DNA from: an uncultured Marivita sp.
Lineage (GTDB): Bacteria; Pseudomonadota; Alphaproteobacteria; Rhodobacterales; Rhodobacteraceae
Direction: 5' to 3'
NCBI RefSeq assembly: GCF_947488135.1
Contig: NZ_CANKYW010000003.1
Coordinates: forward strand, 248,001 to 312,000
DNA: 64,000 nt
The notes beneath the pieces are model-generated. The model was given only the letters and a program-made list of their open reading frames with translations, had not been told where the DNA came from and made no database searches. Positions 1 through 64,000 of the stretch are shown here, one piece after another (the first letter of the stretch is position 1; each line of letters starts with the position of its first letter). A program made the translations under genes and the position numbers.

Positions 1-58
1 CTGCTGCAATCTGACATGCAGCGCAAAATCATCAACGCAAGCTCCCAGGAGGTGGCAC

Positions 59-271
59 ATGGCTGAACGTCATAGATCGAAAGACGGTCGTAGCGAGACC
101 AAGGAAATATTCGGAGACCAGGCCGACATTGATCAGCAGGGTCGCAGTGGTGGCCGTCTGTCCCGCACTGTCGGAACCAAGGACGAAATGAAGCGGGCAA
201 CTGAGCGTCCGGCAGGCGCAACCCGCGTCACCAAAAGCCTTGAAGATGAGGAGGGCAACGATGACTCGTAA
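59..271 (+). CDS. Small hydrophilic hypothetical protein
   Basis: This encodes 70 aa, very rich in charged residues (D, E, K, R) with no membrane segment or signal peptide and only one short hydrophobic stretch, so it is probably a small, partly disordered cytosolic protein. A strong AGGAGGTGG ribosome site lies a few bases before the ATG. Its 3' end overlaps the next gene by 11 bases, so the two are probably translated together. I do not recognise the family. The neighbours (host-attachment family, CsbD) suggest a stress-related group, but that is inference from context only. Confidence 0.6.
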   Translation: MAERHRSKDGRSETKEIFGDQADIDQQGRSGGRLSRTVGTKDEMKRATERPAGATRVTKSLEDEEGNDDS

Positions 272-725
272 ATCCGGAGTGCCGCAGGACGCATGGGTTG
301 TCATCGCCGACGGCGAAAAAGTGCTCTACCTCGTCAACAAGGGTGATGAGATGGATATGAACCTCGTCGTCCGTGACAAGGAAGAGCAGGACAATCCGCA
401 AGCGCAGGATTGGGCCGCAAACCGTCCGGGCCGTTTCAACGACGGTCCATCGGTTCAACGTTCCGCCGTCGATGACACGGATTGGCACCAGCTTGAGAAG
501 GAGCGGTTTGCCAAAGATGTGGCGGATCAATTGTATAAGGACGTGCACAAAGGTCGATTCAAGGACCTGATCATCATCGCCAGCCGACCAGCTCTCAGCG
601 AGTTGCGGAAGGAAATGCATCCCGAAGTGGAAAAAACGCTCATCCTCGATGTCGCGAAAGTGCTGACGAACCATCCCATCGACGAGATTGAGGAGCTTTT
701 GAGCCGAGAGATGGAAAACAGCTGA
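261..725 (+). CDS. Host attachment family protein
   Basis: This encodes 154 aa from ATG 261; a GAGGAG site lies 8-14 bases upstream, so I prefer it over the in-frame start at 240. The protein opens with a strand followed by DGEKVLYLVNKG, has a middle acidic region naming many substituted polar residues, and ends with a conserved-looking block (FAKDVADQLYKDVHKGRF, then LIIIASRPALSELRK) typical of the bacterial 'host attachment' family (baeRF-like fold related to archaeal release factor eRF1). That family was named from Agrobacterium plant attachment, but its molecular role is unclear. Cytosolic; no signal peptide. It overlaps the preceding small gene by 11 bases. Confidence 0.75.
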   Translation: MTRKSGVPQDAWVVIADGEKVLYLVNKGDEMDMNLVVRDKEEQDNPQAQDWAANRPGRFNDGPSVQRSAVDDTDWHQLEKERFAKDVADQLYKDVHKGRFKDLIIIASRPALSELRKEMHPEVEKTLILDVAKVLTNHPIDEIEELLSREMENS

Positions 726-733
726 CCGGCGAT

Positions 734-758
734 GGAACCTTCCATGGGTCTCCGGGTT
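734..758 (+). promoter_or_regulatory. Possible ECF general-stress-type promoter (GGAAC-N17-GTT)
   Basis: GGAAC at 734-738 is followed after 17 bases by GTT at 756-758, about 28 bases before the ATG of the next gene. This matches the spacing and core of alphaproteobacterial EcfG promoters (GGAAC-N16/17-CGTT), and the genes behind it (small membrane protein, CsbD) fit a stress regulon. Caution: many Rhodobacteraceae are thought to lack the EcfG/PhyR system, and the GG at 754-755 is not the preferred C. Confidence 0.35.
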
Positions 759-785
759 AACCATCTGATAAAAGGAGATTTTGAC

Positions 786-1028
786 ATGAAGACTGGAGCA
801 ATCATCGCAGGTGTCGTGCTCATCGCGGCCGTAGCATTCGGAGTATACATGGTCGATATCGATCAGACGCAGGAAGGAAGCCTTCCAACCGTGTCGATCG
901 ATGGCGGTGAAATGCCCGAATACGATGCAGACGTCGGCGACATCGAAGTCGGCGAACGGGACGTGACCGTCACCGTACCGACTGTCGACGTGGAAACGCC
1001 CGAAGAAGATTCGGTCGCGTCGAACTGA
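786..1028 (+). CDS. Small single-span membrane protein, acidic periplasmic tail
   Basis: This encodes 80 aa from ATG 786, preceded by an AAAGGAG ribosome site; an upstream in-frame start at 732 lacks one. Residues 5-20 (AIIAGVVLIAAVAFGVY) form one hydrophobic helix, followed by an acidic tail with repeating VD/VT/VE dipeptides and almost no positive charge. It could be a membrane-anchored peptide or a secreted protein with an uncleaved signal. I do not recognise a named family. It probably shares a transcript with the CsbD gene 16 bases downstream. Confidence 0.65.
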   Translation: MKTGAIIAGVVLIAAVAFGVYMVDIDQTQEGSLPTVSIDGGEMPEYDADVGDIEVGERDVTVTVPTVDVETPEEDSVASN

Positions 1029-1044
1029 TAAAGAGGAGGTTCAA

Positions 1045-1242
1045 TTGGACCGCGATCTTATCGAAGGCAAGTGGACGGAAATCAAAGGTCAGCTCCGCGA
1101 GACATACGGCGAGTTGACCGACAACGATCTTGAAGAAGCGAAGGGAGATCGTGAACAGATGGAGGGCGTGCTTCAGCAGAAGCTTGGCAGGTCCAAGGAT
1201 GAAATCCGCCAGACTGTCGATCAGATCCTGAACAAGGTCTGA
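1045..1242 (+). CDS. CsbD family stress protein
   Basis: This encodes 65 aa, the usual size for CsbD/YjbJ proteins, starting at a TTG with a strong AGGAGG site 6-12 bases before it. The sequence LIEGKWTEIKGQLRETYGELTDND and the following charged helix are diagnostic of the family, small abundant helical proteins induced by general stress in many bacteria; their biochemical role is not established. Last gene of the stress-type group: a strong terminator follows within 25 bases. Confidence 0.9.
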   Translation: MDRDLIEGKWTEIKGQLRETYGELTDNDLEEAKGDREQMEGVLQQKLGRSKDEIRQTVDQILNKV

Positions 1243-1265
1243 TCCCTTTTCCTGAATTGAATGAA

Positions 1266-1297
1266 AGCGCGGCTGAATTTCTCAGCCGCGCTTTTTT
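1266..1297 (+). terminator. Rho-independent terminator after csbD-like gene
   Basis: An 11-bp perfect stem (AGCGCGGCTGA at 1266-1276 with TCAGCCGCGCT at 1282-1292) has a 5-base loop and runs into six T residues. Confidence 0.95.
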
Positions 1298-1347
1298 GTG
1301 CGCTGTCGCGCGACGAAAGTCTCGGAGGCCGGACTTGAACTTCTAGT

Positions 1348-1399
1348 CTCTACCTGCATAACTTGCAGTACGATGGGAAATTATGCAGTTTGGGGTAGA
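1348..1399 (+). promoter_or_regulatory. Inverted-repeat leader before the tungstate transporter
   Basis: CTGCATAA at 1354-1361 is repeated in inverse as TTATGCAG at 1381-1388, and outside these TCTACC (1348-1353) pairs with GGTAGA (1394-1399). The structure ends two bases before the TTG start of tupB. It could be a repressor operator or an RNA stem that masks the ribosome site. It does not match the ModE/Mo-box consensus I know. Confidence 0.45.
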
Positions 1400-1401
1400 T
1401 T

Positions 1402-2109
1402 TTGCAAAGCATCGGAGACGCCTTGGGCTTGGCCTTCGCGCTGGTGCTGTCCGGCGATCCTGATCTTCTGGAAATCGTTGTCCTGTCATTGCGGGTGAGC
1501 CTGACCGCAACCGTTATTGCCTGCCTGATCGGACTGCCCATCGGAGCGCTTGTCGCAATCGGGCGCTTTCGGGGGCGCAACGCTGTCTTGATCATGATGA
1601 ATGCCCTGATGGGCCTGCCGCCGGTTGTGGTGGGCTTGTTGGTGTATCTGCACCTCTCCCGATCGGGTCCGCTTGGCTTTCTCGGGCTGCTTTACACGCC
1701 CGCCGCCATGATCATCGCGCAGACGATCCTGATCGCGCCGATTGTCGCGGCGCTGTCGCGTCAGGTGATCGAGGATCTGCACTCCGAGTATTCCGAGCAA
1801 TTCCGCTCTCTCTGCCTGACCCGGCTGCAAACCGTGCAGGCGCTTTTGTGGGATGCGCGGTATTCGCTTTTGACAGTCGGCTTGGCCGGGTTTGGCCGGG
1901 CCGTGGCCGAGGTCGGCGCGGTGATCATCGTCGGCGGAAATATCGACCATCTGACACGGGTCATGACCACGGCCATCGCGCTCGAAACCTCCAAGGGAGA
2001 TTTGGCGCTGGCCCTGGCCTTGGGCATCATCCTTCTTGTGATCGCGTTGGCGGTGAATGCAGCGGTGCAGTCCGTGCGCATGACGGCGGTGCGGCAAGCC
2101 TATGTCTGA
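1402..2109 (+). CDS. tupB: Tungstate-type ABC transporter permease
   Basis: This encodes 235 aa from a TTG start with no other good in-frame start. Six or so hydrophobic segments are visible, and the EAA-type loop is seen around LTRLQTVQALLWDARYSLLTVGLAGFGRAVAEVGAVIIVGGN, which matches TupB/ModB-like permeases of the tungstate and molybdate importers. The inner-membrane channel would pair with the ATPase and binding protein encoded downstream. It overlaps the ATPase gene by 8 bases. The gene order permease-ATPase-binding protein is unusual, since tup operons generally begin with the binding protein. Confidence 0.85.
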   Translation: MQSIGDALGLAFALVLSGDPDLLEIVVLSLRVSLTATVIACLIGLPIGALVAIGRFRGRNAVLIMMNALMGLPPVVVGLLVYLHLSRSGPLGFLGLLYTPAAMIIAQTILIAPIVAALSRQVIEDLHSEYSEQFRSLCLTRLQTVQALLWDARYSLLTVGLAGFGRAVAEVGAVIIVGGNIDHLTRVMTTAIALETSKGDLALALALGIILLVIALAVNAAVQSVRMTAVRQAYV

Positions 2110-2857
2110 CGTGGCCAGCTTCACCTCTGTGCCCCTCACGCGGCATAAAACGGCGGTGCCGGTCTTACCGCTCTCGGTCGCCGATCTTGTGCTGCGGTTC
2201 GGCGACGCGACGGTGCTTGACGGGGTACAGCTCGAACTCGGGGCCTCCGGGTGTACCGTCATCATGGGGCCCAACGGCGCGGGGAAAACGCTGTTCCTCA
2301 AACTGCTGCACGGGTTGATCCCGCCCACATCCGGGCAAATCTCGTGGGGCGGCTTGACCACATCCGACGCGATGTCTCGTCAAGCGCTCGTGTTCCAGAA
2401 ACCGGTTCTTCTGCGCCGGTCCGTGGCCGCGAATATTGACTTCGTTCTCAAGTCACGCGGGAAGGATCGAAACCGGCGGACCGATCTGTTGCGCCATGTC
2501 GGCCTCGCGCACAAGGCGGACCAGCCCGCCCGCCTGTTATCCGGCGGTGAGGCGCAGCGTCTGGCGCTGGCCCGCGCGCTGGCGACCGATCCCGACATCC
2601 TGTTCCTCGATGAACCCACGGCAAGCCTCGATCCCGGCTCCGTCCTCGCCATTGAACACATCGTGACCGAGGCGTTGGCCCGCGGCGTGCGTGTCGTGTT
2701 CGTCACGCATGACATCGGTCAGGCACGGCGCATGGCGGATGACGTTGTGTTCCTGCATCGCGGGCGTGTCGCCGAACACAGCCCGGCGTCCGAGTTCTTC
2801 CCCGAACCGCGCAGCGCGGTCGCGCGCGATTTCCTCAACGGGCAGCTTCTTGTCTAA
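2102..2857 (+). CDS. tupC: Tungstate-type ABC transporter ATP-binding protein
   Basis: This encodes 251 aa. Walker A GPNGAGKT lies at residues 56-63, the ABC signature LSGGEAQRLALARAL at about 140, Walker [13 protein letters not shown] directly after, and the H-loop in VFVTHDIGQARR. It powers import through the TupB permease. The N-terminal 22 residues before the ABC core are longer than usual, so translation might begin later, but no better ribosome site is visible. It overlaps tupB by 8 bases and is followed by tupA after 25 bases. Confidence 0.85.
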   Translation: MSDVASFTSVPLTRHKTAVPVLPLSVADLVLRFGDATVLDGVQLELGASGCTVIMGPNGAGKTLFLKLLHGLIPPTSGQISWGGLTTSDAMSRQALVFQKPVLLRRSVAANIDFVLKSRGKDRNRRTDLLRHVGLAHKADQPARLLSGGEAQRLALARALATDPDILFLDEPTASLDPGSVLAIEHIVTEALARGVRVVFVTHDIGQARRMADDVVFLHRGRVAEHSPASEFFPEPRSAVARDFLNGQLLV

Positions 2858-2882
2858 GTCCTCAACATCGAAAGTGACCACC

Positions 2883-3701
2883 ATGCTTGCAAAATCCCTT
2901 GCCGCAACCGCTCTGGCCCTCGTCATCGGAGGCACCGCCTGGGCGCAAACCTCGTCTATCATCGTGCAATCCACGACCTCGACAGCGAATTCGGGCCTTT
3001 ACGACTACCTCCTGCCGATCTTCGAAGAGAAAACCGGGATCGAGGTGAATGTCGTGGCGGTCGGCACGGGGCAGGCGATCCGCAACGCCGAGAATTGTGA
3101 CGGTGACGTGCTTTTGGTTCACGCCAAGGCGTCGGAGAAAGCCTTTGTCGCGGCCGGGTTCGGCACGACGCGCACCGATCTGATGTATAACGACTTCGTC
3201 ATCGTCGGTCCCGAGGCTGATCCGGCAGGTGTCACCGGCGAAACCGACGTTCAGGCGGCTTTGGCGAAAATCGCAGAGACCGGTGCACTCTTCGCCTCGC
3301 GCGGGGATGACAGCGGAACCCACAAGAAGGAAATGGCGCTCTGGTCCGACGCGGGCGTCGATCCCACGACCGCCAGCGGTGGCTGGTACCGTGAAACCGG
3401 GTCGGGCATGGGCGCGACACTCAATACCGGGATCGGCATGGGGGCCTATGTCCTGACAGACCGCGCAACCTGGATCACCTTCGGCAACAAGCAGGATTAC
3501 CGGATCGCCGTCGAAGGCGACGAGGATATGTTCAACCAATACGGTGTGATCCCGGTGAGCCCCGAAAAATGCCCGAGCGTCAACGCCGAGGCCGCGCAGG
3601 CCTTCGCCGACTGGTTGGTCTCGGACGAGGGGCAAGAGGCGATCGCCGGGTACAAGGTGGCCGATCAGCAGCTTTTCTTCCCGAACGCGCCGGAAATGTG
3701 A
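2883..3701 (+). CDS. tupA: Tungstate-type ABC transporter periplasmic binding protein
   Basis: This encodes 272 aa from ATG 2883, where a signal peptide begins (MLAKSLAATALALVIGGTAWAQ, cleavage after A-W-A); a longer in-frame reading from 2691 overlaps tupC and is spurious. The mature N-terminus IIVQSTTSTANSGLYDYLLP carries the TTST-x-x-SGL oxyanion-binding motif typical of TupA, which binds tungstate tightly in the periplasm; WtpA/ModA proteins differ here. Tungsten would serve tungsto-enzymes such as formate dehydrogenases. Being last in the operon and behind a weak ribosome site is unusual for a binding protein, which normally needs high expression. Confidence 0.88.
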   Translation: MLAKSLAATALALVIGGTAWAQTSSIIVQSTTSTANSGLYDYLLPIFEEKTGIEVNVVAVGTGQAIRNAENCDGDVLLVHAKASEKAFVAAGFGTTRTDLMYNDFVIVGPEADPAGVTGETDVQAALAKIAETGALFASRGDDSGTHKKEMALWSDAGVDPTTASGGWYRETGSGMGATLNTGIGMGAYVLTDRATWITFGNKQDYRIAVEGDEDMFNQYGVIPVSPEKCPSVNAEAAQAFADWLVSDEGQEAIAGYKVADQQLFFPNAPEM

Positions 3702-3732
3702 TTGGCTTAACGCAGTCTTGAACCCGAACACT

Positions 3733-3768
3733 GCCCTGAAAACCGTCATCGCGGGTGGTTTCCAGGGC
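3733..3768. other. Hairpin in the tupA-desaturase intergenic region
   Basis: GCCCTGAAAACC (3733-3744) pairs with GGTTTCCAGGGC (3757-3768) with one mismatch and a 12-base loop. No T-run follows. It may end the tup transcript with Rho or stabilise its 3' end. The rest of the 150-base gap shows nothing definite. Confidence 0.5.
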
Positions 3769-3851
3769 TGCCGGTCAATCAGGCCATCATCCGCGATTGC
3801 AGTGCCCGCTCCCTGACCGTATTTTCACGGCACCCAACCCGGAGCACCGAG

Positions 3852-4817
3852 ATGACAGCCGATGTCCGCACACCGATCACGCAGGCCATGCAGGAAGGCG
3901 CGCTCACACGGCGCGAGCTGAAGGCGCTGATGACCCGCTCCAACGGGCCGGCGTTGATCCGCGTGGCGGCATTCGCGGTGGTGCTCGCGCTGACCTCCAG
4001 CCTGATCGCCTTGGCGCAGGGAAGCTGGTGGATATGGCCCGCGATGTTCCTGCAAGGCGTGGTGATCGTGCACCTATTTTCGCTTCAGCACGAATGTGTG
4101 CATTACACCGTGTTCAAGACACGCAAGCTCAACGACATTTTCGGCAATATCTGCGGCTACGCGATCATTCTGCCGTTTCAGCAGTTTCGATACGAGCATT
4201 GCAACCACCACACGTACACGCAGCTCAAGGGTCAGGATCCCGAACTGATCGAGTTGCCGATCTCGGTGTGGACATACCTCTGGTACATCTCGTCTGTGCC
4301 CTACTGGCGCAACAAGTTCTCGCAGATCATCCGCAATGCCTCTGGCCGTCTGAACGACGAGGATCGAACCTTCCTGACCAAGCACGAAGCGCCTATCATC
4401 ATTCGCGAAGCGCGGCTGATGGTGGCGTTCTACGCTACGGTTCTGATCGCCTCGCTGCTCTTGGGGTGGAGCGCGCCGCTCTGGTACTGGATCATTCCGC
4501 TGTTCCTGGGCGAACCGGTGATGCGCGCGATCCGCCTGTCCGAGCATGTGGGGCGTCCCAATGTGGATGACATGACAGAAAACACCCGCACGTCGCTGGT
4601 GTCAGGGCCGATGCGGTTTCTATGCTGGAACATGAACTACCACGCCGAACATCATTACGCAGCCTCGGTCCCGTTTCACGCGCTGCCCAAGCTGCATGAA
4701 AAGCTGCGCGGCTACGTCTATGTCGAAGAGCGCGGCTATCTCGGGGCGCATATCGACATCATCAAGCAGTTGATCGGCCGCAAGCCCCGCAGCGACGCAG
4801 AGACCCGCCAGGCGTGA
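3852..4817 (+). CDS. Fatty-acid-desaturase-like membrane oxygenase (MocD-like)
   Basis: This encodes 321 aa. The three histidine boxes of membrane di-iron enzymes are present: HECVH (residues 80-84), HCNHH (116-120) and HAEHH near 260, set among four to five hydrophobic spans. Family members desaturate or hydroxylate their substrate using O2 and electrons from a ferredoxin. The next gene, overlapping by 4 bases, encodes a Rieske ferredoxin, which is the arrangement of the rhizopine genes mocD/mocE, so this is more likely a small-molecule hydroxylase or demethylase than a lipid desaturase. Substrate unknown. A carotenoid or acyl-lipid role is possible but the context argues against it. Confidence 0.8.
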   Translation: MTADVRTPITQAMQEGALTRRELKALMTRSNGPALIRVAAFAVVLALTSSLIALAQGSWWIWPAMFLQGVVIVHLFSLQHECVHYTVFKTRKLNDIFGNICGYAIILPFQQFRYEHCNHHTYTQLKGQDPELIELPISVWTYLWYISSVPYWRNKFSQIIRNASGRLNDEDRTFLTKHEAPIIIREARLMVAFYATVLIASLLLGWSAPLWYWIIPLFLGEPVMRAIRLSEHVGRPNVDDMTENTRTSLVSGPMRFLCWNMNYHAEHHYAASVPFHALPKLHEKLRGYVYVEERGYLGAHIDIIKQLIGRKPRSDAETRQA

Positions 4818-5134
4818 GCATACGGGAGAAGGTCTGGACCGACGTGATCGCCGTACGCGATCTCGAACCGGGGGACGCGACGCTGGTGACATTGGGATCG
4901 CGCAACCTGGCGGTGTTTGACGCAAAGGACGGCATTTTTGTGACGTTGGCCCGCTGCACCCACGGTGCGGCGAACCTGTGTGACGGGCATTTCGACGGCA
5001 CGCAGATCGAATGCCCTTTGCATCAAGGCTTGTTCGATGTGCGCACTGGGCAACCCAAGGCGGCCCCTGCGCGGGTGCCGCTTCGCAGGTTCGACACCCG
5101 CGTCGTTCATGGCATGGTTCAGATCCTGATCTGA
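4814..5134 (+). CDS. MocE-family Rieske [2Fe-2S] ferredoxin
   Basis: This encodes 106 aa from a GTG that overlaps the oxygenase stop by 4 bases, so the two are translationally coupled. The Rieske cluster ligands are C48-x-H50 and C67-x-x-H70 (CTHG and CPLHQG), with the flanking pattern of bacterial Rieske ferredoxins of aromatic and rhizopine oxygenases. It should be the soluble electron donor to the membrane oxygenase, and may also serve the Rieske oxygenase encoded convergently just 8 bases away. No reductase gene is seen nearby, so a shared reductase must be supplied elsewhere. Confidence 0.88.
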   Translation: MSIREKVWTDVIAVRDLEPGDATLVTLGSRNLAVFDAKDGIFVTLARCTHGAANLCDGHFDGTQIECPLHQGLFDVRTGQPKAAPARVPLRRFDTRVVHGMVQILI

Positions 5135-5142
5135 AGGCTGTG

Positions 5143-6180
5143 TTACGCGGTTTCCGGCTGTTTCTGCTCGGCCTCGATGGTGCGGGACACCATCTGCCGA
5201 AACAGCTTAGCCCCGGCATCGAGGCCAAGGTCGATATAGGGCGTTTTGGGGTTCTTCATGCCCTGATGGACCTTTTCAAGTACCGCGCGATCTTCCTCGA
5301 ACGCCATGCGCGCACCGGCATTCATGCGCTCTGACACGTCCTTGTCATGCGGATCGGTGTTGCGGTGCTGGAACCAGAAATAGCGCGTCTTGTCTTCAGT
5401 GATCGGGGTCATGAAGTTGTACGAGATATTGATGAGCGTGGTCTCGACCGGTGTGCTGTCCGGCCCGCCGGTGCCCGGAGGGGTATAGATCGACTTGTTC
5501 AGACCAATCCCCGGCAGGCACATCTCGTAATGCTGGAGCCGGTCACAAACGCCGTCGAACTTCACCAGCTTGGCGTAATAGGGCGAGGGCGGCTGGCCAT
5601 AGATCCAGCGCGCGACGATCACGCCGCGGTCGGTCTTGTTCACGTCCAGCGGCCCGTCATCGGTGCCCGCCCCGGCAAATGACGTGACATGCACCCAGGC
5701 CACATGGCTTGGGTCCAACAAGTTGTCGCAGACCCAAAGATAGTGACAGTCGATATCCAGCACGCCGCCATCGGTGTAGCCCCAATCGGGATTGTCGAAA
5801 TTCTCGATCGGGAAGATGAGCTTCGGGTCGGCCTTATCCGGGTCACCCATCCAGATCCAAAGCAGGCGATAGCGATCCACCACCGGATAGGATTTGACCA
5901 CCGCGCGGCGCGGGATCTGGCCGCGCTGGGTCGGCGCATCGACACACGCGCCAGAACAGGCGAAGGTCAGCCCGTGATAGCCGCACTCCACCGTGTCGCC
6001 CTTGAGATTGCCTTCGGAGAGCGGCAGCTTCCGATGTGGGCAGGCATCTTCCAGGGCCACCGGATCCCCGGCCCCTGTCCGGTAAATGACGACGTTTTCG
6101 CCCAGATAAGTCTCGGCCTTGAGGGACCGGCCGAAATCCTTGGACCAACCAGCCACGTACCAGGCGTTTCGGATGAACAT
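5143..6180 (-). CDS. VanA-like Rieske non-heme iron oxygenase
   Basis: This encodes 345 aa. The N-terminal Rieske domain has C47-P-H49 and C66-G-Y-H69; the catalytic domain carries the mononuclear iron motif DNLLDPSHVAWVH in the middle. Overall length and the MFIRNAWYVAGWS opening match the vanillate-demethylase (VanA)/phthalate-dioxygenase type alpha subunit, which removes O- or N-methyl groups or hydroxylates rings. The reductase partner is absent here. A LysR box lies about 90 bases upstream of its start, so the adjacent regulator probably controls it. Substrate unknown; a methylated or N-heterocyclic compound is my inference from context. Confidence 0.85.
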   Translation of the reverse strand: MFIRNAWYVAGWSKDFGRSLKAETYLGENVVIYRTGAGDPVALEDACPHRKLPLSEGNLKGDTVECGYHGLTFACSGACVDAPTQRGQIPRRAVVKSYPVVDRYRLLWIWMGDPDKADPKLIFPIENFDNPDWGYTDGGVLDIDCHYLWVCDNLLDPSHVAWVHVTSFAGAGTDDGPLDVNKTDRGVIVARWIYGQPPSPYYAKLVKFDGVCDRLQHYEMCLPGIGLNKSIYTPPGTGGPDSTPVETTLINISYNFMTPITEDKTRYFWFQHRNTDPHDKDVSERMNAGARMAFEEDRAVLEKVHQGMKNPKTPYIDLGLDAGAKLFRQMVSRTIEAEQKQPETA

Positions 6181-6266
6181 GCGGTGCCTCGTGTTCGTTC
6201 AAGCGGGATACGCAAAGAGTGCATCGGATCACTACGCGACACCAGTGCGAACCACTGATTGTTCGG

Positions 6267-6281
6267 ATTATCCTGACTAAT
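6267..6281. promoter_or_regulatory. LysR-type box upstream of the Rieske oxygenase gene
   Basis: ATTATCCTGACTAAT holds the T-N11-A spacing and the CTAAT half-site, and matches the perfect inverted repeat at 7225-7239 in 11 of 15 positions. It lies 87-101 bases upstream of the oxygenase start, the usual place for LysR activator binding, and overlaps the last codons of the LysR gene. Confidence 0.6.
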
Positions 6282-7224
6282 CGATCGCGTGCCGCTCCAA
6301 CGCGGTGGACAGAAGATTGCTCTGTGCCTTGGCTTCAGCCGTGATCCAGTCGAGGAAAAAGGCGATCTTTTTTGACCGCCGTTGGTCGTCCGGATAGACC
6401 AGCCAGTAATTCAGCGGCGATGGCACGATTTGCGGAAACGGGCGGACAAGCCTGCCGTCCCGCATGGCGTCCATCACCAGCGGGCTGCGCCCCATGGCGA
6501 TGCCGTCGCTCTGCAAGGTCGCCTGAACCACCATGTTCGACTGGCCGAAACTGCGGATCCGGGCGGGTGTCGGCAGCGTTTGCCCGGTTTCCCGCGCCCA
6601 GTATTCCCAGGTCGGCAGGTCCGTGGTGGTCGGCGCGAATTCGTCCCGGATCTGCGTGTGATGCGCCAGATCGTCCAGCGTTCTGAGGGGGACAGGTCCG
6701 TTCAGCAGGCCGGGTGCACAGACGGGAAACAGCACCTCGTGCATCAGGGGCTGAACGCTGTACCCCGGGAAATCGCCGGTGCCGTACCTGATCGCGATAT
6801 CCGCCTCGGCCCGCGCAACGCCGCGCAGCCCGGTGTCCGTGGTGATCGAGATGGCAAATTCGGGATGCGCCTGATCGAAGCTCAGAAGCCTTGGAAACAA
6901 CCAGATGAACGCAAAGCCGGGATGGCAGCTGATGACGATGGTCCGGTCGTCGCGGCCCTTGTCGCGGATGTCTTCGCAGACCTCCGAAATCTGGCCCAAC
7001 CCGTCCGAGATGCTGAGCGCCAACCGCGCGCCGTCCCGCGTCGGGACAGAGCGCCGTGCCCCTCGGGTGATCAAATCATGGCCAAGCCATTCCTCCAATG
7101 CCTTGACATGTTGGCTCACCGCGCTTTGGCCGACGCCCAGCTCGTCGGCTGCGTCGGAAAAGCTGCCGTGCCGGGCAACGGCCTCGAACGCGCGCAGGGC
7201 GGCAAAGGGGAGATTCAAGATCAT
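6277..7224 (-). CDS. LysR-family transcriptional regulator, GcvA-like
   Basis: This encodes 315 aa from ATG 7224; an in-frame ATG at 7248 would add eight residues and cannot be excluded. The N-terminal winged helix (LPFAALRAFEAVARHGSFSDAADELGVGQSAVSQHVKALE, residues 5-45) resembles GcvA-type LysR proteins, and the rest is the periplasmic-fold effector domain. It lies between the Rieske oxygenase and the divergent M29-like gene, each of which has a T-N11-A box with CTAAT half-sites; GcvA itself recognises CTAAT. It is therefore the likely activator of both, sensing a pathway intermediate. The box at 7225-7239 directly abuts its own start, so it probably represses itself. Confidence 0.85.
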   Translation of the reverse strand: MILNLPFAALRAFEAVARHGSFSDAADELGVGQSAVSQHVKALEEWLGHDLITRGARRSVPTRDGARLALSISDGLGQISEVCEDIRDKGRDDRTIVISCHPGFAFIWLFPRLLSFDQAHPEFAISITTDTGLRGVARAEADIAIRYGTGDFPGYSVQPLMHEVLFPVCAPGLLNGPVPLRTLDDLAHHTQIRDEFAPTTTDLPTWEYWARETGQTLPTPARIRSFGQSNMVVQATLQSDGIAMGRSPLVMDAMRDGRLVRPFPQIVPSPLNYWLVYPDDQRRSKKIAFFLDWITAEAKAQSNLLSTALERHAID

Positions 7225-7239
7225 ATTAGCAAGACTAAT
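7225..7239. promoter_or_regulatory. LysR-type box, perfect inverted repeat
   Basis: ATTAG-CAAGA-CTAAT is a perfect 5-5-5 inverted repeat and a T-N11-A box. It lies between the divergent LysR and M29-like genes, directly upstream of the chosen LysR start and 75 bases upstream of the M29-like start. Confidence 0.7.
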
Positions 7240-7313
7240 GACATTCATGCCTGCTTTCAATTGGCGCCCGCGTTGGCGTGATCTTACCCTCCTCGACACA
7301 GGAGAGCGGGACG

Positions 7314-8420
7314 ATGACTGCGACTGCGGGCGCGAGAAACATGTTGCTGAACTGCGCCAATGCGCGACCGGGCGAGCGTGTTCTGATCGCCTATGAACCC
7401 CCGGAGTTCGGCTATTTCGACGCCCGTGTCCTCAACACCGTGACCCGTGTCGCGCATGACATCGGTTTGCGTGTGACCACGGTGAATGTCGGCTTCGACC
7501 CGCATGCCCGTTCTCTTCCAGAGCCGCTGCGCATGCAGATCGAAAAGGTCGACATCGTGATCTTTCTGGCGCGCCTGGGCGATCAGTTGCGGTTTCGCGC
7601 GATGCCCGAGGGCAAGCGGATCGTGGTTAGCTTCGCGCTAGATGTCGGCCTCTTGGGATCGGGGTTCGGAACGACCTCCCATACGGCGATGGTGGCTTTG
7701 AAAGATCTCATCACCGAGACCTTCGCGCAGGCGCGATCCGTACAAGTCACCTGTCCGAACGGTACGGAATTCGGCGGCACACCGCACATGCCCGACACCC
7801 GAGGCGGCGACACAAACATCCTGCGCTTTCCCATGTCGGTCTTCAAACCCGTTCCGGCGCACAGCTTCAGCGGCAAGGTCGCGCTGTGCGGGTTCCTGAC
7901 GGGGACCGGGTCGCACTATTACGAGGGCTACACGGTCGAATTCGAAGGGCGCGTGCTTGCCCATTTCCGACAGGGGCGGCTTTTGGGGTTTGGCGGCTCG
8001 GCGCGGGATGTTGCCGCCGCCAATGCACATTACGACCGTGTCGCCACACGCCTCGGCGTCGATCGTGACTGCGTTCATTCGTGGCACGCAGGCATTCATC
8101 CGGGCTGCGGATACGAACAGCGCGCGTCCGAGAACTATGAGCGGTGGAGCGGCGCCGCGTTCGGGAATCCGCGTTTGCTGCATTTCCACACCTGCGGCGA
8201 CTATGCACCCGGCGAGATTTCCTGGAACGTGCTGGACCCCACGATTTTGATCGACGGTGTCCCGGTCTGGGAAAACGGCGTGTTCCACCCATCGCGCCTT
8301 GCAGGCGGGCAGGGCATACTAGACCGCTACCCGGACGCGGCGCGTATCTTTGCGCACCCGGATGCCCATGTGGGATTGCGCGACCAAGACGCGCCATCGA
8401 TGCTGGACGCGATGTCCTAG
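7314..8420 (+). CDS. Uncharacterised protein resembling M29 aminopeptidases
   Basis: This encodes 368 aa from ATG 7314 with a GGAGAGCGGG ribosome site; the longer reading from 7278 lacks one. The opening (NCANARPGERVLIAYEPPEFGYFDARVLNTVTRVAHDIG) resembles the N-terminal domain of M29 aminopeptidases ('AmpS'-like), and several His, Glu and Cys residues later (HSWHAGIHPGCGYEQ, HFHTCGDYAPGEIS) could bind metal. The fit is partial and I cannot assign a reaction; it may be a ring-opening or amide-cleaving hydrolase. It has a LysR box upstream and overlaps the convergent permease gene by 4 bases. Confidence 0.5.
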   Translation: MTATAGARNMLLNCANARPGERVLIAYEPPEFGYFDARVLNTVTRVAHDIGLRVTTVNVGFDPHARSLPEPLRMQIEKVDIVIFLARLGDQLRFRAMPEGKRIVVSFALDVGLLGSGFGTTSHTAMVALKDLITETFAQARSVQVTCPNGTEFGGTPHMPDTRGGDTNILRFPMSVFKPVPAHSFSGKVALCGFLTGTGSHYYEGYTVEFEGRVLAHFRQGRLLGFGGSARDVAAANAHYDRVATRLGVDRDCVHSWHAGIHPGCGYEQRASENYERWSGAAFGNPRLLHFHTCGDYAPGEISWNVLDPTILIDGVPVWENGVFHPSRLAGGQGILDRYPDAARIFAHPDAHVGLRDQDAPSMLDAMS

Positions 8421-9292
8421 GACCTGCGCTTTTCCAGCCGCCGGAACAGCATCGACAGGCCGAAGCAGATCACGAAATAGAAGGCCGCGGTGGTGATCCA
8501 CGCCTCGAAGATCAGCCGGGTGGAGGCCACCAGTTCGACCGTCTTGAAGGTCAGTTCCTGCACCGAGATCAGCGAGATGATTGCGCTGTCCTTGATGAGC
8601 GTGATGAACTGGTTTGCCATCGGCGGCAGCACGCGCTTCATCGCCTGCGGCAGCACGATATAGCGCATTTCCTGGTAGCGGCTCATACCGATGGACCGGG
8701 CCGCTTCGCGCTGGCCTTTCTCGACGGACTGGATACCGGCGCGGACGATCTCGCCGACAAAGGCGCTTTCGAACAGGGCCAGAACGATCACGCCCGACAC
8801 AAGAGATGGAAAGCGGCGCATGTCGCCGAAGAAGAATTCCCAGACAGCCGGATTGTCGGACCGCGCAATCTCGCGGGCCCAGCTTTCGATGTTCAGCGCG
8901 TTGATAAGCTGTTGGGACAGGAAGAAAAAGAAGATGAAGATGACGACAACCGGAGGGATGTTGCGCAGAAACTCGAGATAGGTGCGCGCCAACATGCGGA
9001 TGGTCAGGTTCTTGGCGCAGCGCGCGATGCCCAGGATCGTGCCAAGGATGACGGCGAGGATGCTGGCGTAGATCGAAATGCGGATCGTGGTGATCAGCCC
9101 CTGCATCAGCACGTTGGCGAACCATTCCTCGCGCTCGGTATGGTAGCGGAAAATGTAGTCTGGGATAAGGTGCCAACGCCAATTGTAGTTCAGCGTGCCT
9201 TCGATCTTCCACCAGATATAGCCGAAAAAGCCCACGACCACGGCCAGCACAAGCCAGTCGAGCCAATGGAGCTTTCTCAGACGGTTGATCAC
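8417..9292 (-). CDS. Amino-acid-type ABC transporter permease
   Basis: This encodes 291 aa with five to six hydrophobic segments and the conserved EAA loop (GIQSVEKGQREAARSIGMSRYQEMRYIVLPQAMKRVLPP), typical of HisM/GlnP permeases of polar amino acid importers. It is the last gene of a four-gene operon (ATPase, permease, binding protein, permease). It follows the binding protein gene after 57 bases containing a strong hairpin. It ends by overlapping the stop of the convergent M29-like gene, which suggests a shared terminator-free boundary. Substrate unknown. Confidence 0.88.
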   Translation of the reverse strand: MINRLRKLHWLDWLVLAVVVGFFGYIWWKIEGTLNYNWRWHLIPDYIFRYHTEREEWFANVLMQGLITTIRISIYASILAVILGTILGIARCAKNLTIRMLARTYLEFLRNIPPVVVIFIFFFFLSQQLINALNIESWAREIARSDNPAVWEFFFGDMRRFPSLVSGVIVLALFESAFVGEIVRAGIQSVEKGQREAARSIGMSRYQEMRYIVLPQAMKRVLPPMANQFITLIKDSAIISLISVQELTFKTVELVASTRLIFEAWITTAAFYFVICFGLSMLFRRLEKRRS

Positions 9293-9311
9293 GGCGGTAT
9301 CCCCGCATTGG

Positions 9312-9342
9312 CCTGCCCCCGGCCATGTGGACCGGGGGCAGG
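9312..9342 (-). other. GC-rich hairpin between binding-protein and permease genes
   Basis: CCTGCCCCCGG (9312-9322) pairs perfectly with CCGGGGGCAGG (9332-9342) over a 9-base loop, with no T-run. It lies just after the binding protein gene and could protect that upstream mRNA or limit read-through to the permease. Confidence 0.75.
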
Positions 9343-9349
9343 GGACGAA

Positions 9350-10183
9350 TTATTCGGGAACCTGATCGGCCCAGTCGTTGCCACGGAACCAGTAGTCGTG
9401 GCGTTCCTTCAGCCAGCCGGTGTTCGTCTTGGCGGTGATCCAGCTGTTGAAGAAGGCCAGCGCGTCGGGATCGCCCTTGCGCACGGCAAAGCCTTCGCCG
9501 CCGGCCTGGAACGCCTGGTTGAACGGCACGCTCAGGACATCGGGGTTCAGGCGCGCTTCGGTTGACGGGGTCGGCTCAGAGGACATCGTCGCGTGAGCGT
9601 TGCCATTCAGGACTTCCTGCGTCGCGGCACCGTCCTCGTCGAAGAGCAGCAGTTCCGCCTCGGGGAACATATCCGCGATCACGGTCGCCGGTGTGGCCCC
9701 GCGACGAGCGGCGAAGGTGACGTCCGGGCTGTTGTAATCCTCAAGCGTGAAACCTTCGGTCATCGCGGTGTTGGCGAGGATGGTCATGCCGGAATAGGCG
9801 TAGGGGATTGTGAAGTTGACCGTCAGGTTGCGCTGCGGCGTGATCGTCATGCCGCTGATGATCGTGTCGAAATTGCCCGCGACCAGCGCAGGGATGATGC
9901 CGTCCCACGAGGTCGGTACAAATTCCACCTCGACGCCCATGTCCTCGGCCAGTTGGCGGCCGACATCCAGTTCGAACCCGATCAACTCGCCGTTCAGATC
10001 GCGCATCGACCACGGCTTGAACAGCGACAGACCGATCTTGATGACGCCGCGTTCCTTGATGTCTTCGATGACACTCGCGCTGGCGATCTCTTGCGCCGTG
10101 CTTTGTGCAAGTGCGGGCAGGACCGCCGTGGTGGCAAGCGCCGCGCCAAGGGCTGCGCCCAAAAACCGTCTTGTGATGTTCAT
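9350..10183 (-). CDS. Amino-acid-type ABC transporter periplasmic binding protein
   Basis: This encodes 277 aa from ATG 10183, preceded by an AGGGAG site; the longer reading starting at 10237 is unlikely. Residues 1-27 are a signal peptide (MNITRRFLGAALGAALATTAVLPALAQ). The mature protein shows the family-3 (polar amino acid) features: IKIGLSLFKPWSMRDLNGELIGFELDVGRQLAEDMG and WDGIIPALVAGNFDTIISGMTITPQR. It delivers a small amino-acid-like solute to the two permeases. Given its position between the oxygenase genes and a deacylase gene, it may import the substrate of that pathway. Confidence 0.9.
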   Translation of the reverse strand: MNITRRFLGAALGAALATTAVLPALAQSTAQEIASASVIEDIKERGVIKIGLSLFKPWSMRDLNGELIGFELDVGRQLAEDMGVEVEFVPTSWDGIIPALVAGNFDTIISGMTITPQRNLTVNFTIPYAYSGMTILANTAMTEGFTLEDYNSPDVTFAARRGATPATVIADMFPEAELLLFDEDGAATQEVLNGNAHATMSSEPTPSTEARLNPDVLSVPFNQAFQAGGEGFAVRKGDPDALAFFNSWITAKTNTGWLKERHDYWFRGNDWADQVPE

Positions 10184-10233
10184 TTTAGAACTCCCTGTTC
10201 TGGTTAAATGCGCGGCGTGCGCCACGCGGGTTA

Positions 10234-11073
10234 TCATTCTACGGCGTACCGTTTTTCGACGTAGGAGACGCCGACCGACAGGATCAACGTTACCACCATG
10301 TAGACGGCGGCGATGGTGAACCAGATTTCAAAACTCATGAACGTGTCCGAAATGATGTTGCGCCCGATGGTCGTGAGCTCGGCAACCGCGATCACGCTGA
10401 CGATGGCCGAGGATTTGACCATGTGCACCGCTTCGCCCGTCATGGGCGGCAGCATGAAGCGGATGGATTGGGGCAGGATGATATAGCGATAGGCCTGCCC
10501 GCGCGACATTCCGATGGACGTGGCCGCCTCCCATTGGCCCTTGGCAACCGAGTTGATCCCGGCGCGGAAGATCTCGGAGATCAGGACCGAATGGAACACC
10601 GCAAGGCACAGGATGCTGGCCCAGTAGCGGTCGAAGCCGAAGATCGGGCCGAGGACGTAGTAGAACAGGTAAAGCAGCACCAGAAGCGGGATGTTTCGGA
10701 TCAGTTCCAAAAACCCGATGGCCACCGCCGTACACACGACGAGCCCCGACAGGCGCAACAGCGCGGTGATCAGCCCCAGCACAATGGCCAGCGCAAAGGC
10801 CGTCGCCGACAGGGTCAACGTCTTGACCAACCCGGTGCTGATTTCGCCCCATTGGAACCCATCGTCAGTGACGGTGTAGAAATATTGCGGGATGCGGTAC
10901 CATTGCCAATTATACCCCATCGCCTGCGCGCCCGAGTAGGACAGCATCACCAGCCCACCGACGATGATCGCGTAAAGGATCACCGAAAAGGTCACGGAAT
11001 CGATCACCCGTGCAATCGGCCTGCGACCGGGAAGCGCGCGACCCTTGGGGGCGTATGTATCGAGCGTGGTCAT
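10234..11073 (-). CDS. Amino-acid-type ABC transporter permease
   Basis: This encodes 279 aa from ATG 11073, overlapping the stop of the ATPase gene by one base; a TTG three bases upstream is the alternative. It has multiple hydrophobic spans and the EAA loop GINSVAKGQWEAATSIGMSRGQAYRYIILPQSIRFMLPP, so it is the second HisM/GlnP-type channel subunit and would form a heterodimer with the product of the last gene in the operon. The opening cytoplasmic stretch of about 25 residues is longer than in minimal family members. Confidence 0.88.
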   Translation of the reverse strand: MTTLDTYAPKGRALPGRRPIARVIDSVTFSVILYAIIVGGLVMLSYSGAQAMGYNWQWYRIPQYFYTVTDDGFQWGEISTGLVKTLTLSATAFALAIVLGLITALLRLSGLVVCTAVAIGFLELIRNIPLLVLLYLFYYVLGPIFGFDRYWASILCLAVFHSVLISEIFRAGINSVAKGQWEAATSIGMSRGQAYRYIILPQSIRFMLPPMTGEAVHMVKSSAIVSVIAVAELTTIGRNIISDTFMSFEIWFTIAAVYMVVTLILSVGVSYVEKRYAVE

Positions 11074-11819
11074 CAATGATCGAGGATCTGGTCAAGGAAC
11101 GCCCGGCACCGGGCGCTGGCGGGGTTGGTGAAGAAGGTCTCTGGCGCCGCGGTTTCCACGATCTCGCCCGCGTCCATGAACACCATCGTGTCGGCGACCT
11201 TGCGCGCGAACCCCATCTCGTGCGTGACCACCACCATCGTCATGCCGGTGTCGGCCAGTTCGACCATCACATCGAGCACTTCGTTGATCATCTCGGGATC
11301 GAGCGCCGATGTCGGTTCATCAAAGAGCATGATCCGGCTTTCCATGCACAGTGACCGGGCAATCGCCACGCGCTGTTGCTGCCCGCCAGATAAAGCGGCG
11401 GGGTACTTGTCGGCCTGCTCGGGGATGCGGACGCGTTCGAGGTACTTGCGCGCGGTGCGTTCCGCCTCGGATGGCGAGACCTTGCGCACCTTGATCGGGC
11501 CTATGGTCAGGTTTTCCAGAACGGTCAGGTGCGGGAACAGGTTGAATTGCTGGAACACCATCCCGACCTCCTGACGGAGCCGATAGATGTGTTTGGACTC
11601 CTCGTGCACCTCGACCCCGTCCACAGTCAGCACGCCGGAATTGTGAAACTCCAGCCCGTTGATGCAGCGGATCAGCGTCGATTTGCCGGATCCTGACGGA
11701 CCGCAGACAACCATCCGCTCGCCTTCGCGCACGGTGATCGAAATGTCCTTCAAGGCATGGAAATCGCCATAGAACTTGTCGACACGGTCGAACGTGATGA
11801 TCGGCGCGTTACCCGACAT
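11073..11819 (-). CDS. Amino-acid-type ABC transporter ATP-binding protein
   Basis: This encodes 248 aa. Walker A CGPSGSGKST lies near residue 40, the signature LSGGQQQRVAIARSL near 145 and Walker B IMLFDEPTSALDPE just after; the VVVTHEMGFARKVADTMVFMD block is typical of GlnQ/HisP. It is the first gene of the four-gene importer operon, an unusual order since binding proteins usually lead. Expression of the operon therefore starts in the 216-base region upstream. Confidence 0.92.
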   Translation of the reverse strand: MSGNAPIITFDRVDKFYGDFHALKDISITVREGERMVVCGPSGSGKSTLIRCINGLEFHNSGVLTVDGVEVHEESKHIYRLRQEVGMVFQQFNLFPHLTVLENLTIGPIKVRKVSPSEAERTARKYLERVRIPEQADKYPAALSGGQQQRVAIARSLCMESRIMLFDEPTSALDPEMINEVLDVMVELADTGMTMVVVTHEMGFARKVADTMVFMDAGEIVETAAPETFFTNPASARCRAFLDQILDH

Positions 11820-12035
11820 GCAATGCGGTCATCTATCAATGGTCCCCCAGATTGACGCCATCAAACCAAGGAAGCCCTTGTCGGCGCAAGGTAAACTTTC
11901 GCAGAGCTTTGCGGCGAAGCGGTCAATCGGACGATCTGCTGCAATTCTGGTCGCTCCTGCTGATGCTCCGGGAGTTGATGTTTCACCCGGTTCAGGGTCA
12001 GGTAATGTGAGGACCGCAAGAGGCAACCTGACACC
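11820..12035. other. 216-base divergent promoter region, no gene seen
   Basis: This lies between the divergent importer operon and the deacylase gene and should hold both promoters. I see no LysR-box copy of the kind found at 7225 and no clear palindrome other than a weak CGCA/TGCG stem near 11893. A reverse-strand reading frame is present but has no ribosome site. Confidence 0.5.
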
Positions 12036-13043
12036 ATGAAAACTGCCAGCCGCATCGCTTTGACGATTGACCTGTCGCATCCTGGCAAACAGACCGGCGA
12101 CGCGATGCTGCGGTGGTCGGACAACACGAACCCGCTGGGCTATCATCCCATTCCCGTGGTTTCGATCAAGGGGCAGGACGGTCCGGTCCTGCTCCTCACC
12201 GGTGGCACGCATGGCGACGAATTCGAGGGGCCGTCCGCGATCATGCGTGTGCTTCACTCGGTCAAAGCGTCCGAATTGCGTGGTCAAATCATCGCCTTTC
12301 CGGCGTTGAACATGCCTGCCTTTGTGGCCTCGTCACGGGTGTCCACTTTGGATGGCGGCAATCTGAACCGGGCCTTTCCCGGCGACCGCGATGGCAGCGC
12401 CACCCAGATGATCGCGCATTTTCTCGAGACGGACATCCTGCCTCGGTGTGATGCCGCCATCGATCTGCACTCGGGCGGCAAAGCCTCGGTCTTTCAATCC
12501 TGCGCTTTGCCGACACATACCGCCGACCCGGTGCTTGCCGATCGGAACATGGACCTTGCCCGCGCGTTCGGCTTGCCGCTGATTTGGCGGCTGGGGGCGC
12601 ATAACGACAACCGTTCGGTCAATTCCGCGGCAGAGCGGGCGGGGGTGCCGATGATCGCCGCCGAACTGGGTGGCGGAGGCGGGGTTGATCCGGGGAACAC
12701 CGATGCAGCCGAGACCGGTATCCGGAACATCCTGTGGCATCTCGGTATGCTCGACGGAGAGGTTGAGCGTTCCGCCCAACCCCGAGTGGTGGAATTGCGC
12801 GACCCTGCGGCCTCGCTCTATGCCACCGGAGAGGGGCTTTTCGACCGCGCGCTTACTGCCGGGCAAAGCGTCTCTGCCCGGGACGAGGCCGGATGGTTTC
12901 ACTACGTCACCGAACCCGAACGTGCGTCCGTCCGGCTGACCGTGGCTGCCGACGGCTTGGTCCTCGCGCATACAAATCGCGGTTTGGTCAGGCGCGGCGA
13001 ATTGCTTCTGCTTGTGGTGCAGGACGTGGATCAGGCTTTGTAA
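12036..13043 (+). CDS. Succinylglutamate desuccinylase/aspartoacylase family deacylase, DoeB-like
   Basis: This encodes 335 aa. The zinc site of the M14-like AstE/AspA family is visible: HGDE in TGGTHGDEFEG (about residue 59) and the later His in DLHSGG; the NMPAF and LDGGNLNRAFPGD segments match N-acyl-amino-acid deacylases such as DoeB (N-acetyl-diaminobutyrate deacetylase of ectoine breakdown). It removes an acyl group from an N-acylated amino acid. The other ectoine genes are not present here, so the substrate may be a different N-acyl amino acid formed by the oxygenase pathway. It overlaps the convergent AhpD-like gene by 13 bases. Confidence 0.82.
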   Translation: MKTASRIALTIDLSHPGKQTGDAMLRWSDNTNPLGYHPIPVVSIKGQDGPVLLLTGGTHGDEFEGPSAIMRVLHSVKASELRGQIIAFPALNMPAFVASSRVSTLDGGNLNRAFPGDRDGSATQMIAHFLETDILPRCDAAIDLHSGGKASVFQSCALPTHTADPVLADRNMDLARAFGLPLIWRLGAHNDNRSVNSAAERAGVPMIAAELGGGGGVDPGNTDAAETGIRNILWHLGMLDGEVERSAQPRVVELRDPAASLYATGEGLFDRALTAGQSVSARDEAGWFHYVTEPERASVRLTVAADGLVLAHTNRGLVRRGELLLLVVQDVDQAL

Positions 13044-13606
13044 TAGCCCACGATATCCCCTTCGGTCGTTGCACCAAGACCGTTCAGCAAGCGGTTGGAA
13101 TAATTGAAATAAGCGCAGACCTGGTTGACCTCGAGGATCTCGCCATCATCGCAGCCCGCGATCTTGAGCGTCTCGAAATCCGATTTGACCATCTTGCCCA
13201 CGTCCACCGTCAGCTTGGCGGCATAGCGCAGCAGCGCCAGTTCCTTTCCGTCGAATTCATCCTCGGGCCGATGCGCCTTGAGCGCGGTGAAAATCCGGTC
13301 AGACCGCGGCTGATCCTTGAGCAGGTTGCGCACGTTCATGAAGTGATGCGTCAGCGAATAGGTGCAATCGTTGAGGATCGACGTGTAGCTGGCGACGACC
13401 TCCAGAAACCAGAACGGCAGGGTGTTGTCGTCGGAATGCAGCACCGACCGATAGAGCGTGACATGCCCGTGCATGGTTTCCGGGCGCAGTGAATGCACGC
13501 GCATCACCGTATCCACCGTGCCATGCGGCGTGTGGGCGTTGTCCAGCAGCTCTTTCAGGCGCGGAGAGGCGTCTTCGTCGGAAATCATCTCGATCCAGGC
13601 GGACAT
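13031..13606 (-). CDS. AhpD-fold (carboxymuconolactone decarboxylase family) protein
   Basis: This encodes 191 aa. The family signature E-X11-C-X2-C-X3-H is present as E69, C81, S84 and H88, so the second active-site cysteine is replaced by serine. That rules out a simple dithiol peroxidase cycle like AhpD and suggests a changed or lost redox function. The rest is all-helical (RSDRIFTALKAHRPED, ELALLRYAAKLTVDVG). It follows the hut genes on the same strand but is separated by 67 bases, so whether it belongs to the histidine operon or to the oxygenase region is open. Confidence 0.75.
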   Translation of the reverse strand: MSAWIEMISDEDASPRLKELLDNAHTPHGTVDTVMRVHSLRPETMHGHVTLYRSVLHSDDNTLPFWFLEVVASYTSILNDCTYSLTHHFMNVRNLLKDQPRSDRIFTALKAHRPEDEFDGKELALLRYAAKLTVDVGKMVKSDFETLKIAGCDDGEILEVNQVCAYFNYSNRLLNGLGATTEGDIVGYYKA

Positions 13607-13673
13607 GGGCGGGCTCCTTGGCTGGGGTGATCAGGGATGTCTAGCAGGTCGGGGCGTGTTTGGAAGCCATGCC

Positions 13674-15344
13674 TCAACCAAGGATGCGCGGCAGGCGCAG
13701 CCCGTGTTCGCGGGCGCAGGCGATGGCGTCCTCGTACCCCGCATCGGCGTGCCGCCAGACACCGCTGGCGGGATCGTTCCACAACACGCGTTCCAGCCGT
13801 TTCGCGGCCTCTGGCGTGCCGTCGGCGCAGATCACGACACCCGCGTGCTGGCTGAACCCCATGCCGACGCCGCCGCCGTGGTGGATGCTGACCCAGGTCG
13901 CGCCTGAGGCCGTGTTCACCAGCGCGTTCAGCAGCGGCCAGTCCGACACGGCGTCCGATCCATCCATCATCGCCTCGGTCTCGCGGTTGGGGCTGGCGAC
14001 CGATCCCGCGTCCAGATGATCGCGCCCGATCACCACCGGTGCTTTCAACTCGCCGCTGGCCACCATGTCGTTGAAGGCAAGCCCCGCCTTGTGACGGTCC
14101 CCCAGCCCGATCCAGCAGATGCGGGCGGGCAATCCTTGGAACGAAATCCGCTCCCGCGCCATATCCAGCCAATTGCGCAGATGGGCGTTGTCCGGGAACA
14201 GCTCCTTCATCTTGGCGTCGGTCTTGTAGATATCCTCGGGATCGCCCGATAGCGCGCACCAGCGGAACGGCCCGATGCCGCGACAGAAAAGCGGGCGGAT
14301 ATAGGCGGGGACGAAGCCGGGGAAGGCGAAGGCGTTCTCCAGCCCTTCGTCCAAAGCCACCTGCCGGATGTTGTTGCCATAGTCGAGCGTCGGCACGCCC
14401 GCGTTCCAGAAATCCACCATCGCGGCGACGTGGGTTTTCATGCTGGCCCGCGCGGCCTTTTCCACTGCCTTGGGGTCGGTTTCGCGTTTGGCGCGCCATT
14501 CGGCCATGCTCCAGCCCTGCGGCAGGTAGCCGTTGATCGGGTCATGCGCGCTGGTCTGGTCGGTGACGATGTCGGGCCGCACGCCGCGTTTCACAAGCTC
14601 CGGGAAGACATCCGCCGCATTGCCCAGCAGCGCCACGGATTTCGCCTCGCCCGCCTTGGTCCAGCGGTCGATCATGGCCAGCGCCTCGTCCAGCGTCTCG
14701 GCCCGTTCGTCCACGTAACGCGTGCGCAGACGGAACGCGATGCTGTCGGGGTTGCATTCGACGGCCAGACAACAGGCCCCTGCCATCACCGCCGCCAGAG
14801 GCTGCGCACCGCCCATGCCGCCAAGACCCCCGGTCAGGATCCACTTGCCCGTCAGGTCGCCGCCGTAATGCTGCCGCCCCGCCTCGGCGAAGGTCTCGTA
14901 GGTGCCCTGAACGATGCCCTGCGTGCCGATATAGATCCACGACCCGGCAGTCATCTGGCCGTACATGGCCAGTCCCTTTTTATCCAATTCGTTGAAATGG
15001 TCCCACGTCGCCCAATGCGGCACGAGGTTGGAATTGGCGATCAACACGCGCGGCGCATCGGTGTGGGTCTTGATGATGGCGATGGGTTTGCCCGACTGGA
15101 CGATCAGCGTCTCGTCGGTCTCCAGATCCTTGAGGCTGGCGACGATGCAGTCGAAATCCTCCCATGTCCGCGCGGCGCGTCCGATGCCACCGTAGACCAC
15201 AAGCTCATGCGGGTTCTCGGCCACGTCCGGGTGCAGGTTGTTCATCAGCATCCGCAGCGGCGCTTCGGTCTGCCAGCTTTTGGCGGTCAGGTCCGGTCCG
15301 GTCGGTGGATAGACATCGCGGGTGTTCTTGCGGGGGTCGCTCAT
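13674..15344 (-). CDS. hutU: Urocanate hydratase
   Basis: This encodes 556 aa, the usual length. The N-terminal block ([32 protein letters not shown]) and the NAD-site region ([31 protein letters not shown]) are diagnostic. It converts urocanate to imidazolonepropionate using bound NAD+, step two of histidine breakdown. The start ATG overlaps the hutG stop by 4 bases, and it is the last gene of the hutI-hutH-hutG-hutU operon. Confidence 0.97.
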
Positions 15345-16132
15345 GTGGGCCTCCAGTCGGACAGGGTTTGCAGGATGGTCTTGAGATGCCCGCGCAGCCG
15401 GTCGGCGCGGAGGGCGTCATAGCTCCAGGGCGGCGTTTCCGAGGCAAGATAGGTGGATTGCGCCAGTTCCATCTGGATCGCGTGCAAGCCGTCTTCGGGG
15501 CGGCCATAGTGCCGCGTCGTCCAGCCGCCCTTGAAGCGGCCGTTCAGGATGCTGGTGTAGCCATCGGCGGCTTTGCAGATTTGCAGGACGGTTTCCTGAA
15601 TTTGCAAAGCGCAGGTCACGCCCAGATTGGTGCCGATGTTGAAATCGGGCAGGGTGCCGTCAAAGAGAAACGGGATCTGCGACCGGATCGAGTGGCAATC
15701 GTAAAGCACCGCGAACCCGTGCAGTGCCTTTACCCGATCCAGTTCCGCTGCCAATGCCGCATGATAGGGCGCGTGATAGGCCAGACGCCTTCGTTCGACT
15801 TCATCCGCGTCCGGCTCCTGACCGTCACGGTAGATCGGCGCACCGTCGAAATTGGTCAGCGGGCACAGCCCCGTGGTGTTCTGACCGGGATAGAGGCTTT
15901 TCCCGCTAGGATCGCGATTCACGTCGATTACGTAGCGGTGCACACGCGTGCGCACGCTGGTCGCACCCGGCACCAACCCCGCATAAAGCCGGTCGATATG
16001 CCAATCCGTATCCGCCATCGCGCGCCCGGTGTCGTTCAGCCGGGCACGGCAATCGTCGGGAATATCGGTGCCGGTATGGGGCAGGCCCAGAACGAGCGGG
16101 CTGTCGCCGCGTGTGACCTCGATCCCGGTCAT
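15341..16132 (-). CDS. hutG: N-formylglutamate amidohydrolase
   Basis: This encodes 263 aa from ATG 16132, which overlaps the hutH stop by 4 bases; the much longer open frame continuing upstream lies antisense-like over hutH and is not coding. The opening [22 protein letters not shown] and the later [15 protein letters not shown] match the N-formylglutamate deformylase family. With hutF present, the pathway runs formiminoglutamate to N-formylglutamate to glutamate plus formate, and this enzyme does the last step. Confidence 0.95.
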
Positions 16133-17655
16133 AGAGCCAACTCCAACCCCGCCGCCTGCGCCAGTCGGTCGCTGGTGACGCAGGCAGCGGCGCGTTGGAT
16201 GTCCGGCGCAAGATAGCGGTCCTGTTCCAGACGCGGTACATCTGCGCGCAGGCAGGTCAGGACGGCTTGCAACGGGGCAGAGGTAAGAAGCGGCGCGCGC
16301 TCCTCGATGCCTTGGGCGGCGCACATCGCTTCGATCCCGAGGATTACCGACAGGTTCGCGGTCATCCGCCCCAGCCGCCGCGCGCCGTGGGCGGCCATGC
16401 TCACATGGTCTTCCTGATTGGCGGATGTCGGCGTGCTGTCGGTGGAACAGGGGTTCGCCAAGTGCTTGTTTTCGCTCATCAAGGCCGCAGTCGTGACTTC
16501 GGCGATCATCAGGCCCGAGTTCAGCCCCGGCGCGGGTGTCAGGAAGGGCGGGAGGTCGAAGGACAAGGTCGGGTCCACCATCAACGCCACGCGGCGCTGG
16601 GCAATCGCGCCGATTTCGGCCACGGCCAGCGCGATCTGGTCGGCGGCAAAGGCCACGGGTTCGGCATGGAAATTGCCACCTGACAGGATCTCGCCCGTGT
16701 CGGCGATCACCAGCGGGTTGTCGGTGACGGCGTTGGCCTCGATCTCCAACGTACGTCCGGCAAAGCGCAAGAGGTCGATGGCGGCCCCCGTGACCTGAGG
16801 CTGGCAGCGGATGCAGTAGGGGTCCTGCACGCGGGTGTCGCCGTCGCGGTGGCTTTCGCGGATGGCGCTGCCGTTCAACAGGCGGGACATGGCGGTCGCC
16901 ACGTCGATCTGTCCCCGATGCCCGCGCAAGGCGTGGATCGCGGGGTTCAGTGGCGCGGTCGATCCCATGATCGCGTCGGTGGACAGGGCCGAAGTGGCAA
17001 TTGCCGCCCGCGCCGCGCGCCATGCCGTGAAGAGGCCGGTGAGCGCACAGGCGGTGGAAAACTGCGTGCCGTTGATCAGGGCCAGTCCTTCCTTGGGGCC
17101 GAGCACCACGGGTGTCAGACCGGCTTTCTTGAGGGCTGCGCCGCCCGGCATGGCCTTTCCGTCAAAGGTCGCCTCGCCTTCGCCGATCATGACCGCGGCC
17201 ATATGCGCCAAGGGGGCCAGATCGCCCGACGCGCCGACCGATCCCTGCGCCGGGATGACCGGCAGCACGCCTTTCGCCAGCATCGCTTCGATCTGCGCGC
17301 AGATCTCCCACCGCACGCCCGACGCGCCGAGCCCCAGCGACAAGAGCTTGAGCGCCATCATCAGGCGGGTGGTTGCCGGGTCCAGCGTATCGCCCACGCC
17401 GCAGCAATGCGACAGGATCAGGTTGCGTTGCAGGGTTTCGGTGTCCTCGGGCGCGATGCGGACCGAGGCGAGTTTACCGAAGCCGGTGTTGATCCCGTAG
17501 ACCGGCGTGCTGCCCTTCGCCGCCCGCGCGACGACCACCGCCGATGCGTCGATGGCACCGCGCGCCGCCGGATCGAGCGTCACCGGCGCATCGTCGCGCC
17601 ACAGGGCTTCGAGGTTGGGCAGGGTGGTGGCACCGGGTGTCAGCACATGGGTCAC
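16129..17655 (-). CDS. hutH: Histidine ammonia-lyase
   Basis: This encodes 508 aa from GTG 17655, with a CGGAGG ribosome site eight bases upstream; an upstream extension from 17778 has no site and lies in hutI. The MIO prosthetic group forms from A142-S143-G144 in [15 protein letters not shown], and [12 protein letters not shown] near residue 53 is the conserved substrate region. It deaminates histidine to urocanate, the first step of the pathway. It is coupled to its neighbours by 4-base overlaps on both sides. Confidence 0.97.
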
Positions 17656-18854
17656 AAGACACCTCCGAAAATGCGTGCGTGCAGCGGGGTGATGCCGATG
17701 CCGTAGGAGAGTTCCGCCGGATCGGTCACGTCCCAGACCGCCAGATCGGCGCGCAGTCCGGGGGCGATCATGCCGCAATCGGTCAGCCCAAGCGCGCGGG
17801 CGGCGTTACGGGTCGTGCCGGCCAGCGCCTCTGCCGGGGTCAGGCGGAACAGGGTGCAGGCCATGTTCATCGCCAGAAGGAGCGACCCCAAAGGGGACGA
17901 GCCGGGGTTCCAGTCGGTGCCCACCGCCATCGGCACGCCGTGATCGCGGAACGCCTGAACGGGGGGCGGTTGCGTTTCGTGGATCGTGTAGAACGCACCC
18001 GGCAGCAGCACGGCGACGGTTCCCGACGCGGCAAGGGCCTTGGCATCGTCCTCGGTCGCGTATTCGACATGATCGGCGGACAGGGCCTTGTATCGTGCCG
18101 CAAGGGCCGTGCCGCCAAGGTGGCTGAGCTGTTCGGCGTGCAGCTTCACGGGCAGACCCAGCTCCTGCGCCACATCGAACACGCGGGCGATCTGATTGGT
18201 GTCGAAGGCGATGCCTTCGCAGAAGCCGTCCACCGCATCAACCAGCCCTTCGGCTTGGGCCGCGCGCAAGGTCGGGATGCAGATGTCGTCGATATAGGCA
18301 TCGGCGTCGGACCCGGCAGGCACGGCGTGCGCGCCCAGAAAGCTGGTCACGATGCGGATCGGGCGCTTTTGCCCAATCGTTCGGGCGACACGCAGCATCT
18401 TGAGTTCGGTCTCGGTATCGAGGCCATAGCCCGACTTGATCTCGACCGTGCCGACCCCTTGCGCGATCATCGCGTCGATGCGGGGCAGGGCGCTGGCAAG
18501 CAACGCCTCTTGCGATGCGGCGCGGGTCGCAGCCACGGTCGCCACGATCCCGCCGCCCGCGCGGGCAATCTCTTCATAGCTGGCCCCGTTGAGGCGCATT
18601 TCGAATTCCCGCGCGCGGTTGCCGCCATGCACGATGTGGGTGTGACAGTCGATCAGCGCAGGCGTGATCAACCGCCCGTCCATCGGACGCTGTTCAAATC
18701 CTGCGAAGTCAGAGGGCAGATCGACCTCCGGGCCGACCCACGCGATCCGCCCGTCCCGCACCGCAACCGCCGCATCCCGCACCAGGCAGTAAGGGTCGGC
18801 GCTGCCTGCCATCGTGGCGGCGGTCACTCCGGTAAGGACGAAGGGCGCGGACAT
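17652..18854 (-). CDS. hutI: Imidazolonepropionase
   Basis: This encodes 400 aa of the amidohydrolase fold. The metal motif [19 protein letters not shown], the segment [19 protein letters not shown] and the catalytic [10 protein letters not shown] region are characteristic. It opens the imidazolone ring to give N-formimino-L-glutamate. It is the first gene of hutIHGU, and its start lies 34 bases from the operator palindrome shared with hutFC, so both directions would be repressed together by HutC. Confidence 0.97.
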
Positions 18855-18874
18855 GTCTGGTCCTTGTGCTGAAA

Positions 18875-18905
18875 GCTACATAAGATTAATATGTAGCTAC
18901 ATATT
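18875..18905. promoter_or_regulatory. Hut operator with three half-sites (probable HutC sites)
   Basis: AATATGTAGCTACATATT at 18888-18905 is a perfect 18-base palindrome with the TGTA-N2-TACA core known from HutC operators. GCTACATA occurs at 18875-18882 and again at 18896-18903, exactly 21 bases apart (two helical turns), with the inverse TATGTAG between them, so two overlapping operators share one half-site. It lies between the divergent hutI and hutF starts. Confidence 0.85.
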
Positions 18906-18926
18906 TATGTCAACGGAGTTCTCGCC

Positions 18927-20291
18927 GTGCAATTCATCCATGCGGACCAGTGCCTCATGCCCGAAGGTTGGCGGCGTGATGTGCAGGTTGATATCGGTGC
19001 CGATGGTCGGATCGCCGGGGTGGGTGCTCGGATCGGGCGGGCGACAACCCGCGTTGATCTTCTGCTTCCGGCCCCTCTCAACCTGCACAGTCACGCCTTC
19101 CAGCGCGCGATGGCCGGTCTGACCGAAGCGCGCGGCCCCGACCCCAGCGACAGCTTCTGGACCTGGCGGCGGCTGATGTACGCGTTTCTGGATCAGCTCA
19201 CGCCCGACCATGTCGAAGCGATTGCGGCGCTGGTCTACATGGAGATGCTGGAGGCCGGGTTCGGCGCGGTGGCCGAGTTTCACTACCTGCATCACGACGT
19301 GGGCGGGACGCCCTATGGGCGGCTGGCGGAGCTTTCGGACAGGATCATCGCGGCGGCGGTCGAGGCCGGGATCGGTCTGACGCTCTTGCCGGTGCAGTAT
19401 CAGTACGGCGGCTGCGACCGGCGCGCGCTTCAGGGTGGGCAGCGACGGTTCGGCAACGATCCGGACCGTTTCCTGACGCTCCATTCGCAGGCGATGGCCG
19501 CCCTGGCCACAGGACCCAAGGATTACGCGGGCGGGGTCGCGCCGCATTCGCTGCGCGCGGTCGATCCGGCCGGGTTGCGCACCTTGTTGGACACTGCCAC
19601 CTCCGGCCCGATCCACATGCACCTTGCCGAACAGGTGGCCGAGGTGGACGAGGTGCTGGCCCATCTGGGCGCGCGTCCGGTGGACTGGCTGCTGGCCAAT
19701 CACGATGTCGATGCGCGCTGGTGTCTGATCCATTGCACGCAGATGACCGAGGCCGAGACCGACGCACTGGCCGCGACCGGGGCAGTGGCAGGCTTGTGTC
19801 CGCTGACCGAGGCCAATCTGGGTGACGGGATTTTCAACGGGACGCGGTTTCTTGGGCAGGGGGGGCGTGTTGGCGTCGGGTCCGACTCCAACATCCAGAT
19901 TTCGCTGTTCGAAGAACTGAAGTCGCTCGAATATTCGCAACGGCTGCGGGATCGCTCGCGGGCGGCGCTGGCGAGCCGGGATCGGTCCACCGGGAGGGTG
20001 CTGTTCGATGCGGCGGCTGCGGGCGGGGCGCAGGCGGGTGGACGACATTCGGGCAAGATCGCGCCGGGATTCTGGGCCGATTTGATCGCGGTGGACACCG
20101 ATACGCAGTGGCTGTGCAACCGGCAGGGCGATACGCTGCTCGATAGTCTGGTCTTTGCCGGGGGGCACGCGTCCATCCGAGATGTCTGGAGCGCGGGGCG
20201 CCATGTGGTCAAAGAGGGTCGTCATAGTCACAGGGACACGATCGTGTCGAATTTCAAACGGGTCATGAGACAGTTGGAGACCTCCATTTGA
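18927..20291 (+). CDS. hutF: Formimidoylglutamate deiminase
   Basis: This encodes 454 aa from GTG 18927 with a CGGAG site upstream. Amidohydrolase motifs are visible: NLHSHAFQRAMAGLTE, FHYLHHD, HMHLAEQVAEV and the metal aspartate in GVGSDSNIQ. It converts N-formimino-L-glutamate to N-formylglutamate and ammonia, the substrate of HutG, and its presence defines the five-step version of histidine degradation. It is divergent from hutIHGU, with the hutC start overlapping its stop by 4 bases. Confidence 0.96.
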   Translation: MQFIHADQCLMPEGWRRDVQVDIGADGRIAGVGARIGRATTRVDLLLPAPLNLHSHAFQRAMAGLTEARGPDPSDSFWTWRRLMYAFLDQLTPDHVEAIAALVYMEMLEAGFGAVAEFHYLHHDVGGTPYGRLAELSDRIIAAAVEAGIGLTLLPVQYQYGGCDRRALQGGQRRFGNDPDRFLTLHSQAMAALATGPKDYAGGVAPHSLRAVDPAGLRTLLDTATSGPIHMHLAEQVAEVDEVLAHLGARPVDWLLANHDVDARWCLIHCTQMTEAETDALAATGAVAGLCPLTEANLGDGIFNGTRFLGQGGRVGVGSDSNIQISLFEELKSLEYSQRLRDRSRAALASRDRSTGRVLFDAAAAGGAQAGGRHSGKIAPGFWADLIAVDTDTQWLCNRQGDTLLDSLVFAGGHASIRDVWSAGRHVVKEGRHSHRDTIVSNFKRVMRQLETSI

Positions 20292-20989
20292 CCGACCAGA
20301 CACGGCTTTCCTGGACCGATGTACGCGATGAAATCCGCGCGCGGATCCTGAACCGGACCTACGCTCCGGGCGACCGCCTGCCGCGTGACGAGGACATTGC
20401 GCAAGAGTTCGGCTGTGCGCGCACCACCGTGCACCGCGCAATGCAGGACCTGTCCCAGACCGGGCTGGTGGAGCGCAAGCGCCGGGGCGGTACGCATGTG
20501 CTTTCCGATCCGGTCACGCGCGCCACGTTCGATATTCCGATCACCCGGCGCGAGGTCGAACAACGCGGCAGCAAGTACGATTACCAGCTGATCCGCCGGT
20601 CAGTCGAGCTGACGCCGCTCACCATCATGGCGCGGTTCGGGATCACATCTGCGATCAAGATGCTGCGGGTCAAGGCGCTGCATCTTGCCGACAACCGTCC
20701 CTATATATTCGAGGATCGCTGGATCGACCTGCGGTCGACGCCCGCCATCATGGAGGTCGACCTGACCCGCCAAAGCGCGAATGAATGGCTGGTGCACAAC
20801 AAGCCGTACAGCCGACTTGACGTGCGGTTCTCGGCCATGTCCGCCGAAGGTGAAAGCGCGCGCTTTTTGGAAGCCCCCGAAGGCAGCGCGCTTTTTGTCA
20901 TTGAACGCACCACCTGGATCGGCACTGCGCCGATCACGACCGTTCAGGCCATCGCGGCGCCGGGATACCAACTTGCGGCGCAAAGCTGA
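20288..20989 (+). CDS. hutC: GntR-family histidine utilisation repressor
   Basis: This encodes 233 aa from a TTG overlapping the hutF stop by 4 bases. The winged helix (ILNRTYAPGDRLPRDEDIAQEFGCARTTVHRAMQDLSQTGLVERKRRGGTHV) sits in the first 75 residues, followed by a UTRA effector domain (FDIPITRREVEQRGSKYDYQL and FVIERTTW). HutC repressors are released from DNA by urocanate. The operator at 18875-18905 is the expected target, giving negative control of both hut directions and of itself. Confidence 0.93.
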   Translation: MTDQTRLSWTDVRDEIRARILNRTYAPGDRLPRDEDIAQEFGCARTTVHRAMQDLSQTGLVERKRRGGTHVLSDPVTRATFDIPITRREVEQRGSKYDYQLIRRSVELTPLTIMARFGITSAIKMLRVKALHLADNRPYIFEDRWIDLRSTPAIMEVDLTRQSANEWLVHNKPYSRLDVRFSAMSAEGESARFLEAPEGSALFVIERTTWIGTAPITTVQAIAAPGYQLAAQS

Positions 20990-21067
20990 GCCGGGATCGG
21001 TGAAAGCCTTGTTGCGCTATGTGCATCCGTGTCAGACTGGTTTTCAATGACTTGGGAGGTGCACTTG

Positions 21068-21847
21068 ATGGAGCAGCTGAAGGACCTTGCCGTCCAGATT
21101 TGCAAAGAGGCCGGTGAGACCGCTTTGGCGTATTTCCGGGACCGTGACGCTTTGGTCGTCGACCAGAAGGGTGCGCAGGATTGGGTCAGCGAAGCGGATC
21201 GGAATGTCGAGATCCTGATCCGCAAGCGTCTTGCGGAGTTGCAACCCGAGGACGGTATCGTCGGCGAAGAGCAGGACGCGAAACTTGGGACCAGCGGCTT
21301 GACCTGGGTCATTGATCCGATCGATGGCACGACGAATTTCGTCAACGGCATTCCGGCTTGGACGATTGTGCTTGCCTGTGTGTCCGAGGGAAAAACGCGG
21401 GTCGGCGTGATCTACGACCCGATCCATGACGAGACCTTTGCTGCGGTCGAAGGGGGCGGCGCATTGTTGAACGGCGCGCCGATGCGCGTTGCGGCAGGGG
21501 TTGCGATCTCGAACGGCACGGTTTCTGTCGGCTATTCCAATCGGGTGGAGTCGGAAAACATCTTGCCGGTGGTCGAGGCGGTGGTGCGCGAAGGGGCAAT
21601 GTTCCACCGAAATGCGTCGGGCGCGCTGTCGCTGGCCTATGTCGCGGCGGGCCGGTTGCTTGGTTATGTCGAGGAACACATGAATGCGTGGGACTGTCTT
21701 GCGGGCCAGCTTTTGGTCGCGGAAGCCGGTGGTCGGATCGAAGACCAGAACGCCGACGACATGATCGCACACGGTGGCCGTGTGGTTGTCGGGACACCGG
21801 ACGTGTTCGATACGCTGCGCCGGATCGCGGATGACGCCTGGGCCTGA
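21068..21847 (+). CDS. Inositol monophosphatase family phosphatase
   Basis: This encodes 259 aa from ATG 21068, seven bases after a GGGAGGT site; an upstream in-frame GTG at 21029 is less likely. The family's metal-binding motifs are present: GEEQDAK and WVIDPIDGTTNFVNG, then the AWDCLAGQLLVAEAGG block. Members hydrolyse inositol phosphate, 3'-phosphoadenosine or similar monoesters; some act on histidinol phosphate. It is transcribed towards the phosphatase and transporter genes on the other strand. Substrate unknown. Confidence 0.88.
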   Translation: MEQLKDLAVQICKEAGETALAYFRDRDALVVDQKGAQDWVSEADRNVEILIRKRLAELQPEDGIVGEEQDAKLGTSGLTWVIDPIDGTTNFVNGIPAWTIVLACVSEGKTRVGVIYDPIHDETFAAVEGGGALLNGAPMRVAAGVAISNGTVSVGYSNRVESENILPVVEAVVREGAMFHRNASGALSLAYVAAGRLLGYVEEHMNAWDCLAGQLLVAEAGGRIEDQNADDMIAHGGRVVVGTPDVFDTLRRIADDAWA

Positions 21848-21852
21848 CCGGC

Positions 21853-22419
21853 TCAGCCGATGGAGCGCCAGCCGTGTTCGAGGATCAACGCAGGCAGTTC
21901 GGCTGTCCAGTAGTGGCCCTGTGAGGGCTGATCCTGTGTCCGGTCGATCGACAACCCGCGAAGGTGGCAGTAGAGCAATGTGCCCACCGCGCCATGCGAG
22001 ATGATAGCGAGATCCCCGCCGCTGTGCTGCTCGACGATACGATGCACCGCCGAGACGATGCGGCTCTGCGCGTCTATGGCGCGTTCCCAGCCGTTGAAGC
22101 TTTGGTCGGGCTCCGCGAAGAACCGGTTGGCGGCGCGTTCGAACTCGGCTGGCGGCAGGAAACCCGTCGCGCTGCGGTCGTTTTCACCGAGGTCAGGCGC
22201 GTAAGACACAGGAATGGCCGTATGATCGGCAAGGATGGCGGCCGTTTCGCGGGCTTTTGTCTCGGTGCTGGACCAGAGATGTGTAACCCCGCGCAAGATG
22301 CCTGACTGCGCAAAAGACCGTGCCCTGCGTCGTCCGGTATCGCTCAGAGACCAGTCCTGAACCGGAATCGACAGATCGACGCGTACCTCGGGATGAGTGA
22401 CGAAGATCAACCGAGCCAC
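21853..22419 (-). CDS. Histidine phosphatase family protein with altered RHG motif
   Basis: This encodes 188 aa of the phosphoglycerate-mutase/SixA fold. The nucleophile His lies in VTHPEV at residues 7-12, where the usual RHG is THP, so the phosphate-binding arginine and the glycine are missing. The second histidine is in ISHGAVG, and SSTETKARETA matches the third motif. Activity could be reduced or substrate-specific. Last gene of a four-gene operon behind an ABC importer, starting 3 bases after its ATPase, so it may act on the imported compound. Confidence 0.8.
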   Translation of the reverse strand: MARLIFVTHPEVRVDLSIPVQDWSLSDTGRRRARSFAQSGILRGVTHLWSSTETKARETAAILADHTAIPVSYAPDLGENDRSATGFLPPAEFERAANRFFAEPDQSFNGWERAIDAQSRIVSAVHRIVEQHSGGDLAIISHGAVGTLLYCHLRGLSIDRTQDQPSQGHYWTAELPALILEHGWRSIG

Positions 22420-22422
22420 GGA

Positions 22423-23496
22423 TCAGGCTTCCGGCAGGAGCACCGGTCCCTTGCCCGCGAAGGACATGCGCACCTCGCGGCCCACCTTCAGCGGATCGTC
22501 GACATCGTCCTGAACCGCAAAGACCTGTCCGAACGCGCCTTCCAGAGTGTATTCCATCCGCACGCCGACATAGGTGGCTTTGGCGATGGTGGCCTTGATC
22601 CCGTCATCGGCGCCGATGCGCAATCGTGATGGACGCACCGCCAGCGTGGCCGGGCCTTGCGACAGGCCACGTGACGGGAGAGTGTACCGGAAGCCTTCGA
22701 TCTCGATGGTCGCCATGTCGCCCTCCACGTCGACGATCTGGCAGGCGATCAGGTTCGCCTCGCCGATGAAGTCGGCGACGAAGCGGTCGTTCGGGGCCTC
22801 GTACAGTTGGCGCGGCGTGCCCATCTGGGCGATGGCGGCGTTGCGCATCACGACGATCTGGTCGGACACGGCCAGCGCCTCTTCTTGGTCGTGGGTGACG
22901 TAAACGACGGTGAGGCCAAGGTCCTGCTGGATCGCGCGGATGTCCTCGCGCACCTGACGGCGCAGCTTGGCGTCGAGGTTCGACAACGGTTCGTCGAACA
23001 GGAGCACCTGCGGTTCGAGGACAAGCGCCCGCGCCACCGCGACGCGTTGTTGCTGGCCACCTGACAGTTCGCTGGGCAGGCGGGTGTCGTAGCCCTTGAG
23101 CCCAACCAGATCGAGTCCGTGTAGCGCGCGGGTGCGGGCCTCGTCCTTGTTGAACCCGGAAAAGGTCAGGCCGTACATGACATTCTCCAACACGGTCATG
23201 TGCGGGAAGAGCGCGTAGGACTGGAACACCATCGACACATCGCGGTCGGTTGCGGGCAGTTTGGTCACATCACGATCGCCGATCAGGATACGACCAGACG
23301 TGGCCATTTCCAGCCCGGCGATCATCCGCAGGGTCGTGGTCTTGCCGCAGCCCGAGGGGCCGAGCAATGTGACCAGCTTACCGGCTTCGACATGCAGGTC
23401 GATGTTGTCCACCGCGACGACATCCTTGCCGAACCGCTTGGAGACGCCGTCGAACCGAACGGGAGCGGCCTTGCTTGCGATTTTGGTGTCGCTCAT
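22423..23496 (-). CDS. ABC transporter ATP-binding protein (FbpC/PotA type)
   Basis: This encodes 357 aa. Walker A GPSGCGKTT lies near residue 45, LSGGQQQRVAVARAL and [17 protein letters not shown] follow, and the C-terminal 110 residues form a TOBE domain, as in iron, spermidine and aminoethylphosphonate importers. The start overlaps the permease stop by 4 bases. It energises the fused permease encoded upstream. Confidence 0.9.
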   Translation of the reverse strand: MSDTKIASKAAPVRFDGVSKRFGKDVVAVDNIDLHVEAGKLVTLLGPSGCGKTTTLRMIAGLEMATSGRILIGDRDVTKLPATDRDVSMVFQSYALFPHMTVLENVMYGLTFSGFNKDEARTRALHGLDLVGLKGYDTRLPSELSGGQQQRVAVARALVLEPQVLLFDEPLSNLDAKLRRQVREDIRAIQQDLGLTVVYVTHDQEEALAVSDQIVVMRNAAIAQMGTPRQLYEAPNDRFVADFIGEANLIACQIVDVEGDMATIEIEGFRYTLPSRGLSQGPATLAVRPSRLRIGADDGIKATIAKATYVGVRMEYTLEGAFGQVFAVQDDVDDPLKVGREVRMSFAGKGPVLLPEA

Positions 23497-25712
23497 GTCG
23501 TCTTCTCCGATCCGTGTTGGGTTCGTCGCCCGATCTGGACGCGGCCCACCAGCAGTTGCAACAGGCCCACCGCCGCGAGCATCACGAAAATCAGCGTTGT
23601 GGAATAGGCGATGGCAAGCCCGTAGTCGTTATTCTCGACGCGCCCGATGATGTAGCTGGTGGCCATGTCGTATTCCGCCGACACAAGGAAGATCACCGCC
23701 GAGATTGCGGTCATCGCGCGGACGAAGCTGTAGACCAGCGCGGCAAGGATCGCGGGGCGCAAAAGCGGCAGGATCACGCGGCGGAAGGTCTGCCACGAAT
23801 TCGCGCCAAGTGTCAGCGACGACTCGTCCAGCGATTTGTCGAGCTGGCTCATCGAAGCGATGCCGGCCCGCACACCCACGGGCATGTTGCGGAAGATGAA
23901 GCTGATCACGAGGATGATTCCGGTCCCCGTGATCTCGATCGGGGGCACGTTGAAGGCAAGGATGTAGCTGACGCCGATCACCGTGCCGGGGATGGCGAAG
24001 GAGAGCATCGTGCCGAACTCGAAGGCGTCCTTGCCCGCAAAGCTTTGGCGGGTCAGCAGGTAGGCCGTGACCAGCCCGACAGCAGCGGTCAAGGGGGCTG
24101 CGATGGCGGCGATGGTGATGGTGGTCCAGAAGCTGTCCCACGCGGCCCCGGTCCATCGGATGCCTTCCTCTTCGAAGCGCACGCTGAACGCGGTCACGTA
24201 ATGTTTGAAGGTGAGCGAATTGTTCACGCCCCAAAGTTCGACCACGCTGCCGTAGATGATCATGGCGTAGACCAGCGCGGTGAACAGTGCCCAGGTCAGG
24301 GCGACGATCATCACCGGGATAGCAAGGCCGGTGGGCATAAGCGGATGGACGCCTGCATCGCCCTTGCCGGACACGGTGGTGTAGCTCTTCTTTCCGAGCC
24401 ACGCGCGCTGGGCGTAAAAGGCCGACAGGGTGAAGAACAACAGCACCATCGCCAGAACCGCCGCGCGCCCCTGATCGTATTGCGCGCCGACGATGGCGAA
24501 GAAAATCTCGGTCGAGAGCACGTCGAAATTGCCACCCAGCACGAGCGGATTGCCAAAATCGGCCATGCTTTCGATGAAGCCCAGCAGGAATGCATTGGCA
24601 AGACCGGGGCGCATCAGCGGTAGGGACACGGTGCGGAACACCTGCCATTTGTTTGCCCGCAGCGTCTGCGCAGCCTCTTCCATCGACGGGCTGACGCCTT
24701 CGACAACGCCGATCAGGACAAGGAAGGCGATGGGGGTGAAGGCGAGGGTCTGCGCGATCAGGACCCCGGGCATCCCGTAGAGCCAGCGGGTGGGTTGCAC
24801 GCCGAACAGGTCGGCCATGAAGACGGTGATCGAGCCGGAGAGACCGAACAGGAGGATCAGCGCGAGGCCGATGACGAAGGGCGGTGTGATGATCGGCAGC
24901 ACGGTCAGCGCTCGGATGGCGCGTTTGTAGCGGAACCCTGACCGCGTCACGACCAGCGCGAAGGCCAGTCCCAAAGCCGTCGTCAGGAAACCGACACAAA
25001 TCGCCAGGAACAAAGAGTTCCACGCCGCCCCGCAGCGCGCGCCCCAGAGGCAACCCAGGCCCCAGAGCCGATCATCGAAGAATTTTGCGAAAAAGACCGC
25101 GATGGAATATGCGCCGTCTTCGGTGACGAAGGCCGCGAAGAGCATCTTGGCGATGGGGAAGAAGACGAAGGTGGTGACGATCACGATCACGCCGCCGATG
25201 GCGCTAACCACGAAGACGTCACCATTGACTGCCCCACGCGCGGCGATGCCTTGGGTGAAGAGAAACAGGAAGGCCGTCGCGCAGATCATCGCGCCGTAGC
25301 CCATGCCGTACTGGCGGTCGCCGAGCTCTCCGAACAGTACTTTCAGCCAGTCATACGTGAATCCGCGGATGCCGATGCCGAATCCCTGCGCGATCAGCCA
25401 ACCGAACCCGAGAGCCCCGGACAGGATCAGGATGCGAGCGTAAAGCGGGTCGGATTTGAGCCGTCCGAGAACGAGCAGGGGCAGGGCCAACGGGATCACA
25501 AGCGGCGCAAGCCAGAGCTTTTCGCTCTGTCCGATCAGGAAGGCTGCGGGGGCGTAGTCGGTGTCGAACGGATAGCCATCCGTCAGCCAGCCGAACGACC
25601 AGAAGCCGTCCTCCAGCATGTACCACGGCAAGAGGCAGAACCCGACCCAACCGGCGATGATCCAGAAGATCAAAACCGGGTGGGTGGTCTTTTCAGTGCT
25701 CGAGAGGCGCAC
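23493..25712 (-). CDS. Fused dual-domain ABC permease (Fe3+/aminoethylphosphonate type)
   Basis: This encodes 739 aa from a GTG, with no clear ribosome site because it begins three bases after the binding-protein stop. Two permease halves are visible, each with an EAA loop: MEEAAQTLRANKWQVFRTVSLPLMRPGL in the first and LDESSLTLGANSWQTFRRVILPLLRPAI in the second; there are about 14 hydrophobic spans. Fused halves are typical of FbpB/SfuB iron importers and of some organophosphonate importers, so one chain forms the whole channel. The N-terminal 150 residues add extra hydrophobic segments beyond the standard fold. Confidence 0.88.
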   Translation of the reverse strand: MRLSSTEKTTHPVLIFWIIAGWVGFCLLPWYMLEDGFWSFGWLTDGYPFDTDYAPAAFLIGQSEKLWLAPLVIPLALPLLVLGRLKSDPLYARILILSGALGFGWLIAQGFGIGIRGFTYDWLKVLFGELGDRQYGMGYGAMICATAFLFLFTQGIAARGAVNGDVFVVSAIGGVIVIVTTFVFFPIAKMLFAAFVTEDGAYSIAVFFAKFFDDRLWGLGCLWGARCGAAWNSLFLAICVGFLTTALGLAFALVVTRSGFRYKRAIRALTVLPIITPPFVIGLALILLFGLSGSITVFMADLFGVQPTRWLYGMPGVLIAQTLAFTPIAFLVLIGVVEGVSPSMEEAAQTLRANKWQVFRTVSLPLMRPGLANAFLLGFIESMADFGNPLVLGGNFDVLSTEIFFAIVGAQYDQGRAAVLAMVLLFFTLSAFYAQRAWLGKKSYTTVSGKGDAGVHPLMPTGLAIPVMIVALTWALFTALVYAMIIYGSVVELWGVNNSLTFKHYVTAFSVRFEEEGIRWTGAAWDSFWTTITIAAIAAPLTAAVGLVTAYLLTRQSFAGKDAFEFGTMLSFAIPGTVIGVSYILAFNVPPIEITGTGIILVISFIFRNMPVGVRAGIASMSQLDKSLDESSLTLGANSWQTFRRVILPLLRPAILAALVYSFVRAMTAISAVIFLVSAEYDMATSYIIGRVENNDYGLAIAYSTTLIFVMLAAVGLLQLLVGRVQIGRRTQHGSEKTT

Positions 25713-25715
25713 GAT

Positions 25716-26741
25716 TTACTGCGGCAGGACCGAGACCTCTTCGTCCCACTTTTGCAGCAGACGCTTGCGTTCGTCGGACGATCCGTACTTCACGAAGTCA
25801 TAGTCGATGAGCTTGATCGTCGACATATCGGGTGCCTTGTCCGATGTCTCTGCGCCCTTGTTCGATGGCACCTGGAAGGCGTTGACCTGAAGCGCGAGGT
25901 TTTGCGCGTCCGTCGACAAGGCCCAATCGTAGAACTGCTTGGCTTCATCCATGTTGCGCGCGCCATCGATGATCGACATAGAGCCGATCTCGTAGCCGGT
26001 GCCTTCGCAAGGTGCCACGACCTTGACGGGGAACCCGGCCACGGCCTGGGCGACCGCGTCGTGCATGAAGACGATGCCGATGGTGTTTTCACCGCGACCC
26101 GCCGCCTTGATCGGGGCCGATCCCGACTTGGTGTATTGGTTGATGTTGGCGTGCAGGCCTTTCATGAAGTCGAAACCTTCGTCTTCGCCGAAGATCTGCA
26201 CCATCGAGGCCAGTGTGGTGTAGGCCGTGCCGGACGAGTTCGGGTTCGCCATCTGCACATGGCCCTTGTATTCGGGCTTGAGCAGGTCCTTCCAGCAGGA
26301 CGGTTCGGGCAGATTATTGGCGGCCAGCAAATCGGTGTTGTAGCCATAGCCAAGCGCGCCGGAATAGATGCCGATGGTGCGGTTGCCGGCGCTTTCGGCC
26401 TGGTTGATCGCCCAGTCGTGCAGCTGATCGCGCATTGGAGAGATGTATTCGGCGGTCAGACCTTCCTCGGCGGCCTGCAAGTGCGGATCGCCGGTGCCGC
26501 CCCACCAGACATCGCCCTTGGGGTTCGACGCCTCGGCGCGGATCTGGGCAAAGGTTTCGCCCGAGGATTTGCGGGTCATGTTGACGTCGATGCCCGTCGC
26601 ATCCTCAAAGCTGCGCGCCATGAGCTGGCACCAATCTTCCTGCGCGCTGCAATAGAAGGTGAGCTTGTCGGCGTAAGAGGCCGTCACGGATGCGGAAAGC
26701 GCGATCAGAGATCCGGCCAGAGTCAGGGTGAGTTTCTTCAT
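25716..26741 (-). CDS. Extracellular solute-binding protein (AfuA/FbpA-like)
   Basis: This encodes 341 aa with a signal peptide (MKKLTLTLAGSLIALSASVTASYA) and a GGGAGGA ribosome site. The mature segment LTFYCSAQEDWCQLMARSFEDATGIDVNMTRKSSGETFAQIRAE and VWWGGTGDPHLQA match ABC binding proteins grouped with ferric and phosphonate binders. The paired tyrosines that hold Fe3+ in FbpA are not evident, so a phosphorylated organic ligand is as likely as iron. First gene of the operon with the fused permease, ATPase and histidine phosphatase. Confidence 0.85.
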   Translation of the reverse strand: MKKLTLTLAGSLIALSASVTASYADKLTFYCSAQEDWCQLMARSFEDATGIDVNMTRKSSGETFAQIRAEASNPKGDVWWGGTGDPHLQAAEEGLTAEYISPMRDQLHDWAINQAESAGNRTIGIYSGALGYGYNTDLLAANNLPEPSCWKDLLKPEYKGHVQMANPNSSGTAYTTLASMVQIFGEDEGFDFMKGLHANINQYTKSGSAPIKAAGRGENTIGIVFMHDAVAQAVAGFPVKVVAPCEGTGYEIGSMSIIDGARNMDEAKQFYDWALSTDAQNLALQVNAFQVPSNKGAETSDKAPDMSTIKLIDYDFVKYGSSDERKRLLQKWDEEVSVLPQ

Positions 26742-26796
26742 GGTTTTCCTCCCAGGATAAATGAAGGGCCGGTTGATCCGACCTCGTGTGTCGCTC

Positions 26797-27264
26797 TCAG
26801 GACGCCTTCAGCACTGCCTCCATGCCCGGTTGATCCTCGGGTCTTTTGGTGAGTGATTTGAGCAAGTCAGACAATTCCTTTTCCTCCACCAGCTTGGCCG
26901 CCTTTTTCGGCGAAAACCAGTGTCGTTTGCGTTCCTTGCGTTCTTTCCATCGACGTTTCAGCTTTTTGACCATCATCGGATACACGGTCACGCGGCAGCG
27001 CACCTTGGTTCCATCGTCCAGCCGTTTCCAATAGTGATAAACGCCGATTTCCGTGTCAGAAATGGAACCGACCGCCCCGGCCTCTTCCAGAGCTTCGATC
27101 TCGGCGGCGTGCCACGGTTTCTTGCCGTTCATCAGCCATCCCTTGGGCATGACCCATCGCCCGGTATCGCGCGAAGTGACCATGAGGACGTAGAGCTTGC
27201 CGGTTTTGTCCTGGCGAATGGGCAGGGCCGCGATCTGGTCGGCCATCACGTCAGAGTGTTTCAT
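26797..27264 (-). CDS. Nudix hydrolase, diphosphoinositol-polyphosphate phosphatase-like
   Basis: This encodes 155 aa. The Nudix box is recognisable in WVMPKGWLMNGKKPWHAAEIEALEEAGAVG, where the usual REUXEEXG reads IEALEEAG, so the arginine is lost but the metal-binding glutamates remain. The KGWLM opening is that of the DIPP-type Nudix enzymes, which hydrolyse diphosphates such as diphosphoinositol polyphosphates or nucleotide alarmones. A basic C-terminal segment (KLKRRWKERKERKRHW) is unusual. It lies 55 bases upstream of the transporter operon on the same strand and could share its promoter. Confidence 0.82.
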   Translation of the reverse strand: MKHSDVMADQIAALPIRQDKTGKLYVLMVTSRDTGRWVMPKGWLMNGKKPWHAAEIEALEEAGAVGSISDTEIGVYHYWKRLDDGTKVRCRVTVYPMMVKKLKRRWKERKERKRHWFSPKKAAKLVEEKELSDLLKSLTKRPEDQPGMEAVLKAS

Positions 27265-27393
27265 CGCACACCCAAGATGCCGATTTTGGCCGCAACCGGA
27301 ACGGCCCCGCTGGGATTGATCTTTCGCGGATGTGTTGGCCTTGACCCCAAACTTCTTCCACTTGCCACTTTCAACAAACCCCGCCCGATGTCG

Positions 27394-27448
27394 GGTATGT
27401 CAGAAATACCAGCACCGAATTGCCCGTTATGCAACAAAAATATTGCAT
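27394..27448. promoter_or_regulatory. Inverted repeats before the deoR-like gene
   Basis: ATGCAA (27429-27434) and TTGCAT (27443-27448) form a perfect inverted repeat with an 8-base spacer, 52-71 bases before the DeoR start. A second repeat, GGTAT (27394-27398) with ATACC (27406-27410), lies just upstream. One or both may be the regulator's own operator. The rest of the 235-base gap (27265-27499) shows nothing else definite. Confidence 0.45.
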
Positions 27449-27499
27449 TAACGCCCGTATTTCCACAATTCTGAAGCCCCAACGCGAGTCGGTAGGTGC

Positions 27500-28315
27500 A
27501 TGGCAAACGTCTCGGCCAAAGACAGGAAAAAGAGATCGTCGCCGGATCGGATCAGGAAATCCGAGCGTCGACGGCAGATCTTGCTCGAACTCAAACTGCG
27601 CCCGCATGTGCGCATCAGCGAGCTGTCGGACAAGTTCCAGGTGTCCACCGAAACCGTCCGCCGGGACTTTGACGCGCTGGCCGACGACGGGCTCATCAGC
27701 CGCGATCACGGCGGTGCGTCTGCGCCGGCGCAGGGCCATTACCCCAGCCTCGACGAACGCACGAACGCGCAGATCGAGGAGCGCGCCCGCATTGGGCGCA
27801 AGGCGGCGGAGCTGATCAAGGACGGCGAAACCGTCATGATCGATTCGGGATCGACGACAATCCAGATGGCGCGGTCGCTGGCCTATCTTGGCACGCAGTG
27901 CACGGTCATCACCAATTCGATCCCAGTGGCGATGACGCTTGGTCATGGCGCTCCGGATGTCCTGCTTTGCCCGGGACAATATCTTCCTGCGGAATCGGCC
28001 CTGGTGGGGACCGAGACGATCGAATTCCTGAGACGCTTCCATGTCGATCACTGCATGATCGGCGCATCGGGATTGTCAGAGGAAGGTCCTTCTGAAACAG
28101 TGCAGGGGTTCGCGGCTGTCAAACGGGTGATGCTTCGCCAGGCGGCGCGCGGACATCTGTTGATCGGGTCACATAAATTCGGCCGCAAGGGCCTTGCTCT
28201 TGTCGGAGCGCTTGACGAACTCGAAACAGTAATCGTGGATGACAAACCGGAGGGAGAGCTCCTTTCGGCGCTCGATGGAGGGAATGTCACAATTCTGATT
28301 GCTGACAGAGATTAA
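27500..28315 (+). CDS. DeoR-family transcriptional regulator
   Basis: This encodes 271 aa. The N-terminal winged helix (RRRQILLELKLRPHVRISELSDKFQVSTETVRRDFDALADDGLISRDHGGA, residues 23-75) and the sugar-phosphate isomerase-like effector domain with GSTTIQMARSL are typical. DeoR regulators sense phosphorylated sugars or glycerol phosphates. It stands 42 bases before phnD and is the obvious candidate repressor of the phn-HAD-ugp block; glycerol-3-phosphate or a related phosphoester would be a plausible signal. Confidence 0.9.
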   Translation: MANVSAKDRKKRSSPDRIRKSERRRQILLELKLRPHVRISELSDKFQVSTETVRRDFDALADDGLISRDHGGASAPAQGHYPSLDERTNAQIEERARIGRKAAELIKDGETVMIDSGSTTIQMARSLAYLGTQCTVITNSIPVAMTLGHGAPDVLLCPGQYLPAESALVGTETIEFLRRFHVDHCMIGASGLSEEGPSETVQGFAAVKRVMLRQAARGHLLIGSHKFGRKGLALVGALDELETVIVDDKPEGELLSALDGGNVTILIADRD

Positions 28316-28357
28316 AAACAAAAAAGGCCATCAAGGCCTGAACCTTGGGAGAAGAAC

Positions 28358-29332
28358 ATGACAACGAACATCAAACTCATTCTGAGTGCGTCCGTCCTTG
28401 CGTTGATGACGATGGGCAGCACGGCCTCTGCGCAGGATTGCCCGCGCGGCGATCTCGACGACCGCTTCTGCGACGTGGACGGCGACCTGCTTGCCGATAC
28501 GCCGACCGATCCGGCAGAGCAGGTCGATCCGGACACGCTCATCTTTGCCTATACCCCGGTGGAAGACCCTGCCGTCTACAAGGAAGCGTGGTCGGATTTC
28601 CTGTCCCATCTGGAAAACGAGACCGGCAAATCGGTCGTCTTCTTCCCGGTTCAGAACAACGCGGCCCAGATCGAGGCCATGCGCTCGGGCCGTCTGCATA
28701 TCGCTGGTTTCAACACGGGGTCCAACCCCTTGGCGGTGAACTGCGCGGGCTTCAACCCGTTCACCATCATGGCGTCGGAAGACGGCAATTTCGGCTACGA
28801 GATGGAGATCATCACCTATCCCGGTTCGGGCATCGAGTCGCCCGCCGACATCGAAGGCAAGCAACTGGCCTTCACGTCGCCCACATCCAACTCGGGTTTC
28901 AAGGCGCCCTCCGCCATTCTGAAATCGGAATTCGGGCTTGAGGCGGAAAAGGATTTCGAGCCGGTATTCTCGGGCAAGCACGACAACTCGATCCTGGGCG
29001 TGGCCAACAAGGACTATCCCGCAGCCGCCATCGCCAACTCGGTGATGAGCCGCATGATCGAACGCGAGGTGATCACGCCGGATCAGGTGACGTCGATCTA
29101 CAAATCGCAGACCTTTCCGACCACGGGTTTTGGCGTGGCCCACAACCTGAAGCCGGAGCTGAAGGAGAAGATCAGAGACGCGTTCTTCAACTTCGAGTGG
29201 GAAGGCACAACGCTCAAGGCCGAGTTCGAGAAGTCGAACGAGGGTCAGTTCCTGCCGATGACCTACAAGGAATTCTGGGACGTGATCCGCAAGATCGACG
29301 CGGCCAACGGCGTCTCCTACGCCTGCGAGTAA
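28358..29332 (+). CDS. phnD: Phosphonate/organophosphate ABC binding protein
   Basis: This encodes 324 aa with a signal peptide ending ASA and a GGGAGAA ribosome site. The mature protein matches PhnD-type binders: LIFAYTPVEDPAVYKEAWSDFLSHLENETGKSVVFFPVQNNAAQIEAMRSGRLHIAGFNTGS, followed by the helix-N-terminus GSGIESPADIEGKQLAFTSPTSNSGFKAP that coordinates the phosphonate. An insert of about 20 residues rich in D and P follows the signal peptide. It delivers ligand to the phnC/phnE1/phnE2 importer. No C-P lyase genes are in the window. Confidence 0.9.
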   Translation: MTTNIKLILSASVLALMTMGSTASAQDCPRGDLDDRFCDVDGDLLADTPTDPAEQVDPDTLIFAYTPVEDPAVYKEAWSDFLSHLENETGKSVVFFPVQNNAAQIEAMRSGRLHIAGFNTGSNPLAVNCAGFNPFTIMASEDGNFGYEMEIITYPGSGIESPADIEGKQLAFTSPTSNSGFKAPSAILKSEFGLEAEKDFEPVFSGKHDNSILGVANKDYPAAAIANSVMSRMIEREVITPDQVTSIYKSQTFPTTGFGVAHNLKPELKEKIRDAFFNFEWEGTTLKAEFEKSNEGQFLPMTYKEFWDVIRKIDAANGVSYACE

Positions 29333-29351
29333 ATCGAAAACCACTGTCTGG

Positions 29352-29374
29352 CAGGCCCGTCATGGGCCTGTCAT
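29352..29374 (+). promoter_or_regulatory. Pho-box-like repeat and hairpin between phnD and phnC
   Basis: CCGTCAT (29357-29363) and CTGTCAT (29368-29374) are direct repeats 11 bases apart with GGGC between, matching the Pho box (CTGTCAT-N4-CTGTCAT) at 13 of 14 positions. Overlapping this, CAGGCCC (29352-29358) and GGGCCTG (29364-29370) form a 7-bp hairpin. It lies 24 bases before the phnC start, so it could give phosphate control to phnC onwards or stabilise the phnD mRNA. Confidence 0.45.
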
Positions 29375-29397
29375 GAACCCCGAATAAGGGTCGTCTC

Positions 29398-30192
29398 ATG
29401 CTGCGCCTTCAAAAGCTTATCAAAACGTACAAGACCGGGGATCAGGCGCTCAAGGCGATTGATCTTGAGGTTCCCGCCGGTCAGGTTCTGGCCCTGATCG
29501 GTCCATCGGGGGCGGGCAAATCGACGATGATCCGCTGCATCAACCGGCTGGTGGAGCCAACGAGCGGGTCGATCCTGCTCGACGGCACCGACCTTGCCAA
29601 GCTGGGGGCCACGCAGTTGCGCAAGGCGCGCCGGTCGATGGGGATGATCTTTCAGGAATACGCATTGGTCGAACGTCTGACCGTGATGGAGAACGTTCTG
29701 TCCGGGCGGCTTGGCTATGTCGGGTTCTGGCGCAGTTTCCTGCGGCGCTATCCGCAATCCGACGTCGACGAGGCGTTCCGCTTGTTGGACCGTGTCGGAT
29801 TGCTCCACATGGCCGACAAACGTGCCGACGAATTGTCAGGCGGGCAGCGTCAGCGTGTCGGCATCTGCCGTGCGCTGATCCAGAACCCCAAGCTTTTGCT
29901 GGTCGATGAACCGACCGCTTCGCTCGATCCGAAAACCAGCCGTCAGATCATGCGCCTGATCACCGAGCTGTGTCAGGAACGCGGATTGGCGGCCATCATC
30001 AACATCCACGATGTCGCCCTTGCCCAAATGTTCGTGCCGCGCATCGTCGGCCTTCGCTTTGGCGAGATCGTCTTCGACGGTCCGCCCACCGCGCTGACCG
30101 CAGACAAGCTGACCGAGATTTACGGCGAAGAGGATTGGGAAGCGACCATCACGCCCGACGACACCGACGAAGACATCGAGGCCGCGGAATGA
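29398..30192 (+). CDS. phnC: Phosphonate ABC transporter ATP-binding protein
   Basis: This encodes 264 aa. Walker [10 protein letters not shown] lies near residue 35, the signature [15 protein letters not shown] near 150 and Walker [17 protein letters not shown] follow; [39 protein letters not shown] is characteristic of PhnC. It ends with an acidic tail and overlaps phnE1 by 4 bases, so translation is coupled. Confidence 0.93.
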
Positions 30193-31004
30193 GCCATCGC
30201 GAATTGGACGATATGCTGGGAACGGCATGGCGCAAGCCGCATTTCGTCGCGAACCCGATGCTCCGCTGGGGGCTTGTGGCCGGGTTTGTCGCCTACCTGA
30301 TCGCCGCGTTCATGACCATCGAGGTCGATTGGGGCCGCGTCTACGAAGGGCTCGACCGGGGCGCGCAATTCGTTTTGGCCTTCACCAGCCCGGACTTCGT
30401 GAGCCGAGCCGGAGATATCTGGGAAGGCCTGCTGGAAAGCATCGTGATGACCGTCGCGGCGTCTGTGGTGGGTATTCTCATTTCCATCCCCATCGGCCTT
30501 GGGGCGGCGCGCAACATCGCGCCGATGCCGATCTACCTGATCTGTCGCGGTATCGTGGCAATCAGCCGGGCTTTGCAGGAAATCATCGTCGCGATCCTGT
30601 TGGTGGCGATCTTCGGCTTCGGTCCGTTGGCCGGGTTCCTGACGCTGAGCTTCGCGACCATCGGGTTCCTGTCCAAGCTGTTGGCCGAAGACATCGAAAG
30701 CATGGACAGGGTGCAGGCCGAGGCCATCAAGGCAAGCGGCGCACGCTGGTCGCAATGGATCAATTACGGCGTGCAACCCCAAGTCATGCCACGCCTTGTC
30801 GGGTTGTCCATGTACCGCATCGACATCAATTTCCGCGAAAGCGCGATCCTTGGTCTGGTCGGTGCGGGCGGAATCGGGGCGACGCTGAACACCGCGTTCG
30901 ACCGCTACGAATACGATACGGCGGCGGCGATCCTCATCCTGATCATCGTGATCGTCATGGCGCTTGAATACCTGTCGGGCATCATTCGGGCGAGGGTTCA
31001 GTAA
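30189..31004 (+). CDS. phnE: Phosphonate ABC transporter permease
   Basis: This encodes 271 aa from ATG 30189, overlapping phnC by 4 bases; the longer open frame from 29970 lies inside phnC. It has six hydrophobic spans and the EAA-type loop ([30 protein letters not shown], then [18 protein letters not shown]), as in PhnE. One of two PhnE-type subunits; they would form the heterodimeric channel for the phnD ligand. Its stop shares one base with the start of the second permease gene. Confidence 0.92.
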
Positions 31005-31819
31005 TGCCGGTCGTCGAACAGGGAAGCTCCCGCATCTGGCATCGCCGGACCCGCAACGAAAGCCTGATCCGCTGGTTCGGTTGGCTGCTTGGTGTGGCGG
31101 TCTTCGTGGTCTGCTGGCAGCGTATCTCGGAATCCACCACGTGGTTCTTCGTTTGGGATGCCCCACGCATCGCAAACGACATCTGGACGCGCGCGACGCC
31201 GCCGCGCTGGGAATACATCACCCAGCTTGGCCGCCCGATCTGGGACACGCTCAACATCGCGACCTTGGGGACGATGATCTCTCTCGTCCTCGCAGTCCCG
31301 GTGGCGTTCCTCGCCGCGCGCAACACGACGCCGTCAAAGCTTTTCATTCGGCCCATCGCGCTCTTGGTCATCGTCTCGACCCGGTCGATCAATTCGCTGA
31401 TCTGGGCGTTGCTTTTGATCGCGATCATCGGGCCGGGCGTGTTCGCCGGGGTGATCGCAATCGCGATCCGGTCGATCGGGTTCTGCGCCAAGCTGTTGTA
31501 CGAGGCGATCGAAGAGATCGACCATGCGCAGGTCGAAGCCATCACCGCCACGGGCGCGTCGCGCTGGCAGGTCATGGCCTACGGGATCGTGCCGCAAATC
31601 CTTCCGGCGTTCGCGGGAATCGCGGTCTTCCGTTGGGACATCAACATCCGCGAGTCCACGGTGCTCGGGCTTGTCGGGGCAGGGGGCATCGGCCTTCAAT
31701 TGTCCTCGTCGCTCAACGTGCTGGCCTGGCCGCAGGTCAGCCTGATCCTGCTTGTCATCCTCGCTGCGGTTGTCATCAGCGAATGGGTGTCCGCAAAGGT
31801 TCGGGGCGCGATCATATGA
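31004..31819 (+). CDS. phnE: Phosphonate ABC transporter permease, second subunit
   Basis: This encodes 271 aa and starts on the last base of the preceding stop. The EAA loop (QVEAITATGASRWQVMAYGIVPQILPAFAG, then [21 protein letters not shown]) and hydrophobic spans match PhnE. It overlaps the HAD phosphatase gene by 4 bases, so phnC-phnE-phnE-phosphatase is one translationally coupled block. Confidence 0.92.
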   Translation: MPVVEQGSSRIWHRRTRNESLIRWFGWLLGVAVFVVCWQRISESTTWFFVWDAPRIANDIWTRATPPRWEYITQLGRPIWDTLNIATLGTMISLVLAVPVAFLAARNTTPSKLFIRPIALLVIVSTRSINSLIWALLLIAIIGPGVFAGVIAIAIRSIGFCAKLLYEAIEEIDHAQVEAITATGASRWQVMAYGIVPQILPAFAGIAVFRWDINIRESTVLGLVGAGGIGLQLSSSLNVLAWPQVSLILLVILAAVVISEWVSAKVRGAII

Positions 31820-32721
31820 GCATGGTCACCGCAGATCAGGCCTTCCGGGCCTATGAAGCGGTGCGCCACCGTCTTCCCCCCGCCGTGGGGCAGGGAGGAC
31901 CTGTTCGTCATGTCGAAACACTGGCCGAGATCGCAGATGCGTTCGACGTGTTCCTGCTCGATGCGTTCGGCGTTCTGAACATCGGCGAAACCGCCATTCC
32001 CGGAGCGCCGGAGCGGATTGCCGATCTTCAGCAAGCCGGCAAGACGGTGATCGTCGTGTCCAACGCGGCCAGCGTTCCCGCAAAGGATTTGCAACAGAAA
32101 TATCGTCGGCTTGGCTTCGAGTTCGAGTTGTCCCGGATCGTGACCAGCCGCAGCGCGATGGCCGTCGCGATGAACGGGCAGCGCGGCACCCATTGGGGCG
32201 TCATGGCCCCCGAACATTCCGAGTTTGGCGATTTCGATGGGTTGAACAGCGTCCTTCTGGGGGACGATGCCGAGATATTCGATGAGGTCGAGGGGTTCCT
32301 CTTGATGGGCAGCGGCACTTGGACCGAGGCGCGTCAGACCCTGCTGGAAACTGCGCTCAAGACAAGGCCGCGTCCGGTGCTGGTTGCCAATCCCGATATC
32401 GTTGCCCCGCGTGAGGACGGGTTTTCGCAGGAACCCGGCCATTTCGCGCATCAATTGGCGGATCGCGTCGGGGTGGAGCCCGTTTTCTACGGCAAGCCGT
32501 TCTCGAACGTCTTCGATCTGGCGCTGTCCCGCATCGGACCTGTCGACAAATCTCGGGTCATCATGATCGGAGACAGCCTGCACACCGACATTCTGGGCGC
32601 GCAATCCTGCGGGATCGCATCCGGTCTGATTGCTAAGTTCGGCTTTTTCGCCGATCTCGACGTCATGCGTGCAATCGAGAGCGCCGGGATATATCCCGAT
32701 TTCGTGGTGGAGCGTCCCTGA
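31816..32721 (+). CDS. HAD-superfamily IIA phosphatase with altered motif I
   Basis: This encodes 301 aa from ATG 31816, overlapping the permease stop by 4 bases; the longer open frame from 30964 is a shadow. The protein matches the NagD/PGP-type HAD-IIA group, with FDVFLLDAFGVLNIGETAIPGAPE near residue 40, VVSNAASVP as motif II and VIMIGDSLHTDILGA as motif IV. Motif I is D-A-F rather than D-x-D, so the second acid is missing, which also occurs in a subgroup of these enzymes. Coupled to phnCEE, it may remove phosphate from the imported organophosphate. Confidence 0.85.
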   Translation: MSMVTADQAFRAYEAVRHRLPPAVGQGGPVRHVETLAEIADAFDVFLLDAFGVLNIGETAIPGAPERIADLQQAGKTVIVVSNAASVPAKDLQQKYRRLGFEFELSRIVTSRSAMAVAMNGQRGTHWGVMAPEHSEFGDFDGLNSVLLGDDAEIFDEVEGFLLMGSGTWTEARQTLLETALKTRPRPVLVANPDIVAPREDGFSQEPGHFAHQLADRVGVEPVFYGKPFSNVFDLALSRIGPVDKSRVIMIGDSLHTDILGAQSCGIASGLIAKFGFFADLDVMRAIESAGIYPDFVVERP

Positions 32722-32821
32722 TGCTGCGCCCGGATCGGACATCGGAATTCGTGCCTCGGCACGATGAGAACGCGGGCCGCAGAATGTCCGCTGACCACCA
32801 GTCACAAATGGGAGAACTTCA

Positions 32822-34132
32822 ATGAAATATACCACCTCCATCATCGCGGCAGGTGCTGTCCTGTGTTCGACGCAGGCTGCATTCGCCCAGACCGAGATCG
32901 AATTCTGGCATGCCTTCACCGGGCGTCTGGGCGAACTCGTCGCCGAACAGGTCGAGACCTTCAATTCGAGCCAGGACGAGTACACCGTCGTGGCCAGCCA
33001 CAAGGGCAACTACTCCGAAACGCTCAACGCAGGCATCGCGGCGTTCCGCGCCGGTGAACAGCCCGACATCCTGATGGTGTTCGAGGTCGGCACAGCCACA
33101 ATGATGGCGGCCGAAGGTGCCATCAAGCCAATCTTCGAGGTTATGGAAGAGGCCGGTGCTGAGTTCGATCAGTCCAAGTATATCGGGTCGGTCAAGGGCT
33201 ACTACACCGCCGCAGACGGCAACATGCTGTCGCTGCCGTTCAACTCGTCCACGCCGGTTCTGTGGGTGAACCGCGACAAGCTCGAGGAAGCAGGGATCGA
33301 CCCCGATACGGACCTGAGCACATGGGAGCAGGTCGGCGAGGTGCTGGACCAGCTCAAAGAGGCCGGCGTCGAATGCCCGATGACCACCGCGTGGCAAAGC
33401 TGGATCCATCTCGAAAATTTCTCGGCCTATCATGACGTGCCCTTCGCGACCCAGGACAACGGCTTTGGCGGCACCGATACCGAGTTGGTCTTCAACAGCC
33501 CGGCGCAGGTCGCGCATATTTCGGCGATGGGCGAATGGGCGCAGGACGGCAAGTTCATCTATGCCGGTCGCCGCAACGAAGGCGGTGCCAATTTCCGCGC
33601 CGGCGAATGTGCGCTCTTCACCGAAAGTTCGGCGGGCTATGCTGGCATCGAAGCGGAAGCCGAATTCGATTTCGACGTCCGCCCGCTGCCCTATTGGTCG
33701 GCCGTCGCAAGCGAGCCGCAGAACACCATCATCGGCGGTGCGTCCCTCTGGGTGATGGAAGGTCAGACCGACGAGGAATACAAAGGCGTGGCCGAGTTCC
33801 TCAACTTCCTGTCCTCGCCCGAGATTCAGGCGAAGTGGCACCAGGACACGGGCTATCTGCCGATCACTACCGAAGCCGGTGAATTGACCCGCAGCCAGGG
33901 CTTCTACGATGAAAACCCGGGCACGGACATCGCCGTGATCCAGATGACGGCCAAGGAACCGACCAGCAATTCCAAAGGTCTGCGTCTTGGCTCGTTCGAT
34001 CAGATCCGCGGCATCATCGACGAAGAGCTCGAAGCCGTTTGGTCCGGTGACAAGGATGCGCAAGCCGCTCTCGACAGTGCCGTCGAACGGGGCAACGCAT
34101 TGCTGCGCCGTTTCGAACAGTCTTCACGCTAA
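32822..34132 (+). CDS. ugpB: sn-Glycerol-3-phosphate ABC binding protein
   Basis: This encodes 436 aa with a signal peptide (MKYTTSIIAAGAVLCSTQAAFA) and a GGGAG ribosome site. The mature protein carries UgpB hallmarks: EIEFWHAFTGRLGELVAEQVETFN near the start, SLPFNSSTPVLWVNRDKLEEAGIDPD, and FTESSAGYAGIEAEAEFDFDVRPLPY. It binds glycerol-3-phosphate or glycerophosphodiesters in the periplasm. First gene of ugpBAEC, 100 bases after the HAD gene, so it may have its own promoter while also being reached by read-through. Confidence 0.94.
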   Translation: MKYTTSIIAAGAVLCSTQAAFAQTEIEFWHAFTGRLGELVAEQVETFNSSQDEYTVVASHKGNYSETLNAGIAAFRAGEQPDILMVFEVGTATMMAAEGAIKPIFEVMEEAGAEFDQSKYIGSVKGYYTAADGNMLSLPFNSSTPVLWVNRDKLEEAGIDPDTDLSTWEQVGEVLDQLKEAGVECPMTTAWQSWIHLENFSAYHDVPFATQDNGFGGTDTELVFNSPAQVAHISAMGEWAQDGKFIYAGRRNEGGANFRAGECALFTESSAGYAGIEAEAEFDFDVRPLPYWSAVASEPQNTIIGGASLWVMEGQTDEEYKGVAEFLNFLSSPEIQAKWHQDTGYLPITTEAGELTRSQGFYDENPGTDIAVIQMTAKEPTSNSKGLRLGSFDQIRGIIDEELEAVWSGDKDAQAALDSAVERGNALLRRFEQSSR

Positions 34133-34141
34133 GTTCTGAAA

Positions 34142-34168
34142 GGCCGCCTCGGGCCTCCCGAGGCGGCC
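34142..34168 (+). other. GC-rich hairpin between ugpB and ugpA
   Basis: GGCCGCCTCGG (34142-34152) and CCGAGGCGGCC (34158-34168) form an 11-bp perfect stem with a 5-base loop and no T-run. It sits in the 45-base gap after the binding protein gene and would stabilise the ugpB mRNA or reduce read-through into ugpA. Confidence 0.8.
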
Positions 34169-34177
34169 ATTTGCACC

Positions 34178-35059
34178 ATGGAAAAACGCGTCACGTTCAA
34201 AGGCATCTGGTTGCCGATCCTGCTGGTCGCCCCGCAGATCGCGATCACGGCCGTGTTCTTCTTCTACCCGGCAGGGCAGGCGATCTGGCAATCGCTGTTC
34301 ATTCCCGACCCGTTCGGGTTCTCGATGCAATGGGTGGGGCTGGGGAATTTCGAATTCCTGTTTTCCGACCCGTTCTATCGCGCGTCCTTCGTCACCACGG
34401 CGGTCTTCTCGATCCTTGTCACGGTTGTGTCGATGGGCATCGCGCTTTACCTCGCGGTGCTGGCGGACCGGCTGATCAAGGGGTCTGGCACCTACCGCAC
34501 GCTGCTGATCTGGCCCTACGCGGTGGCGCCCGCGGTGGCAGGTGTGCTGTGGCTTTTCATGTTCAACACGCGGGTCGGCGTGGTGTCGTGGTATCTGGGC
34601 CAGTTGGGCTATGATTGGAACCACGTCCTGAACGAAGGCGAGGCGATGGGCCTTGTCGTCGTCGCGTCGGCTTGGGGCCGCATCAGCTATAATTTCCTGT
34701 TCTTCCTCGCCGGCCTGCAAGCGATCCCGAAATCGGTGATCGAGGCTGCCGCGATCGACGGCGCGCGCTTCTGGACGCGGTTCCGCACCATCGTGTTCCC
34801 GCTTTTGTCCCCCACCACCTTCTTTCTTCTTGTGGTGAACATCATCTACGCCTTCTTCGAAACCTTCGGCGTGATCCACACGATCACCAGCGGTGGCCCG
34901 CAACAGGCCACGACGATCCTGGTCTACAAGGTCTATTCCGACGGCTTCGTCGGGCAGGACCTTGGCTCGTCCGCGGCGCAGTCGGTGGTGCTGCTGGTCC
35001 TCGTGTCGATCCTCACCGTCGTGCAGTTCAAGTATATCGAACGCAGGGTGCATTACTGA
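34178..35059 (+). CDS. ugpA: sn-Glycerol-3-phosphate ABC transporter permease
   Basis: This encodes 293 aa with six hydrophobic spans. The segment [31 protein letters not shown] and the EAA loop [35 protein letters not shown] match UgpA. It pairs with UgpE to form the channel and overlaps ugpE by one base. Confidence 0.95.
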
Positions 35060-35913
35060 TGTCTGACCACACTGGCATGGTGGAAAAGCGCGGCGTCGGT
35101 CTTTGGCTGACGCATCTGGGCCTGATCATCGGGGTGTTGTTCATCTTCTTCCCGATCTGGCTGGCCTTCGTCGCCTCCACTGTCACGCAACCCGAAATCG
35201 TCCGCCCGCCGATGCCTCTTCTGCCGGGGGACCAGTTCTTTGAAAACTACGGGCGGGCCCTGACCTCCGGGATCAACGCGCCCGTGGCGCTGATGTTGTT
35301 CAATTCGCTGGTAATGGCGATGGGCATTGCATTGGGCAAGATCGCGATCTCGCTCCTGTCGGCCTTTGCCATCGTCTATTTCCGCTTCCCGCTGCGCAAG
35401 ACGTTCTTCTGGCTGATCTTCCTGACGCTCATGCTGCCGGTCGAGGTGCGGATCGTGCCGACCTACGAGGTGATCGCGAATTTCGGGATGCTCAACTCGT
35501 ACCAGGGCCTGATCCTGCCACTTGTCGCCTCCGCCACGGCAACCTTCCTCTTCCGGCAATTCTTCATGACCGTGCCGGATGAGCTGGCCGAGGCGGCGCG
35601 GGTCGATGGCGCGAAACCGATGCGGTTCTTTGTCGACATCCTTCTGCCCATGAGCCGTACCAATATCGCGGCCCTCTTCGTGATCCTGTTCATCTATGGC
35701 TGGAACCAGTACCTCTGGCCGCTGCTGATCACGACCGACCCCGAGATGAACACCATCGTCATGGGCATCAAACAGATGTTCCCGTCCGGCGACGATACCG
35801 CCGATTGGCCGGTGATCATGGCGACCTCGATCCTGGCGATGGTGCCGCCGGTTCTGGTGGTTGTCGGGATGCAAAGGCTGTTCGTACGCGGACTGGTAGA
35901 GAGCGAGAAATAA
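35059..35913 (+). CDS. ugpE: sn-Glycerol-3-phosphate ABC transporter permease
   Basis: This encodes 284 aa with the six-span permease layout; the EAA loop [36 protein letters not shown] and [45 protein letters not shown] match UgpE. It starts on the last base of the ugpA stop and shares one base with ugpC, so the three are coupled. Confidence 0.95.
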
Positions 35914-36914
35914 TGGCGACCGTCACACTTCGTAACGTCAAAAAATCCTTCGGAAAAACCGATGTCATCCACGGCGTCGATATCGACATCGCGGATGGGG
36001 AATTCATCGTCATCGTCGGCCCTTCGGGCTGTGGCAAGTCGACCCTGCTGCGGATGGTGGCCGGGCTTGAGACCATCACTTCCGGCGAAGTGCAGATCGA
36101 TGGCAAGGTGGTCAACACGATCGAACCGATGGAACGCGACATCGCCATGGTGTTCCAGAACTACGCGCTCTATCCGCATATGTCGGTTTTCGACAACATG
36201 GCCTATGGGCTCAAGATCGCGAAGGTTCCGAAATCCGAAATCGCGGACCGGGTCGCGACGGCAGCCAAGCTCTTGCAGCTGGAGCCCTACCTGCAACGCA
36301 AGCCGCGCGAACTTTCCGGCGGTCAGCGTCAGCGCGTGGCGATGGGGCGTGCGATCGTGCGCAAGCCAGCGGTGTTCCTCTTCGACGAACCGCTCAGCAA
36401 TCTCGATGCCAAACTGCGTGTGCAAATGCGGCTGGAAATCAAGGCTCTACAGCGCGAACTCGGCGTCACTGCGCTTTACGTCACGCATGACCAGGTCGAA
36501 GCGATGACGCTTGCCGACCGCATGGTCGTGATGAATGGCGGTGTCGCGGACCAGATCGGCAAACCGCTCGACGTCTACGCCGATCCGCAAACCGCCTTCG
36601 TCGCCGGCTTCATCGGCTCACCGCCCACCAACTTCCTCGACGGTGGCCTCGTGCCCGGCCTCTCCAACGGTGTCACGCTGGGGATCCGACCCGAGCACAT
36701 CCAGATGGGCGACCCCGGCCGCCTCTCCGCCCATGTCGCCTACACCGAAGCGCTCGGAGCAGAGACCCTGATCCACTGCCGCCTGACCGACGGCAGCCAA
36801 CTTACGGCCCGCCAAGACGCCTCCGTACCCATCCCGGCCGAGGGCCAAAGCATCGGCATCACATGGGAAGACGGCCACGCCATGACCTTCGACGCGAATG
36901 GGCGCAGGCTCTAG
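35913..36914 (+). CDS. ugpC: sn-Glycerol-3-phosphate ABC transporter ATP-binding protein
   Basis: This encodes 333 aa from ATG 35913; the open frame from 35805 lies inside ugpE. Walker [10 protein letters not shown] lies near residue 35, [19 protein letters not shown] and [16 protein letters not shown] follow, and a C-terminal TOBE/MalK-type regulatory domain extends for about 100 residues. It powers UgpAE. Last gene of the ugp operon, followed by a 14-bp hairpin. Confidence 0.95.
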
Positions 36915-36932
36915 GCGATGTCGCCGATAAGC

Positions 36933-36966
36933 ACGAAGGGTGCCGCGACCCGGCGGCATCTTTCGT
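36933..36966 (+). terminator. Hairpin terminator after ugpC
   Basis: ACGAAGGGTGCCGC (36933-36946) pairs with GCGGCATCTTTCGT (36953-36966), a 14-bp stem with two G-U pairs and a 6-base loop. Only short T-runs lie within the stem, so ending may need Rho. It also separates ugpC from the convergent tRNA-Cys gene. Confidence 0.65.
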
Positions 36967-36990
36967 GTCTGGAATGGTGAAAAAAGTGAT

Positions 36991-37064
36991 TGGAGGCGAG
37001 TACCGGAATCGAACCGGTGTACACGGATTTGCAATCCGCTGCGTCACCACTCCGCCAACTCGCC
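36991..37064 (-). tRNA. tRNA-Cys (anticodon GCA)
   Basis: The reverse strand folds as a 74-base cloverleaf: acceptor GGCGAGT pairing with ACTCGCC, D arm, anticodon loop TTGCAAA with GCA inside CGGAT/ATCCG stem, T arm ACCGG-TTCGATT-CCGGT, and an encoded CCA end at 36991-36993. The variable loop is short. Single copy in the window. Confidence 0.97.
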
Positions 37065-37226
37065 AGAGTGGAGGTCTGATTAGGCGCTCGGGCGATGCGC
37101 GTCAAGCGGATATCGGATGTGCGGGCCAACACAGGATGTGGCAGTATTTCGCGCGTTCTGCGCATTGCTGAAACCGGTCAGCTATGGCAGAAGTCCTACA
37201 GCGAACTGAACGGATGAGTTTAGCCA

Positions 37227-37880
37227 ATGACTGATTTTGCCGCCCGCCGGATCATGATGGTCGACACACAGGTGCGTCCGTCCGATGTGACCAAGTTTCC
37301 GATCATCGACGCGATGCTGTCCGTTCCGCGGGAGCTTTATGTGCCGCGCGAGCAGACCGAGGCGGCGTATATCAGCGAGAACATCACGATCGCGCCCGGG
37401 CGCGTTTTGCTCGAGCCGCGCACTCTGGCCAAGCTGCTGGACGCGCTCAACGTGTCGGGCGACGAGCTCGTGCTCGATATCGGGGCAGGGTACGGGTATT
37501 CCTCTGCGGTAGTGGCCCGGATGGCCGAGGCGGTGATCGCGGTGGAAGAGGACGAAACCATCGCTGCCGAAGCGCAGGCCATCCTGTCGGACCAGGGCGC
37601 GGACAACGTGGTGATCCATGTCGGACCTCTCACCGAGGGGGCCGCGCAGCACGGGCCCTACGATGCGATTCTCATCGAGGGCGCGGTCGAGCAGGTTCCA
37701 CAGGCGTTGATCGACCAGATCAAGGACGGCGGTCGCATCGGCTGTGTCTTCATGGAAGGCGCTCTGGGTGTTGTCAGAATCGGTCACAAGATCGATGGTG
37801 AGATGTCGTGGCGCTTTGCGTTCAACGCCTCCGCGCCGGTCCTGCCGGGATTCGCGAAAGAAACGGCTTTCGCATTGTAA
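37227..37880 (+). CDS. pcm: Protein-L-isoaspartate O-methyltransferase family protein
   Basis: This encodes 217 aa. The SAM-binding motif [20 protein letters not shown] lies near residue 82, and the preceding [42 protein letters not shown] matches the family's substrate region (isoaspartyl repair of aged proteins). Compared with E. coli Pcm the enzyme is similar in length, but the family also contains proteins of other function in alphaproteobacteria, so the name carries some doubt. It precedes the TolC gene by 53 bases, a pairing that is common in this group. Confidence 0.85.
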
Positions 37881-37933
37881 GAAACGCGTCGCAAGATAGA
37901 TAAGAACCGAACGGTCTTTTGGGGACAGCAGGC

Positions 37934-39343
37934 ATGGCAAAACGGACAAAACTGGCTGCACTTGCAGTCGCGCTGGGGCTGACCATCACGGCCCCCGTGG
38001 CGCAGGCGGACACACTGGCCGACGCGATGATCGGCGCCTACAACACCAGCGGGCTGCTCGAACAGAACCGTGCGGTTCTGCGCGCCGCCGATGAGGACGT
38101 GGCGCAGGCGATGGCCGGGCTGCGCCCAGTGATTGCGTGGTCGGCTGATGCCACACGCCAGTTCGGCACGACCCGGAGCGCATCGACCAGCAACACGATC
38201 ATCCCGTCCGTTTCGAACACGATCTCTGCCAGCCTGAGTGCGGAACTGACGATCTTCGACAACGGGCAGACCAAGTTTGCCATCGAGACCGCCAAGGAGG
38301 CGGTGCTCGGGACACGCCAGCAGTTGATCAATGTCGAACAGCAGGTGCTCTTGCGGGCGGTCGAAGCCTATCTCGAAGTCCAGCGCGCCATTGAAAACGT
38401 CGGCCTGCGCGAAAACAACGTCCGCCTGATCGCGCAGGAATTGCGCGCGGCGCAGGAACGTTTCGAAGTCGGCGAAGTTACCCGGACCGACACGTCGCTT
38501 GCGGAGGCCCGTCTGGCAGCGGCCCGCAGCCAGTTGGCTGCCGCCGAGGGCGCGCTGACTGTCGCGCGCGAGGAATACCTTGCCGTTGTGGGGCGTCTGC
38601 CGGGGCAACTCGAACCTCTGCGCAGCCTGCCGAACCTTCCTGACACGGTCGAAGCGGCCAAGGCGATCGCGGTGCGGGAACATCCGCAGGTCAAATCGGT
38701 GCAACACCAGGTGGCCGCTGCCGAACTGAACATCCTGCGCGCCGAGGCCGCAATGAAGCCGACGGTGAACCTGACGGGGCGGTTGACTGTTACCGAAGGC
38801 ATCAACTCCGACCGGTTCTCCCGTGGTGGCACAGTGGGTATCGAAGCCGGTGGTCCGATCTACCAGGGCGGTCGTCTGACGTCGCTTGTGCGGCAGGCGA
38901 TGGCGAACCGGGATGCGTCCCGTGGTCAGCTCCTGCAGGTGATCGACCAAATCTCGCAGAACGTCGGCAACGCTTATGCGCAGTTGCGGATCGCACGTGC
39001 GAGCCTCGATTCCACTGATCGGCAGGTGCGCGCTGCGACCGTGGCTTTCCGAGGTGTGCGCGAAGAAGCGGCGCTTGGGGCCCGGACCACGCTGGACGTT
39101 CTGAACGCCGAGCAGGAACTGCTGGACGCCCGGTCGGCGGCGATTTCGGCGGAAGTGGATGAAAACATCGCGGCCTATCGCGTGCTCTCCACCTTGGGTC
39201 GGTTGACCGCGACGAACCTTGGCCTGAACGTGCCGCAGTATGACCCGGTGAGCTACTACAACCTCGTCAAGGACGCGCCGATTCAGAAAAGCAAGCAGGG
39301 CCAGCAACTTGACCGTGTTCTTCAGTCTCTAGGAAAAAACTAA
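37934..39343 (+). CDS. tolC: TolC-family outer-membrane channel protein
   Basis: This encodes 469 aa from ATG 37934 with a signal peptide (residues 1-25, cleaved after AQA). Two TolC repeats are visible with their coiled-coil helices (AAQERFEVGEVTRTDTSLAEARLAAARSQL and later FRGVREEAALGARTTLDVLNAEQELLDARS), the hallmarks of the trimeric periplasmic tunnel. It would complete type I secretion or multidrug efflux with inner-membrane partners encoded elsewhere, since none are nearby. Confidence 0.92.
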   Translation: MAKRTKLAALAVALGLTITAPVAQADTLADAMIGAYNTSGLLEQNRAVLRAADEDVAQAMAGLRPVIAWSADATRQFGTTRSASTSNTIIPSVSNTISASLSAELTIFDNGQTKFAIETAKEAVLGTRQQLINVEQQVLLRAVEAYLEVQRAIENVGLRENNVRLIAQELRAAQERFEVGEVTRTDTSLAEARLAAARSQLAAAEGALTVAREEYLAVVGRLPGQLEPLRSLPNLPDTVEAAKAIAVREHPQVKSVQHQVAAAELNILRAEAAMKPTVNLTGRLTVTEGINSDRFSRGGTVGIEAGGPIYQGGRLTSLVRQAMANRDASRGQLLQVIDQISQNVGNAYAQLRIARASLDSTDRQVRAATVAFRGVREEAALGARTTLDVLNAEQELLDARSAAISAEVDENIAAYRVLSTLGRLTATNLGLNVPQYDPVSYYNLVKDAPIQKSKQGQQLDRVLQSLGKN

Positions 39344-39412
39344 GTTTTTCATCATCTGTTGTGCGAAACGCGCGGCCAAGCTACTCTGCCGCAGAGGTAG
39401 CAGTGGTGAACC

Positions 39413-40618
39413 ATGTCTGATCCCGTGACAAACGTGGAAATCGAGGACGTTCTGTCGTCCATTCGAAAGCTCGTGGCTGAAGAGACACGCGCCACCCCAC
39501 CTGCGGCCAAGCCCAAGGCAGAACGTCCGGGTCGGCTCGTTCTCACGCCCGCGCAGCGGGTGAAGGATGATGATCCGGCACCCAAGGCACCCGTTTCTGA
39601 GCCTGTTCTGCTGACCCAGCCGATATCCAAACCTTCGGAGCCGGTTGGCGAACGTGCCATTGACGAAATTCCGGGCGATGCGCGGTTGGCGGAATTCGGT
39701 CAGGTCGAGGGGGCCTTTCCGGATCTTGATGATTTTGACGAGACCGAACCTGAGACTGCGGTTTCTCCGCAGGAACAGGAGCCGGAAGAAGAAGACATCG
39801 CTGCGCGGGGCAACCTCAGTCGCTTGATCGAACAGGAGGTGGCGTCCGCGCTCGGAATGCACGCGCAGGAACAAACGGTAGGGGAAGAGGATTCCGACGC
39901 GGTGGCCGAAGCTGGAGCCGCCGACGAGACTTGGCTCGATGAGGGCTGGGAAGAGGCCGAGTGGGACGGGCCGGAAGAGCCGGACTATGCCGCTTCTGTG
40001 TCCGACGCGCTGGATGAGATTGAGGCGCTGGATGAAGACGGAACGTCGGATGACGAGATCATTCCAGAGCAGGCGGCCGCATTTGTCTCTGAGGACGTGC
40101 AAGACGATGATGGTGATGCGCCTGCGCCCGAACCCACGGTCGACGCGGAACCATCGCCGCCGCTCACACTGGAAGACAAGGTGGCAGCACTCGGTCGTCT
40201 CGTCGCGCGCGATACAAACGAGTTCGAGGAGGAGCGCGATCGCCCGGATGCGGACGAATTGTCAGCCGCGTCCGAACCGATGGCCTGGCCCGATCCTGCT
40301 CCGTTTGAACACGTGCACGACGACACACCCGAGGTTGGCTCTAACGTCCTGCACGCGCGGAATGCATGGCCCCAGAATCAAGCACCCGAAGAGGTGGCCG
40401 AGGACGCGCCAACCGAAGAGGACGACGCGCAATTGCCGGCTGTCACGACAGACCAGTCCGCGCCGATCGAGATCGATGAAGAGATGCTGCGCGATCTGGT
40501 GGTGGATATCGTCCGCCAAGAGCTTCAAGGCGCGCTCGGGGAACGCATCACGCGCAACGTGCGTAAACTGGTGCGCCGCGAAATCCATCGGATGCTGATC
40601 TCTCAGGACTTCGACTGA
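39413..40618 (+). CDS. PopZ-like (DUF2497-type) cell-pole protein
   Basis: This encodes 401 aa. The first 25 residues (VEIEDVLSSIRKLVAEE) resemble the PopZ N-terminal partner-binding helix (EEILASIRKI in the family). A long acidic, proline-containing region with many D, E, A and S residues follows (about 30-345) and looks disordered. The last 45 residues (LRDLVVDIVRQELQGALGERITRNVRKLVRREIHRML) form amphipathic helices like the PopZ oligomerisation domain, though the usual LVREAVRPML wording differs. PopZ organises the cell pole and chromosome anchoring in Alphaproteobacteria. Function is therefore inferred from layout. Confidence 0.6.
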   Translation: MSDPVTNVEIEDVLSSIRKLVAEETRATPPAAKPKAERPGRLVLTPAQRVKDDDPAPKAPVSEPVLLTQPISKPSEPVGERAIDEIPGDARLAEFGQVEGAFPDLDDFDETEPETAVSPQEQEPEEEDIAARGNLSRLIEQEVASALGMHAQEQTVGEEDSDAVAEAGAADETWLDEGWEEAEWDGPEEPDYAASVSDALDEIEALDEDGTSDDEIIPEQAAAFVSEDVQDDDGDAPAPEPTVDAEPSPPLTLEDKVAALGRLVARDTNEFEEERDRPDADELSAASEPMAWPDPAPFEHVHDDTPEVGSNVLHARNAWPQNQAPEEVAEDAPTEEDDAQLPAVTTDQSAPIEIDEEMLRDLVVDIVRQELQGALGERITRNVRKLVRREIHRMLISQDFD

Positions 40619-40678
40619 TCTTTCGCAACGTGACACAGGCGTGCTGACCTGCGCGCATCAATCTTTGACACGCAAAAG

Positions 40679-40705
40679 AAAACGCGCCCCGAAGAGGCGC
40701 GTTTT
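40679..40705. terminator. Bidirectional terminator
   Basis: AAAACGCGCC (40679-40688) and GGCGCGTTTT (40696-40705) form a perfect 10-bp stem with a 7-base loop. T-runs on both strands let it end both the PopZ-like gene and the convergent DUF6280 gene. Confidence 0.92.
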
Positions 40706-40725
40706 CTGCCAATAGGCTTCGTGAT

Positions 40726-41049
40726 TTAAGCGGCTTCTGCCTGCTGAGCAGCGGCGTTGCGACGCTCACTCTCTTCGCGCGACAGCGCAACAGAGGTGCG
40801 GACACCCTTGCCCACAAATTCCATCAAACCGGCGACCACGCGTTCGTTCGGGTCAATTCCGGCACAGCTCAGAACTTCGCGTCCGTCACGCGACCGCGCC
40901 CAACGCGCGATTTGTTCTGGTCCGTTTCCATACTTCTTGTCGTCTGCGATTGCATCGTCCAAAGCGGCAAGAACCACGGCAGCAAACAGCTTGCGCGCGC
41001 GATTACCTTGCTCGGCGTTGAAGGCGGTACCGTCAACGAAATCTTTCAT
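40726..41049 (-). CDS. DUF6280-like conserved protein
   Basis: This encodes 107 aa from ATG 41049 with an AGGACGG site; the in-frame ORF starting at 41181 adds 44 residues without a ribosome site. The sequence (MKDFVDGTAFNAEQGNRARKLFAAVVLAALDDAIADDKKYGNGPEQIARWARSRDGREVLSCAGIDP) is helical and lacks membrane spans. It resembles a small conserved Rhodobacterales family of unknown function that I recall as DUF6280. It is divergent from efp across a 215-base AT-richer region. Confidence 0.72.
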   Translation of the reverse strand: MKDFVDGTAFNAEQGNRARKLFAAVVLAALDDAIADDKKYGNGPEQIARWARSRDGREVLSCAGIDPNERVVAGLMEFVGKGVRTSVALSREESERRNAAAQQAEAA

Positions 41050-41182
41050 GATCCGTCCTGTGATTATTGGTCTTGTGTTTTCCGGCGTGAAGCTTCTTAT
41101 GGCGTATTCCAGTCGATTCGGATACCCTATATTTGCATACCTTTTATGCACAAAGCGCATGGCTTTCTGCGGGTGCAACACG

Positions 41183-41221
41183 ATATCTGGTTGTCTGGAC
41201 AGCCTCTCATAGGCCAGATAT
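41183..41221 (+). promoter_or_regulatory. Structured leader before efp
   Basis: ATATCTGG (41183-41190) pairs perfectly with CCAGATAT (41214-41221), and inside it CCT (41203-41205) pairs with AGG (41211-41213) beyond a 12-base bulge. It ends 43 bases before the efp ATG and could be a 5' leader element or simply a stable stem. The rest of the 215-base region between DUF6280 and efp is AT-richer and shows no other feature I can name. Confidence 0.3.
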
Positions 41222-41264
41222 AGGACCGGTCACAAATCCATCAACCTTTTGCCAAAGTTTTGCC

Positions 41265-41828
41265 ATGCCAAAGATCAACGGAAACGAGATTCGCCCCGGT
41301 AACGTGCTGGAGCATAATGACGGCCTCTGGGCTGCGGTCAAAGTCGACCATGTAAAACCCGGCAAGGGCGGAGCGTTTGCCCAGGTCGAGATGAAAAACC
41401 TGCGCAACGGGTCCAAGCTCAACGAACGTTTCCGCTCTGCCGACAAGGTCGAGCGCGTGCGTCTCGAGCAGAAGGACATGCAGTTTCTTTATGAGACCGA
41501 CGGAATGCTCGTGTTCATGGACACCGAAACCTACGATCAGGTCGAACTGCCCGCCGACATCCTTGGCGAACGCCGCCCCTTCCTCCAGGACGGCATGACC
41601 ATCGTCGTGGAATTCCACGAGTCCGAGGCACTGAACGCGACGCTGCCGCAAAAGGCAACGTGCAAGATTGAAGAGACCGAACCGGTAGTCAAAGGCCAGA
41701 CCGCGGCCAACAGCTTCAAACCTGCGATCCTCGACAACGGGGTTAAGGTCATGGTGCCGCCCTTCGTCGGGCAGGACGAAATGATCGTCGTGAACACCGA
41801 AACGATGGAATATTCCGAGCGCGCCTGA
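41265..41828 (+). CDS. efp: Translation elongation factor P
   Basis: This encodes 187 aa from ATG 41265. The three beta domains are recognisable: the N-terminal [49 protein letters not shown] with K34 in the PGKGG loop (the residue modified in many species), the OB domain with [29 protein letters not shown], and a final [28 protein letters not shown]. It relieves ribosomes stalled on proline runs. Single-gene transcript with its own terminator. Confidence 0.96.
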
Positions 41829-41880
41829 TCTCGGGACCCGTGCGCACATCCCCCGAAACCGCCGGGGGTCCAACATACGA

Positions 41881-41911
41881 AAAGGCCTCCGGCATCTGCT
41901 AGGAGGCCTTT
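41881..41911 (+). terminator. Terminator of efp overlapping the next ribosome site
   Basis: AAAGGCCTCC (41881-41890) and GGAGGCCTTT (41902-41911) form a perfect 10-bp stem with an 11-base loop, ending in TTTTT. Its 3' arm contains GGAGG (41902-41906), placed 8 bases before ATG 41915, so the same bases act as terminator stem and as ribosome site of the GNAT gene. Confidence 0.88.
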
Positions 41912-41914
41912 TTG

Positions 41915-42376
41915 ATGGACATCGTCGAACCACACCCCTCTCGTGTTATTTCATTGTTCCGAGCGCTGCACACTTTCCATGCGGAATTGTCGCCCGGGAT
42001 GTATCACTGCGACGGAACCGACGCGGACTACCAGACAATCCTTGAAAACATCTGCGCCGGTGGAGGGCGTATCTTCGCGCATGATGACGGTTGGGGCTTG
42101 GTGTCCTATGTCCTTGCACGACCCGATGTTTTGCCACGCACCGCCATGCGCTGTGAAAGGCGTCTCTTGGTGATCGAGCATTTCTATGTCGCCCCCGTTG
42201 TCCGTGGCATGGGGTTGGGTCGGCAACTGATCGCGCGCGTCGAGGACTGGGTGCGGGATCTGGGTCTCGACGGATGGCATCTGACGCACCACGCCAGCAA
42301 TTCCGACGCAGAACGTTTTTACCGCTCTGTTGGAGCCGAACCTAAGATCAGTGTCAGCGTCAAATCGGTCGTCTGA
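41915..42376 (+). CDS. GNAT family N-acetyltransferase
   Basis: This encodes 153 aa. The acetyl-CoA-binding motif A is clear in IEHFYVAPVVRGMGLGRQLIARVEDWVRDLG, with R/Q-x-x-G-x-G/A (RGMGLG). The preceding strand and the ending SNSDAERFYRSVGAEPK match the fold. Acceptor unknown. The ribosome site lies inside the efp terminator stem; a TTG three bases upstream could also serve as start. Confidence 0.82.
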   Translation: MDIVEPHPSRVISLFRALHTFHAELSPGMYHCDGTDADYQTILENICAGGGRIFAHDDGWGLVSYVLARPDVLPRTAMRCERRLLVIEHFYVAPVVRGMGLGRQLIARVEDWVRDLGLDGWHLTHHASNSDAERFYRSVGAEPKISVSVKSVV

Positions 42377-42382
42377 GACAGG

Positions 42383-43117
42383 CTAGACCGGATACCTGAC
42401 AACCGCGTCGCCCGCCGCCAAATCGCCGGTGGCGCGGTCAAACCGCAGATAGGCAAGGCCCTTGCCGCCCGCCTGCGTATAGAGCGTCCCGGCTGGTTTG
42501 CCATCTACCAGAATTTCCGTCCCCACGGGGACAGGAGAACTCACACGGACCTGCGCCAAACCCTTGCGCAGTTCGGTCTTGTGCTTCATCCGCGCCGTGA
42601 CTTCCTGCCCAACATAGCAGCCCTTGCGGAAATCCACGCCGTTCAACCGCTCGAACCCCATTTCGAGAATGAAACTGTCCGGCGTCAGTTCGACACCACT
42701 TTCCGGCACGATGGCCTCCACGCGCAGCGCGTCCCAATCGACGTCCTGATCTCCCGGTTGTCCATCGTAGCCGCGCCAGCCCAAAGTCGGATCGCGCGGA
42801 TCGGCAAAGGCACCGTCGGGGATATCGCCGAGCCCACGCGTGACGGTGCGATCGGTGTCTTCGATCTCTACGGCAGAGCGCAGTTTATACATCATGAGCG
42901 CCTGCTTCAGTCCGCCCGCCAAGGGCGTGGCCACGTCCAGGAGAGTGTCTGTCCCCATGGGGACAAGAAAGAAATCAGCGCGATACTTGCCCTGCGGCGT
43001 GAGCATGGCGGTGTAGACAAGCCCCTGATCGAGTCGCTCGACATCGTTGGTGACAAGCCCTTGCAGGAAGTGCCGCGCGTCCGCTCCGCTGATCCTCAGA
43101 ACCGTTCGATCCGTCAT
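42383..43117 (-). CDS. ygfZ: YgfZ/GcvT-like folate-dependent Fe-S protein factor
   Basis: This encodes 244 aa. The family motif KGCYVGQEVTARM near residue 170 (with the conserved Cys) and the opening DRTVLRISGADARHFLQGLVTNDVERLDQ identify the YgfZ/CAF17 group, which binds tetrahydrofolate and helps repair or assemble certain [4Fe-4S] enzymes. Length is that of the short alphaproteobacterial form. It lies 59 bases after the DoxX gene of the bufferin operon and on the same strand; no terminator is seen between them. Confidence 0.9.
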   Translation of the reverse strand: MTDRTVLRISGADARHFLQGLVTNDVERLDQGLVYTAMLTPQGKYRADFFLVPMGTDTLLDVATPLAGGLKQALMMYKLRSAVEIEDTDRTVTRGLGDIPDGAFADPRDPTLGWRGYDGQPGDQDVDWDALRVEAIVPESGVELTPDSFILEMGFERLNGVDFRKGCYVGQEVTARMKHKTELRKGLAQVRVSSPVPVGTEILVDGKPAGTLYTQAGGKGLAYLRFDRATGDLAAGDAVVRYPV

Positions 43118-43176
43118 GTCGCCCCCTGACTGTGTTCCCGCCAGAGATAACGGTCATGTGCCGGGGTACAAGGGGG

Positions 43177-43749
43177 TTACACCGTGGCCGGATCACCCAA
43201 GACCTGCCGCGACAGGATCCGGTCGAGCGACAACGCGCCTGCGCCTTTGATGACAAGGGTGATCAGGATCAGCATCCAGAACGCCCGCTGGTCGAGGATC
43301 GCGCTGTCCGGGATCCGGTCGAACCATGCTCCAAGCGTTTCGGCGTGGGCGATGCCGCCGTGACCGTAGAGGTCGGTCAGGGATTGCACCACGACGAAGC
43401 CGATCATTCCCAAGGCGGCCAAGCGGGTGAAGAGGCCGATCACGATCAGCAGCGGCAGGATGAATTCCGCCCAGGTTCCCGCGACGACAACGGCCCAGTG
43501 GAAAACACCCAGTTGCGACACGTCGTAGACAACAGCTTCCATCTGGCGGGGGAAGATCTGCGCATAGGCCCCGGTCGAGGGCACGAAGATGCCCGTAATC
43601 CCGTCGCCAAGCTTGGTCATGGCCGAAGACCAGAAATAGACCAGCAGCGTTGCGGCAAAGACGAAACGGGCCAGCAGCGGAACAAGGCCCGAAAGCGATC
43701 TCTCGATCGTCGAGAATACCGAAGAATGAAGGAAAACGAGACGGTCCAT
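43177..43749 (-). CDS. bufD: DoxX-family membrane protein of the bufferin operon
   Basis: This encodes 190 aa with four hydrophobic spans (LLARFVFAATLLVYFWSS, FHWAVVVAGTWAEFILPLLIVIGLF, LAALGMIGFVVVQSL, AFWMLILITLVIKGAG), the DoxX layout. DoxX proteins regularly accompany DUF692/DUF2063 genes in bufferin-type operons, where one is called BufD; its job in maturation or export is not settled. ATG 43749 has a GGAAAG site, and the gene follows bufC after 27 bases. Confidence 0.82.
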   Translation of the reverse strand: MDRLVFLHSSVFSTIERSLSGLVPLLARFVFAATLLVYFWSSAMTKLGDGITGIFVPSTGAYAQIFPRQMEAVVYDVSQLGVFHWAVVVAGTWAEFILPLLIVIGLFTRLAALGMIGFVVVQSLTDLYGHGGIAHAETLGAWFDRIPDSAILDQRAFWMLILITLVIKGAGALSLDRILSRQVLGDPATV

Positions 43750-43776
43750 GATGTGATCTTTCCGGTTAACGATTTG

Positions 43777-44511
43777 TTAATAATTCAGCGCGGTTATGGC
43801 GTTTCGCGAAAGAAGAACGTTCAGAAGCATCGCAAGGTCGAACCGGTCATCCGCCGTTTCGATGGCGGACCCGAACGGCGTCTGGGATTGCAGCGCGATC
43901 ACCACATCCGCAGCAGCCGCCCCGAGGATGACCGGCTCCGGGTCGTACTCGGACCGCAGGATCAGCACGTCCTCGCCGTTGCCGGTTGGTTTGGGACCTT
44001 GGCGCAGCGTGTAATGCCAGATCGACCCGATGGGCCATTTCGAGCGAACAAGGATCATCGATGGAGCGAAACCGAACCGCGAGTTCAAAAGCGTGTTTTC
44101 GTCAAGCGCCTGCAAGTCGGCCGGGTCGATCCCGGCGCTGTCCGCCGCGTGATAGCTTTGGCGCATGGCCACGTCGATCCGTGCGACATCGGCAAGATAG
44201 GGCAGGGGGGCAAGCTGTTCGACCGTTGCGAGGAAATCGGGAAACTCCGCGCCGTAATGCATCATCAGGGGCGAGCCTGGCGGCGATTGCCGCAGAAAGG
44301 CGCGGGCAAGGTGATCGAAATTCTCGCGCCCGATCAGACCGACGATGGACGGGAAGCCTTCGGCCAGAGCCTCTCGAAGGGACACGGTGACATTGTTGCG
44401 ATAGACGCCGTAGCGCCGTCCCGCGGGTCGGTTCTGACCGTCCGTGAGGCCCGCAGGGATCGGGGCGGTCGGGCTCAGAAGCCCCGCGTGAAAGGCGCTC
44501 TGGTCGGTCAC
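43777..44511 (-). CDS. bufC: DUF2063 partner protein of the MNIO enzyme
   Basis: This encodes 244 aa from GTG 44511, overlapping the bufB stop by 4 bases; the open frame to 44592 is inside bufB. The N-terminal [58 protein letters not shown] is the DUF2063 helical domain, followed by a beta-rich region. DUF2063 proteins are the RRE-like or scaffold partners of DUF692 (MNIO) enzymes and probably bring the precursor peptide to the active site. Confidence 0.88.
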
Positions 44512-45365
44512 GCCAGCGCCCGGGTCAGCGCGGCTTCGGCGCGGCGCGCCTCGTCGGCCAAGACGGGCCAGTCGGGCACGTCGGTGTCCCATTCCACCAG
44601 CACAGGCCTGGGACCCGACTTGTCGAGCGTGAAATCCAGCAGCGCCCAGACCGGGTCGACAACCTCGCGACCGTGGCTGTCGATCAGCAGGGGGGCGCCG
44701 TGATCGTCTTCATCTTCGTCATGGCCGCCAAGATGGATTTCCCCGACAGCGTCAAGCGGATATGTGTCAATATAGCCTTGGGGCGAATAGTCGAGATTGG
44801 TGGCCGACACGAAGACGTTGTTCACGTCGAGCAACAACCCGCAGCCGGTGCGGCGCACGATCTCGGCCAGAAAATCGGTCTCGGACCATATGCTTTCGGT
44901 GAAGGCCAGATAGGAAGACGGGTTTTCCAGCAGCATCCGACGGCCCAGCACGGATTGAACTTCGTCGATGTGATCCGCGACGCGGGTCAGCGTGTCATCT
45001 GTGTAGGGCAGCGGCAGCAGGTCATTGAGGAAATGGCTGTCATGGGTGGACCATGCCAGGTGCTCGGAAAAGCTGGCTGGATTGAGCCAGTCGCAGAGGT
45101 GTTTCAGCCGGGCAAGGTGGTCCGGGTCCAGACGGGCTTCGCCGCCGATGGACAGACCAACGCCGTGAACGGAGATCGGGAAACGCTCGGCCAGTGCCCG
45201 CAGTTGCGCGAGCGGTCGACCGCCGTCGCCCATGTAATTTTCGGCATGGATTTCCAGCCAACCCACGGGGGATGGATCGTTCAGGATGTCCGTGAAATGC
45301 TGCGGCTTGTAGCCGACGCCCGGTCGGGAGGGCAAAGCCGGGAAGGCATGTGAGGCGTCAGGCAT
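44508..45365 (-). CDS. bufB: DUF692 multinuclear iron oxygenase (MNIO)
   Basis: This encodes 285 aa, a TIM-barrel. The metal ligands are visible in the conserved segments [51 protein letters not shown] and EIHLGGHDE, each carrying the H, E, D or N ligands of MNIO enzymes. These iron enzymes modify cysteines of RiPP precursors, forming for example oxazolone/thioamide or 5-thiooxazole groups. With the precursor gene bufA upstream and bufC overlapping by 4 bases, this is the modifying enzyme of the operon. Confidence 0.93.
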
Positions 45366-45381
45366 CGTCTTTTCCTTTTAT

Positions 45382-45445
45382 GTAGGCCGCGCCTGTGCCC
45401 GGCCTACGAGTTTTGATTGAGGAGGGCGGGACAGCGCCCGCCTCC
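45382..45445 (-). promoter_or_regulatory. Two hairpins between the precursor and MNIO genes
   Basis: GTAGGCCG (45382-45389) pairs with CGGCCTAC (45400-45407), and GGAGG-CGGG (45421-45430) pairs with CCCGCCTCC (45437-45445) with one bulged base. Both lie within the 84-base gap after bufA and lack long T-runs. They may stabilise the bufA mRNA or reduce expression of the enzyme genes relative to the precursor. Confidence 0.65.
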
Positions 45446-45449
45446 ACTT

Positions 45450-45755
45450 TTAACCTTGCGGCAGGTCGCGCTCGAGCTCTTCCAGCGAACCCATGCGCTC
45501 TGACCCATCGGCCATGGCAGGCAGCTCGATTTCCGTGCAGGTGCCTGCATCGACCAGCGTCCAGGCATTGCCCTGATAATCGACGGTTGACGTACCTGCG
45601 CAGGTCGTGCCGGGGCCGGCTGCGCAGTCATTCTGACCGGCGAGGGACACACCGAAACACTTTTCTTTTGCTTGTGCCGAGGCAGTTGTGGTGTGCGCGG
45701 CGAGGCTTGCGGCAACGGCACCGACGAGGGCAACGGTTTTGATGGCTTTCGACAT
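45450..45755 (-). CDS. bufA: Bufferin-type RiPP precursor (DUF2282)
   Basis: This encodes 101 aa from ATG 45755 with an AAGGA site; the longer frame to 45875 is unlikely. Residues 1-27 are a signal peptide ([20 protein letters not shown], cleavage after ASA). The mature protein has exactly four cysteines (33, 44, 52, 73) in the DUF2282 pattern [23 protein letters not shown] and AGTCTEI. Such precursors are modified at cysteines by the DUF692 enzyme and exported to the periplasm, where bufferins are reported to bind copper. A long acidic C-terminal tail ([13 protein letters not shown]) is unlike the compact family core. Confidence 0.9.
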
Positions 45756-45835
45756 GAGGATGGTCCTTTTTGATAACTTGAACGTTTGAACTGGGTCGAC
45801 GGAGCGTCCGCCACGTCGATGTATCAACCATGCCC

Positions 45836-45886
45836 CGCGACAGGCTGTCGCGCTACTCACGGCGATGTGTGTCACGCGTGCGTGAC
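45836..45886 (-). promoter_or_regulatory. Two inverted repeats in the bufA promoter region
   Basis: GTCACGC-GT-GCGTGAC (45871-45886) is a perfect 7-2-7 inverted repeat and CGCGACAG-G-CTGTCGCG (45836-45852) a perfect 8-1-8 repeat. They lie 116-131 and 81-97 bases before the bufA start and could be an operator and a leader hairpin. No sigma-factor or regulator gene is found next to the operon. Confidence 0.55.
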
Positions 45887-45936
45887 GTTAGGTGAGGCTC
45901 GTTTTTGCGAATTCTTTAATGGTTTCAGTAAAATAG

Positions 45937-45967
45937 AAAAGGCCCCGTAACAAAACGGGGCCCTTTT
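45937..45967 (-). terminator. Terminator after thrS
   Basis: On the reverse strand an 11-12-bp stem (with one bulged base) around ACGGGGCCCTTTT (45955-45967) and AAAAGGCCCCGT (45937-45948) is followed by TTTTCTATTTT. It ends thrS just before the bufA promoter region. Confidence 0.82.
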
Positions 45968-45989
45968 GAAAGTTTCCAGTGCTGGAATG

Positions 45990-47936
45990 TTACAGCAGAT
46001 CGGGCGGAGTCGCCTCTTTTCCAAGGCTGCTCACGATCTCGGTCAGCGATGTTACAGAGGTCTGTTTCTCGCCAAGACGCCGCACGGTGACCGTGCGTTC
46101 CTCGACTTCGCGATGGCCGATGGCGAGGATGACCGGAACCTTGCCGACGCTGTGTTCGCGAACCTTGTAGTTGATCTTTTCGTTGCGAATGTCGGCCTCG
46201 GCGCGCACGCCGGCCTTGGTCAGTTCCGCGACGACCTCATGCACATAGTCATCCGCCTCGGACACGATGGAGGCCACGACGACCTGACGCGGGGCCAGCC
46301 AGAAGGGCAGCTTGCCGGAATGTTCCTCGATCAGGATGCCGATAAACCGCTCGAAGCTGCCCAAAGTCGCCCGGTGCAGCATGACCGGTCGATGCTTGGC
46401 CCCGTCCTGACCGATATAGGTGGCGTCCAACCGTTCCGGCAGCACGAAATCCACTTGGTGTGTGCCGCACTGCCAGTCGCGTCCGATCGCATCGGTCAGA
46501 ACGAATTCCAGTTTCGGTCCGTAGAACGCGCCTTCACCGGGGTTCAGCTCGAACTCGCAACCTGCGGCAATCGTAGCGGCCTTGAGGGCTGCTTCGGCAC
46601 GATCCCAGACCTCGTCCGATCCGGCACGGGTTTCGGGGCGATCCGAGAATTTGACCTTGAAGTTTTCAAAGCCGAGGTCGCGGTAGATTTCTGATAGGAA
46701 GTCGATAAAGCGTTTTGTTTCATCTTCGATCTGGTCCTCTCTACAGAAAATATGGCCGTCATCCTGGGTGAACCCGCGCACGCGCATGATGCCGTGCAGG
46801 GCCCCGGAGGGTTCATATCTATTGCACGAGCCGAATTCGGCCATACGCAATGGAAGATCGCGGTAAGACTTTAACCCCTGGTTAAAAATCTGGACGTGGC
46901 AGGGGCAATTCATCGGCTTGAGCGCATTGACCGCCTTTTCGCGGGCGTGGTCCTCGTCGACTTCGACGATGAACATATGCTCCTGGTACTTTTCCCAGTG
47001 CCCTGACGCTTCCCACAGCTTTCGGTCGACCACTTGTGGGGTGTTCACCTCGACATAGCCGCCCGTGCGTTGCTTGCGGCGCATGTAGTCTTGCAATTCG
47101 GTGTAGACGCGCCAGCCATTTGGATGCCAGAAAATCTGGCCCGGTGCCTCTTCCTGCATGTGAAAGAGATCCATCTCGCGGCCGAGGCGGCGATGGTCGC
47201 GCTTGTCGGCCTCTTCGAGGAAGGTCAGGTATTTCTTCAGGTCGTCGCGGTTCTTGAACGCCACGCCGTAGATGCGTTGCAGCATAGGGCGGCTGTTGTC
47301 GCCAAGGAAATAGGCGGCACTGACGTTCATCAGCTTGAACGCGTCGGCCGGCACTTGGCCGGTGTGCTGGAGGTGCGGGCCACGGCACAGGTCCATCCAG
47401 TCGCCGTGCCAATACATGCGAATGTCTTCGCCCTCGGGGATCTTGTCGAGGATTTCGACCTTATAGGGCTCGTTGTTGTCGGTGTAGTACTGGCGCACTT
47501 TTTCGCGCGACCACAGTTCGGTCCGCACGGCGTCGCGGGCATTGATGATCTCTTTCATCCGCTTCTCGATCGCGCCAAGGTCTTCCGGCGTGAACGGCTC
47601 TTCCCGGTCGAAATCGTAGAACCAGCCATTGTCGCGCACCGGGCCGATGGTGACTTTGACGTCGGGCCAGATCTCCTGCACCGCGCGCGCCATGATGTGC
47701 GCAAGGTCGTGCCGTATCAGCTCGAGCGCGGGTGCGTCGTCCTGCATCGTGTTGATGGCGATCTGCGCGTTGTCCTGGATCGGCCATTGCAGATCCCAGT
47801 GCGCGCCATTCACCGTGGCGGAGATGGCTTTCTTGGAGAGCGATTTGGAAATGCTCTCGGCAACCTCGGCAGGGGTCACACCCTTGTTGAAATCGCGCGC
47901 ATTGCCATCGGGGAAGGTCAGGGAAATCTGGCTCAT
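45990..47936 (-). CDS. thrS: Threonyl-tRNA synthetase
   Basis: This encodes 648 aa, the normal length, with a GAGGAG site. All parts are visible in order: the TGS domain ([33 protein letters not shown]), the editing domain with [16 protein letters not shown] and [13 protein letters not shown], the class II core with [31 protein letters not shown], and the anticodon domain ending [15 protein letters not shown]. It charges tRNA-Thr. No T-box-like leader is visible upstream. Confidence 0.98.
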
Positions 47937-48243
47937 CGGCCTAGCTCCTCGTCAGTTTGGCGCCCACGGAACGCCCGGTTGCGGGTTATGTATCGTGCGC
48001 GGCTTTTGGCAGGGGGGGCGCAGGACGTCAAGACAGAGCGGGCCCGAAACGACGGGTGAGTCGGGGGTTTTGCACATGGCCGCGAAATATTCTTGCGCGG
48101 TATACCAATGTATTATTGGGAAGCGTTTATAAACAAAGGGTTATAATTCTGGTTCCCTATGGACGAAAGCGACGTAATTGCTATGTATAGCGACATTCCA
48201 ATATCGGAAACTTTTTGCGTCACGCAGCACGGGGGAGCAGGCC
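47937..48243. other. 307-base divergent region, AT-rich part, no gene
   Basis: It should hold the thrS promoter (left) and that of the small gene at 48244 (right). From about 48085 to 48225 it is clearly AT-richer than its surroundings, and CCAAT (48105-48109) with ATTGG (48115-48119) form a 5-5-5 inverted repeat. No reading frame with a ribosome site is seen. Confidence 0.6.
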
Positions 48244-48489
48244 ATGCCCGGTTACAACACCAAGTTCGATCTGACCGTCGAAGATATGGAACTGATCGAG
48301 GACGCGCTGCGGACCACGAAGCGTTCGCTCAATTCAGCGGTGATCGAGCAGGCGGCTGACCCACTTCGCCCGTGCGAAAACACGCGGGACGTCGATGCGT
48401 CGATGAAGCGGATCAATGATCTGCTCGGGCGTCTGCACAACCAGAAGAATTTTTATCGCCCGAAAGGCGGTGCCTATATCGGCGGGTGA
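48244..48489 (+). CDS. Small hypothetical protein, conserved-looking
   Basis: This encodes 81 aa from ATG 48244 with a GGGGGAGCAGG site; the earlier in-frame TTG at 48178 lacks one. The protein (MPGYNTKFDLTVEDMELIEDALRTTKRSLNS..., then SMKRINDLLGRLHNQKNFYRPKGG) is helical, charged and soluble, with one cysteine (PCENTRDVD). I do not recognise a family; the even charge and helix pattern suggest a real small protein. Confidence 0.65.
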   Translation: MPGYNTKFDLTVEDMELIEDALRTTKRSLNSAVIEQAADPLRPCENTRDVDASMKRINDLLGRLHNQKNFYRPKGGAYIGG

Positions 48490-48621
48490 TAGGCACGGAT
48501 TTTGCGCTGCCTGAGATTGAGCGCGCAGGTCGGACGGCGTCTTGGTCGCGCAATCAAGGCGGGAACCTTTCCAATCGTCGCGCGTTAGGGTGCGGTCAGA
48601 AACATCCGCAGGAAATTCCCC

Positions 48622-49869
48622 ATGAGTCATCCCGTCACCGAAGCCTATGAGGAGATCACAGGGGCAGAGGAGGACGTACGGGATCGCGAGGCGCGAAACG
48701 GGCTGCGGCACATGGTGAGCCTGTCGATGACCAAGGTGGCGGATGGCCTCATAGACCCCAAACTGGTGCTGAGCTGGCTGGCCGGAGCGCTGGGAGCGCC
48801 TGCTGCATTGACCGGCTTGCTCGTCCCGATCCGCGAAGCCGGTGCCTTGTTGCCGCAGATCGCGCTGGCCGGGTGGGTTCAGTCACTCTCTCATCGCAAA
48901 TGGGCCTGGATCATAGGGTCCGCAGGTCAGGGGATCGCTGCCTTGGCCATCGTGTTCATCGCTCTGACGATGGAAGGATTGGCCGCCGGGATTGCGCTTT
49001 GCGGCGCCTTGGCGGTGCTGGCTCTGTCGCGGGCGGCCTGTTCGGTCAGCTATAAGGACATCCTCGGCAAAACGGTGCCAAAGACCCGACGTGGTGCGGT
49101 CACGGGTGTGGCCGGTTCTGTCGCGTCAGTGGCGGTGCTCGTGTTTGCCGGATTACTCTTGTCGGGCCTCCTGCGCGACGTGACCCCTGTTATCATCGCC
49201 ATCGCGCTGGCCGCGGTGTTGTGGGGAACTGCGGCGCTTCTGTTCTCACGTCTCGAAGAATCCGCGTCCGACGAGACCGAAGACACATCGGTCGACTTCA
49301 CGCCGTTGAAGGAAGACAAGCAATTCCGCCTGTTCATCGCGGTGCGCGGTCTTTTGACCGTCACGGCACTGGCACCGCCGTATTTTGTTCTGCTGGGCGG
49401 CGGGCAATCGGCATTGGAAGGCTTGGGTGCCTTGCTACTGGCCTCGGCCGCGGCGGCATTCGCCGGGTCCTATGTTTGGGGCCGGCTCTCGGACCGGTCA
49501 TCGCGCAAGGTGCTGTTCCTCTCCGGCATGTTGGCCGCAGGGTTTGCCACGCTCGCCGTCCTGTCGGAACTGACCGGGTGGGCGACCACGGCTTGGGTGA
49601 TTCCGATCATTCTGTTCTTCTTCATGCTGTCCTATCAGGGCGTGCGGTCGGCGCGGTCGGTCTATCTCGTGGATATGTCGCCCGAGGATGCACGGTCGTC
49701 CTATGCGGCGCTGGCCAACACGGCGATCGGGGTTTTGCTGCTCATCACCGGGGCGTTTGGCGGGCTGTTGGCCCTGGCCGGACCTGTCGCCTCGCTTACC
49801 GGGTTCGCCGCATTGTCGCTGATTGGCGGGATTCTGGCGCTGCGTTTGGACGAAGTCGAAAAGGGCTGA
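48622..49869 (+). CDS. Major facilitator superfamily transporter
   Basis: This encodes 415 aa with about twelve hydrophobic spans and a charged N-terminal extension of some 45 residues (HPVTEAYEEITGAEEDVRDREARNG) before the first span. The linker with ESASDETEDTSVDFTPLKEDKQ separates the two halves, and WGRLSDRSSRKVLFL resembles MFS loop motifs. Substrate unknown. It follows the small protein gene by 132 bases; possible operon unclear. Confidence 0.85.
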   Translation: MSHPVTEAYEEITGAEEDVRDREARNGLRHMVSLSMTKVADGLIDPKLVLSWLAGALGAPAALTGLLVPIREAGALLPQIALAGWVQSLSHRKWAWIIGSAGQGIAALAIVFIALTMEGLAAGIALCGALAVLALSRAACSVSYKDILGKTVPKTRRGAVTGVAGSVASVAVLVFAGLLLSGLLRDVTPVIIAIALAAVLWGTAALLFSRLEESASDETEDTSVDFTPLKEDKQFRLFIAVRGLLTVTALAPPYFVLLGGGQSALEGLGALLLASAAAAFAGSYVWGRLSDRSSRKVLFLSGMLAAGFATLAVLSELTGWATTAWVIPIILFFFMLSYQGVRSARSVYLVDMSPEDARSSYAALANTAIGVLLLITGAFGGLLALAGPVASLTGFAALSLIGGILALRLDEVEKG

Positions 49870-49938
49870 TCGCGTCATCACCCCTTGGGTTTCGGTGCGT
49901 AGTGCGTAAAGTCGCGGAAACCCTGAACGGAGGCACCG

Positions 49939-50679
49939 GTGACTGCGATCAAACATCTCGACGGACCCAATGGTACGAAGCTTGCCTATGCCACGACCGA
50001 CGGCGACGGCCCGACCATCGTATTCCTGTCCGGCTACAAATCCGACATGGAAGGCACCAAGGCAGTACATCTCGAGGCATGGGCGAGGCTGGAAGGACGG
50101 GCGTTCCTGCGGTTCGACTATTCCGGCCATGGCGTGTCCGGTGGCGTTTTCGAGGACGGCTGCATCGGCGATTGGGCGCGGGATGCACAGGCAGTGATCG
50201 AAGCCACGACCGATGGGCCGGTCGTTCTGGTCGGCTCATCCATGGGTGGCTGGATCGCCTGTCTCCTGGCGCAGCGGTTGAAGCATGTGGTCGGATTTGT
50301 CGGGATCGCCGCAGCGCCTGATTTTACCGAGGATGGCTTTTGGGCCGGGTTCTCGGAAGAGCAACGCCGGACCATCATGGAGGACGGTCAGATCGCGCTG
50401 CCGTCGGACTATGACGACCCTTACATCGTGACCCGTCGCCTGATCGAAGATGGGCGCGAAAACCTCGTGCTCCGCACGCCGTTGCACATGCCCTATCCGG
50501 TGCGACTTGTCCAAGGCACGGAAGACACGGCCGTCAGTCGCGAAACGGCGTTGCGCCTGCTGGATCACATAGACGGGCCGGACACTCGCCTCACCCTGGT
50601 CAAGGGCGCGGGCCACCGATTTTCCGAACCGCAGAACCTGCGCCATATCGAAGACGCGCTTCTTGAAGTTCTGTCATGA
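49939..50679 (+). CDS. Alpha/beta hydrolase (ABHD10-like)
   Basis: This encodes 246 aa from GTG 49939 with a GGAGGC site. The nucleophile elbow GSSMGG (in VVLVGSSMGGWIACLLAQRL) near residue 95, the oxyanion-forming DYSGHGVSGG, and the acid/His (GAGHRFSEPQNLRHIED) give a complete catalytic triad. The pattern resembles ABHD10/palmitoyl-thioesterase-type or carboxylesterase-like members; true substrate unknown. Confidence 0.85.
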   Translation: MTAIKHLDGPNGTKLAYATTDGDGPTIVFLSGYKSDMEGTKAVHLEAWARLEGRAFLRFDYSGHGVSGGVFEDGCIGDWARDAQAVIEATTDGPVVLVGSSMGGWIACLLAQRLKHVVGFVGIAAAPDFTEDGFWAGFSEEQRRTIMEDGQIALPSDYDDPYIVTRRLIEDGRENLVLRTPLHMPYPVRLVQGTEDTAVSRETALRLLDHIDGPDTRLTLVKGAGHRFSEPQNLRHIEDALLEVLS

Positions 50680-50780
50680 ACGGCTCGGACAGTGTGTTTT
50701 GCAATCGTGTGCAAAATTCGCTTGAGAGGCGCTGAACCCTCGCTATGCTGATCCCTGACATTGGATAGGGGGAGGCTGGC

Positions 50781-52106
50781 ATGGCCGAATATCTCAAACG
50801 CGGAAAGCCCGAAACCGAGCGCGCCGAGGATGACGCCAAGACCCGTGCGGTCGTCGAGGCGACGCTTGCCGATATCGAGGCGCGCGGCGATGCTGCGGTG
50901 CGCGATCTGGCGGCGAAGTTCGACAATTATACGCCCGAAAGCTTTCGGCTGAGCCAGGCCGAGATCGACGCGCTGATCGCGGAGCTTACCCCGCGCGAGC
51001 TGGCCGACATCAGGTTCGCGCAGCAGCAAGTGCGCAACTTCGCGCAAGCGCAGCGCGACTCGATGCTGGATATCGAGGTCGAGACGTTGCCGGGCGTGAT
51101 CCTCGGGCACAAGAATATTCCGGTGCAATCCGTGGGCTGTTACGTACCCGGCGGCAAATTCCCCATGGTGGCGTCGGCCCATATGTCGGTGGCGACAGCC
51201 AGCGTTGCCGGTGTGCCACGCATCGTCGCCTGCACGCCTCCGTGGCAGGGCAAACCGAACCCGGCGGTGATCGCCGCGATGCATCTGGGCGGCGCGCATG
51301 AAATCTATGTTCTGGGCGGAATTCAGGCCGTGGGCGCAATGGCCATCGGCACCGAGACGATCGATCCTGTGCATATGCTGGTCGGCCCCGGCAATGCTTT
51401 CGTGGCCGAGGCCAAGCGGCAACTCTTCGGCCGCGTTGGCATCGACCTTTTCGCCGGACCGACCGAGACGATGGTGATTGCCGACGATACCGTGGACGCC
51501 GAGCTCTGCGCGACCGACCTGCTGGGACAGGCCGAGCACGGCTACAACTCGCCCGCCGTTCTGGTGACGAACTCGCGCAAGCTGGCGGAGGAGACGCTGA
51601 AAGAGATTGATCGCCTGCTGACCATTCTGCCCACCGCCGACACCGCGTCGGTCAGTTGGCGGGACTATGGCGAGGTGATCCTCTGCGCCGACCACGACGA
51701 GATGCTGGCCGTGGCCAACGACATCGCCTCCGAGCATGTGCAGGTGATGACCGATCGCGACGATTGGTATCTCGAGAACATGACCTGCTACGGCGCGCTG
51801 TTCCTTGGCGCACGCACGAATGTCAGCAACGGGGACAAGGTGATCGGGACAAACCACACTCTGCCGACCAAGAAGGCGGGACGCTATACTGGCGGGCTGT
51901 GGGTGGGCAAGTTCCTCAAGACCCATTCCTACCAGAAGATCACCACGGACGAGGCGGCAACACTGATCGGCGAATACGGATCGCGACTGTGTATGCTCGA
52001 AGGCTTTGTCGGCCATGCGGAGCAATGCAACGTCCGTGTGCGCCGCTATGGCGGTGTGAACGTGCCCTATGGCGAAGGCGCGCCCTATCGCGAGGCGGCC
52101 GAGTAG
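50781..52106 (+). CDS. HisD/HpsN-like dehydrogenase
   Basis: This encodes 441 aa of the histidinol dehydrogenase fold ([32 protein letters not shown]..., [36 protein letters not shown], then LGQAEHG and SEHVQVM). The catalytic His-containing EH and HAEQ segments are present, but the substrate loop reads [14 protein letters not shown] where HisD has GPNHVLPT, and it clusters with catabolic genes rather than his genes. Paralogs such as HpsN oxidise sulfopropanediol to sulfolactate by a four-electron reaction. Here the substrate is unknown; it heads the cluster with tandem-SnoaL, SDR, LacI and bicupin genes. Confidence 0.85.
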
Positions 52107-52119
52107 GGCGGACGGACGA

Positions 52120-52180
52120 CGATGCGTCGACGCATCGCCTGTTTCCGTTGACGGAAACATTTGGGGGTCCAGCCCCCCAA
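52120..52180 (+). repeat. Three consecutive inverted repeats after the HisD-like gene
   Basis: CGATGCGTCGACGCATCG (52120-52137) is a perfect 18-base palindrome; GTTTCCGT (52141-52148) pairs with ACGGAAAC (52151-52158); TTGGGGG (52161-52167) pairs with CCCCCAA (52174-52180). They fill the 117-base gap before the next gene. They could be a REP-like element, an operator for the LacI regulator, or a transcript-stabilising structure. Confidence 0.7.
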
Positions 52181-52223
52181 AACCCGCAAGCGTATTTGGA
52201 AAGCGAAGAAGCAGGGACCGATC

Positions 52224-53231
52224 ATGACCGAAACTGCTCGCGCCAAAGGGGTGATGGAGCCTGTCTTTGCAGCGATGCGAGACGGTCAAGATGTTTCGGG
52301 CGCGGTTGCGCGGAGTGCCCCCCGTGCAGTGTTTCGGATGTGCCATCCGTTCGGGGATGTGCACGGCGCGGATGCTTTTGTTGCAGATGTCTACGCGGCC
52401 TTGCGTGCGGCACTCCCCGATCTGGAGCGTCAGGAATTCATCCGCATCGCCGGGCGTGAGGCAGATGGCGCGATGTGGGTTGGGTCGGGTGGGCAGTATA
52501 CCGGGCAATGGGTGAACCCGTGGTTGGGGATCCCGGCCACCGGGCGTCGCGCGGTGATGCGGTTTCACGAGTTCTACCGGATCGAGGGCGACACCTGCGT
52601 GGAGATGCAGGCGATCTGGGATATTCCCGAGATGATGATGCAGGCGGGTGTCTGGCCGATGGTGCCTCAACTGGGGCTGTTCGCCCATGCGCCGGCACCG
52701 ATGACGCAGGACGGGCTTGGTCCGCATGACGCCGCGCTGTCGGAGGCAAGTGCCGCGCATGTGATCGACATGCTGGCGGCGATGGTGCGGCACCCGTCGC
52801 AGGGCGGGCCCGAGGTGATGGAGCTTGGGCGGTACTGGCAACCGGACTTCATGTGGTACGGGCCTGCCGGGATTGGCACGGCGCGCGGCTTCGAAGAGTT
52901 CAGGCGCTTCCACCAGATCCCCTTCCTCAAGGCCATGCCCGACCGAGGGCAGCATCCCGAAGGCACGTCGCATCACTTCATGGCCGAAGGGGCCTATGTC
53001 GGTGTGACCGGCTGGCCCAACATGCAGCAGACGTTGACCGGGGATGGCTGGCTTGGCCTGCCACCCACGGGACAGCGGATCACCCTGCGCAGCCTCGATT
53101 TCTGGCGGTTGGAGGATGGCCTGATCCGCGAGAACTGGGTTCTTGTTGACCTGCTGCACGCCTACGCCCAACTTGGCGTGGACGTGTTTGCCCGGATGGA
53201 GGAACTGGCATGGAGCAAAGGGTATCGCTGA
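52224..53231 (+). CDS. Tandem SnoaL/NTF2-like domain protein
   Basis: This encodes 335 aa from ATG 52224; the longer in-frame reading from 52161 is not supported by a site. Two NTF2/SnoaL-type alpha+beta domains can be seen: residues about 35-165 (RSAPRAVFRMCHPFGDVHGADAFVADVYAALRAALPDLERQE...MRFHEFYRIEGDTCVEMQAIWDIPEMMMQAGVWP) and 200-330 (YWQPDFMWYGPAGIGTARGFEEFRRFHQIPFLKAMPD...SLDFWRLEDGLIRENWVLVDLLHAYAQLGVDVF). Such domains isomerise, hydrate or cleave small metabolites. Its end overlaps the VOC gene by 22 bases. Confidence 0.72.
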   Translation: MTETARAKGVMEPVFAAMRDGQDVSGAVARSAPRAVFRMCHPFGDVHGADAFVADVYAALRAALPDLERQEFIRIAGREADGAMWVGSGGQYTGQWVNPWLGIPATGRRAVMRFHEFYRIEGDTCVEMQAIWDIPEMMMQAGVWPMVPQLGLFAHAPAPMTQDGLGPHDAALSEASAAHVIDMLAAMVRHPSQGGPEVMELGRYWQPDFMWYGPAGIGTARGFEEFRRFHQIPFLKAMPDRGQHPEGTSHHFMAEGAYVGVTGWPNMQQTLTGDGWLGLPPTGQRITLRSLDFWRLEDGLIRENWVLVDLLHAYAQLGVDVFARMEELAWSKGYR

Positions 53232-53638
53232 TCACCCTCGGGGTGGAGGATGCTGATGCGACCGCCGCGTTCTACGACGCGCTTGGCTGGGCGCGGGTCG
53301 ACACGCAGGACGGCGTAATCGCCTATGATCTGCTGGGTCAGACGCTGGGGCTCTATCCGTTGGCGAAGCTGGCCGAGGACATCGGCATCGAGGCGTCCAG
53401 GCTGGGGCGCGGGGCGATGACGCTGGGCTACAATGCGCCCGATAGGGCCGGGGTCGATGACGTTCTGGCCCGTGTGGAGGGCGCTGGCGGCACCGTGTTG
53501 AAACCTGCGCAAGAGGTGTTCTGGGGTGGCTATCACGGCTATTTCAGCGACCCCGAAGGTCATATTTGGGAAGTCGCGCACAATCCGTTTTCGCCGTTGC
53601 GCGACGGTGACAACGCCTTCCGCTGGAACGGGTATTGA
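53210..53638 (+). CDS. VOC family (glyoxalase/bleomycin-resistance) protein
   Basis: This encodes 142 aa with a GGAGGAA site and a 22-base overlap with the preceding gene. It has the repeated beta-alpha-beta-beta-beta layout with the VOC opening SLITLGVEDADATAAFYDALGWARVD and FSDPEGHIWEVAHNPF with the metal glutamate. VOC proteins include glyoxalases, dioxygenases and resistance proteins. Substrate unknown; the neighbourhood suggests it belongs to the HisD-like pathway. Confidence 0.8.
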   Translation: MEQRVSLITLGVEDADATAAFYDALGWARVDTQDGVIAYDLLGQTLGLYPLAKLAEDIGIEASRLGRGAMTLGYNAPDRAGVDDVLARVEGAGGTVLKPAQEVFWGGYHGYFSDPEGHIWEVAHNPFSPLRDGDNAFRWNGY

Positions 53639-53652
53639 GACGCCCGCAAAGC

Positions 53653-54261
53653 ATGTGGAGCCTCGAAACACTCGGGCGCGTGCGGCTCTCAAGGCATTTC
53701 TACATGCGCGAGTTTCTGTATTCCGAGATCGGCAATTTTCACCGCATCCAGAACATTCCCGACGATCCCGATCTGGCCATCGCGCGGGGGCGGGCGTTTT
53801 GCGAAACACTGCTCGATCCGTTGCAAGAGACCTTTGGCCGGATCGGGGTACGGTCGGGCTATCGGTCTTCGGCGCTCAACAGGTTCGGCAATGAGAACGG
53901 CCTGAATTGCGCGCGCAACGACTACCCGCTGGAGTGTCACATCTGGGACCTGCCGGATGTGGAGGTGGCCGGGGCCAGCATCGTGATCCCGTGGTTTGCC
54001 GATCAGTACGAGCAGGGGCGCGATTGGCGGGATCTGGCGTGGTGGCTCTACGATCATCTGCCCTTTGCCGAGGCGTGGTTTTCCCCCAAGCTCTGTGCCT
54101 TCAACCTGTCCTGGCGGCCTGAACCGCAGCGCCGCATCGACAGCTACATCGCGCCGAAAGGCATGCTAGTCCGCAAGGGCCGGACCCCACCGGAGGACGC
54201 GGACGCGCGGGCTGCGCGCTACGCGGATTTCCCGGCCTTTCGCGGGATCGTCTATCCCTGA
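53653..54261 (+). CDS. Peptidase-M15-like protein
   Basis: This encodes 202 aa from ATG 53653; a TTG at 53635 overlapping the VOC stop is an alternative. A DD-peptidase-like pattern appears: IRVRSGYRSSALNRFGNENGLNCARNDYPLECHIWDLPD. The usual SxHxxGxAxD metal motif is altered here, reading L-E-C-H-I-W-D, so hydrolase activity is doubtful. It lacks a signal peptide. Its place in the cluster may be accidental or it may use a different role. Confidence 0.5.
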   Translation: MWSLETLGRVRLSRHFYMREFLYSEIGNFHRIQNIPDDPDLAIARGRAFCETLLDPLQETFGRIGVRSGYRSSALNRFGNENGLNCARNDYPLECHIWDLPDVEVAGASIVIPWFADQYEQGRDWRDLAWWLYDHLPFAEAWFSPKLCAFNLSWRPEPQRRIDSYIAPKGMLVRKGRTPPEDADARAARYADFPAFRGIVYP

Positions 54262-54336
54262 CGCAGGGGCTGGACAGAGCGCGGTGGCGGGAGTAGCGTG
54301 ATTTTGCACACCTATGCAAGCCTCGGGAGCCTGACC

Positions 54337-55095
54337 ATGACACTGCCCAGAACACCGTCGTTCCGGTTGGACGGAAAGCGGGCGTTGGTGACGGGCGGAT
54401 CGCGCGGAATTGGTTTCGGCCGCGCCGTGGCCCTGGCCGAAGCGGGCGCGCATGTGATCGTTGCCGCGCGTGGCGCGACACAGGTGCAGGCCGCGGTGAA
54501 CGAAATGGCGCAGGCCGGGTTGAGCGCAGAGGCGCTGGTCCTTGATGTCACCGATATCGAGGCCGTGCGGGACGCGTTCGATGCGCACAAGTCCATTGAT
54601 ATCCTTGTCAATTCCGCCGGTCTGGCCCGGCACAGCCCCGCGCTTGAGACGACGCCCGAGGATTTCGACGCGGTGGCGGCGGTCAATATCCGGGCGGCCT
54701 ATTTCCTGGCCCAGACCGCAGCGCGCCAGATGGTCGGGCGCGGTGGGTCTATAATCCAGATCTCCAGCCAGATGGCCCATGTCGGAGGCATCGACCGGGC
54801 GGTCTATTGCGGCACCAAGCACGCGGTCGAGGGCATGACCAAGGCGATGGCGATCGAATGGGGGCCGGAGAATATCCGCGTCAACACGATCTGCCCGACC
54901 TTCATCCTCACCGACCTGACCAAGCCCACCTTTGACGACCCTGAAAAGCGTGCCTGGATCGAGGCCAAGATCAAACTGCCGCGTGTGGGGCAGGTCGAGG
55001 ACATCATGGGCGCGTGCCTGTTCCTGGCATCCGACGCCAGCGCGCTGGTCACCGGGACACCGCTTCTGGTCGACGGCGGATGGACGGCGGGATGA
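54337..55095 (+). CDS. Short-chain dehydrogenase/reductase
   Basis: This encodes 252 aa from ATG 54337 with a GGGAG site 7 bases upstream. The Rossmann motif VTGGSRGIGFG, the NSAG motif (VNSAGLARH), the active-site S-Y-K (SSQMAHVGGIDRAVYCGTKHAVEG) and the final LVDGGWTAG are all present, so it should be an active NAD(P)-dependent alcohol dehydrogenase. Substrate unknown; together with the HisD-like enzyme it suggests oxidation of a polyol or hydroxy acid. Its stop overlaps the LacI start by 4 bases. Confidence 0.9.
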   Translation: MTLPRTPSFRLDGKRALVTGGSRGIGFGRAVALAEAGAHVIVAARGATQVQAAVNEMAQAGLSAEALVLDVTDIEAVRDAFDAHKSIDILVNSAGLARHSPALETTPEDFDAVAAVNIRAAYFLAQTAARQMVGRGGSIIQISSQMAHVGGIDRAVYCGTKHAVEGMTKAMAIEWGPENIRVNTICPTFILTDLTKPTFDDPEKRAWIEAKIKLPRVGQVEDIMGACLFLASDASALVTGTPLLVDGGWTAG

Positions 55096-56105
55096 GCAGG
55101 CGCGTGACCTCTCTGGACGTGGCGGCGCGCGCTGGGGTCAGCCAATCGGCGGTCAGCCGGGTGTTCTCGGGCGCGTCGGCGAGCAAGGACACAGCGGCCA
55201 AGGTACGCGCGGCGGCCGAGGCGCTGGGCTACCGGCCCAACGTGCTGGCGCGCTCGCTCATCACCGGGCGCAGTCGGATCATCGGGATGGTGGTGGCCTA
55301 TCTGGGCAACCCCTTCTACCCGGATGCGCTGGAGCGGTTCAGCCGCATCTTGCAGGACGAAGGGTATCACACGCTGGTCTTCACCCTGCCCGAAGGCGCG
55401 GGCGACACGGATACCGACCGGATCGTGCAGCAAATGCTCGACCACCAGGTCGATGGCATCATCCTCGCCAGCGTGGGTCTGGGCGACGCGCTTGCCGCGC
55501 GCTGCGAGGCGGCGGGCATTCCGGTGGTGCTGTTCAACCGGGGGCAGGCGGGCAGCGGTCTGGCGCAGGTCACGTCCGCCAACCGTCTGGGCGGTGCCAA
55601 GGTTGCGGAGTTCCTCGTCGCGGGGAACCATGCGCGGATCGGCCATGTCGCCGGGTGGCAGGGGTCGTCCACCGGGCGGGATCGGACCGAGGGATTTCTG
55701 GACCGGCTGGTCGCCCTCGGAACCGAGGCGGTTGGTGTCGAGGACGGGCGCTATGACCATGCCGAGGCGGTGCGTGCGACGGATATCCTGATCGCCAAGG
55801 GGTGCGATGCGCTGTTTGTCGGCAACGATCACATGGCGTTTGCCGTGATGGATCACCTGCGGTTCGATCTTGGACTGTCGGTGCCCGGAGACGTGTCGGT
55901 CGTCGGTTATGATGACGTGCCGATGGCGGCCTTTGCGGCCTATGACCTGACCACTGTGCGCCAGCCGGTCGGGCGCATGGTGAAGGCGACGGTGACGGGA
56001 CTCCTTGACCAGATCGAAGACACATCGGCGCGCGCAGACATCACTGAAATCGACGGGCCGCTGATCCTGCGCGGATCGGCCCGCATACCGGAAGGCTTGA
56101 AATGA
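55092..56105 (+). CDS. LacI-family transcriptional regulator
   Basis: This encodes 337 aa from ATG 55092, overlapping the SDR stop by 4 bases. The helix-turn-helix TSLDVAARAGVSQSAVSRVFSGASASKDTAAKVRAAAEALGYRPNVLARSL is in the first 55 residues, followed by a sugar-binding-type effector domain with the family's VVGYDDVPMAAFAAYDLTTVRQP near the end. It should control the catabolic cluster; the palindrome at 52120-52137 is one candidate operator. Effector unknown. Confidence 0.92.
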   Translation: MSRRVTSLDVAARAGVSQSAVSRVFSGASASKDTAAKVRAAAEALGYRPNVLARSLITGRSRIIGMVVAYLGNPFYPDALERFSRILQDEGYHTLVFTLPEGAGDTDTDRIVQQMLDHQVDGIILASVGLGDALAARCEAAGIPVVLFNRGQAGSGLAQVTSANRLGGAKVAEFLVAGNHARIGHVAGWQGSSTGRDRTEGFLDRLVALGTEAVGVEDGRYDHAEAVRATDILIAKGCDALFVGNDHMAFAVMDHLRFDLGLSVPGDVSVVGYDDVPMAAFAAYDLTTVRQPVGRMVKATVTGLLDQIEDTSARADITEIDGPLILRGSARIPEGLK

Positions 56106-57064
56106 GAGGGTTCGACAACCGTTTCGCGGATTTCCCCGACTACATCCTCGGGATCACCAAGGAGATTTGGGAGGATCGCGGCCTTGGCGCGCGGATGAAG
56201 GACTATTACCACCCCGAGGTGATCGTCCGCACGCCTGCGGGCATCGGGTTCGGCGAACCGGCAATGACGGCGGCGACGATGGCGACCTGCCATGAATTCC
56301 CCGACCGGCAGTTGCTGGGCGAAGACGTGATCTGGTCTGGCAGGCCCGAGGTGGGGATGCTGTCCTCGCATCGCATCCTGTCCACGGCGACCCATGTAAA
56401 TGACGGGCAATTCGGTCCCGCCACGGGGCGCAGGATCAAACTGCGGGCGCTGGCGGATTGCTATGCCAAGAACAACATGATCAGCGACGAATGGCTGATC
56501 CGCGACAACGGCGCGATTGTGCGGCAGTTGGGGTACGACGTGAAGGACTGGGCGCGCGAACGGATCGCACGGCTCGACCCGGAAACGCAACCGTTCCGCC
56601 CGGAGATCGATGTGCAGGGGCCCTATACCGGGCGCGGCAATGACAACCAGTGGGGCGAGGCGTTCGCGGCGCTTCTGACCCGGATGATGGCCGGTGAATT
56701 CTCGGTCATTCCCGACCAGTACGACCGCGCCATCCACGCCGAGTATCCGGGTGCGCAAACCGTGCACGGCACCGGCGGCGTCGATGCGTTCTGGCTGGGC
56801 CTGCGGTCTTCCTTCCCTTCGGCCAAGTTCGAGATCCACCACCAGATCGGCATGGAGGAGGCGAACATGCCGCCCCGCGCCGCGATCCGCTGGTCGCTGA
56901 CCGGCAAGCACGATGGCTGGGGCACATTCGGCACCCCCACAGGGGCCGACGTGCACGTCATGGGGATCAGCCACGCAGAGTTCGGCCCACGCGGGCTGCG
57001 CCGGGAATGGACGCTCTACGACGAAACCGCGATCTGGATGCAAATTCTGGCCCGTCAGGGCTGA
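56102..57064 (+). CDS. Tandem SnoaL/NTF2-like domain protein, second copy
   Basis: This encodes 320 aa, overlapping the LacI stop by 4 bases. Two NTF2/SnoaL-like domains are again visible: about 10-150 (ITKEIWEDRGLGARMKDYYHPEVIVRTPAGIGFGEPAM...) and 175-310 (ALLTRMMAGEFSVIPDQYDRAIHAEYPGAQTVHGTGGVDAFWLGLRSSFPSAKFEIHHQIGMEE...HVMGISHAEFGPRG). It is not closely similar to the first copy, so the two probably do different steps. Substrate unknown. Confidence 0.75.
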   Translation: MRGFDNRFADFPDYILGITKEIWEDRGLGARMKDYYHPEVIVRTPAGIGFGEPAMTAATMATCHEFPDRQLLGEDVIWSGRPEVGMLSSHRILSTATHVNDGQFGPATGRRIKLRALADCYAKNNMISDEWLIRDNGAIVRQLGYDVKDWARERIARLDPETQPFRPEIDVQGPYTGRGNDNQWGEAFAALLTRMMAGEFSVIPDQYDRAIHAEYPGAQTVHGTGGVDAFWLGLRSSFPSAKFEIHHQIGMEEANMPPRAAIRWSLTGKHDGWGTFGTPTGADVHVMGISHAEFGPRGLRREWTLYDETAIWMQILARQG

Positions 57065-57081
57065 CCAAAAGGACCACGACA

Positions 57082-58050
57082 ATGACACCGCAAGAGATGG
57101 AAGCCAGCATCGTCCGTTACGGCGACCTGCAACCCTGCCGCACCGCGTTTATCGACGCCCACACGCCGGGCAGCGATCAAAAGGAGAACTTCACGATCAT
57201 TGGCGGTGGTGTGTCCGAAAGCGCCGATCAGCACGTTCACATCACCGAAACCCCGGGCTTCAACATCGGTGCTGCGGGCCAGCCGCCCAAGTGTCGCAAC
57301 TCTCTGCACAGCCACCGCACCGCCGAGGTGTTCTTTGTCCTCAAGGGCCGCTGGCGGTTTTTCTGGGGGCGCTGGGGCAACGCCGGCGAGGTGGTGCTCG
57401 AAGAGGGCGACATCTTCAACATCCCAACCGGCATCTTCCGGGGTTTCGAAAACATCGGCACCGATTACGGGATGATCATGGCGATCCTCGGCGGCGACGA
57501 TGCAGGCGGTGGCGTGATCTGGGCACCGCAGGTGATCGAGGACGCCAAGGATCACGGACTGGTTCTGGGCGAAAACGGCAAGCTTTATGACAGCAAGAAG
57601 GGGCAGTCGCTTCCCGAGGGTGTAAAACCGATGCCGCTCTTGACCGATGACGAACTCAAGGGATTTCCCGAACCGACCACGGCCGATGTCATTCCCGGTC
57701 ATATCGCCCGATACTGGGACCTGATGGCGCTTGCGGACAAGCAACCGGCCAGGGTGATCGGCCCCGACGCCAAGCTGAAGGATCGGCCCGGTTTCGACGT
57801 GGATTTCATCACGCGCGGGTCGATCCCCGAAGAGATGTATACCGTCGACAACCACGAAGTGCTGATGCCGATGCGCGGCCATTGGCGGCTGACTTGGGAG
57901 GGCGGCACGACCGCGCTCAATCCCGGTGACACGGTCGCCGTGCCACCCGGGCTGGCGCATAGTTTGACCCCGGCGATGACGGGCGAGGTGTCGATGTACC
58001 GCGTACGCTCGACCGACGATCCGGCCGGGACGACCTGGACAGGCGCGTAA
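57082..58050 (+). CDS. Bicupin domain protein
   Basis: This encodes 322 aa from ATG 57082; the open frame from 57007 lies in the preceding gene. Two cupin folds can be seen: the first with LHSHRTAEVFFVLKGRWRFFWG and VVLEEGDIFNIPTGIFRGFEN, the second with YTVDNHEVLMPMRGHWRLTWEGGTTALNPGDTVAVPPGLAHSL. The HxH...E pattern is complete in the first and partial in the second, so one metal site is likely. It may be a dioxygenase, isomerase or hydrolase of the pathway. Last gene of the cluster. Confidence 0.8.
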   Translation: MTPQEMEASIVRYGDLQPCRTAFIDAHTPGSDQKENFTIIGGGVSESADQHVHITETPGFNIGAAGQPPKCRNSLHSHRTAEVFFVLKGRWRFFWGRWGNAGEVVLEEGDIFNIPTGIFRGFENIGTDYGMIMAILGGDDAGGGVIWAPQVIEDAKDHGLVLGENGKLYDSKKGQSLPEGVKPMPLLTDDELKGFPEPTTADVIPGHIARYWDLMALADKQPARVIGPDAKLKDRPGFDVDFITRGSIPEEMYTVDNHEVLMPMRGHWRLTWEGGTTALNPGDTVAVPPGLAHSLTPAMTGEVSMYRVRSTDDPAGTTWTGA

Positions 58051-58116
58051 AGCTCCGACTTGTGCCCCGGTCGTCGCGACCTACCATCCTACCCCACAGC
58101 GTCGGAGGAGGCCGCG

Positions 58117-58626
58117 ATGACCGGAGACACATTGACCCTGCGCCCCGCAGAGCCGTCGGATACCGACGACCTCGACCGCCTGTTCGGGCAAAGCTACCCG
58201 GTGCTTCTCAAGCCCGACTACCCGCCCTCGGTTCTTGTGACGGCGGTGCCACTCATCTCCAAGGCGCAACCCGCGCTGATCGCGTCGGGCACCTTCTTCG
58301 TCGTCTGCGACGGACCCGAGATCGTGGGCGCAGGCGGCTGGACCATGCAGGCCCCCGGAGGCAAGCCGGGCGCACGCGGGATCGGACATATCCGGCACGT
58401 TGTGACCGACCATCGTCGCACCCGCCAGGGCATCGGGCGGCGGCTCATGGACCATATCGTGCTGCACGCCCATGCCTGCGGCATGACCCAGTTGCACTGT
58501 CAGAGCACCCGCACCGCCGTGCCCTTCTATGAGGCGATGGGCTTTGTCGCGCAGGGCGAGATCGACATCCCTCTGCGTCCGGGCATCGACTTTCCTGCGG
58601 TCTTCATGGTGCGAATTCTCGTCTGA
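58117..58626 (+). CDS. GNAT family N-acetyltransferase
   Basis: This encodes 169 aa from ATG 58117 with a GGAGGAGG site; the in-frame 58060 reading is less likely. The acetyl-CoA motif is in IRHVVTDHRRTRQGIGRRLMDHIVLHAHACG, with RQGIGR as R-x-x-G-x-G/A. Acceptor unknown. It follows the bicupin gene by 66 bases but with no visible functional link to the catabolic cluster. Confidence 0.82.
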   Translation: MTGDTLTLRPAEPSDTDDLDRLFGQSYPVLLKPDYPPSVLVTAVPLISKAQPALIASGTFFVVCDGPEIVGAGGWTMQAPGGKPGARGIGHIRHVVTDHRRTRQGIGRRLMDHIVLHAHACGMTQLHCQSTRTAVPFYEAMGFVAQGEIDIPLRPGIDFPAVFMVRILV

Positions 58627-58697
58627 CCTTTGACGTGTGTCATGGCGCGCGGCCTCGATTTGCTGTGAACTGTCAGTCTCAGCCAAAGGAGGGGACC

Positions 58698-59072
58698 ATT
58701 CTGACAATCACCAAACCCGAACCGAACCGCGTCGATATCGACCTGTCCGGCAAGATTTCGTCGGACGAAATGGCCAAGGGGCTCGATGAACTGCTGGAGC
58801 TGTCGCAGGATGTGAACGACGGTGTGATGCTGTATACGATCACATCCTTCGCCTTTCCTGATTTCGGTGCGATCGCCGTCGAGATGGCGCGGCTTCCCAA
58901 GCTGTTCAGCCTCTTGGGCCGGTTTGACCGCTGCGCCGTTCTGAGCGACGCCGCATGGCTTCGAACGGCGGCCGAGGTGGAAGGGGCTTTGCTGCCGGGG
59001 CTCGAGATCAAATCCTTCGATCTCACCGCCCGCGAAAAGGCGGAGGCCTGGCTGAAGAGCGGGGTCGCGTGA
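58698..59072 (+). CDS. SpoIIAA-like (STAS-fold) protein with probable non-ATG start
   Basis: The most likely start is ATT 58698 or CTG 58701, giving 124 or 123 aa: an AAGGAGG site at 58686-58692 sits 5-8 bases ahead, no ATG, GTG or TTG follows it in frame, and the domain begins there (LTITKPEPNRVDIDLSGKISSDEMAKGLDELLEL). Upstream in-frame GTGs at 58635 and 58665 have no good site. The fold is that of SpoIIAA-like STAS proteins, which often bind or signal rather than act as enzymes. Cytosolic; function unknown. Confidence 0.65.
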   Translation: MLTITKPEPNRVDIDLSGKISSDEMAKGLDELLELSQDVNDGVMLYTITSFAFPDFGAIAVEMARLPKLFSLLGRFDRCAVLSDAAWLRTAAEVEGALLPGLEIKSFDLTAREKAEAWLKSGVA

Positions 59073-59096
59073 TCAATCGGTAGGTCAGCATTGTTT

Positions 59097-59126
59097 ACCC
59101 AATGTTTCGCGCGCGAAACATTGGGT
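59097..59126. repeat. 30-base perfect palindrome
   Basis: Fifteen bases (ACCCAATGTTTCGCG) followed directly by their exact reverse complement, centred at 59111/59112. It lies in the 65-base gap between the convergent SpoIIAA-like and cyclo-ligase genes. There is no T-run; it could end transcription from both sides with Rho, or be a REP-like element. Confidence 0.9.
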
Positions 59127-59137
59127 CCGTTCTGGAC

Positions 59138-59698
59138 CTATCTCTGAATGTCGATCACTTCGCGTTCCGTCACGATCATGTCGAGCGGTTGGTCCGTTGC
59201 CTCGAGCGGCAGGTCGTTGTCTTCCTGCGCGCCATAGGCAAAGCCGACGGCCAATGTCGGCTGGTTGGCTCGCAAAGCTTCCAGCGTGCGGTCATAGAAC
59301 CCGCCGCCATAGCCCAGTCGACCCCCCGTACGGCTGAAGGCCACCAAGGGTACGATCAGCACCTCTGGAATCATCAACCTTTCGACCGCAGGGACGGCGG
59401 CCCCGAACGGCCCGTCCGCAAGCGCGCAGTCCGGCTCCCATTGGGAGAATACCAAGGGCTGACCCTTGGCGCGGATCACCGGAACGCCGACGACACCATG
59501 CGCCGCAGCCTCGGCCATGGCGGGCAGGGGGTCTATCTCGGTCCGGATCGCCAGGTAGCCCGACACCGGAACGCCGCGATATCCTGCGAGCACCTCGCTC
59601 AGATGCCCGGCCGCCCCCGGATGCGCCGCCTCATGCGCCGCCTTGCGCCGGGCGAAAGCGGCCTTGCGGGCCTCGGCTTTGCGCGCCTCCAGCGTCAT
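59138..59698 (-). CDS. 5-Formyltetrahydrofolate cyclo-ligase
   Basis: This encodes 186 aa. The family's ATP/folate-binding signature is clear in FSRTGGRLGYGGGFYDRTLEAL near residue 125, and the N-terminal EARKAEARKAAFARRKAAH and QWEPDCALADGPFGAAVP also fit. It converts 5-formyl-THF to 5,10-methenyl-THF. Its ATG overlaps the mgtE stop by 4 bases, so the two are co-translated despite unrelated roles. Confidence 0.92.
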   Translation of the reverse strand: MTLEARKAEARKAAFARRKAAHEAAHPGAAGHLSEVLAGYRGVPVSGYLAIRTEIDPLPAMAEAAAHGVVGVPVIRAKGQPLVFSQWEPDCALADGPFGAAVPAVERLMIPEVLIVPLVAFSRTGGRLGYGGGFYDRTLEALRANQPTLAVGFAYGAQEDNDLPLEATDQPLDMIVTEREVIDIQR

Positions 59699-61089
59699 AG
59701 CAAGACGATCACGGCAAGGCCGAGGAAGGCGAAGAAGCCGACCACATCGGTCACGGTCGTCACGAAGGCACCCGAGGCAAGGGCCGGGTCAATGCCCAGC
59801 TTTTCCAGAACGATCGGGATGCCGGTGCCCGCCAGGCCCGCCACGATGAGATTGATTACCATCGCCGCCGCGATCACGCCACCCAGCGCCAATGATCCGA
59901 ACCAGACATAGCCCACTATCCCCATGATGACCGCAAAGGCCAGCCCGTTGATCGCCCCCACCAGCACCTCGCGCCGGATCACCCGCCAGACGTTCGATCC
60001 GGTCAAATCCTTGGTCGCCAGTGCACGAACAGCCACGGTCAGCGATTGCGTCCCGGCATTGCCACCCATCGACGCCACGATCGGCATGAGCACGGCCAAC
60101 GCCACGATGGTGGCGATTGCATCCTCGAACTGGGCGATCACGAGGCTGGCGAGGATCGACGTGACAAGGTTGACCAGAAGCCAGGGAAACCGCCGCTTGG
60201 TGGTTTCGCGAACCCGGTCCGAGACCGAGCTTTCACTGTCCACACCGGCAAGGCGCAGGATGTCTTCCTCGTGTTCTTCGTCCAGCACCGCCATCGCGTC
60301 ATCAATGGTGATGACGCCGACAAGCCGTTCGTTTTCATCGACCACCGGGGCCGAGATCAGATGGTACTGGTTGAACGCATAGGCGACATCGCCTTCGTAT
60401 TGCGTGACCGGAATCACGTGGAACGTGTCCTCGACCAGCGACTTGAGCATCACCTCGCGGCGCGACCCCATGAGCTTGCCCAGCGTGACATTGCCCACAG
60501 GGCGAAGCTTTGGATCGACCAGAACGATATGGTAGAACTGCTCCGGCAGGTCATCGGAATTGCGCAGATAATCAATAGCTTCGCCGACATTCCAGTGTTC
60601 GGGCGCCATCACCACCTCGCGCTGCATCAGGCGACCGGCAGAGTATTCCGGGAAGGTGAGCGATTGCTGAACCGCGACCCGGTCACTGTCTTCGAGCGCG
60701 TCGAGAATGGCGTCCTGCTGCGGTTGATCGAGGTCTTCCAGAAGGTCGACCACATCATCGCTCTCAAGCTCGCGCACCGCGTCTGCCAGCACTTCGGGCG
60801 ACAACAGGTCGATGACCTCTTCGCGGATCGATTCGTCGAGTTCCGACAGGATGTCGCCGTCGAATTCCTTGTCGTAGAGCTTGATCAGCCGCATCCGGTC
60901 GAACGCGTTGATCTGTTCCAGAAGGTCGGCGATATCCGCAGGGTGCAACGGATCCATCAGCGCGATCAGCTGCTCCCGGTCGTCGAGATCAACCGCGTTG
61001 AGGATTTGCGCAACCGCCTTGCGGTCGAGGGTGTAGGCGTCTTCGGACTCTTCAGCCTCGGGTGTCTCGATGGTTTGGTCGTCGCTCAT
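59695..61089 (-). CDS. mgtE: Magnesium transporter MgtE
   Basis: This encodes 464 aa, the usual length. The N-domain (helical repeats with LMDPLHPADIADLLEQINAFDRMRLIKLYDKEFDGDILSELDE), two CBS domains (EQFYHIVLVDPKLRPVGNVTLGKLMGS and ISAPVVDENERLVGVITIDDAMAVLDEEHEEDILRLAG) and five transmembrane segments at the end (PWLLVNLVTSILASLVIAQFED..., MPIVASMGGNAGTQSLTVAVRALA) are all visible. Mg2+ import gated by cytosolic Mg2+. Confidence 0.96.
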   Translation of the reverse strand: MSDDQTIETPEAEESEDAYTLDRKAVAQILNAVDLDDREQLIALMDPLHPADIADLLEQINAFDRMRLIKLYDKEFDGDILSELDESIREEVIDLLSPEVLADAVRELESDDVVDLLEDLDQPQQDAILDALEDSDRVAVQQSLTFPEYSAGRLMQREVVMAPEHWNVGEAIDYLRNSDDLPEQFYHIVLVDPKLRPVGNVTLGKLMGSRREVMLKSLVEDTFHVIPVTQYEGDVAYAFNQYHLISAPVVDENERLVGVITIDDAMAVLDEEHEEDILRLAGVDSESSVSDRVRETTKRRFPWLLVNLVTSILASLVIAQFEDAIATIVALAVLMPIVASMGGNAGTQSLTVAVRALATKDLTGSNVWRVIRREVLVGAINGLAFAVIMGIVGYVWFGSLALGGVIAAAMVINLIVAGLAGTGIPIVLEKLGIDPALASGAFVTTVTDVVGFFAFLGLAVIVLL

Positions 61090-61226
61090 CCTGCCCGGTG
61101 CCCCCTGTGCGTCAAAGATGTGGTTCGTTTACGCAATTCGTGCGGCAGACAACAGAGCCGCGGCGCAATTTACCTCCTCACATCGACGCGATAGGTTCGC
61201 GCTGCACAGGTCGAAAAGGGCCCTCC

Positions 61227-62516
61227 ATGTCAGATATCACGCTTCACCTCGGCCAGACCCTCTGGTTCGACGGCAACCCGATGGTCGAGGGGCCCGAGGC
61301 CGCCCGCGTCGCGACACGCGGGGCCATCGCGGTGCAGGGCGGGCATGTGCTGGCGCGGGGTACGGCGGACGATCTGCGCCGGGATTACCCGCAGGCGACG
61401 GTCGAGGATCATGGAGCAGCGCTGATCCTTCCGGGTTTTATCGACGCCCATGTGCATTACCCGCAAACCGCGATCATCGCCAGTTGGGGCAAGCGGCTGA
61501 TCGACTGGCTGAATACCTACACATTCCCCGAAGAGATGCGCTTTGGCGACCCGGACTACGCCGCAAAGATCGCGGAGAGCTATCTCGACCTCGCCTTGGC
61601 GAATGGCACCACGACGATGTGCAGCTATTGCACGATCCATCCACAAAGTGTGGACGCCTACTTCAAAGCCGCCGCGATGCGCGGGATGCGCGTGCTGGGC
61701 GGCAAGACCTGCATGGACCGCAATGCGCCCGACGGTCTGCTGGACACCGCTCAATCCGCCTACGATGACAGCAAGGCACTGCTGGAGCGGTGGCACGGGC
61801 AGGGCAGGGCGTCCTACGTCATCACGCCGCGATTCTCGCCCACGTCGACGCCCGAGCAATTATCGGCACTGGGGGCGTTGTGGGCCGAACACCCCGATTG
61901 CCTGATGCAGACCCATCTGAGCGAACAGACCGACGAAATCGCCTGGGTGCGCGGCCTGTTCCCCGCGGCGCACGATTACCTCGACACCTACGAGGCGCAC
62001 GGGCTTCTGGGCGCGAACGGCGTCTACGGCCACGCCATCCACCTCGAGCCACGCGAACGCGACCGCCTGCGCGAGGTCGGCGCGGCTTTGGTGCATTGCC
62101 CCACATCCAACACTTTCATCGGGTCGGGGCTCTTCGACATGGCGGGGCTAGTGGCCGAAGGTCAACGCGTTGGTCTGGCCACGGATACCGGCGGCGGGTC
62201 GTCTTTCTCCATGCTCCGCACTATGGCGGCAGCCTACGAGGTGGCACAACTGCGCGGCACGGCGCTGCACCCGTCGGCCTTGCTGTGGCTGGCGACCGAA
62301 GGCTCGGCCCGCGCATTGCGCATCGCGGATCGCGTCGGGACGCTGGCACCGGGGAGCGAGGCGGATTTCATCACGCTGGATCTGGCGTCTACCCCCGCCA
62401 TTTCGCAGCGAAGCGGACAGGCCGAGGACATCTGGGAGGCGGTGTTCCCGACGATCATGATGGGCGACGACCGGGCGGTGTCCGGGGTTTGGGTGATGGG
62501 GGAGAGGCAGGTGTAA
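61227..62516 (+). CDS. guaD: Guanine deaminase
   Basis: This encodes 429 aa from ATG 61227; the reading from 61062 lacks a site. The amidohydrolase metal motif PGFIDAHVHYPQTAIIASWGKRLIDWLNTYTFPEE, the CSYCTIH segment, QTHLSEQTDEI and HCPTSNTFIGSGLFD identify guanine deaminase (guanine to xanthine plus ammonia), with a complete set of zinc ligands. Stand-alone gene; divergent from mgtE across 137 bases. Confidence 0.95.
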   Translation: MSDITLHLGQTLWFDGNPMVEGPEAARVATRGAIAVQGGHVLARGTADDLRRDYPQATVEDHGAALILPGFIDAHVHYPQTAIIASWGKRLIDWLNTYTFPEEMRFGDPDYAAKIAESYLDLALANGTTTMCSYCTIHPQSVDAYFKAAAMRGMRVLGGKTCMDRNAPDGLLDTAQSAYDDSKALLERWHGQGRASYVITPRFSPTSTPEQLSALGALWAEHPDCLMQTHLSEQTDEIAWVRGLFPAAHDYLDTYEAHGLLGANGVYGHAIHLEPRERDRLREVGAALVHCPTSNTFIGSGLFDMAGLVAEGQRVGLATDTGGGSSFSMLRTMAAAYEVAQLRGTALHPSALLWLATEGSARALRIADRVGTLAPGSEADFITLDLASTPAISQRSGQAEDIWEAVFPTIMMGDDRAVSGVWVMGERQV

Positions 62517-62555
62517 AGGGTCGCTTTGCGGACGAAGCCGGCCTTCGAGGCTGAA

Positions 62556-63500
62556 TTAAGGTAAAGTGACACGCAACAGTTGCCGAATGTGCTGAGTTGC
62601 TTTTTCCAATCTGTGCGACTTACCGGGGAGCCGGGACCGTGATGAATGATGCATCGCTACGGCGGCAGAGAAGGAACGCGCTAATTGGGGGCAAGTCTGA
62701 GCTGATCGAGTGTTGCTAGAGTATGCGTCATAAACTGCTGCGAAATTAGCTTCTCCGTGAAAATAATAAACCGAACCTAGGTCCCAATGGCGGTCAAGAA
62801 TGGAGGCATCTCCAAAGTCAATCAGCGCCGCCAGCCTGTTATCAGAACAAATCAACTGTCTTTCATGAATGTCAGAATGGCAAACAACGGTTTCACCCTC
62901 ACGAACCCGCTCTGAAACATCGCGGAGAAGAGCGAGTGTGGCCACCGCAAGGTCGGGCAAAGCTTTCAACAGTGGATGATCGAAACCATCGCGCCACAAT
63001 TCTGGCAGCGGATTTTCAAACCGCTGCGCAACCCCTTCAAACGGATTGCTTTTCTGACCTACAATACAATCCTCATGCACTTGAAGCGGGCGACCGAACT
63101 CGACTGAACGAAGCTCATGTAGTGCGGCAAGCGTCTCTCCTAATCTTCTCCCTATTTGCTGTGACAGTGCCCCTCGTCGTGGATGGCTACCTGTGATGAA
63201 AGGCTCAAGACACCAACGTTTTCCTTCAAATGACTGACCGGTCGTTTCGGAGTTCAGTATGGGGGCCACAATCGCGCACCCTCGTGCGGACAACGAACTG
63301 CGAATAAAAGCGTCAACCACACCGTCCAGCACTCGGTCGCCGCCATTGAAAACCCGAAGCGCAAACAATCGGTTTGTCGACTGCACACGCCAAACGTCGC
63401 AAGTCGCGCCTTTCGCGAAAATGCTCGCTTGCAATGGTTTCTCGCCAATCTGGGACAAAAGAGACGTAAGAAAGTTTATGTCGATCTCTGCGGAACCCAT
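62556..63500 (-). CDS. Phosphotransferase family protein, AT-richer, probably acquired
   Basis: This encodes 314 aa of the aminoglycoside-phosphotransferase/kinase fold. The catalytic loop reads VVCHSDIHERQLICSDN (HSDIH in place of HGDLH-x-x-N) and the metal aspartate is in LIDFGDASILDRHWDLGSV. GC content is plainly lower than its neighbours, codon use differs (frequent TTA/AAA/CAA), and its flanks (62517-62555 and 63501-63684) share this, so transfer is likely. The substrate could be an aminoglycoside, a sugar or a protein; I cannot tell. Confidence 0.7.
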   Translation of the reverse strand: MGSAEIDINFLTSLLSQIGEKPLQASIFAKGATCDVWRVQSTNRLFALRVFNGGDRVLDGVVDAFIRSSLSARGCAIVAPILNSETTGQSFEGKRWCLEPFITGSHPRRGALSQQIGRRLGETLAALHELRSVEFGRPLQVHEDCIVGQKSNPFEGVAQRFENPLPELWRDGFDHPLLKALPDLAVATLALLRDVSERVREGETVVCHSDIHERQLICSDNRLAALIDFGDASILDRHWDLGSVYYFHGEANFAAVYDAYSSNTRSAQTCPQLARSFSAAVAMHHSSRSRLPGKSHRLEKATQHIRQLLRVTLP

Positions 63501-63620
63501 GGCTCCTCCAGAATGTTTGACTTAGTCGGCAATTGATATCGGACATGCCACCACTGCAAAGTAGTGTCTGGGCTCCAAACTGCCATTCGGCGCCCCAGCA
63601 TTAGTGCAACCTTACCACGT

Positions 63621-63654
63621 AAAAAAAGCCGCGTCAGGATCACCCAACGCAGCT
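63621..63654 (-). terminator. Terminator after rpmG
   Basis: Reading the reverse strand, AGCTGCGT (63654-63647) pairs with ACGCGGCT (63634-63627) with one G-T pair, over a 12-base loop, and runs into seven T residues. Confidence 0.78.
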
Positions 63655-63684
63655 AATCTTCACTGTCCGTGTGAATCGGAAGGC

Positions 63685-63852
63685 TTACTTGATCTTGCCT
63701 TCTTTGTACTCGACGTGCTTGCGCGCGACGGGGTCGTACTTCCGAACAGACATCTTTTCCGTCATCGTCCGCGCGTTTTTCTTGGTCACATAGAAATGAC
63801 CCGTTCCCGCAGACGAGTTCAGGCGGATTTTGATTGTGGTCGGCTTCGCCAT
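63685..63852 (-). CDS. rpmG: Ribosomal protein L33
   Basis: This encodes 55 aa: [20 protein letters not shown] and then [35 protein letters not shown] in order, the standard alphaproteobacterial L33 lacking the zinc-binding cysteines. It is part of the large ribosomal subunit near the E site. ATG 63852 with the site GGAGACGACCC upstream. The last 148 bases of the window to its right hold its promoter region and no further gene. Confidence 0.97.
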
Positions 63853-64000
63853 GGGTCGTCTCCTGCACCGGGCAAGGGATGCCCGTGAATTCCAGTATGA
63901 AAGCCGCCTTCTACCCGTGCGCGCGGGTGAGTCAACCCTTCAAGGTCGGCTTCTTTGTCGAAAGGGCCACAAAAAACGCGCGGAGGGCCTGTAAGCCGGA

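Follow-up and report, generated by a model that had tools for sequence, protein, structure and literature searches.

How is a bufferin operon switched on in a genome in which no NrsF was found? The bufferin of Caulobacter is controlled by sigma-F, with NrsF as the anti-sigma partner, and the sigma-F promoter has the consensus GTAACC-N16-CGAA (available text of PMC3511200). In the accessible parts of that literature, sigma-F/NrsF is the only bufferin regulator named. The window analyzed here, a stretch of 64,000 nucleotides from an uncultured Marivita sp. (NZ_CANKYW010000003.1), contains a bufferin operon; a promoter of the type GTAAC-N16-18-CG(A/T) is absent between 46000 and 45740, and the search for NrsF covered the window's genome.

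The operon and its gene products

Four genes, bufA-bufB-bufC-doxX, occupy the minus strand from 45755 down to 43177. The features of the locus are as follows:

47936-45990, minus strand: thrS, neighbor upstream of bufA
45937..45966, minus strand: Rho-independent terminator-like hairpin after thrS, with a 12-bp stem, between thrS and bufA
45453..45755, minus strand: bufA, Buf1 bufferin precursor (DUF2282), ATG start, 101 aa; Pfam DUF2282 86.6 bits (cut-off 22.4)
44508..45365, minus strand: bufB, MNIO bufferin maturase, 285 aa; Pfam MbnB_TglH_ChrH 345.7 bits (cut-off 25)
43777..44511, minus strand: bufC, PME-type 1 partner (DUF2063), GTG start, 244 aa; Pfam 83.8 bits (cut-off 27.2)
43177..43749, minus strand: doxX, DoxX membrane protein, 190 aa; Pfam DoxX 28.1 bits (cut-off 23.6)
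43117-42383, minus strand: CAF17/GCV_T-like gene, neighbor downstream of doxX

Judged by its genes, the locus is a Buf1-type bufferin operon and a typical representative of this known type of copper-trapping operon. The initial annotation had already read it as bufA-bufB-bufC-doxX with a DUF2282 precursor, a DUF692 MNIO, a DUF2063 partner, and DoxX, and this is borne out by Pfam and NCBIfam matches and by the conserved gene order. The 4-nt overlap of bufC with bufB that it described is likewise present, GTGA being common to the GTG start of bufC and the stop of bufB. BufB reaches 371.8 bits on the NCBIfam equivalog NF050167 (MNIO_BufB; cut-off 310), no NCBIfam model matched BufA, and the scores of BufC and DoxX on the HvfC and HvfX models are far under the cut-offs. 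DUF2282 and MNIO are each represented by a single gene genome-wide. The closest BufA among the named genomes returned is that of a Marivita MAG (93 % identity).

The layout is not a product of chance: among loci found via bufA, all 175 that have over 2.2 kb of downstream sequence carry bufB and bufC there, and 102 of the 103 that have over 3.5 kb carry doxX. An apparent lack of doxX or thrS in some loci was rejected as an artefact of loci only ~3 kb long, and the apparent doxX loss vanished in 20 loci refetched at ~10-12 kb. The terminator-like hairpin closes thrS, and the operon therefore probably has its own promoter. A scan for such hairpins gave 4 sites against a shuffle mean of 3.9, so that the call rests on the stem and its place. 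No Rfam family reached its gathering score between 42300 and 48000.

The residues of BufB at active-site-type positions are conserved: H67, H102, E147, H211, D229, H231, and E258 are present in all 210 aligned rows and N182 in 209 of them (the window, 170 family loci, and 39 class-set rows, with L128 among the latter being same-family). We take these eight residues to be the MNIO metal-ligand positions known from work on MbnB. BufB was aligned to the solved MNIO structures 3bww, 8hci, and 7dz9, of which 3bww and 7dz9 align in agreement with the presumed ligand positions. DUF2063 was recognized in 58 of 58 aligned BufC rows. The AlphaFold2 model of BufC (pLDDT 94.7) has its best PDB matches in TglI (8hci, 8hi7) and NGO1945 (3dee), both of which are MNIO partners, and matches MbnC at weak E-values only.

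BufA carries a putative signal peptide of about residues 1-28, which looks typical by eye, and the structure model of the protein (pLDDT 58.8) was too poor to use. Its four cysteines, C33, C44, C52, and C73, which the initial annotation had recognized, are invariant in an alignment of 73 sequences. The accompanying claim that all four are modified does not agree with the Buf1 literature, in which only the two central cysteines are modified and the first and last are joined by a disulphide (available text of PMC12452194). Several products of MNIO-PME1 pairs carry 5-thiooxazoles (-4 Da per Cys, ~305 nm; PMC12668002, as far as available). Given the Buf1 pattern, C44 and C52 of the window BufA are predicted to become thiooxazoles and C33 and C73 to form a disulphide. 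This correction sharpens the mass prediction to -4 Da for each of C44 and C52 and -2 Da for C33-C73, a total of -10 Da.

The C-terminal tail of BufA (residues 74-101) is conserved. A pattern (R/K)D(L/I/V/M)(P/A) occurs in it in 100 of 113 distinct same-family proteins, the 13 exceptions being 10 short tails and 3 near variants (RDRP, RDKP, and RDLE). The same-family set consisted of 111 loci, namely the window's own, the 30 best-scoring, and 80 from further down the list with some skipped, drawn from 211 matching genomes among 295. The pattern is also present in 72 of 72 BufA proteins from RefSeq/GTDB (80 loci, 9 duplicate proteins dropped), which were found by BufA similarity and thus are close relatives, and it is rare outside the bacterial family (3 of 49 distinct class-set proteins from other families, 1 duplicate dropped). 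The tail had been described as unusually acidic in residues 86-101. It does lie at the acidic end of the range, with a net acidic count of 3 that is the maximum in this stretch (72 relatives: median 1, range -1 to 3), but it is not peculiar, as 5 of the 72 relatives reach the same value. After the last cysteine, the net count is 6 (median 4, range 1-7), and 10 of the 72 equal or exceed it. What seemed an oddity is, on these alignments, a signature of the bacterial family under constraint, with the window copy at the acidic end and in company there.

Tandem boxes upstream of bufA

Upstream of bufA, two tandem 14-bp dyads of the form T(C/G)ACG-N4-CGTGA are found with a period of 15 bp. The elements are located as follows:

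45872..45885, minus strand: distal CenR-like box TCACGCACGCGTGA, from de novo motif search, resembling published CenR sites
45857..45870, minus strand: proximal CenR-like box ACACATCGCCGTGA, followed by GTAG; same motif, 15-bp period
45826..45832, minus strand: -10-like position, a weak CATGGTT in the window; conserved form cTAnnTT

The window copy of the double element is TCACGCACGCGTGACACACATCGCCGTGA (45885-45857). An expectation-maximization search of 178 non-redundant upstream regions out of 190 gave a 30-bp element, TgACGc...CGTGA..CACGg.C.CGTGA, of 29 bits with ~138 expected sites in the 178 regions, the double element starting at a median of ~-113 from the bufA ATG. Downstream of the last CGTGA, 142 promoters have TGG and then the -10-like cTAnnTT at 29-35 nt. 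With the threshold set at 15 bits, 75 of 110 same-family and 70 of 79 RefSeq regions score above it, the matrix having itself been trained on these regions; among 3,800 regions simulated under a first-order Markov null, 1 does. The minus strand, the promoter element, and the absence of NrsF had not figured in the initial annotation.

The tandem boxes are concentrated at bufA. With no mismatch, the double element occurs once in the 4.47-Mb genome; with 2 mismatches allowed, there are 22 matches, and the reversed control yields 8. A survey of 120 family genomes, the window's own among them, found the exact double pattern in 36, with a single copy in each, and the reversed pattern in none. Of the 30 exact double matches for which a locus was available, 27 are situated 190-229 nt upstream of the bufA CxGV codon and 3 (L261, L281, and L284) lie elsewhere; of the 6 further matches, 4 adjoin bufA coordinates and 2 could not be placed. 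Boxes precede bufA in 132 of 156 related loci that have more than 1.5 kb upstream and had not been chosen for box absence. The box score is under the threshold in 33 of 166 long-tail loci and in all 10 short-tail loci, which are thus all on the no-box side.

CenR as candidate regulator

CenKR is a two-component system of the envelope, and the R. sphaeroides CenR has been mapped by ChIP-seq and RNA-seq (PMC9275681, consulted source available in part). Its Table 1, as far as available, includes ACACGAGCGCGTGAG, of cenR itself, and TGACGCGGGCGTGAA, of an L,D-transpeptidase, and both are the same element as the bufA box. The consensus of the 31 published R. sphaeroides CenR sites in the available table follows the distal bufA box, and with a matrix of that box 15 of these sites score above 5 bits and 16 do not, against 0.095 % of shuffles. 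The window boxes fit the CenR pattern T(C/G)AC(G/A)-N4-(C/T)GTGA. In the available text, 28 of the 31 sites are placed directly upstream of -35 (PMC9275681); the spacing between the boxes and the -10-like columns at bufA suggests that these boxes, too, may lie just upstream of the -35 region. Rhodobacterales are among the eight orders in which CenKR is reported there.

In the window's own genome, the pattern T(C/G)AC(A/G)-N4-CGTGA has 42 strand matches, which fall at 37 places, and the reversed control has 12. Crude ORF calling puts 22 of the 37 places within genes and the other 15 outside. A single-box search gave 6 matches, 3 of them inside genes, against none for the reversed control. Besides bufA, the box precedes genes for an outer membrane beta-barrel protein, a metallo-beta-lactamase-fold protein, a Cache-HisKA kinase, a periplasmic binding protein, and a DsbA-like protein; the remaining nine intergenic places are L350, L354, L357, L358, L364, L367, L368, L369, and L371. 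All 14 same-genus loci with a recognized start (own included) have the dyad before the outer membrane beta-barrel gene, between -205 and -214; 3 more same-genus and 2 other-genus loci are without such a start. Three kinds of gene preceded by the box are also represented in the CenR regulon as given in the available part of PMC9275681: the outer membrane beta-barrel protein (RSP_2718), the metallo-beta-lactamase-fold protein (L337, with an apparent signal peptide; RSP_1834), and an L,D-transpeptidase from another genus (L261; RSP_1199).

Several observations do not favor CenR. The bufA boxes are nearly palindromic while CenR is described as binding direct repeats (PMC9275681, available text), and the -10 of the window is weak. 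The available Table 1 of that paper lists no bufferin genes, and its main text does not contain 'copper', DUF692, DUF2282, DoxX, or 'metal'. In the accessible text of a further paper on this CenR (PMC10470753), copper refers to microscope grids. No report of a link between CenKR and bufferins was found in the literature searched, which covers few subscription journals. Two other regulators were set aside from the parts of their literature that were available, namely ChvI, for which the reported consensus TTGC-N3-GCAA differs, and PhaR/AniA.

Boxes and sigma-F/NrsF in related loci

The 180 loci classified comprised 160 with flanks of ~3.5 or 6 kb where the contig allowed and 20 that were refetched, 19 of which had been chosen for the absence of boxes in their short versions. 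The comparison of boxes with NrsF used the 173 loci that have 1.5 kb of sequence to either side, 7 having been dropped. No sampled locus combines boxes with adjacent sigma-F/NrsF: NrsF or a sigma factor adjoins none of the 130 double-box loci, while both are present at 21 of the 43 box-less loci, 19 of these 43 having been picked for box absence. The 21 sigma-F/NrsF loci consist of 15 picked ones and 6 from the 24 unpicked box-less loci. Pfam searches on one example each gave 161 bits for NrsF and confirmed Sigma70 r2/r4.

Relative to the CxGV codon, 19 of the 21 sigma-F/NrsF loci have a GTAAC-N16-18-CG(A/T) promoter at -167 to -208. It occurs anywhere in 340 nt in 12 of the 130 box loci and in none of them at -167 to -208, one box locus (L209) having a GTAAC-type match at -210 that overlaps the box. 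A looser dyad, CAC-N6-GTG, was found in 18 of the 21 sigma-F/NrsF loci. Sixteen loci have both this dyad and the GTAAC promoter, and in 15 of them 4-6 bp separate the end of the dyad from GTAAC downstream of it; in the 48 regions of the class set, the loose dyad is present in 12 and a loose GTAAC promoter in 18. A stricter matrix of the proximal box, with a threshold at 99 % of the null, was passed by 1 of the 21 sigma-F loci versus 125 of the 130 box loci. Boxes and NrsF are both absent from 22 loci; 8 of these pass this threshold, two of them barely, and 2 of the 22 have a sigma-F-type promoter.

On a FastTree phylogeny of 210 BufB rows, the contrast of box with sigma-F takes 2 changes among 149 rows, and that of box with everything else takes 16. 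The box and sigma-F counts are therefore not independent, and the boxes also vary by themselves. A Fisher test of box against NrsF (p 2e-15) was set aside as evidence because the loci are related and partly picked. A single replacement would explain the contrast between boxes and sigma-F, with L307 as the exception, while loss or decay of the boxes themselves would have occurred more frequently. That the change went from sigma-F to boxes is suggested by the place of other families beside the sigma-F rows in this unrooted tree.

Proposed mechanism and alternatives

The likeness of the boxes to published CenR sites and their place make it probable that the Buf1 operon is switched on by CenR at the two tandem boxes and not by sigma-F/NrsF. 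CenR would bind both boxes upstream of the -35 region and activate the bufA promoter, and the bufferin would thereby be made within an envelope-stress program. By analogy with the characterized Buf1, from which chemistry, export, and copper binding are taken, BufB and BufC would oxidize C44 and C52 of cytoplasmic BufA to 5-thiooxazoles; Sec would export the modified protein, the C33-C73 disulphide would form, and mature BufA would chelate copper in the periplasm, with DoxX presumably acting as an accessory membrane protein. As to history, the balance tips slightly towards a single move of the bufferin operon from sigma-F/NrsF to CenKR in the Roseobacter-type lineage, via a single-dyad ancestor. 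The ancestral promoter would have had one CenR-like dyad ~5 bp upstream of the sigma-F -35; its sigma-F elements would then have disappeared and a second box would have arisen. Two facts make this transfer less probable: the sigma-F loci are for the most part ones chosen for box absence, and 20 of the 21 do not pass the stricter matrix with their single dyad.

A different dimeric regulator, perhaps a direct copper sensor, might read the same dyad at this Buf1 operon in place of CenR. A metal response would be expected of a bufferin, most CenR sites follow the dyad less strictly and are less palindromic than the boxes at bufA (16 of 31 score at or below 5 bits on the bufA matrix), and the available text of PMC9275681 gives no description of a tandem arrangement with 15-bp period for CenR. 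We consider such a regulator rather unlikely, since the boxes resemble CenR sites, including those of cenR and the L,D-transpeptidase, and kinds of target are shared; moreover, the gene directly upstream of bufA in 112 of 133 box-bearing loci is thrS, which is not a regulator gene. That the locus belongs to the oxazolin/HvfA or methanobactin branch is highly improbable: BufB does score on the HvfB (233 bits) and MbnB (50.4 bits) models, but under their cut-offs (360 and 325) and above its own, and BufA is a DUF2282 precursor without EGKCG repeats.

The tail of BufA could also be a separate module, for instance one on which BufB/BufC or DoxX docks, or an additional arm for binding metal, a possibility that we regard as worth keeping in mind though doubtful. 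Seven columns of it (L78, P79, R87, G89, L91, R96, and D97) are invariant in 73 sequences, and its mean conservation (0.80 for residues 74-99) exceeds that of the signal peptide (0.67; core 0.93). Against a module of this kind, the tail has no Cys or His, and 27 of 49 Buf1 proteins from other families likewise carry a GSL-like motif. All 10 short-tail loci keep bufB, bufC, and doxX, and the tail is therefore not needed for the gene set.

Significance

The operon itself is of a kind already known; what appears to be new here is the pair of boxes in tandem, together with the displacement of sigma-F. In this marine group, the on-switch of bufA seems to have passed from a metal-stress sigma factor to an envelope regulator. 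An operator that is conserved in a large bacterial group and nearly confined to bufA yields a named candidate regulator, and the boxes would link copper trapping with envelope stress and make the regulatory replacement of a RiPP operon traceable. If this is true, bufferins in the group would serve to guard the envelope in general, and metal homeostasis would become an arm of CenKR.

Comparison with known systems

The literature comparisons below refer to the available parts of the papers cited. Methanobactin systems differ in that the window MNIO reaches only 50.4 bits on MbnB (cut-off 325) and is paired with DUF2063, not MbnC. Captophorins/oxazolin (HvfABC) and fontiphorin (PMC12668002) are alike in having an MNIO with a PME1 partner and thiooxazoles on cysteines, whereas the window BufA is without EGKCG repeats and belongs to another precursor family. 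The R. sphaeroides CenKR regulon (PMC9275681) is alike in box sequence, in the likely place upstream of -35, and in envelope-type co-targets; the differences are the two boxes in tandem in the window and a Table 1 without a bufferin. The Buf1 operon of Caulobacter vibrioides and relatives (PMC12452194) is alike in gene content and has the same core genes: a four-Cys DUF2282 precursor, a BufB equivalog, a DUF2063 partner, and DoxX. In contrast to that operon, the window is from a genome without a detected NrsF and has, in place of a GTAAC-type promoter at 46000-45740, two CenR-like boxes, together with a long and conserved RDLP tail.

Repeats in the bufA promoter region

Between the CenR-like boxes upstream of bufA and the -10 position lies a perfect palindrome with two arms of 8 bp, and a further inverted repeat is found in what is likely the 5' leader of the gene:

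45836-45852, minus strand: palindrome CGCGACAG-C-CTGTCGCG
45796-45819, minus strand: inverted repeat TCGACG...CGTCGA

Judged by eye, a comparable palindrome occurs at the bufA promoter in a few Marivita-like relatives, and the bufA leader of some relatives carries different short inverted repeats.

Boxes away from bufA

Boxes of the same type were also located at other genes, both in the own genome (G000) and in a retrieved locus (L261):

G000:C4:215947-215960 (loci L314/L360): bufA-type dyad ahead of a gene for an outer membrane beta-barrel protein
L350, G000:C2:16108: single box that overlaps a gene start; by eye, this gene resembles one for a ChrR-type anti-sigma factor
L261:1501-1529: double box ahead of the gene for a YkuD L,D-transpeptidase

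The dyad preceding the beta-barrel gene was present at -205 to -214 in all same-genus loci with a recognised start (14/14). No bufA was found within the 3-kb locus L261. Four other upstream regions of the own genome (L337, L348, L352, and L359) contain one box each; the genes behind them encode a metallo-beta-lactamase-fold protein, a Cache-HisKA kinase, a DsbA-like protein, and a periplasmic binding protein.

Variation among relatives

At eight loci (L014, L026, L144, L158, L165, L181, L184, and L200), BufA has an extended tail of 43-61 residues past the last cysteine (family median 27), inside which the RDLP motif is located. Two other loci, L160 and L163, each contain a pair of bufA-like reading frames.

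Locus L307, in which the distance from the end of thrS to the CxGV codon of bufA is approximately 1.5 kb, is placed among the box-bearing rows in the BufB tree, yet it carries, in place of the boxes, NrsF and a sigma factor, the type of pair that controls the Caulobacter bufferin.
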